DNA of 25,578 bases from a virus. The notes beneath the pieces are model-generated. The model was not told the DNA's origin. It was given only the letters and a program-made list of their open reading frames with translations, and did not search any database. A program made the translations under genes and the position numbers. Of this stretch, positions 1 through 25,578 are shown one piece after another (the stretch's first letter is position 1; each line of letters opens with the position of its first letter). The stretch spans positions 1-25,578 of the IMG/VR virus record IMGVR_UViG_3300024344_000116. The stretch is one strand, 5' to 3'.

Positions 1-2
1 TA

Positions 3-41
3 CGAAACGCATTAATTGAACACTGGTATGTAAAAGATTAA
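3..41 (+). CDS. Possible 3' end of an upstream gene (partial)
   Basis: In the third forward frame the window opens with an uninterrupted stretch that reads RNALIEHWYVKD and ends in TAA at 39-41. The other two frames stop within 18 bases. The stretch is short, so it could be chance, but it fits a gene that ends just before the methyltransferase leader and belongs to the same + strand replication module. No function can be given. Confidence 0.35.
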   Translation, partial: RNALIEHWYVKD

Positions 42-53
42 CGTGAACAAATC

Positions 54-76
54 GTCAAAGACAAACGTCAAGGACA
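54..76 (+). promoter_or_regulatory. Leader element, copy 1: two GTCAANGACA half-sites 13 bp apart
   Basis: GTCAAAGACA (54-63) is followed by GTCAAGGACA (67-76), with 8 bases before the methyltransferase ATG. A second element of the same design lies upstream of the SSB-like gene at 1198-1220, and 19 of 23 positions are identical. The AAGGA at the end of this copy can also act as the Shine-Dalgarno sequence for the methyltransferase. Whether it is an operator, a phage-type promoter or an RNA-level control site is not known. Confidence 0.5.
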
Positions 77-84
77 GCTAAAAA

Positions 85-1104
85 ATGATACAAATAAAAA
101 TCGGTAACTGCCGAAAGTTATTGAAAGAAATACCGAGGAAGTCAATCCAATCTACCATAACATCGCCTCCGTATTACGGATTGAGAGACTACGGAACCGC
201 ATCGTGGATTGGTGGAGATCCGAGTTGTCCACACAAAAGACTTTCTAAAATATCAGCCGATACAACAACAGGACATCAGGCAATGTATCAATCGGGTAGT
301 GTAGTAGGTGACGCTATCTACAAATCGGTTTGTCCATTATGCGGAGCAGTCCGAGAGGACGAGCAAATAGGATTAGAGGAAACGCCAGAGGAGTATGTTG
401 CAAATCTTGTAGAGGTATTTCGTGAGGTGCGAGAAACGTTATCCGACGACGGGACGCTCTGGTTGAATCTTGGGGACACATATTGTGGAGCAAGTGCGAT
501 TCCTGGAATTAAAGAAAAAGATTTGATCGGCATACCGTGGATGGTAGCCTTTGCGTTACGCAACGACGGATGGTATCTCCGACAAGATATTATTTGGCAT
601 AAGCCAAACCCTATGCCCGAACCCGTACGAGATCGTTGCACTAAATCGCACGAGTATATATTTCTGTTGAGCAAGAGTAGGAATTATTATTATGATAACG
701 AAGCGATAAAAGAAAAATCTACTTATCCTGACGGTCCAAATTCACCGAAAAAAATTGTAGCGGGCGTGGGAGAATATGGAATGGATACACGGAAAGGATT
801 ATCTAAAATTGGTGTAAATGAAAAACGGAATAAACGATCTGTCTGGAGGGTTAACCCTGCAAGTCTACCAGACGCACATTTCGCTACCTTCCCTGAGAAA
901 CTTATACTACCAATGGTTTTGGCTTCAACGAAACCTAACGATACAATATTAGATCCATTTGCGGGATCAGGGACAACTGGATTAGTAGCAGGTAAACACA
1001 ACCGAGACGCGATACTCATCGAACTCAACCCTGACTACAAAAAGATTATCGACAAACGATTAGAGGGAGATTTATTTTTCAGTGCTGAAACGGAGGGAAA
1101 ATAG
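85..1104 (+). CDS. Beta-class DNA methyltransferase (N6-adenine or N4-cytosine)
   Basis: This enzyme should transfer a methyl group from S-adenosylmethionine to an exocyclic amino group of adenine or cytosine. The catalytic motif IV, TSPPYYGLRDYG, is at residues 26-37. The SAM-binding motif I, DPFAGSGTTG, comes near the C-terminus at 290-299. The order IV, target recognition, I defines the beta class (N6_N4_Mtase family). An insert carries C48, H50, C83 and C86, which looks like a small zinc-binding module. LWLNLGDTY follows around residues 125-133, as in related phage enzymes. At 339 residues it is a normal complete length. The start is supported by AAGGA about 9 bases upstream. No restriction partner is adjacent, so it is probably an orphan enzyme protecting phage DNA from host nucleases. 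The target sequence cannot be read from the protein. Confidence 0.92.
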   Translation: MIQIKIGNCRKLLKEIPRKSIQSTITSPPYYGLRDYGTASWIGGDPSCPHKRLSKISADTTTGHQAMYQSGSVVGDAIYKSVCPLCGAVREDEQIGLEETPEEYVANLVEVFREVRETLSDDGTLWLNLGDTYCGASAIPGIKEKDLIGIPWMVAFALRNDGWYLRQDIIWHKPNPMPEPVRDRCTKSHEYIFLLSKSRNYYYDNEAIKEKSTYPDGPNSPKKIVAGVGEYGMDTRKGLSKIGVNEKRNKRSVWRVNPASLPDAHFATFPEKLILPMVLASTKPNDTILDPFAGSGTTGLVAGKHNRDAILIELNPDYKKIIDKRLEGDLFFSAETEGK

Positions 1105-1137
1105 AAACGGCTAAAAGTTTTCACTTGCAAATTTTGA

Positions 1138-1168
1138 GGCTCTATGTGAAATAGGCCACGATTTTTTT
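1138..1168 (+). terminator. Candidate intrinsic terminator after the methyltransferase
   Basis: GGC-T-CTAT (1138-1145) can pair with ATAGGCC (1151-1157), leaving one bulged T and a GTGAA loop. A run of seven T (1162-1168) follows four bases later. It lies in the 130-base gap before the SSB-like gene and would end the methyltransferase transcript. The stem is only 7 bp with a bulge, so strength is uncertain. The rest of the gap is AT-rich and holds the leader element at 1198-1220. Confidence 0.45.
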
Positions 1169-1197
1169 GACTTTTATTTTTTACAAAAACCAAAACA

Positions 1198-1220
1198 GTC
1201 AACGACATATGTCAACGACA
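1198..1220 (+). promoter_or_regulatory. Leader element, copy 2: two GTCAACGACA half-sites 13 bp apart
   Basis: GTCAACGACA occurs at 1198-1207 and again at 1211-1220. The junction forms a perfect 10-bp palindrome, GACATATGTC (1204-1213). The ATG of the SSB-like gene follows after 14 bases. The matching element before the methyltransferase (54-76) keeps the same half-sites, the same 13-bp period and the GAC-N4-GTC junction. Two half-sites a little over one helical turn apart fit a dimeric DNA-binding protein. An RNA-level operator or origin iterons are alternatives. Confidence 0.5.
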
Positions 1221-1234
1221 GAAAGAAATTCAAA

Positions 1235-1852
1235 ATGGGATTTTTAGATTTAAACACAACGCAACAATTTTTACCACGTTTCGACCTTGATCTACGAGCA
1301 GGTAGGTTTTTTGCAGTCGAGAGAACGCAAGGTGCAGACGGAGAATGGACTTCAGAAAAAATTGAAGTTGAGTCTCCATCGTTTGGCGTAGATATTGGTA
1401 ACACTGCTATTGGCTACACCGCATTTATCGACAACCGTCCCGATAGCATTATGCACCATCAGGAGGACGGAATGCCCGCTCAACCCTCGCCTGAACATAA
1501 ACCAGGATTTGAAGTCACTGTCAAATTGATTGGTGGAGATTTCGACGGATCGGTTCGTAAATTCGGCAAACAGGGACTAACGATTGGTCGAGCTTTCGAC
1601 GAACTCGTGGACGCTTGGCAAGCACACAAAAACTCTCAAGACAAGACGAAAGTTCCCGTAGTTACTGTGACGGGATCTATCCCGATCAAAGCAGGTAAGT
1701 CCACAAACTACGCTCCGAAATGGGGAATCGCAAAATGGATTGCCCGTCCAGAGGAGTTCGACCAGTGGATACCGCAACGCATCGACGTTGACGCAGAACG
1801 TGCGAAACAAGATGTGATAGACAAGATTAACGGTGACGAATTACCGTTTTAA
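1235..1852 (+). CDS. Candidate phage single-stranded DNA-binding protein
   Basis: This 205-residue protein ends in GDELPF, which closely resembles the acidic tip ending in PF of bacterial SSB that recruits replication proteins. The body is rich in alternating hydrophobic and polar strands, for example VTVKLIGGDFDG and KVPVVTVTGSIPIK, compatible with an OB-like fold. An aromatic and basic patch (YAPKWGIAKWIARP) sits before the tail and could contact DNA. I recall similar uncharacterised proteins in replication modules of other phages with a comparable N-terminal pattern (FLPxFDxxxRAGRFF). The neighbours, a RusA resolvase and a primase-helicase, support a role coating single-stranded DNA at the fork. 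The assignment rests on the tail, length and context rather than a full family match. The start follows the paired leader element with only a weak purine-rich Shine-Dalgarno region. Confidence 0.6.
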   Translation: MGFLDLNTTQQFLPRFDLDLRAGRFFAVERTQGADGEWTSEKIEVESPSFGVDIGNTAIGYTAFIDNRPDSIMHHQEDGMPAQPSPEHKPGFEVTVKLIGGDFDGSVRKFGKQGLTIGRAFDELVDAWQAHKNSQDKTKVPVVTVTGSIPIKAGKSTNYAPKWGIAKWIARPEEFDQWIPQRIDVDAERAKQDVIDKINGDELPF

Positions 1853-1891
1853 TCACTTTCTCTAATCTCTAATATTTGTTATATTCGACGA

Positions 1892-1911
1892 CCCGTATAA
1901 TTAACTACGGG
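1892..1911 (+). promoter_or_regulatory. Hairpin overlapping a TATAAT hexamer before rusA
   Basis: CCCGTA (1892-1897) is an exact inverted repeat of TACGGG (1906-1911) around an 8-base AT-rich loop. A TATAAT hexamer lies inside it at 1896-1901. A TTGTTA at 1876-1881 is 14 bases upstream of that hexamer, which is shorter than an ideal sigma70 spacer. It could be a promoter with an overlapping operator, or an RNA hairpin limiting access to the rusA start 8 bases downstream. Confidence 0.3.
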
Positions 1912-1919
1912 CGTTGAAT

Positions 1920-2297
1920 ATGACAAAACAAATACTAATCCTACAAGGTGAATTGCCCGCAATTAATGAGATCATTGCAGCTTCCAAGTCTCATTACTCA
2001 AAATATGCACGAGTAAAACGAGCAAACACAAACCTTGTAGCGTTAGAGTGTAGAGTCCAAGAATTAAAACCAATAGACAAACCCGTATCAGTTTTATTTG
2101 CACACTATCGCAAGAGTAAACGGAAAGATCCTGACAACGTTGCGGGAGGTGCTCAGAAAATGATATTGGATGGTCTTGTTACAGCGGGAGTTTTACCCGA
2201 CGACACAATGAAATATATAAAATCATTACACCATACATTTATAATTGATAAGATCAAACCGAGGATAGAGGTTGTAATCTATGTTGACGACATCTGA
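1920..2297 (+). CDS. rusA: RusA-family Holliday junction resolvase
   Basis: RusA enzymes are small dimeric, metal-dependent endonucleases that cut four-way DNA junctions made during replication and recombination. Starting at ATG 1920, the protein has 125 residues, the usual family size. The catalytic acidic signature is clear: KRKDPDNVAGG gives D70 and D72, and AGVLPDD gives D94 and D95. The segment between them (QKMILDGLV) matches the conserved helix of the family. Conserved basic residues (RKSKRK, 64-69) lie just before the active site. A TTG two codons earlier at 1914 is in frame, but the ATG is the more likely start. The 3' end overlaps the primase-helicase gene by 17 bases, which suggests translational coupling. 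Its position inside a replication module supports clearing branched DNA before packaging. Confidence 0.88.
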   Translation: MTKQILILQGELPAINEIIAASKSHYSKYARVKRANTNLVALECRVQELKPIDKPVSVLFAHYRKSKRKDPDNVAGGAQKMILDGLVTAGVLPDDTMKYIKSLHHTFIIDKIKPRIEVVIYVDDI

Positions 2298-4551
2298 TAA
2301 ATCAAATCCGAGATTAACCTCTGCGATAAAATATGCGGAGATGGGATGGTATGTTTTTCCAGTTCATTTTGTAACTACTAAAAAAGAATGTAGTTGTGGA
2401 CATAGCAACTGCAACAGCGTAGGCAAGCACCCAATTAGCATAAGCGGATTAAACGACGCAACAACCGACATCGAAACAATTACTCAGTGGTGGAGAAAAC
2501 AACCCTACGCCAACGTCGGTATCCGTACTGGAGAGATTAGCGGGATAGATGTTATAGACATCGACGAGAGATCGGGAGGAAAAGAAACTTGGTCTGACCT
2601 TGAGCGTGAGTATGGTCCTATTGACTCAACGCCAATGGCTACAACTGGTGGAGGCGGGACACACATATATATCGAATACACTGGTAGACTGCATTCGCAA
2701 AACGAAACGCTACAGGGAGTTGACGTTAAATCCGACGGTGGATATGTATTAGCGGAACCGTCGAACCATGTTATGGGATCGTACGAATGGGAGTTGATTC
2801 TGGAACCGTTCGACACTCCAGTTGTTAATCTATCGGTAACAAACGACAAACTCTATAGTTATATTGTAGAATCACAAAACGAACGAGTTCCAACAACACC
2901 AGAATTAAAAGAAGTTCCACGAGTAATTTCAGAAGGATCCCGCAACTCTAAACTAACGTCGGTTGCGGGAGGGTTACGTCGTCGAGGCTTGAACTCCGAC
3001 GAGATATCTTTATTGCTACACCAGTATAACCAGAGATTTTGCGACCCTCCATTAGACGCTACAGAGATTGACAGAATATCTCAATCAATGGAGCGTTACG
3101 AACCAGAGCCTCCTCCACCATCAACTATAGATCCTGAAATTGGAGTTACTGCCAACGCTCCTCTACTGGCATCGGGTCTACCACTAACCGACGCAGGTAA
3201 CCGCGATAGATTAGTTGCGAGATATGGGAAACAAATACTCTATGTCCCAGAAGAAGGATGGAAACTTTGGTCTGGCGTATGTTGGGAAAAAGATCAAACT
3301 AATCGCGTAACGGAAATGGCACTCGACACTGCACGAGTTATACGAGCGGAGGAACAGACGGGAGTAGTTGATAAACAGGGAGTTGATAAAGCAGAGAAAT
3401 GGTCTTACGCTTCCGAAGCATTGCCAAAAATAAAAGCAATGACCACGCTTGCTGAATCGCACCCTTCGATTGTTAGCAGTGTCAATGATCTCGACAAACA
3501 TTTATATTTATTTAACGCATCGAATACAACATTAGATTTAATTGAACAAGAAGCGATTGACCCTGATCCCACCCATAGGTTGACTCAAGTTTCAAGAATG
3601 AAATATAACCCCGAAGCAACTTGTCCATATTGGGAAGAATTTTTATCTCAAATATTACCCGACAAAAAAGTTGTCCGTCACCTACAAAAATATCTTGGTC
3701 TTTCGCTCACTGGCGACATGACCGCAGAAGCAATTTTTATTTTGTTTGGAGATGGTGCAAATGGTAAGAGTTTATTATTGGAAGCGTTGGCTTATCTTAT
3801 GGGAGACTATCTGAGCAACGCTCCCGCCCATACATTTTTATCGTCGTCGAGAAACGAATCCATACGGAATGACCTTGCCATGTTACGTTCATCAAGATTA
3901 GTTACGGTGAGTGAAACAAACAAAGGTTCCACGCTCGACGAATCTGTCATTAAGCGTACGGTGAGCGGTGATCTGGAAACCGCTCGCTTCCTTCACAAGG
4001 AATTTTTCCAGTTCCGACCAAAATATAAAATATTATTAGCAACAAACAATAAACCCGAAATCTCAGGTGCAACACATGGAACATGGAGACGACTACACCT
4101 GATTGAGTTTGGAGTAAAATTTGGAACTCCTGGTCACCCCGTTGCAGGTAAGAAGGACGAGATTATTGCAAAGTTAAAATCAGAATCGTCTGGGATATTG
4201 AATTGGATGATGAAAGGATTTCAAATGTATCGTGAGGAGGGATTGATACAACCAGACGCTGTAGACAACGCGACCAGAAGTTACCGAGAAGAGCAAGATC
4301 CATTGCTTGAGTTTATCTCCTCCTCCTGTATAGTCGATAATATACTTTCGATCAGCGTTACCGATCTAAGGGAGGCATACAACGCCTACACAGGAGAAGA
4401 CCAGAGTTCAGTTTGGTTTGGACGAGCGATGTCCGAACATGGATACAAAGCATCTCGCGTAGGTTCAGCGAGAATGCGAGTCTATAAAGGGATTGCTCTT
4501 AATGAGGAAAGCCAAAGTCTACTACAGAGGAATCAACGAGGAATTAACTAA
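2281..4551 (+). CDS. Prim-pol primase fused to D5-like SF3 helicase
   Basis: A 756-residue replication protein that should make primers and unwind DNA at the fork. Residues 10-175 form a bifunctional primase/polymerase domain of the archaeo-eukaryotic type. It has YAEMGWYVFPVHF, a Cys/His cluster (C37, C39, H41, C44), GKHP (48-51), the metal-binding DVIDIDER (D93, D95) and TGGGGTHIYI (122-131). A PriCT-like helical segment spans about 215-272. The second half is a D5_N/SF3 ATPase with Walker A GDGANGKS (490-497), a Walker B-like RLVTVSE (539-545), sensor LLATNNKP (585-592) and candidate arginine fingers R603/R604. The start overlaps the end of rusA, and AGAGG lies upstream. The stop overlaps the last late gene on the other strand by 8 bases. 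No DNA polymerase is in the window, so synthesis beyond priming comes from elsewhere. Confidence 0.93.
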   Translation: MLTTSDKSNPRLTSAIKYAEMGWYVFPVHFVTTKKECSCGHSNCNSVGKHPISISGLNDATTDIETITQWWRKQPYANVGIRTGEISGIDVIDIDERSGGKETWSDLEREYGPIDSTPMATTGGGGTHIYIEYTGRLHSQNETLQGVDVKSDGGYVLAEPSNHVMGSYEWELILEPFDTPVVNLSVTNDKLYSYIVESQNERVPTTPELKEVPRVISEGSRNSKLTSVAGGLRRRGLNSDEISLLLHQYNQRFCDPPLDATEIDRISQSMERYEPEPPPPSTIDPEIGVTANAPLLASGLPLTDAGNRDRLVARYGKQILYVPEEGWKLWSGVCWEKDQTNRVTEMALDTARVIRAEEQTGVVDKQGVDKAEKWSYASEALPKIKAMTTLAESHPSIVSSVNDLDKHLYLFNASNTTLDLIEQEAIDPDPTHRLTQVSRMKYNPEATCPYWEEFLSQILPDKKVVRHLQKYLGLSLTGDMTAEAIFILFGDGANGKSLLLEALAYLMGDYLSNAPAHTFLSSSRNESIRNDLAMLRSSRLVTVSETNKGSTLDESVIKRTVSGDLETARFLHKEFFQFRPKYKILLATNNKPEISGATHGTWRRLHLIEFGVKFGTPGHPVAGKKDEIIAKLKSESSGILNWMMKGFQMYREEGLIQPDAVDNATRSYREEQDPLLEFISSSCIVDNILSISVTDLREAYNAYTGEDQSSVWFGRAMSEHGYKASRVGSARMRVYKGIALNEESQSLLQRNQRGIN

Positions 4552-4840
4552 TGACTTTATTTAGAGCTTCTCTTGCTTCAAGCGTGTCTTTTACAAGCCG
4601 TCCCAAAGTCTGACAAAGATACTCGGATTCTTCTGGGCTTATTTTTCCGTCGTCGGCTAAAGCTATTCTATATTTGTCGCTCAAAAGGTTAAGAGAAATA
4701 AATGCGTCATGCACTTCTTTCCACGCCTTTTTAGCGTCGGATATTCTCTTGGCTTGCTTAACTGCAACAGCACTAACTGCACCAACTACTGCTCCTCCAC
4801 CAACTATTGCAGAGGGTATATCGCTGAGAAAATCAAACAT
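4544..4840 (-). CDS. Small membrane protein, holin-like, unknown function
   Basis: A 98-residue protein with one hydrophobic, glycine- and alanine-rich segment at residues 9-28 (AIVGGGAVVGAVSAVAV) that could cross a membrane or oligomerise through GxxxG-like packing. A charged helical region follows. Residues 63-71 (DDGKISPEE) resemble half of a calcium-binding loop, but one such loop is weak evidence. A good Shine-Dalgarno (AAAGGA) precedes the ATG. It is the last gene of the late operon, directly after the tRNA-like gene, and its 3' end overlaps the primase-helicase gene tail to tail. Size, hydrophobic N-terminus and position after the virion genes suit a holin or other lysis accessory, but no sequence motif proves this. 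Confidence 0.6.
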   Translation of the reverse strand: MFDFLSDIPSAIVGGGAVVGAVSAVAVKQAKRISDAKKAWKEVHDAFISLNLLSDKYRIALADDGKISPEESEYLCQTLGRLVKDTLEAREALNKVIS

Positions 4841-4857
4841 TTTTAATCCTTTCTGAA

Positions 4858-4931
4858 TGGTAGCGGGAAATGGAATCGAACCATTTCTACCAGAGAATGA
4901 GCCTGGGGTGCTTCCATTACACTATCCCGCG
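4858..4931 (-). tRNA. tRNA-like gene, CAU anticodon (Met-type or lysidine-Ile), encoded CCA
   Basis: The 74 bases fold as a full cloverleaf: acceptor CGCGGGA with TCCCGCT, U8-A9, D stem GTGT/GCAC with loop AATGGAA, anticodon stem CCAGG/TCTGG with loop CTCATTC, a 4-base variable loop, T stem AATGG/CCATT with loop TTCGATT, then ACCA. The anticodon reads CAU (complement at 4897-4899). Two features are odd. Pair 1-72 is a C-U mismatch, a position that is also unpaired in bacterial initiator tRNA. Base 37 is U where a purine is normal. The three stacked G-C pairs typical of an initiator anticodon stem are absent. It lies 5 bases after the stop of one late gene and shortly before the Shine-Dalgarno of the next, so it must be cut out of the late mRNA. 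It may be functional, degenerate or a structural mimic. Confidence 0.72.
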
Positions 4932-4936
4932 ACACA

Positions 4937-5245
4937 TTACTCTGATGTTTTTTCAAGTTCCGCTTCAGGTTCAGGTTCTTCTCCTGGTCCTTCTAACGCA
5001 AACTGTATCCCCTTTAACGCACCGTTTAGTTCTCTGAGGGTAGGGTCTGCGGTTAATATAGCGTCTATACGTTCGTCTCGTTGACGTTCAAGATCTTTTT
5101 TAATTGACTCTAATTGGTCAACGCTTGCACCAGATGTTTTACCATTCGTAGCCATACCAGTTCCTTTGTTGTTCGATGGGAAAAATTCTTTATGCACCAT
5201 CGGAGTTTTTTGACGGGAGTTTCCTCGTCGTTTTTTTGTTGCCAT
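4937..5245 (-). CDS. Small basic/acidic protein, unknown, with an internal start
   Basis: From the ATG at 5245 this reads 102 residues: a strongly basic N-terminus (MATKKRRGNSRQK), a helical charged middle (DQLESIKKDLERQRDERID) and an acidic tail (EEPEPEAELEK). The open frame continues upstream to 5308, but that part lies over the preceding 51-residue gene, so the 5245 start, one base after that gene's stop, is preferred. A second in-frame ATG at 5155 (MATNGKTSGASV) has a strong AAAGGA about 7 bases before it, whereas the first ATG has a weak one. The 72-residue short form could be the main product, or both could be made. No family recognised; the charge pattern suggests a nucleic-acid or virion-associated role. 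Confidence 0.6.
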   Translation of the reverse strand: MATKKRRGNSRQKTPMVHKEFFPSNNKGTGMATNGKTSGASVDQLESIKKDLERQRDERIDAILTADPTLRELNGALKGIQFALEGPGEEPEPEAELEKTSE

Positions 5246-5246
5246 A

Positions 5247-5402
5247 TTATTTCTTTTTACGCTTCGCAGTCTTAGCAGATTGTTTAAATGCTTTAGCTGA
5301 TGGAGCACCTTTGGCTCCCGCTTTTCTCATTTTCTCGCCAGACCCACTTGCAATTCTTTTTCTCTTAGCGTGGATGTTTGCGTATAAACCTCTTTTCGCC
5401 AT
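5247..5402 (-). CDS. 51-residue highly basic protein, conserved marine-phage type
   Basis: The product begins MAKRGLYANIHAKRKRI, continues with GSGEKMRKAGAKGAPSAKAF and ends in a lysine/arginine tail. I recall very similar miniature proteins from many marine phage genomes, where they are uncharacterised. The start ATG shares one base with the stop of the upstream gene (TAATG at 5400-5404), and the next gene begins one base after its stop, so it is translated as part of a coupled chain. The extreme positive charge suggests binding to DNA, RNA or a membrane surface. No catalytic motif is visible. The recalled conserved core and exact packing between genes make a real gene very likely despite its size. 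Confidence 0.8.
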   Translation of the reverse strand: MAKRGLYANIHAKRKRIASGSGEKMRKAGAKGAPSAKAFKQSAKTAKRKKK

Positions 5403-5692
5403 TACCATTTCACCTTGTCAGCCCAATACGCTGCTGACATCGGACCACGTTTTATATTCGCAGAATGACGAGCCTTAAAACTTGATCGCTTGCTTTTCAT
5501 TGCTTGCGATTCACCAGACTTAGGTTTACCTGCTGTCTTAGCTCCCTGTTGACCAAATCGAATTGTCTTAACTTTGCCATTAGATTTAGCAACAACAACA
5601 TGAGATTTAGTTTTATGACTCGGAGTTCGACGAGGTTTATTGTAGCCACTAACACCTGCTCGTTTTAACCGAGAATCTTTTTTTACAGGCAT
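5402..5692 (-). CDS. 96-residue basic protein with RFGQQG and AAYWADKVKW motifs
   Basis: A lysine- and arginine-rich protein that starts MPVKKDSRLKRAGVSGYNKP, has KVKTIRFGQQGAKT near the middle (about 56-69) and ends FKARHSANIKRGP then MSAAYWADKVKW. I recall this motif set, especially the SFKARH and AAYWADKVKW ending, from a widespread but uncharacterised small protein of marine phages. Both ends overlap neighbouring genes by one base as TAATG, so it is tightly coupled within the late operon. The GQQG and aromatic C-terminal motifs imply a small ordered domain, not just a basic tail. Possible roles are nucleic-acid binding or a minor virion part. Function cannot be assigned from sequence. Confidence 0.85.
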   Translation of the reverse strand: MPVKKDSRLKRAGVSGYNKPRRTPSHKTKSHVVVAKSNGKVKTIRFGQQGAKTAGKPKSGESQAMKSKRSSFKARHSANIKRGPMSAAYWADKVKW

Positions 5693-5805
5693 TACCTACC
5701 TCGTGGTTTACTCTTTGGTTTTGCTTTCATTTTTTCTTTAGCTTTTTTAGCTTTAGCTTTACCTGCTTTTGTGTATGCGTATTTTTTTCCACCAACCATT
5801 GGCAT
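5692..5805 (-). CDS. 37-residue lysine-rich mini-protein (MPMVGGKKYAYT type)
   Basis: The product reads MPMVGGKKYAYTKAGKAKAK followed by a lysine-rich tail ending KPRGR. I recall close relatives (MPMVxGKKxxYT then KAGKAKAKK) from marine phages, without known function. A strong Shine-Dalgarno (AAGGAG) lies about 9 bases before the ATG, overlapping the end of the preceding membrane-protein gene. Its stop overlaps the next start as TAATG. It is the first of four consecutive small basic genes that probably work at the same stage of infection. Confidence 0.8.
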   Translation of the reverse strand: MPMVGGKKYAYTKAGKAKAKKAKEKMKAKPKSKPRGR

Positions 5806-5807
5806 AA

Positions 5808-6212
5808 TTAAATCTCCTTCTTAGGATGTAAATTACTTAAATCTAATTTGTCTAATTGTCGTTCAATTAGCAAGTTCTTTAATTCTGAATTGCTAACGTT
5901 CAAAAGCGTTCCACCTGTAGGAACTCCAGTCTTCGGATCAATGTCATACAGGTAAAACGTTGTAGACAAAACCCCACATTTAGAAATCCTACCTCCTCGA
6001 CGTTGCCCTCCTACCGTTAGGTAAACCGTTTGGTTTTCAGTATATTCCGAACCGAGGAAAACACTTGCCCCTGCAAGCAAATTTTCCACCGATTGTCGCA
6101 AGCAAAGCAAAACAGTAAGCACAATAAAATACCACCAATACTGCTCGACTAATAACCCCAGACCACTTGAGTCTGAGAATTTTTGCAACGCTTCCGTAGC
6201 TTCTGTTTCCAT
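5808..6212 (-). CDS. MscS-like mini membrane protein (one TM plus beta domain)
   Basis: A 134-residue protein with a hydrophobic span at about 25-38 (YWWYFIVLTVLLCL), an amphipathic stretch at 39-53 (SVENLLAGASVFL), then a beta-rich domain. The stretch matches the pattern of small mechanosensitive channels (MscS): a pore helix containing NLLAG, then VYLTVGGQRRGGRI, a TTFYLYD strand, and GGTLLNVSNSEL (100-111), which corresponds to the VPNS element of the MscS middle domain. The large C-terminal vestibule and the first two transmembrane helices of MscS are missing. Known MscS proteins form heptameric channels gated by membrane tension. Here the inference is a minimal, channel-like membrane protein. 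It sits among other small membrane genes after the fibre, a usual place for lysis functions. The resemblance is by pattern only. Confidence 0.6.
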   Translation of the reverse strand: METEATEALQKFSDSSGLGLLVEQYWWYFIVLTVLLCLRQSVENLLAGASVFLGSEYTENQTVYLTVGGQRRGGRISKCGVLSTTFYLYDIDPKTGVPTGGTLLNVSNSELKNLLIERQLDKLDLSNLHPKKEI

Positions 6213-6215
6213 ACA

Positions 6216-6635
6216 TCACCCTTCGTGCAACGCTTTCCAAACTGCACCATAAACTACAGTAGTCACAAACATTAATAAACCGAAGATCTGGTCATGCTCC
6301 CAGAAGCTTTCCCAATTATAGCCTCCAGGAAAACCCGCATGTTCCCAATATAAATACGCAATAGAAACCGTCGTCCCTGCAGCACCTGAATACATACCAC
6401 TTTTCAAAGACGCTTTAGAAAGCTCTTCGCGTTTTGTCATAGTAATTAAGTTTCTTGAAATACGTTTGTTTGTAGTTTTTAAATCATCTCTTTCATGTTT
6501 AAATTCTTTGGCAACAATATTTTCATTGCTAACAGCACGTTTCAATGTTTCTATTTCACGCACTGCATCACGATATAACCTTTCCTGTTCGTCCCTTGAT
6601 CTTATTTGTTCAACTGGTTTATATTTTCCAACCAT
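6216..6635 (-). CDS. Coiled-coil protein with two C-terminal membrane segments, holin-like
   Basis: Residues 10-75 are highly charged and helical (QIRSRDEQERLYRDAVREI and similar), predicting a coiled coil or extended cytoplasmic helix. Two hydrophobic segments follow: about 80-97 (GMYSGAAGTTVSIAYLYW), weaker, and 115-134 (DQIFGLLMFVTTVVYGAVWK), strong. A 139-residue protein of this kind directly downstream of the tail fibre is compatible with a holin or spanin-type lysis component, but no known family signature is visible and no endolysin is adjacent. The stop is three bases before the next start region, and AAGGGTG serves as that gene's ribosome site, so the two membrane proteins are likely made together. 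Confidence 0.6.
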   Translation of the reverse strand: MVGKYKPVEQIRSRDEQERLYRDAVREIETLKRAVSNENIVAKEFKHERDDLKTTNKRISRNLITMTKREELSKASLKSGMYSGAAGTTVSIAYLYWEHAGFPGGYNWESFWEHDQIFGLLMFVTTVVYGAVWKALHEG

Positions 6636-6641
6636 TCATAT

Positions 6642-9491
6642 TTAACTCCCCTCAAGAACTGCAATTCGTGCTTTTGCAGAATCTAATTCTGTTTTAAGCT
6701 CTTTAAAAGCGTTGACGAAAGCGTATGTCAAATTAGAAGAATCCCACATATACAAGTCTATTTCGTTTTCGTCTGACTCTTCCAGTTTGCTTTTGCGAGT
6801 AGAGATACAATCGTTAAATATTCCTGCACTTACAATTTCTTGTGCAATTACTCCAACAAACTCTTCACCAGTAGATTTTAATCCACCTTTACCGTTTAGC
6901 GTGTACTTTTTTGGATTAATCTGTATAATGTCTGATAAACCTGTAGTATACGCATCACCTACGTTTTTTAGACGTTCATCGGACGAGTTAGTCCAACTTC
7001 CTCCACCAGATTTTGACGCATTGCCAGATGCCCACATAGCAAAAGCACCACTGGCATCGGAAATTGTTGTGGTGGCTGTTGGCGTTACTGCATCACCTGC
7101 GCTATTACTCGCTGTGCCACTGTATAAATCTATATTTCCAGATTGGAAACGAAGTAAGCCGTATCCTCTACTGGTGGTTGATTCAATAGCGTGCCAATCC
7201 ATTGAAGAAGCACCTTCATGATACAAGTTGTAAGCAATCCAACCTGGCCTGTAGGACGCCGTTTCCGTCCCGTAGACCATCGAAATTCGATCTGTTGAAT
7301 ACGCCTGTATAGAGGCTCCGTACGAATGGCGTGTGTCTATAGCTAAATTGTTATTGTCATAAGTCAATGTACTTTCTACTGTTGCTTCATCGCTGTCTTT
7401 AAACGTGGCCACTCCATTAGCAGTTGAGCCGTCCCAAGAAATACCACCAGAGCTTGCAGTAGTCCATGACAAAGCACCAGATCCGTTTGTCGTAAGGACT
7501 TGATCCGCATCTCCATCGGTGTTTGGAAATGTGAGCGTTACATCCCCTGCCAGAGCAGGTGTAGTTAATGTAAGTTTGTGTGCTCCATCATCAGTGTCTT
7601 CGTAAATTTCAATCTTACCTGCTGATGTTGCACCATTACCAACTGCTAACGTGCCTGTAACAGTAGTTGCTCCAGAAGCTAAAGCTCCAGTAGTTGTAAT
7701 TGTTGACGATCCTATATTGATATTGCCAAATCCAGAAGTAATACTTCCAGAATTAAGAGCACCAGTTGTTACAATAGAGCTACTTCCCGCAACAACAGAA
7801 TAATCTCCAGTAGCGGCAACTGCCATTGTTCCAAGCCCTAACGACGTTCTTACGGTAGATCCGCTTTCGGCAACCCAACCACTTGCCGAACCAACAATAA
7901 AATTACCATCTGAATTTGATAAACCTGCAATAGCTGTTAAGTCAGCATCTAATGCTTGATACAATGATCCTAATGCAGTGCCATCCAAAGTAATTGCATC
8001 TGCTTCAAGCGTCCCGTCGATATCCGCATTGCCTGAAACATCTAACGACCCTGCGTCTAATTCACCACTCAACGTAACGTTTGCAAATCCTGTGGCATTA
8101 TTGCTATCGTCTATAGTGACTCCAGAATTTTGTCCCGTCTTTCCACCCGTCCCGTCAAAACGAACAATAGCATTATCAGTTGCCGAGCCAGGACCACTAA
8201 AGTCGCCTACTCCAGTTCCACTAACAGCCGACCATTCAGGTATAGATGATCCTTGCTTTAAGAAATGTCCCGCAGTTCCTTTACCAAGTCGAGCAAGAAA
8301 CCCAGAAGAATTTCGATAATATAAATCTCCTTCGGAATCGCTTCCTACCGCTAACCCGTAATTGGTTAAAATCATATCGTCGGCTGACTCGTCAAACAAA
8401 ACCGATGATCCTGATGTAGCACCAAAGAACTTGACATCGTAACCAGTATCATCAACTCCAACTGTTACCGTTCCGTCGATTTGAGTTGCTCCGTCGATAT
8501 CTACTGCATCAAGGTTTGTCGTCCCGTCTATGTCGGCATCACCTGATATATCTAACGTCGCACCGTCCAACTCTCCCGACGCAGTAAGGTTAACGACTCC
8601 CGTAATGTTATTTGAATCGTCAATCAAAACCGAACTTGCTTGGAGAGTTGCTGCTCCCGTTCCGTTTGCACGAGGAACCGCATTATCTGTAGAGCCTAAA
8701 GTTCCACCAATCGTTCCCGAACCCGAAGCATCAACATAGGCTTTAATAGATTGTTGTGTTGCAAGTTTCGTAGCAGAATCAGAAGCCATATTATCTTCAT
8801 CTAATACCGCTGTTCCAGAAACTCCAGTATTCAATACTGCGGAAGTTAATGTCTTATTGGTTAACGTATCAGTAGTTGCTTTTCCTACAAGCGTATCCGT
8901 AGAAGCAGGTAGTGTAAGAGTGACATCAGCAGTAGAAGCGGGACCAATCAGCGTAACCGCATTAGATCCGTTGTCGCTGTCTTCGTAAAACTTTACAAAC
9001 CCCGCACTGGTAGATCCGTTTTTAACCTCCGCTCCAACATTGGCAGTAACTAAACCTGCGAACGTTGCAACTTGAGAACTCGACAACGTTAACGCTGTTG
9101 TAGTATTAGTTGTAAATGTTAACGCATTAGAAGAATGAGAGTAAGAAATCTTACCAATATCATTATCACCAGAATCACCAAAGAAAATATTACCCGCTCC
9201 AGATGTTCCAGAAAAAATAGTCAAACCCGTAGTCGAACTATTCTCAAGGACTAACTCGTCACCGTCTCCTGAAGCACTTACCGATCCCGCCGAAGCCGAG
9301 TGAACATGTAATTCTCCGTCTGGAGAAGTAATGCCCGAACCAACAACAACTCCACCAAATACATAATCAGTAGTTTGGTTCATGTCTGATGTTGTTATGG
9401 TATGGTTATATATATTGAGATATTCTGCGTTTAAATCCGACGCAGTTAACGTCTCACCTGTTGCCCAACTTTTTACTGGACTAAGATTCAT
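6642..9491 (-). CDS. Tail fibre with S74 self-cleaving chaperone C-terminus
   Basis: A 949-residue fibre that should form a trimer and contact the host surface. The N-terminus (WATGETLTASDLNAEYLNI, 9-27) matches the virion-attachment start common in phage fibres. Residues 50-680 are beta-rich, low-complexity Ser/Thr/Gly/Asp sequence containing two pairs of duplicated modules. Residues 680-830 look like a distinct, possibly receptor-binding region (HSYGASIQAYSTDRISMVYG, YRPGWIAYNLYHEG). The C-terminus from about 835 is an intramolecular chaperone of endosialidase (peptidase S74): NSSDERLKN gives the Ser837/Lys842 dyad expected for self-cleavage before Ser837, then GEEFVGVIAQEI and a terminal coiled coil (FKELKTELDSAKARIAVLE). 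After trimer folding the chaperone should be released. AAAGGA precedes the ATG. It is the last large virion gene, the usual place for a fibre. Confidence 0.9.
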   Translation of the reverse strand: MNLSPVKSWATGETLTASDLNAEYLNIYNHTITTSDMNQTTDYVFGGVVVGSGITSPDGELHVHSASAGSVSASGDGDELVLENSSTTGLTIFSGTSGAGNIFFGDSGDNDIGKISYSHSSNALTFTTNTTTALTLSSSQVATFAGLVTANVGAEVKNGSTSAGFVKFYEDSDNGSNAVTLIGPASTADVTLTLPASTDTLVGKATTDTLTNKTLTSAVLNTGVSGTAVLDEDNMASDSATKLATQQSIKAYVDASGSGTIGGTLGSTDNAVPRANGTGAATLQASSVLIDDSNNITGVVNLTASGELDGATLDISGDADIDGTTNLDAVDIDGATQIDGTVTVGVDDTGYDVKFFGATSGSSVLFDESADDMILTNYGLAVGSDSEGDLYYRNSSGFLARLGKGTAGHFLKQGSSIPEWSAVSGTGVGDFSGPGSATDNAIVRFDGTGGKTGQNSGVTIDDSNNATGFANVTLSGELDAGSLDVSGNADIDGTLEADAITLDGTALGSLYQALDADLTAIAGLSNSDGNFIVGSASGWVAESGSTVRTSLGLGTMAVAATGDYSVVAGSSSIVTTGALNSGSITSGFGNINIGSSTITTTGALASGATTVTGTLAVGNGATSAGKIEIYEDTDDGAHKLTLTTPALAGDVTLTFPNTDGDADQVLTTNGSGALSWTTASSGGISWDGSTANGVATFKDSDEATVESTLTYDNNNLAIDTRHSYGASIQAYSTDRISMVYGTETASYRPGWIAYNLYHEGASSMDWHAIESTTSRGYGLLRFQSGNIDLYSGTASNSAGDAVTPTATTTISDASGAFAMWASGNASKSGGGSWTNSSDERLKNVGDAYTTGLSDIIQINPKKYTLNGKGGLKSTGEEFVGVIAQEIVSAGIFNDCISTRKSKLEESDENEIDLYMWDSSNLTYAFVNAFKELKTELDSAKARIAVLEGS
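7494..9023 (-). repeat. Second duplicated fibre module (copies 8886-9023 and 7494-7640)
   Basis: Residues 157-202 and 618-666 share the pattern NGxTSAGxxxxYEDxDxGxxxxTLxxPAxxxDVTLTxP. The two copies flank the other duplicated module, so the fibre shaft seems to have grown by block duplication. Confidence 0.75.
8010..8696 (-). repeat. Duplicated about 59-residue fibre module (two copies)
   Basis: Residues 266-324 (8520-8696) and 435-494 (8010-8189) of the fibre share the sequence pattern STDNAxxRxxGTG, then VxIDDSNNxTG, LxxSGELDxxxLDxSGxADIDGT. The DNA is similar but clearly diverged, so this is an old intragenic duplication and not an assembly artefact. Confidence 0.85.
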
Positions 9492-9549
9492 TCAGCTTTC
9501 CTTTGTCTACGGTCTTATGAGTTTTGCGTGGGCCGTATACCACGGTTAT

Positions 9550-11586
9550 TTATCGTCTTTGCTCTTCTGCTTTTCTTGAGGCAAGTTGTTGTGAAGCTCT
9601 ACCCAAAACTCTTAAAGATTGTTGACCTCTCCCTGTTGCATCTTGAAAAGAAGGTTCAGTAAAATATCTTTGAGTCCTTGATCCTGGAGTAACTGCACCT
9701 CCAAAAGTTAAGAAGTTAGCCAATTTACCGAGTATAGCTCTTGGAGGGTTGCTAAAGATCTCATTCCAAAAACCCAAAGCTTCATTGGCTTGTGCTGTTC
9801 CACTAAAGTTAGCAGCAACTTGTCCTCTTTTTTGAATGTTTGAAAGTAAGTCTGTAAAGTTATATATCTGTTCTGTAAATTGTTCACTAAACAATTCATT
9901 TAATTTATTAACGCCAATAGAATCTAACTTGTTCCGCAATTTAAAACCACTAATAATAGGCGTTCCGCTTTTTGTCCCTGCTTCAAAAGAAGCGTCACGG
10001 ATTTCTTCTAATGCTTCTGACTGTAACGCTTGAATAGCATTTAACCCATACTGTTGTGCGACTTGCCCTTGTGGAGTGCCTTGTGCTCCTATGACCTGTT
10101 TTAAGCCTTGAAGTTGTTTTGCTGTAGTATTATTTCCTAATATTTTTCTTACTAATCCTTCTCCCTTTTCTTCGTCTTTTAACCAACGAGAAGCAGCCGT
10201 TTTATCTAAAAGTTTATCTTCTTCAGCTAACTTAGTAGCTCTTTTTGCTGACTCAGAAACTGAACTTGGCAAAGAACCTTCTTTAAAAAGAATATCAAGG
10301 TCTTCATTTATAGCACCGTATATTCTTTTTATAAATGGAGTAAGACCCATTTTCTCATATGAACTGTCTGCGGTTAATTGACCAACTGTCTTTCTCCACC
10401 CATCAAGCTCTTCAAATGTTTCTAATTGTTTTATGTCGTTAGATAAATCGTTTACTAAATTTAATATTTTTTTACCAATACGAATATCTTTAGGTTTTCC
10501 AATCTTTGGATCAACTTTATTAAAAGCAGAAACCCCTGTCCGATCTGCCATTTCGCCTATAGCAAGTTGAGTCTGATTAGTTGTTATTGGAGTATCAAAA
10601 GGAATTAAATTTCTATATTCTGTGTAAGCATCTTCTATGGTTTTTGAACGTGCTTTTTTAGCTAATTCAGCAGACCTAAATATTTGTTCCGAAGCATCGT
10701 CTGCTCCAACTGCACCTTGAAATGGAGCACCTATTTTTTCAATAGCTTCTTCAGACGCTTGCTCTATTGGATCTCCATAATTCCTTTTAAATTTATCAGA
10801 AGTTAAAACACCTTCCGCACCTCTACGTTCAAAAGATGCAGCCGTTGGAGATTCACTTAAAGAGGATAAAGGTATAGGCATTTCAATACCAGTAGCTTCT
10901 TTTAGTTTTCTTGCCTTATCAGTAATATTTTTTTTAAGGTCTGGAGTCGTTCCTTTACCACGGAGCATAGTATTTAACCCCTTTAACCCCTTGATCCCCA
11001 GTTCAGTTGCACCTCCAGAAACTGCTCCTATTGCAGCTTCCGTTAACAAATCTTCAGTATTAACACCCTCTTGTGATCCTAAAAGGTTCCCTATTCCTTG
11101 TTCAACTCCCGCCCCTAAAACTCCACCCGCAGTAGCCCCTGCAGCTAAACCTACTGGCCCTGTAAAGGGAGTAGTTGCTAATCCTGGAATACTCATCGCT
11201 ATTGAACCTAATGTTCTTGGAGCACGACCAACCATATCTGCAATGTCACCCGAATCAAAACCTTCAGGATCAACAGGTCTGTTGTAACCTTCAACGCCTG
11301 TTCTTCTTTCGACTTCTCCTGTAGCGGGATTTACTTCTGCATCAACGCCAAAGTTTTTGTATATATTAGCTTCACCCTCTGGAGTCGTTGCAAAACCTGC
11401 AGCCATACGAGCAAAGAATCCTGGATCTTCGTCTTCAATTTCTACTTTTAATTTATCCCAAATAGACTTTAAATATATTGTTTGTTCTTTAGAATATTTA
11501 CTACGAAAATCATCAGCAGTAATTTGTTTATTTGTAACCGCTTCTAAGTCTTTGTAAAATTGAAAGGCTTGTTGTTTTTCGTCCAT
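9550..11586 (-). CDS. Internal virion / DNA-ejection protein (predicted)
   Basis: A 678-residue, mainly helical protein. The N-terminal 60 residues are charged. Residues 110-200 form a long glycine- and alanine-rich, moderately hydrophobic stretch (LAAGATAGGVLGAGVEQGI, 147-165) that could enter a membrane. The remainder is helical with many charged residues, for example around 210-460. It follows two other long helical proteins and precedes the fibre, which is where podoviruses keep internal core proteins that leave the capsid with the DNA and build a channel across the cell envelope. No lytic transglycosylase or other enzyme motif is visible. Its start lies two bases after the stop of the upstream gene, so coupled translation is likely. 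Identity as an ejection protein is inferred from position, length and composition. Confidence 0.6.
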   Translation of the reverse strand: MDEKQQAFQFYKDLEAVTNKQITADDFRSKYSKEQTIYLKSIWDKLKVEIEDEDPGFFARMAAGFATTPEGEANIYKNFGVDAEVNPATGEVERRTGVEGYNRPVDPEGFDSGDIADMVGRAPRTLGSIAMSIPGLATTPFTGPVGLAAGATAGGVLGAGVEQGIGNLLGSQEGVNTEDLLTEAAIGAVSGGATELGIKGLKGLNTMLRGKGTTPDLKKNITDKARKLKEATGIEMPIPLSSLSESPTAASFERRGAEGVLTSDKFKRNYGDPIEQASEEAIEKIGAPFQGAVGADDASEQIFRSAELAKKARSKTIEDAYTEYRNLIPFDTPITTNQTQLAIGEMADRTGVSAFNKVDPKIGKPKDIRIGKKILNLVNDLSNDIKQLETFEELDGWRKTVGQLTADSSYEKMGLTPFIKRIYGAINEDLDILFKEGSLPSSVSESAKRATKLAEEDKLLDKTAASRWLKDEEKGEGLVRKILGNNTTAKQLQGLKQVIGAQGTPQGQVAQQYGLNAIQALQSEALEEIRDASFEAGTKSGTPIISGFKLRNKLDSIGVNKLNELFSEQFTEQIYNFTDLLSNIQKRGQVAANFSGTAQANEALGFWNEIFSNPPRAILGKLANFLTFGGAVTPGSRTQRYFTEPSFQDATGRGQQSLRVLGRASQQLASRKAEEQRR

Positions 11587-11588
11587 TA

Positions 11589-13400
11589 TTAATTTTCATA
11601 TCCCTGCAAAATTGAATTATACGCTGAGTCACTAACAGCATCTCTATATCTATCTGTAAGTGCTCTTGACACACCTATTTGATTTTCATCTTTTTCAGTT
11701 AAATCTATTACTTTTACTCCGTAACTATCTATGGTTGGCATATTAAATTTATTTATAACAAAATTAATACCATCTAAATCTGCTCCAGGCTTCGTTAACG
11801 CTTTGGCTGCTTTTCTTATAGATGGAAGACCTGTATCTTCATCGTTGACAGCGTCAACAACTCCTTGATACAAGGATTGTCCCATGCTCATAAATCGCTT
11901 ACGAACTTCTGGTAGCATCCTTCCACCTTCACCCCAGATTCTTTCGCCTGACGCTAACAACTTAAGGCTTTCTAATTTAGTGATAGCTTTTTCTTCAGTG
12001 TTTACATCTTCAGCACGAACAGAAACGCCAGGATCTTTTAGTCTTGCAAGACCAATAATCATAGCAATGTCACCTTGACCTGTTCCTTCAAGATAACCTC
12101 TTGCTATAGAAAGATAGGCAAACCGCAACCCTCCAGAATATTTAAACAACTGATCTTTATCAAGCAGTGGCTTTATGTCTGAACGTAAAACGTCTTTTGT
12201 GTCTGCATCTAATATTTCTGCCCATCCGCTTTGTGCAGATTTAAAATTATTTTGTAATCCTTCAATTTCTGTTGGAGTTAATTTTTTTAAAGATTGTTCG
12301 ATTGAGGAGTCTGCTGAAAATTCTTCCCACGTACCTTCTCCCAAAGTTTCATAAATATAATTTGGCATCCCCTCTTTTAAAGAGTTATACAAAAGCTCTC
12401 TCGACGCAAGATCCAGTTGAGCTTGTTGTATCGCAGTTAATTTTTTTGGATCTTTACTGGCTAACATGTTTTTATATTCTGTGTCTGCTCTTGTGTTTTC
12501 AAGATCTGCTAATTCTTTTTGTTCTTTAGCCAACCTTTCAGCCATTGTAGCCGAGAAAGACAAAGACTCAATAGACCCAGGATCAAACCCAAAATCTTCT
12601 GGTCCTTGCATCCGAGGAGTTATACGAGTTCCATCTCCAGTAATCCCTTCATCCGAACGCATCTTAGCTAAAGAAGTTAGTTTTTCTACTAAACCTGAAG
12701 TTGCATCTGCGGTTTTAGGATCGTAAACACCTTCAGGAAGATCTCCTACTGCTTGGAAAGGAGCATATTTTCCAAATTCTTTTGTACCGTCATCTTTTCC
12801 TTTCATAAAATTAGAGCTAAAGAAGTTAGGTTTATCACCCGCCATAGAAGGAGGCATTAAAGTATCAAGAGATGGAGTATCACTTCTACCCAAAGTCCTA
12901 AGAGACGGAGCATCATCAAGGTTATATCTTGGAATGTTAGAAGTGAAACCCTCAGGAGCAGTTCCCCTTATAGACATAGGATCAGGAGTAGGAAGTCGAT
13001 CTGAAGTCATACCTGCTCCTAATGCAGCCCTCGCACCTTCTTCTGCTCTTAAATCTTTTCTTATTTGGTTAATTTGTAAATCTTTTAGCTCGTCAGCTTT
13101 TTTTGCTGATTCCCTTGCTAATGCTTGCCCTTTCATGGTATTATAAAGATTTAATCCAGTGCTAATAGTATTCGCACCTTTCCCTATACCTTGAAGGAGC
13201 CTTGTAGTTTTTCCAAGCTCAACATCTTGTTGGACGGGTCTATGGTCTACGCCAAAAGACCTAATAAGGTTAGACATTGCTGCTCGACGACGGTTTTCTT
13301 TATTGGCTTTCTTAACATCTTTACCACCAAAATATCCCGCCCCTATATTAGCAACTGTTCCAACGCCTGAAGCTATTAATGCTAATTCGGCTCCTGTCAT
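11589..13400 (-). CDS. Internal virion / DNA-ejection protein with DPGxxVR motif
   Basis: A 603-residue protein starting with a hydrophobic segment (LALIASGVGTVANIGAGYFGG, 6-26 approximately) followed by a basic helix (KKANKENRRRAA). The C-terminal part has GQGDIAMIIGLARLKDPGVSVRAEDV (approximately 441-465), shown here only to mark the region. Its key residues (D444, D456-P457-G458, R462) fit a pattern I recall from phage internal or ejection proteins (DxALIxxxxxxxDPxSxVRExE). The middle is proline- and glycine-rich (130-275) and then helical. It lies between two other long virion proteins in the late operon. The likely role is part of the ejection machinery that moves DNA through the envelope. 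No enzymatic motif such as a muramidase is evident. Confidence 0.65.
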   Translation of the reverse strand: MTGAELALIASGVGTVANIGAGYFGGKDVKKANKENRRRAAMSNLIRSFGVDHRPVQQDVELGKTTRLLQGIGKGANTISTGLNLYNTMKGQALARESAKKADELKDLQINQIRKDLRAEEGARAALGAGMTSDRLPTPDPMSIRGTAPEGFTSNIPRYNLDDAPSLRTLGRSDTPSLDTLMPPSMAGDKPNFFSSNFMKGKDDGTKEFGKYAPFQAVGDLPEGVYDPKTADATSGLVEKLTSLAKMRSDEGITGDGTRITPRMQGPEDFGFDPGSIESLSFSATMAERLAKEQKELADLENTRADTEYKNMLASKDPKKLTAIQQAQLDLASRELLYNSLKEGMPNYIYETLGEGTWEEFSADSSIEQSLKKLTPTEIEGLQNNFKSAQSGWAEILDADTKDVLRSDIKPLLDKDQLFKYSGGLRFAYLSIARGYLEGTGQGDIAMIIGLARLKDPGVSVRAEDVNTEEKAITKLESLKLLASGERIWGEGGRMLPEVRKRFMSMGQSLYQGVVDAVNDEDTGLPSIRKAAKALTKPGADLDGINFVINKFNMPTIDSYGVKVIDLTEKDENQIGVSRALTDRYRDAVSDSAYNSILQGYEN

Positions 13401-13423
13401 TTTATTTTTTCCTTTACTTCGGG

Positions 13424-16279
13424 TTACCCTGCTTGGCCTGATCCAAGTCTTCTTAAATACTCTAAGTCAAGATTGTTAAGATCAAGACCTCCAAATTTAG
13501 GCAAAGTGAATGATTGAGAAGCGTCTCTACCTGCTAACAACTGTCGCATTCTGTTTTTAAAATCTGTAGCCGAAACTGTATCTCCTAATTCTTTTACAAT
13601 GTTTTTATATTTATCAGAATCTGGATCTAAAAGATCTATTGCAGATAACATTGAACCTACCCTACTTCTATCCCTTTCAAAGTCCATTGCTTCTTTTTGC
13701 ATTGTATCTTGCGTTATTCCGTCAACATCAAATCTTCCAGTAGCTTCTGCCTCCGATAACCTTCTCGCTAAATCTTGAGTGTCTAAATCAGAGTCTAACG
13801 CTTCTTTTTGTATTGTATCATCACCTTTAAACTGTCCCGTCATCCCTGCTTCCACTGCTTGCCTGTTTAGATATCTATCTCTAAAATCTTGAGTAGATAC
13901 GCCCCTCATCATTTCTTCTCTATCTCTTTGATCCATTGCTAACCTACCCGTTCGATCTGCTTCAGCTAATCTACGTTGCAATGTAGTCCTGTTGTCAAAC
14001 TCCCCTAACAACTCTCCTTCTGCTAATTGTCTTTGGAGAGTATCTTCTCCATCAAATTGACCAGTGAGTCCCGCTTCAGCTAACTGTCGTTGGAAAGCTC
14101 TTTGTTCAGCGTCTTCCGTTAATTCCCCTTGAGCCGAAGCTCTTGCGTCTGCTGAATCTGCAAAAACAAATCTACCCGTTTGCTCTGCTTCAGCTAAACG
14201 ACGTTGAAGATCTCTGCTTTCTAAGTCAGATTCTAACATTTGTTGTGATCTTGTTGTTTCCCCTAACCTTGAAGCGTACTTATCACCTTGATCTCCAAAA
14301 GCATATCTTCCCGTTTGCTCTGCTTCAGCTAATCTTCTTCTAAGATCAAACTCATCTCCCCGCAACGCTTGTTCCGCTTCTAATGCTTGTAGTGCCATTG
14401 AACGTTGAGGACGTTGAGATCCTTCACCTTCAAACATTCCCGTAACACCCGCTTGGGCTATTCGATCTTGTAAGTCTTGAGAATCTAAAGCAGAAAGAAG
14501 TTGACGCTCTGCTCGACCTTCTCCTCCCGACAACGCATCAAGTTCTGCTTGTTGACGTAATGCAGCTTGAGTCCGACGAGCAGGTGCAGATCCTTCTCCC
14601 TCAAGTTCTCCAGTAACTTCTGCTTCAGCTAACCTTCTTGCAAGACCTGAAGTCCTCAAGTCTTCTGCTAAAGCCCTCTCAGCCCTTCCTTCTGCTCCTC
14701 TTGAAGCAATACCCTGCAACGTGTCACGCCCTTCAAACTCTCCCGTCATTCCCGCTCTTGTAGCTTGTCGAGCTAACGATTGACCAAGAATATCTTGTTG
14801 CAGTGCTCTTTCTGCTCGTTGATCGGCAGAACCTGCCAACCCTAATTCTCTTGCTTGTCTTTCTGCTTGCATGTCAGTCTGACGACCAGAAATATCTCTT
14901 CCTAAAATACGATCTAATATTTCTTGTTGTGCTAATCGGTCTTGACGATTTTCTGAACCCAAAGCTCGACCCTCAGCACTTGTCGCTATGTCTCTCGACA
15001 ACCCTGCTGTAGCTAAATCAGAATCCAACATTCTTTCTGCTCGACCTTCTGATCCCGTTAACGCTTGCAGTGCTCTTTCTTCTGCTCTTTCTGCTCGACC
15101 TTCTGATCCCGTTAACGCTTGCTCTGATCTTACGTCACCTCGTTGTGCAAGCTCTCTCGACAACCCAGAAGTAGCTAAATCATCTAATTGAGATTGACGA
15201 CCATACGCCTCAGACCTTAAACTTCTTTGCATGTCTTGCTCTGCAATAGTTCGTGCGTCTTTTTGACTTGCTAAAGAAGCTAAGTCTTGCAACGATTGAC
15301 GACGCATTCCTTCTTCTGCTAACCCTAAGTCATCTCGTCTACCTTGAAATCCTAACGCACCTTGAAGAGCCTGAGTTTGCATATCATAACCCGAAGCATC
15401 TATATCGTTTAACGTTCTTTCACGTTGCCCAATAAAATCTCCAAGAGCTTCAGAAGTATCACCGCCTCGTAAAACCCCCAAGCTACTTAATCGTTGCATC
15501 AACGCATCTTCTTCTTGTTCCGAACGACGCAAGAAGTCTTCTCTTTGTTGTCTTACTAAAGGATTATCTCCACCCTGTAATCTATCAAGCAAAACTTGTT
15601 CAGCAGATCCAATTAAACCAGAACCCCTTTCCCCTGTAGGGTCAGTATATCCAAACTCTCTCCCTAACGCTTCTCGGTTTATTGTTTGGTCAACAGCAGT
15701 TTTTAAAATAGACGTTCCATCTAAGTCAGTTCCAACTCCTTGCTCTGCTTCCTTAGCCCTCCTAACGTCAAGGACATTTTGCAGTTGTTGGTCTGCTGTC
15801 GTAGCTAAGTTAGCAGGTTGAGTTTGTGGAAGAGTTGCTCCTGTAACAGAAGGAAGAGTAAATTGATTAGCAGTATCATCTTGAGTAGTATCTACTTGAG
15901 TAGTATCTACTTGAGTAGTATCTCCACCCATAGCCCCTGTTGCCGACGCACCCAACGTAGGTGACTGATTAGCAGGTTGTCCTGGTTGCGTTTGTGCATA
16001 TGTTTGTGGTTGAAATTGAGTAGCACCGCCTACCTGTTGCATACCTTGAAGAGTAGCTTGACCAAAATCTCCAACCGCTTGTTGCACCTGACCCGATGTG
16101 CCAATACCGACAGCCTCTTCAATAGGGTCTACAGGCCGAGTAAATGGTTGGCCAGGCCGAGTAAATGGTTTGCGAACAGTTTTTTTCGTTTTTTTATTTT
16201 GAGCCTCAAACATTGTAGGCTGTCTTTTTTGTTTTGCCCGTTCTTTGTATCTTGATTCAAACTGATCCATGTATGCCAT
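13424..16279 (-). CDS. Large repeat-rich helical virion protein
   Basis: A 951-residue protein, very rich in Gln, Glu, Arg, Ala and Leu and predicted almost entirely helical from about residue 160 on. The first 60 residues are basic (YKERAKQKRQ, KKTKKTVRKP); 60-160 is Gln/Thr/Pro-rich linker with a VDTTQ tandem repeat. Residues 385-600 carry several EGRAER motifs, and 503-854 carry about ten copies of a motif like RRLAEAxxTGxF. Several spacings between these are 19, 38 or 57 residues, so a helical unit of roughly 19 may underlie the pattern. Such proteins suggest a long rod or coiled bundle inside the virion or tail. It sits directly after the tail-nozzle gene and before two other internal proteins. 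It is not a classical tape measure, since the neighbours indicate a short tail. Precise function unknown. Confidence 0.65.
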   Translation of the reverse strand: MAYMDQFESRYKERAKQKRQPTMFEAQNKKTKKTVRKPFTRPGQPFTRPVDPIEEAVGIGTSGQVQQAVGDFGQATLQGMQQVGGATQFQPQTYAQTQPGQPANQSPTLGASATGAMGGDTTQVDTTQVDTTQDDTANQFTLPSVTGATLPQTQPANLATTADQQLQNVLDVRRAKEAEQGVGTDLDGTSILKTAVDQTINREALGREFGYTDPTGERGSGLIGSAEQVLLDRLQGGDNPLVRQQREDFLRRSEQEEDALMQRLSSLGVLRGGDTSEALGDFIGQRERTLNDIDASGYDMQTQALQGALGFQGRRDDLGLAEEGMRRQSLQDLASLASQKDARTIAEQDMQRSLRSEAYGRQSQLDDLATSGLSRELAQRGDVRSEQALTGSEGRAERAEERALQALTGSEGRAERMLDSDLATAGLSRDIATSAEGRALGSENRQDRLAQQEILDRILGRDISGRQTDMQAERQARELGLAGSADQRAERALQQDILGQSLARQATRAGMTGEFEGRDTLQGIASRGAEGRAERALAEDLRTSGLARRLAEAEVTGELEGEGSAPARRTQAALRQQAELDALSGGEGRAERQLLSALDSQDLQDRIAQAGVTGMFEGEGSQRPQRSMALQALEAEQALRGDEFDLRRRLAEAEQTGRYAFGDQGDKYASRLGETTRSQQMLESDLESRDLQRRLAEAEQTGRFVFADSADARASAQGELTEDAEQRAFQRQLAEAGLTGQFDGEDTLQRQLAEGELLGEFDNRTTLQRRLAEADRTGRLAMDQRDREEMMRGVSTQDFRDRYLNRQAVEAGMTGQFKGDDTIQKEALDSDLDTQDLARRLSEAEATGRFDVDGITQDTMQKEAMDFERDRSRVGSMLSAIDLLDPDSDKYKNIVKELGDTVSATDFKNRMRQLLAGRDASQSFTLPKFGGLDLNNLDLEYLRRLGSGQAG
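13718..14773 (-). repeat. About ten degenerate RRLAEAxxTGxF protein repeats
   Basis: Motif copies begin near residues 503, 547, 604, 647, 692, 730, 749, 768, 805 and 838 of the 951-residue protein. Each has Arg/Gln-rich start, LAEA-like core and TG followed by an aromatic or Leu. Spacings include 19, 19, 38 and 57. At DNA level the copies are recognisable on the + strand as variants of tctgcttcagctaa. Confidence 0.85.
15032..15122 (-). repeat. 37-bp perfect direct repeat, 54 bp apart
   Basis: Bases 15032-15068 recur exactly at 15086-15122, an offset of 18 codons, keeping the reading frame. They encode QALTGSEGRAER-type sequence twice. The identity at every base, unlike the diverged repeats elsewhere in the gene, points to a recent duplication or ongoing recombination. 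Confidence 0.9.
15881..15925 (-). repeat. Three 15-bp tandem repeats encoding VDTTQ-like units
   Basis: The unit TTGAGTAGTATCTAC occurs at 15881, 15896 and, with one change at the end, 15911. It encodes a five-residue tandem (TTQVD) in the linker near the N-terminus of the 951-residue protein and keeps the frame, so copy number could vary without disrupting it. Confidence 0.9.
16132..16170 (-). repeat. 18-bp direct repeat encoding PFTRP twice
   Basis: CAGGCCGAGTAAATGGTT occurs at 16132-16149 and again at 16153-16170, a 21-bp (seven-codon) offset. It encodes the RKPFTRPGQPFTRPV region at residues 36-50 of the 951-residue protein. Confidence 0.85.
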
Positions 16280-16280
16280 T

Positions 16281-17864
16281 CTAAGTTCCCGCCTTTGGTT
16301 TTCTATGAAGTCCTAAGACTTTTGCTTGCAACAACGTCCTACGCACACGATACGGTTGATCTTTCTCATTGTTCGTAAATTTTAAACTTGAATGAGCATC
16401 GTAACCACTCAAGTCTATATCTTTTGAAACCATCCTAAGTGTCCCTACGGTATCCGTATTTAAAACAAAAGGAAAAGAACCTCCACCTCCAGTAGTAGAT
16501 ATCTTCCCTGAACTACCAGAGATTCCTTGAGAATCTTGATCTATCGTTAGTTCATAATCTCCTAACCCGTCGTAATACGTCCTTGCATAAAGCCAACGTA
16601 AATCAATCGACCCCCCAAATGCTGCAGGTGCTCCAGTTTCAAAATTACTGTTATAAGCAACAGACTCATGGTTATAAGTATTTACAGGTTGATGGTCTAA
16701 TAATTTACCACCAAAAGTCCCCGCATGAGGTTTATCAGAAACTAATGCCGAACAATTTCTTTCAAACGTCGTAGTCGCTCCCGTTAAAGGACCATACCAA
16801 GCAAACCTAACTTCTCCCGTATTCTCATCTTGATATCTATTCTTCAACGACATAATCATAACGTGGTTCATGTTTGTAGCACTATAACTATTTGTCGAAT
16901 CGTTATAAGGTAGCCAAAACCATACCTCGTTTTGATCCGCAAAGTAAACTGCGTGAGATTGATGAAGTCTACTTTTGTTTATTTTATCCCAATAAACGTC
17001 TAACGCATAAGAAACTTTTTCAATAACTTCTCCACCAGACCACATATATATTCCGTCGTCCATTGGAAATACTTGAGCATTCATTCCTGGAATAGTTACT
17101 ATTGCTCGACCAGAAATACTTCCACCATGTTGTGGGTTGCGTGGGTCAGTAGATGTTTTTTGTTGTTGTTGATATGGTATCGTTGCGTTTCCTGTAGGAA
17201 TCAAAACGCTTATAAAATCTTCCGTATGAACAACTAAAGAATTTTGAACAGTTTGTATTCCCGTAACTGGCGAACCGAAATTAAAAAAACTTGAAGCTCC
17301 CCAAGTTTCAGGATCACCTATATCAGAATACCAAACACGATCTTTGTTCGAGTTTGTCGAACCCATCCAAACTCTGTTGTCAAAAAATGCAGTATGTTCG
17401 GCTGTTGTGAAACGACTATCGACATCTAATGCACCACAATCGCTTGAACCTCCAACCCACTTGATTGGACCATTTACCCCGTTTGTTAATACCAACGTAT
17501 TAAACGCTCTGCACCATTCAAATGTATTGTCGTTACCCGCTGTAATGGTAACACCCGACGAAGGCATAATCTCAGACCAACCCGAGTTGTAACGATACAT
17601 TGTATCGCCCGCAACAATAAACACCTGCTCAGATCCCCCAGGAACCCGAAACTCTCCGCAAGCAGTTAACGTCGGAGTTCCGCTAATAGCAGATTGACTT
17701 CCATAGCTTGCAGTTCCCAACGCTCGTTCAATCGCTGCAGATTGTGTTAGTCGAGTATTCTCCATTCCGTGTAGGCCATTTACAGGGACATCTTCAGCAG
17801 GGACATCGTATCTTACCCCCATGTTCCACGGACCATATTGAACAGTTTGAGCTTGTATAGGCAT
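16281..17864 (-). CDS. Tail nozzle / hub protein, beta-propeller type
   Basis: A 527-residue, beta-rich protein. Repeated strand motifs such as VFIVAGDTMYRYNSGWSEI (81-99), FNTLVLTNGVNGPIKWVG (121-138) and RVWYSDIGDPETW (176-188) are typical of podovirus tail nozzle and P22 gp10-like hub proteins, which form the tip of the short tail below the adaptor. A QQQQ stretch sits near 232-235. It directly follows the T7 gp11-type adaptor gene with a one-base TAATG overlap, which is the usual order of adaptor then nozzle. The following gene starts one base after its stop. The expected role is closing the tail channel and anchoring fibres. No enzymatic motif is seen. Full length for the group. Confidence 0.8.
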   Translation of the reverse strand: MPIQAQTVQYGPWNMGVRYDVPAEDVPVNGLHGMENTRLTQSAAIERALGTASYGSQSAISGTPTLTACGEFRVPGGSEQVFIVAGDTMYRYNSGWSEIMPSSGVTITAGNDNTFEWCRAFNTLVLTNGVNGPIKWVGGSSDCGALDVDSRFTTAEHTAFFDNRVWMGSTNSNKDRVWYSDIGDPETWGASSFFNFGSPVTGIQTVQNSLVVHTEDFISVLIPTGNATIPYQQQQKTSTDPRNPQHGGSISGRAIVTIPGMNAQVFPMDDGIYMWSGGEVIEKVSYALDVYWDKINKSRLHQSHAVYFADQNEVWFWLPYNDSTNSYSATNMNHVMIMSLKNRYQDENTGEVRFAWYGPLTGATTTFERNCSALVSDKPHAGTFGGKLLDHQPVNTYNHESVAYNSNFETGAPAAFGGSIDLRWLYARTYYDGLGDYELTIDQDSQGISGSSGKISTTGGGGSFPFVLNTDTVGTLRMVSKDIDLSGYDAHSSLKFTNNEKDQPYRVRRTLLQAKVLGLHRKPKAGT

Positions 17865-18775
17865 TAGCCAACCTCAACAACTAACGACGTATCAGTTCTT
17901 ACAGTAAAGTCTGTGTCGTCGTCCGAAGAAAGATATCTGCGATTACCTTGTTGCAATAAGTTTTGACGTTTCATTAAAACAATAGCACGTTCAAGTTCGT
18001 TCGCTTCTCGTTGTGCTCCTTGTTCGTCACCTTTTTCTTGTAGAAATAATTTAGTCGCCCCGTAGACTAACGCACTTTCTCCAGTTTGTGGTATGCCCAA
18101 CTTCATAAACGAATCGCTATCATTAGCCTCTGCCCAAGTCGATATTGCTACTTGATAACGAACTCTAATAATTACATTGGTTGTATCTGGAGTATAGTAA
18201 AGTGCAACGACGGGATAGCCTGTAGTCTCGTCAACTCCACCGATCAACGCTTTATAAACGTTTCCCGTTAAAGACCTATCCTCGTCAAGTAAATCATATT
18301 TATCAGGACCAACAATAGAAATTGGTTGTTCGTTTGTCTCGTCCATAAAAGACCAAAACGCACCAACGTATCCATCTATTGGTGTATAAACGCGAGTATT
18401 CGCAGAAGATTTATAAGTAGCAGTAGCAGAGCTTGAACCTCCAGATATTGATTCGTCTGCGGTAAAGTCTCCGCTCTCGCTGTAAACATAAAGCAATAAG
18501 TTTGTAGCGTCATAAGAATCTACAACCGCAGTCTTACCTGAAGGAAAACCTGTAATTGTTTCTCCCACTGTAAACGTTCCACTTACACTTGCAACAGTAA
18601 ACGTTTTAGTTGTGCGAAAAGTCGTAGTTTTATTTAGCCACCACCATTTCAGATAGCTTGCGATCTCAACCGCAGTAATATTTAGATATTGTCTTGCCCT
18701 GTTTTTAAAATCAGTATTTGCTTGGTCAAGACCAACTCTACTTAATGTTAAATCAATTCCTTCACTTAGTAACAT
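17864..18775 (-). CDS. Head-tail adaptor (T7 gp11-like) with an inserted beta domain
   Basis: A 303-residue protein. Its N-terminal helices (LTLSRVGLDQANTDFKNRAR and LNITAVEIASYLKWWWL, 9-47) and the later YVGAFWSFMDETNEQPISIV (136-155) and QTGESALVYGATKLFLQEKG regions fit the podovirus adaptor that forms a ring below the portal. Residues about 56-123 look like an extra beta domain (TFTVGETITGFPSGKTAVV, then a second similar half with FTADESISGGSSSATA), interrupting the adaptor between the first helices and the beta core. Such GExITG-SGxTAxV modules are familiar decoration-like inserts in phage structural proteins. The stop overlaps the nozzle start by one base (TAATG). AGGTAA serves as a moderate Shine-Dalgarno. 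Confidence 0.75.
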   Translation of the reverse strand: MLLSEGIDLTLSRVGLDQANTDFKNRARQYLNITAVEIASYLKWWWLNKTTTFRTTKTFTVASVSGTFTVGETITGFPSGKTAVVDSYDATNLLLYVYSESGDFTADESISGGSSSATATYKSSANTRVYTPIDGYVGAFWSFMDETNEQPISIVGPDKYDLLDEDRSLTGNVYKALIGGVDETTGYPVVALYYTPDTTNVIIRVRYQVAISTWAEANDSDSFMKLGIPQTGESALVYGATKLFLQEKGDEQGAQREANELERAIVLMKRQNLLQQGNRRYLSSDDDTDFTVRTDTSLVVEVG

Positions 18776-18790
18776 TCATGTTATTACCTA

Positions 18791-19015
18791 TCAGGTTATG
18801 TTAGACCACGAACCGTTTTCTCGTACTTGAACCTTGTTATCGGTTGTATTGTATATGATCCAACCATTTGTTGGAGTCAAAGCGTCACGTTGCGTTGTAG
18901 TCATCTGAGGAGCACTTAAAACTGTTCCCGCTTCTACTACGTCAAATTGTGCAATCGAACCAAACGACGTTGCACTTTTTTGATTGCCCCCAACAACAGG
19001 ACTACGACTGTTCAT
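18791..19015 (-). CDS. 74-residue virion-region protein with fibre-type NGW/NTT motif
   Basis: The second half (TTTQRDALTPTNGWIIYNTT, then DNKVQVRENGSWSN) matches a short motif that usually occurs inside phage tail fibres and collagen-like or adhesin proteins, where it marks a strand turn before a domain. Here it forms nearly the whole of a separate gene between a 216-residue unknown protein and the adaptor. Its start overlaps the upstream stop (TAATG at 19013-19017). It may be a small head or tail decoration or a whisker-like part that attaches through this motif. No membrane segment or signal is visible. Being short, it is supported mainly by the recognisable motif and tight packing. Confidence 0.7.
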   Translation of the reverse strand: MNSRSPVVGGNQKSATSFGSIAQFDVVEAGTVLSAPQMTTTQRDALTPTNGWIIYNTTDNKVQVRENGSWSNIT

Positions 19016-19665
19016 TAGTGAACCGCTCCAACATCGTCACGCAAGGTTTGATCAGCAGCAATATCGAACCTAATATTGCCGTCCATTGAAGTACCGTTTT
19101 TGTGATGATCCAACCACGTTTTGTATTCTTCCGTCTTCTGAGGAGTCCCATCTTCATTTTTTACCGCTTTATCTTTTAAGTAAGTAGTACCACCGTTTTC
19201 CGAATAATACATTGGCAACCAACTTGGCGGTGACGGTTCAAATCCTGGAGGGTGCTCTACCTCAACTCCACCGTAAACTCGTAACGCTTCTTCTCCACGA
19301 TAGTTTCTTTTGTAAGTTCCATCTGGGACACCCTTACCTGCTTCAACTCCTAAAACTTCTTTTGCATTAGGTGCTGTAGAAAGTAATTCAACAAGACGCT
19401 TTTTTGCATCAGGATCGTCCTTAGCTTCACTAAGGATCTGCTCAAGTAAAGAAGGTTTTGCTTCTGCTTCAACAGCTTCCCGAACATCTATTAAAGGTTC
19501 CAAGTCGCTTACCTCTTCAGCATTAGCTTCTTCAACAATTTTCAAAGCATCTGCGTCTGGGTCAATTTTTTTTGCTCCGATTGCTTGACCCATTGCGTCG
19601 AATCCGTTTTCATAATCAAGCTCTTGCTCTTGCTTCTTTTTTGTTTGGCGTTTTGCCATTGCCAT
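19015..19665 (-). CDS. 216-residue virion-region protein, unknown
   Basis: The N-terminus is basic (MAKRQTKKKQEQE), followed by an acidic, helical stretch (about 20-110, rich in Glu, Asp and Ala) and then a more compact C-terminal part with aromatic and proline residues (GTYKRNYRGEEALRVYGG, HPPGFEPSPPSWLPMYY). I do not recognise a family. AAGGAT precedes the first ATG; a second ATG two codons later is possible. It lies downstream of the capsid and decoration genes, beyond a hairpin, and upstream of small virion and adaptor genes. Position suggests a head-completion or minor structural protein. The strongly acidic helical part could also bind the portal or packaged DNA ends, but this is speculation. 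Confidence 0.7.
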   Translation of the reverse strand: MAMAKRQTKKKQEQELDYENGFDAMGQAIGAKKIDPDADALKIVEEANAEEVSDLEPLIDVREAVEAEAKPSLLEQILSEAKDDPDAKKRLVELLSTAPNAKEVLGVEAGKGVPDGTYKRNYRGEEALRVYGGVEVEHPPGFEPSPPSWLPMYYSENGGTTYLKDKAVKNEDGTPQKTEEYKTWLDHHKNGTSMDGNIRFDIAADQTLRDDVGAVH

Positions 19666-19691
19666 AACATTATCCTTCAGTTAATGATGCA

Positions 19692-19715
19692 GGTGAGGAC
19701 ACGAATGCCCTCACC
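19692..19715 (-). terminator. GC-rich hairpin after the capsid and decoration genes
   Basis: GGTGAGG (19692-19698) pairs exactly with CCTCACC (19709-19715) around a 10-base loop. It occupies the 62-base gap between the decoration-type gene and the 216-residue gene. There is no T-run after it on the - strand, so it is not a standard intrinsic terminator. It may weaken transcription after the most needed genes, protect the capsid mRNA 3' end, or be a processing site, as with the terminator placed after the major capsid gene of T7. Confidence 0.45.
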
Positions 19716-19727
19716 CCATCAAGTTAA

Positions 19728-20225
19728 TTAAACATCAACTACATACGGACGAGCAAGACTGACCAAAGCCAATCCTGAGCTTGGCGTGTCTAATGCACTT
19801 ACCGTACTCATGCCGAATATAAGATCACCACTAACTACAGCATCATCAATACTACCTGCTGTAGATGTTAGATAAACGGCTTTATTGTCGGCAAGACTTG
19901 CCAACCCTTTTGCAACACCGTTACCAGTAATCTGATACCAACCAAACTGATTGGCAACGTTTATACTCATTGAACAACCAAGCTGACCAATATCGTTAGC
20001 AGTACCCAACGAAGTTGTCCAACCGTTTGTATCAATCAATGCAACACTACCGACCACTGTAGATGCGACACCTTTAGCGTAAATAAATTCACCTACACCA
20101 TAACCAGTGCTTGAATCTATGTCGTTTCCTTGCACAACCAATCCTAAAGGAAACTTTTGCGTGGTAGAAGTTTCGTCAATGTTCTGACCTCCACCGTAAG
20201 CTCCTATGATTTCCCAATTTGCCAT
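19728..20225 (-). CDS. Probable capsid decoration / cement protein
   Basis: A 165-residue, beta-rich protein lacking charged clusters, with many Gly, Val, Ser and Thr. The segment GYGVGEFIYAKGVASTVVGS (41-60) and the following strands resemble small capsid-stabilising proteins that bind the outside of HK97-type shells. It lies directly after the major capsid gene with an AGGAG ribosome site that overlaps the capsid stop, a common arrangement for proteins needed in similar copy number. No signal peptide, membrane segment or enzyme motif. Alternative: a minor head protein. Assignment rests on composition and position. Confidence 0.65.
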   Translation of the reverse strand: MANWEIIGAYGGGQNIDETSTTQKFPLGLVVQGNDIDSSTGYGVGEFIYAKGVASTVVGSVALIDTNGWTTSLGTANDIGQLGCSMSINVANQFGWYQITGNGVAKGLASLADNKAVYLTSTAGSIDDAVVSGDLIFGMSTVSALDTPSSGLALVSLARPYVVDV

Positions 20226-20237
20226 TCAGCTAATCTC

Positions 20238-21221
20238 CTATATACCTGTTAGGTTAGTGTGAACACCGAGCCTACGTCGGTTATTTGTGATTTGCTGAAC
20301 CCCCGCTACCATGTAACTGAGCTGCCCCAATTGCCCGTTCGATTGAAGTGATACAAACGGAGTCTTCTTAAAGTTTGCGTTTTTCATAACACGCAACTGG
20401 TGCGAACGTTTATCTACAAAGTAAGCCTTACCAGAAGAGACATCGTTGTCAGCAATAATCTCTGCTCCCATAAATCCTGGGAACTCTTGACCATTAAGCC
20501 CGTTAAGTTTTGTGCCGTTCAACTCTACGTAACCTTGAGAAGTTAACGCAGTGCGATAAGCACCCGCAATAGAATACGTTGTAATAATAGCATCAGTACG
20601 ACCGCCCTGCTTACGAACACTATCCATAACAGTATTAAATTCTTCAACACCGTCAAAAATATTAGTAGTCGTTTGGGCTAAAAAGGTTTTAGTCGTTGTG
20701 TCAGACTGATTCTGCCAGAAGGTTGACGTTCCTGAGTTAATACCGCCAACAGTACCCGTTCCCGCATCAGCTATAAGATCTTGAAGACCGAGCATCTTTT
20801 TACCCGACTGAGAACCGCAAGCATCTTCGTTGATCGTCTTGAGCAACGAGTTCATCGCATTGTCACCCAAAGCAGAGAGCAACGAGAATATCTGTTCTGC
20901 TCCACTGTTTTCCCAATCTTCCGTGTCTGACAAAACTATAGGAATCGCGTAATATCTCCGCTTATAGAATGCCGACTCAAAAGGATCACGAGGTGATTTT
21001 GAGAGTGGATCGTATTTATCAAATGCTTCTGCCGTTCCTGAACTACTTTCTAAGATGACTTGAATTTCTTTACCGCCTCCGTCTACCATCTGCATACCAC
21101 GTTTGCGTAGTGCATTGATGACGTTGTACGGCTCAAAAATATTGTCAATAACTTTTGGGTCTATCGTGCGACGAGTCGAACTCCACCGCGAATCCCAGAC
21201 CTCACTTGTGGTTTGAGCCAT
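20238..21221 (-). CDS. Major capsid protein, HK97 fold
   Basis: A 327-residue protein that should form the icosahedral shell. It starts with a short charged arm, then DPKVIDNIFEPYNVINALRK (22-41). A long hydrophilic loop with KYDPLSKSPRDPFESAFYKR resembles the E-loop. The central helix region (IFSLLSALGDNAMNSLLKTI) resembles the spine helix of HK97-type shells. The C-terminal part has GRTDAIITTYSIAGAYRT and FPGFMGAEIIADND, typical of the A-domain of podovirus capsid proteins. It follows a scaffold-type gene and precedes a decoration-type gene, as expected. GGAGAA lies before the ATG. Length is normal, without a protease domain or a delta domain, consistent with a separate scaffold. No sign of frameshift products. 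Confidence 0.88.
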   Translation of the reverse strand: MAQTTSEVWDSRWSSTRRTIDPKVIDNIFEPYNVINALRKRGMQMVDGGGKEIQVILESSSGTAEAFDKYDPLSKSPRDPFESAFYKRRYYAIPIVLSDTEDWENSGAEQIFSLLSALGDNAMNSLLKTINEDACGSQSGKKMLGLQDLIADAGTGTVGGINSGTSTFWQNQSDTTTKTFLAQTTTNIFDGVEEFNTVMDSVRKQGGRTDAIITTYSIAGAYRTALTSQGYVELNGTKLNGLNGQEFPGFMGAEIIADNDVSSGKAYFVDKRSHQLRVMKNANFKKTPFVSLQSNGQLGQLSYMVAGVQQITNNRRRLGVHTNLTGI

Positions 21222-21248
21222 TCTAATTCTCCGAAAAAAGTTTCTCTA

Positions 21249-22175
21249 TCAAATAGTCGAAGCGATTTCCGCAATAGCTTGTGATTGACTTATCGGACCG
21301 CCTGAAGAATCTCTAATAGCAGAAGTGCTCCCACGATTAGAAGCTCCCGCCTTTGCTACATTTCTTTGAGTGCGTTGATTGTCACGAGCTTGTTGTGCTT
21401 GTTGTGCAGGTTTCCCCGTCCAACGTCCTACCAACTCCGACAGTGTAAAATTTTTACCCGTATCTGGATTTACCGTTGAAAGCAAAGTCCTGTTGTTGGT
21501 AATGAACTGCAAAGTTAATTCATCTTTTAGTGATTCTTCACCAAATAAACCTTTGGCTTCTTCAATCTGATCTTTTAACTCTGACTCTCGTGATGATCGT
21601 TGTTGCTCTGCCATGTTAGCAAACAACTGACGATCTTGTTGGTAGTTGTTCAACCCCATCTTTTCCATCGTAGATGCAAGTCTATCTTCTACCATCTTAT
21701 CAACATACTCAATACCTGCAGCTTGTTCCATCAACGCACGTTGCTGTTCAGGGTCGTTAACTTGCATCGCCCGTTGTCGCAACGTTTCAGCATCTCCCAA
21801 ATCCGCTCCCTGTTGAGGTTGCGTCGGTTGTTGCTGTTGCTGATAGTTTCTACGATCTTCTTCAAACTGTCTTTTTTCAGCCAAAAACGCTTCGTTCTTC
21901 TGTTGGAAGTAACGATCAGCTTCGCGTCTACCTTTTTCAAACTCTGATAGATCATTGTTTGATTGATTACCGCTATCATTAGCGGGTTGTTGCGTTTGCG
22001 TTCCTCCATCGGTCTGCTCCGACGCTCCAACAGGGTCCGAGTCCGTATCCGTCTCAAGCATCCCCAGACCCATTTCAGGCATATCTTGAAATGAGTTGTC
22101 TGTAGATCCGTCTGACGAACCAGATGGTTCGGTCTGCCCTGAATCAGCAGTGAAGTCCGTGGCGATTTCGCTCAT
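21249..22175 (-). CDS. Capsid scaffolding protein
   Basis: A 308-residue, highly charged protein with low complexity: an acidic Ser/Thr/Asp-rich N-terminal third (TDSDPVGASEQTDGGT), Gln-rich central helices (FEEDRRNYQQQQQPTQPQQG, about 103-122), then coiled-coil-like sequence (DRQLFANMAEQQRSSRESEL) and a basic, Gln/Arg-rich region near the C-terminus. This is characteristic of scaffold proteins that guide shell assembly and then leave. It lies immediately upstream of the major capsid gene with a 27-base gap. GAAGGAGAT gives a strong ribosome site. A hairpin and a possible promoter lie in the preceding gap. Confidence 0.82.
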   Translation of the reverse strand: MSEIATDFTADSGQTEPSGSSDGSTDNSFQDMPEMGLGMLETDTDSDPVGASEQTDGGTQTQQPANDSGNQSNNDLSEFEKGRREADRYFQQKNEAFLAEKRQFEEDRRNYQQQQQPTQPQQGADLGDAETLRQRAMQVNDPEQQRALMEQAAGIEYVDKMVEDRLASTMEKMGLNNYQQDRQLFANMAEQQRSSRESELKDQIEEAKGLFGEESLKDELTLQFITNNRTLLSTVNPDTGKNFTLSELVGRWTGKPAQQAQQARDNQRTQRNVAKAGASNRGSTSAIRDSSGGPISQSQAIAEIASTI

Positions 22176-22197
22176 ACTATCTCCTTCATGTTATTTC

Positions 22198-22236
22198 TTC
22201 CGCACCATACGGAAAAAGTTACATACTGTTATTATA
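22198..22236 (-). promoter_or_regulatory. Candidate promoter and leader hairpin before the scaffold gene
   Basis: On the - strand a TATAAT hexamer (complement of 22231-22236) is followed after 16 bases by an inverted repeat TTCCG/CGGAA (22198-22202 and 22210-22214) with a 7-base loop, then the scaffold ribosome site. The gap of 74 bases is one of the longer ones in the late operon. The -35 region is poor. It could boost scaffold and capsid transcripts. A host sigma70-type promoter is only a candidate. Confidence 0.33.
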
Positions 22237-22249
22237 ATACGTTTACAAA

Positions 22250-22720
22250 TTAAAATCCATACCCATCTTCAACATTTCTATTTAAATCACCCGAAGCACC
22301 CCTATCAACCCTATCCCACTCAACCTTATCCATAATCTCATCTAAGCTATTGGCACTCAAAACTCCGCTCGTATCAACAGCGTCTTTTTGTTTTTCTAAC
22401 TTTTGTTTTGTTTCGTAAGTCTCAGCTTCGACTTGTTCTTTTGTTGTTTTGTTTCCTTCTTCCAAGCCTAACGCTTTTAGTTTTACTTTTTTATCGGTTG
22501 CGTTTTCGTAAAACATTCCCGTCTGCGGGTCTGCAACAACTTTGTTGTGTCCCTGCGTAGACATCAACCGATTGAAATCTCCCATCGAACCAAAATGAAT
22601 CTCACTCTTGCATTTACATTTTGGACAACGTTTGGTTTTTTTAGCTCCTCCGTTATGAGAAGAAAAATATACGTCTTTCTCTACATGTCCAGAGGTGCAT
22701 ACATAGTTGTGTAGTGGCAT
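22250..22720 (-). CDS. Zinc-ribbon protein of the virion operon
   Basis: A 156-residue protein with an N-terminal zinc-ribbon-like module: C8 and H12 in YVCTSGHVEKD, then C32 and C35 in KRCPKCKCKSE, resembling FmdB-type ribbons. The rest is charged and helical with lysine/glutamate repeats (TKEQVEAETYETKQKLEKQK, about 93-112) and a C-terminus ending DGYGF. Its start overlaps the stop of the upstream 917-residue gene by one base (TAATG). It sits between the large virion-associated protein and the scaffold. The zinc ribbon suggests binding to nucleic acid or to another head protein during assembly. I know similar small zinc-ribbon genes at this position in other phages, but their function is unproven. 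Confidence 0.7.
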   Translation of the reverse strand: MPLHNYVCTSGHVEKDVYFSSHNGGAKKTKRCPKCKCKSEIHFGSMGDFNRLMSTQGHNKVVADPQTGMFYENATDKKVKLKALGLEEGNKTTKEQVEAETYETKQKLEKQKDAVDTSGVLSANSLDEIMDKVEWDRVDRGASGDLNRNVEDGYGF

Positions 22721-25473
22721 TATTCAGTTTCTCCTTCTGGAGTATTTAGCGAAGCTGCACCAAGCATTAGGAATGCTAAAGGAATATTACTTCCGTCAAT
22801 TATAGGATTTTGTTTTGCAAAATCAAGAATCCCTTGCAACCAACGCTCGTCAAAAGGTTGGCTATAACTTTTCCCAAATGCTGCTGTAAATCTTTGCTCT
22901 GCAAAGTTTTTTGGCACTTCATGTTCAGGAATTTTCTCTCCTGTTTCTTTGTCAGTTTTTGCTTTAACAATAGATTTTTGGTGACGAGTTTGTTCTGCAA
23001 TGTCAGGATACATTACATGAAACGGAATATCGGCTCTTTCTAATCTTCCAAAATCTTTTCCAGGAATCCCGTAAGCGTAAGAAGGATGTGGAGAAGCAGG
23101 GAGTTTCTTAGGATCGACGGTTGGATCAAATTCAAAAAGAGAATAACCCGAAGACCCTGTTCTTAATTTTTCAAGTTCATCTACATTTACTGCTTTTAAA
23201 ACATCTTTATAATTTGGAAAACCTAATGGTCCCCAGAGTTGAACTTTTGACATTGTTTCAACTACTGATTTCCTCAAAGCACCAGACCCTTCTCTTGGGA
23301 ACTCATTCAACCCTAATAATTGGTCAAAATATCTTGGGTCATTTAATCCGACAAATGGAACTACTTCTTCTTCCAAAATAGGATCTCTACCTTCTTTTTC
23401 TGCTTGCTTTAATTCTGTTTCATTATCTTCTCTAATTTTTTTATTTTTTTTGTTAATCTCTTTGTTAACAACCTCATCAAATTTACTTAAATCAGATTTT
23501 GGAATTTTTATTTGATCTAATTGATTAACCATAGCTTGGACAACAGGGACACTAAAATTTGACGCATCTTGACCCATCAACACATGGACACCTAAAACAG
23601 GACGACCTGTTGCCTCGTGAACTGATACTATCTTATCTTGAAATCTTTGAGCAATAGGATTCATAGAAGCCCATCCTTGTTCGCCAGTTTCAACGTTTTT
23701 CCCCATATGAAAAGAATAAAGACCTCCTCCACCTAATGGCGTATCAGTCTTAGCATCGGCAATAGCATCTAAAATAAGACCGCTATCCATTCTATCGCCC
23801 ACCGTCATAACACCTTCATACCCTAACAAATCTTCGTAAGGTCTTACTATTCGTTCGCTGGGATCACGCATTCCTGGTATACGGCTATAGGATGCAACTG
23901 CTCGTTCACCTGGAGGTAGGTTCCCTCTAAGTTTTTCTCTTCTTCTTGCAGCGGGAGTATCAGTGTAAACTTTGGTATCTCCAGTTACTGTTATTAGTTT
24001 TGATCTTTCAGGATGTTTTAGTGAGTCGTAATGTTTCCTCATTTCTATTGCAAACTCATTATCGTAACCATATTTTTGTACGTATTCAGCAAATTTCACT
24101 TCTCTTAATCGAAATAATTCTTTTTCTACGTCGCTGTTTGGTATCCCGTTTGTACTTCCACGAACTCCTTTTATTAAATCAATGTCTGCATTTATCTTTT
24201 TAATTTCATTTAAATCTACAGGTTGTTGTTTTAATTGTTCTACAGTTAAAGAAGCCCTACCTATTGTGTTTCTTATTTCTTCTGGTTTCTTTTTTGTAAC
24301 TAAAACATGAGAAGTGTTAATGCCAGATTTCGCAGGTCTTTCAACATCAAATCCATCCCCAAGTATTTCCTTTATGTAGCTTTCAAGCTCAAATTGATCA
24401 AATCCTTTTTGGAATGTTCCAGTGCCTGTAAAAACAGAACCCTCTTCTGATCCTTGTTTTTGGCCAGGTCTAACTTTACCATGTTTATCTAAAACATCGT
24501 TTTTACTTTTTCTTGTAGTAATTAACACTTGTCCGTTTGGTGCTACTATTCTTCCTATTTCCTGAACAGCTTGATCTCTTGCTTCTTTTGGTAAAACATT
24601 TAAAACATTTAAGTTTGTTATTCTTGAAAAAGATCCGCTTGCTATTTCAGACGGATCTAAAAAGTCAGGTTTAAAACCTTTTTTAGGAAAAGGTTCAAAC
24701 GTTTTATAGCCTAAAGATTGAGACTTTCCTAAACCTGCTCCATAATCTAAAGTTTCGCCTGTTGGATTTTTTCTATTTAAAACAGCATCAGCATTTTCAT
24801 ATGTTGGAAACGTATTGCCTCTTTGAGTTAGCTGACTTGTTTCGTCAGCGTCCTTTAAAGTTTTCTTTAATCCTCTTTTAATAGGAGCCATAGCTACAGA
24901 ACCAAGACCCGTAACATCACCTGCCGTTAAACTTTCACCAAACTTCCAAAGAGCTTTTTGTGCTTCTTCTAAATTTTCTGGAGCGTTTTTTGCAATCCAA
25001 GAAACCGTATCTGAAACTAATTGACCTGTTCCTTGTGGAGTTTTTGTGGCTTGCATAACTGTATTTGCTAATCTTGCTCCTTGCAAACCAATAGTCTTAG
25101 CAAGATCGGTTGCTTGTTCTTCTGTAAGCAACATCATTGTTCCTAACGTCTCTAACGACATTCCAGGAAGATTATATGTTGCTAAGTCTTGTAGCCGAGA
25201 ATCTCCACTTGGCAACTGACCTGTGTTTCCTCTAATATTTACATCGGTAAATTCAGGAGAAGCGTCTCTTCTTCTTTTGTATTCTCCTGTAAGACCTCGA
25301 CCTGCATCTAACGCTTGTTGACCAATACGTTTTTTTCTGTCGTCAGCAAAACCTAAAGCATCAGTTAATCCCGTTCCCAAACCTTCTGCAAAATAACTAC
25401 CTGCTCCTCTTTTTCGTATTGCGTCTAATAGTTTAGCTTCGGTTGTTGACGAAGGATTCTCACGGAGATTCAT
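22720..25473 (-). CDS. Large virion-operon protein with embedded SAM-methyltransferase domain
   Basis: A 917-residue multidomain protein. Residues 1-210 are helical and partly hydrophobic. Residues about 222-395 form a class I methyltransferase: motif I TLDYGAGLGKS (241-251), acidic E260 after strand two, NVLNVLP (289-295), the GRIVAPNGQVLITTR strand (307-321) and TGTFQKGF (351-358). I recall the LDYGAGLG, VLNVLP and TFQKGF combination from large polyvalent phage and plasmid proteins. Residues 520-830 are a second globular region (LYSFHMGKNVETGEQGW, VHVLMGQDASNFSVPVV, HPSYAYGIPGKDFGRL), also of polyvalent-protein style. Lysine-rich helices lie at 655-700. It follows the probable portal gene by five bases. 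The inference is a protein packaged with or delivered by the virion that methylates DNA or protein early after entry; the substrate is not evident. Confidence 0.7.
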   Translation of the reverse strand: MNLRENPSSTTEAKLLDAIRKRGAGSYFAEGLGTGLTDALGFADDRKKRIGQQALDAGRGLTGEYKRRRDASPEFTDVNIRGNTGQLPSGDSRLQDLATYNLPGMSLETLGTMMLLTEEQATDLAKTIGLQGARLANTVMQATKTPQGTGQLVSDTVSWIAKNAPENLEEAQKALWKFGESLTAGDVTGLGSVAMAPIKRGLKKTLKDADETSQLTQRGNTFPTYENADAVLNRKNPTGETLDYGAGLGKSQSLGYKTFEPFPKKGFKPDFLDPSEIASGSFSRITNLNVLNVLPKEARDQAVQEIGRIVAPNGQVLITTRKSKNDVLDKHGKVRPGQKQGSEEGSVFTGTGTFQKGFDQFELESYIKEILGDGFDVERPAKSGINTSHVLVTKKKPEEIRNTIGRASLTVEQLKQQPVDLNEIKKINADIDLIKGVRGSTNGIPNSDVEKELFRLREVKFAEYVQKYGYDNEFAIEMRKHYDSLKHPERSKLITVTGDTKVYTDTPAARRREKLRGNLPPGERAVASYSRIPGMRDPSERIVRPYEDLLGYEGVMTVGDRMDSGLILDAIADAKTDTPLGGGGLYSFHMGKNVETGEQGWASMNPIAQRFQDKIVSVHEATGRPVLGVHVLMGQDASNFSVPVVQAMVNQLDQIKIPKSDLSKFDEVVNKEINKKNKKIREDNETELKQAEKEGRDPILEEEVVPFVGLNDPRYFDQLLGLNEFPREGSGALRKSVVETMSKVQLWGPLGFPNYKDVLKAVNVDELEKLRTGSSGYSLFEFDPTVDPKKLPASPHPSYAYGIPGKDFGRLERADIPFHVMYPDIAEQTRHQKSIVKAKTDKETGEKIPEHEVPKNFAEQRFTAAFGKSYSQPFDERWLQGILDFAKQNPIIDGSNIPLAFLMLGAASLNTPEGETE

Positions 25474-25478
25474 TCAGC

Positions 25479-25578
25479 CTACATCCCTTCCGTTTGATTT
25501 TGTATTGAATCAGCAGTCCGTTGTGCATTACTCTGAACTTGCGAAATCAAATCAGGTTGAGTCTGCGACACTTGAACC
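25479..25578 (-). CDS. C-terminal end of the upstream gene, probably portal (partial)
   Basis: The frame is open from the window edge to TAG at 25479-25481 and ends VQVSQTQPDLISQVQSNAQR followed by TADSIQNQTEGM. The other two frames are less consistent with the junction. The Gln-rich helical ending is common at the C-terminus of podovirus portal proteins, and the position before the scaffold and capsid genes fits, but only 32 residues are visible. The next gene starts five bases later, so the two are in the same operon. Confidence 0.55.
   Translation of the reverse strand, partial: VQVSQTQPDLISQVQSNAQRTADSIQNQTEGM

Follow-up and report, generated by a model that had tools for sequence, protein, structure and literature searches.

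A covarying hairpin before an SSB-like gene and a DNA methyltransferase gene, a candidate translational operator in a virus from IMG/VR and its relatives

Why should a virus carry the same short paired element directly in front of two genes that encode unrelated products? The window analysed here is the whole of a 25,578-nucleotide stretch, positions 1 to 25,578 of IMG/VR virus record IMGVR_UViG_3300024344_000116, and an earlier note on its sequence had described a 23-base element that occurs twice, each time as a tandem repeat with a 13-bp period. We found both elements where they had been placed, at 54-76 (GTCAAAGACAAACGTCAAGGACA) and at 1198-1220 (GTCAACGACATATGTCAACGACA), and could read from the sequence that they share 19 of 23 bases, that they end 8 nt 5' of the ATG at 85 (a methyltransferase gene, MTase) and 14 nt 5' of the ATG at 1235 (an SSB-like gene, ssb), and that each has a GAC-N4-GTC junction, palindromic in copy 2. 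Searching both strands of the 25.6 kb for GTCAANGACA-N3-GTCAANGACA with up to three mismatches returned these two matches only, and thus the paired pattern is absent from the genes of the window, where its random occurrence had been proposed as a refutation. Dinucleotide shuffles gave a mean of 0.03 matches to the paired pattern, with none of 100 shuffles reaching two; the single 10-mer with one mismatch allowed was not enriched in the window (10 observed versus 6.6 expected). Copy 2 also contains HincII- and NdeI-like sites, but these were dropped as a possible MTase target because copy 1 does not have them.

The genes that follow the two elements are all on the plus strand. The first (85-1104, 339 aa) encodes an N6/N4 DNA methyltransferase (PF01555, E-value 1.7e-51; phrog_67) and the second (1235-1852) a 205-residue SSB-like protein. 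The replication-module label given to this region was apt, since a RusA-like Holliday junction resolvase (1920-2297; phrog_1682, 2.9e-28) and a primase-polymerase/helicase (2281-4551; PF09250, PF08706) come after the ssb-like gene. A tRNA-Met (CAT) lies on the minus strand at 4858-4931, between the convergent early (+) and late (-) blocks.

The 205-residue protein had no Pfam or PHROG match, and our assignment of it comes from fold and context. An AlphaFold2 model built on a 17-row alignment (pLDDT 80.9) matched related, uncharacterised viral proteins by Foldseek (best E-value 1.7e-12); against the PDB, Foldseek gave no match at an E-value below 0.001 and a sequence profile search gave none that was convincing. 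VIA-align placed the model on the T4 gp32 core (1gpc) with a Z-score of 6.2 (rmsd 5.5 over 146 residues) and on RB69 gp32 with the same Z-score, a middling match that is backed by no sequence family; RPA scored 3.7. Based on the model, an acidic C-terminal tail (GDELPF) and the gene context, the protein is likely an SSB of the gp32-like kind. The top VIA-align score was to a phiC31 integrase-RDF fusion chain (Z 7.3), and apart from this chain and the two gp32 cores all scores were 4.2 and below. The phiC31 match hints that this recombination directionality factor and SSBs of the gp32-like kind have a fold in common.

Three IMG/VR contigs (L017, L018 and L019) encode an SSB-like protein 94-96% identical to that of the window, the ssb DNA being ~90% identical. 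Loss of the element in relatives that keep the genes had been named as a second refutation; instead, the element is present in all four ssb leaders of this group, with TAT or ACAT between the 10-mers, and in all three genomes that have the MTase gene. In L019 the MTase gene and its element are gone together in one deletion (8700-8920), a clean removal relative to L017 whose junction connects the end of a 71-aa gene with the MTase 3' end. Changes to the element among these relatives are confined to the spacer. In L018 the stretch preceding the ssb element has been replaced and shortened, with the element and its downstream sequence kept.

The early genes of L017, L018 and L019 have repeated TTGACA-N17-TATATA promoters and ACCGAGGAG leaders, neither of which occurs in the MTase and ssb leaders. 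In these early regions (e.g., L019:2700-8560) the promoters come with GTTGAGAGAGAGAAACC, followed by ACCGAGGAG before the ATG, and an alternative early leader has a GGGAGGGAGGAAC...CTCTCTCCC hairpin, again followed by ACCGAGGAG before the ATG. A second methyltransferase-like gene, of C5-cytosine type by its N-terminal sequence, lies in the early region of L018 (4957-6222), and its leader has no hairpin of the ssb/MTase kind. A sigma-70-like scan of the window identified no plus-strand site in 1-85 or 1105-1235, site numbers being equal to those in shuffles; on this result, and given the absence of the relatives' TTGACA-N17-TATATA from both leaders, we rejected a promoter just upstream.

Folded as RNA, every element alone gave the same RNAfold minimum free energy (MFE) structure, (((...(((....)))...))), and this remained the MFE fold within whole leaders of 58-68 nt, the motif appearing in 1-21 of 3000 dinucleotide shuffles per leader. 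The general plan is a 3-bp stem, a 3x3 A-rich internal loop, a 3-4-bp stem and a short terminal loop. In the MTase leader the predicted hairpin (54-75, conserved in L017 and L018) consists of an outer stem 54-56/73-75 (GUC/GAC), an internal loop 57-59/70-72 (AAA/AAG), an inner stem 60-62/67-69 (GAC/GUC) and a terminal loop 63-66, and its 3' arm contains AAGGA (70-74), a possible Shine-Dalgarno sequence for the MTase gene. The ssb-leader hairpin (1198-1219), GUC-AAC-GAC-auau-GUC-AAC-GAC, has an outer stem 1198-1200/1217-1219 (GUC/GAC), an internal loop 1201-1203/1214-1216 (AAC/AAC), an inner stem 1204-1206/1211-1213 (GAC/GUC) that can be extended by A1207-U1210, and a terminal loop 1207-1210; between it and the ssb start is an A-rich stretch (1220-1234, AGAAAGAAATTCAAA), predicted to be unpaired and with no clear Shine-Dalgarno sequence. 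In the window clade the loops and flanks of the MTase copy are unlike those of the ssb copy, suggesting that the MTase copy is older or independent.

Profile searches extended the family to L084, L085, L098-L103 and L104, whose SSB-like proteins are 56-65% identical to that of the window over the full alignment. Their ssb leaders read approximately GAC-AAM-GACC-gaau-GGUC-AAC-GUC, mostly followed by AGGAG and then the ATG, so that the outer stem is flipped between clades: GUC/GAC in the window, GAC/GUC in these relatives. In our alignment (A7) all 60 of 60 stem cells pair, with the middle pair of the outer stem switching between U-A and A-U from one clade to the other; 2 of 500 shuffles reached this score and slid registers paired at 0-43%. 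The fourth inner pair, which gaps kept out of this count, takes the forms A-U, C-G and G-C in three lineages; in L085 and in the MTase copy the two bases do not form a standard pair. These compensatory changes are limited to two pairs, and the independent lineages number only about five. L104 has three tiers (GGUC-AAC-GAC-ACC-GACG-aaacg-CGUC-ACA-GUC-ACA-GACC). In the alignment a nested hairpin accounts for all conserved pairs; RNAfold, from which the folds come, cannot predict pseudoknots. Stems of 3-4 bp with modest single-sequence energies (MFE -4 to -8 kcal/mol, -12.6 for L104; weak z-scores of 0 to -3) are the main weakness of the structural case. Even so, it is very probable that an RNA hairpin is conserved in the ssb leaders.

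What the wider set keeps is complementarity and not repetition. Across it the direct-repeat identity falls from 9/9 through 8/9 and 7/9 to 6/9, the stem pairs stay at 6/6, and the 3x3 internal loops form 0/3 Watson-Crick pairs throughout. The 13-bp tandem repeat is therefore true of the window copies and does not hold as the conserved feature of the family; judged from these sequences, it arises incidentally from a hairpin whose internal loops are symmetric, and we rejected direct repeats as a DNA site. A broader form of that idea, in which a phage regulator binds the repeats as a double-stranded DNA operator and controls transcription of ssb and MTase, could draw on the dyad and repeat symmetry, the intergenic location and the HTH proteins encoded in relatives, but we regard it as very unlikely. 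The A-rich internal-loop triplets (AAN) are on the same strand in both arms, an arrangement symmetric for a folded strand and not a duplex dyad, which argues for RNA over duplex DNA. Element size is 22-25 nt, and the terminal loop varies from 4 to 7 nt and the period from 13 to 16, variation that would be hard to reconcile with a DNA site in helical phase. In addition to the decay of the repeat under complete arm complementarity, the lack of a promoter-like site just upstream and the replaced upstream DNA in L018 count against a duplex operator, as does the fact that all copies are in the sense orientation and adjoin a start codon, at about 10-27 nt.

A survey of leaders indicated how closely the motif follows particular genes. 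The survey covered 282 leaders of ORFs of at least 70 aa in eleven loci, spurious ones not removed, and the motif formed in 13 of them: nine of ssb, three of MTase and one of an HTH gene in L084. As the motif descriptor was derived from these same sequences, the informative part is the zero among the remaining leaders. The hairpin is thus in nine of the ten ssb-like leaders of the family, and it occupies the same place in those nine. In L084 an excisionase-like HTH gene (HTH_17; 5622-6003) has been inserted between the full hairpin leader and ssb; the ssb leader itself is without the full hairpin after this insertion, and ssb is preceded by a duplicate of the leader's 3' half, predicted to form a simple UUGAC/GUCAA hairpin only. 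That the element is a chance short repeat, conserved through close relatedness alone, would be compatible with short stems and with the ~90% ssb DNA identity of L017-L019, but it is extremely improbable given the 0.03 matches expected in the window, the restriction of the 13 hits to the same gene classes, and the recurrence of the same architecture with a flipped stem at 56-65% protein identity.

A covariance model run on 12 whole contigs gave no other match better than an E-value of 0.13. When only the other clade was used for the model, the window elements ranked near the top with weak E-values (0.4-0.8; 0.15-0.8 across the leave-clade-out test), and a sequence-only model did not detect them. 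Rfam 15 returned only the tRNA for window positions 1-5000 at E-values up to 1, and no match for the relatives at the gathering threshold. In IMG/VR the paired pattern with 2-6-nt spacers was present in 59 stretches, those with spacers of 3 or 4 being confined to the window family and L008; the remaining stretches had spacers of 2, 5 or 6, some in tandem arrays. The other-clade pattern was found in 21 stretches, with no comparable leader outside the family. The L008 match (2111-2137, minus strand, GTCAACGACAAGCGTCAACGACAAGGAGG) lies directly 5' of the GTG start of a non-SSB gene in an unrelated high-GC contig and may be coincidence, with about one chance match expected in so large a collection. 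No relatives were found in sequenced bacterial genomes, and isolated phages yielded one distant SSB homolog (MW202711) without the element.

The comparisons establish a conserved, covarying structure placed before ssb, before MTase and before one gene inserted ahead of ssb; we infer its action in RNA (and not in single-stranded DNA), its repression of translation and its recognition by the SSB-like protein. A single-stranded DNA hairpin serving replication, as an origin iteron or a primase/SSB loading site, would suit the replication module, and single-stranded DNA can fold likewise; it is highly improbable, however, given that the position is tied to start codons and the sense strand, that copies move with genes (MTase, HTH), and that L019 lost one copy along with its gene. 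Of the four options in the earlier note, only the RNA site through which the SSB-like protein would regulate itself gained support; the DNA operator, the promoter class and the origin iterons are disfavoured.

Translational control by the hairpin is probable. Small sites in the ribosome-binding region at which a bound phage protein shuts off translation are familiar from the MS2 coat-protein hairpin and the T4 RegA sites, which are alike in size and location to the present element and differ in protein family, structure and sequence. In the mechanism we favour, somewhat more strongly than all others together, the hairpin is a translational operator for autogenous repression by the SSB-like protein, with the MTase gene under the same control. 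Its native site would be the ssb-like leader. Once single-stranded DNA is saturated, free SSB-like protein would bind its own leader, at the hairpin and the adjacent unpaired A-rich stretch; with the hairpin about 10-20 nt 5' of the start codon, protein bound there would block the 30S ribosome and halt ssb translation. The second, older copy would place the MTase gene under the same control.

The identity of the ligand is the less certain part of this proposal, the SSB-like protein being somewhat more likely than not to fill that role. A real RNA element that binds another phage or host protein, or that acts ligand-free as an RNase site, an mRNA stabiliser or a translation enhancer replacing the Shine-Dalgarno sequence, is the foremost alternative and in our view rather unlikely. 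It would fit the window-clade ssb leader, which has neither a clear Shine-Dalgarno sequence nor the early-gene ACCGAGGAG leader, and the presence of the hairpin also 5' of MTase and HTH genes, the SSB-like protein being a putative ligand only. Yet in L085, L098 and L101 the hairpin coexists with a good AGGAG, and so is no simple Shine-Dalgarno substitute, and ssb is its constant companion, as autoregulation predicts.

Textbooks describe SSBs that regulate themselves by binding their own mRNA, an example drawn mainly from the T4-like phages. In T4, gp32 shuts down its own message by way of a folded RNA element and a less structured segment at the ribosome-binding site; operators of T4-like phages differ from one another in sequence, and the T4/RB69 study calls it unclear how an SSB that binds regardless of sequence recognises its own mRNA (PMC535899). 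The arrangement in the window, as predicted by RNAfold, resembles the T4/RB69 gene 32 operator in that folded RNA precedes a less structured segment for ribosome binding in a phage SSB leader, and the operators of related phages diverge in both cases; in T4 a gene, segG, also overlaps the operator. The T4 operator, however, is a pseudoknot of ~28 nt with UUAAA/UAAA repeats, whereas a hairpin with a 3x3 internal loop is predicted here, ending 10-20 nt ahead of the start codon; no such repeats are found in window 1220-1234, and, unlike in T4, the hairpin is also copied 5' of an MTase gene. Because UUAAA repeats are absent and a pseudoknot is not established, this putative autogenous SSB operator would be a variant outside the T4 gp32 operator family. 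The STAXI RNA motif, found near SSB, topoisomerase, antirestriction and integrase genes, is likewise a candidate structured element tied to SSB and other DNA-handling genes; by its description it consists of two or three successive copies of a pseudoknot, in many cases with UUCG loops (PMC2864571), in contrast to the single small hairpin predicted here, which has no such loops.

More distant SSB homologs (~31-32% identity to the window's SSB-like protein) have a separate leader structure, located at L086:4850-4925, L087:5306-5378, L088:5895-5967, L089:5890-5964, L090:669-743 and L093:4316-4391. It comprises an invariant GCCC/GGGC hairpin, GAAGGC, and then a 7-bp stem with a GCCARA loop; five of the seven pairs of this stem are compensatory (0 of 500 shuffles), the CCA of the loop can pair with the UGG of the UGGAG Shine-Dalgarno region, and there was no Rfam match at the gathering threshold. 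Being a different structure, this leader supports the theme and not the window element itself, and from these leaders it seems that structured leaders are common among these SSB genes but that the particular element is exchanged over time. Tentatively, we may be dealing with a modular hairpin not described before, built from short stems and 3x3 A-rich internal loops and extendable tier by tier, that controls the SSB family's own synthesis and in one clade also the MTase, and that is replaced in distant homologs by a covarying leader with loop-to-Shine-Dalgarno pairing. If this is true, operator turnover in SSB autoregulation would be traceable across one protein family. As a small, conserved and covarying candidate target that comes in natural variants (with two tiers, with three, and as the MTase copy), the hairpin offers a compact test system, and it suggests that many phage SSB genes beyond the T4 group are controlled through their leader RNA.
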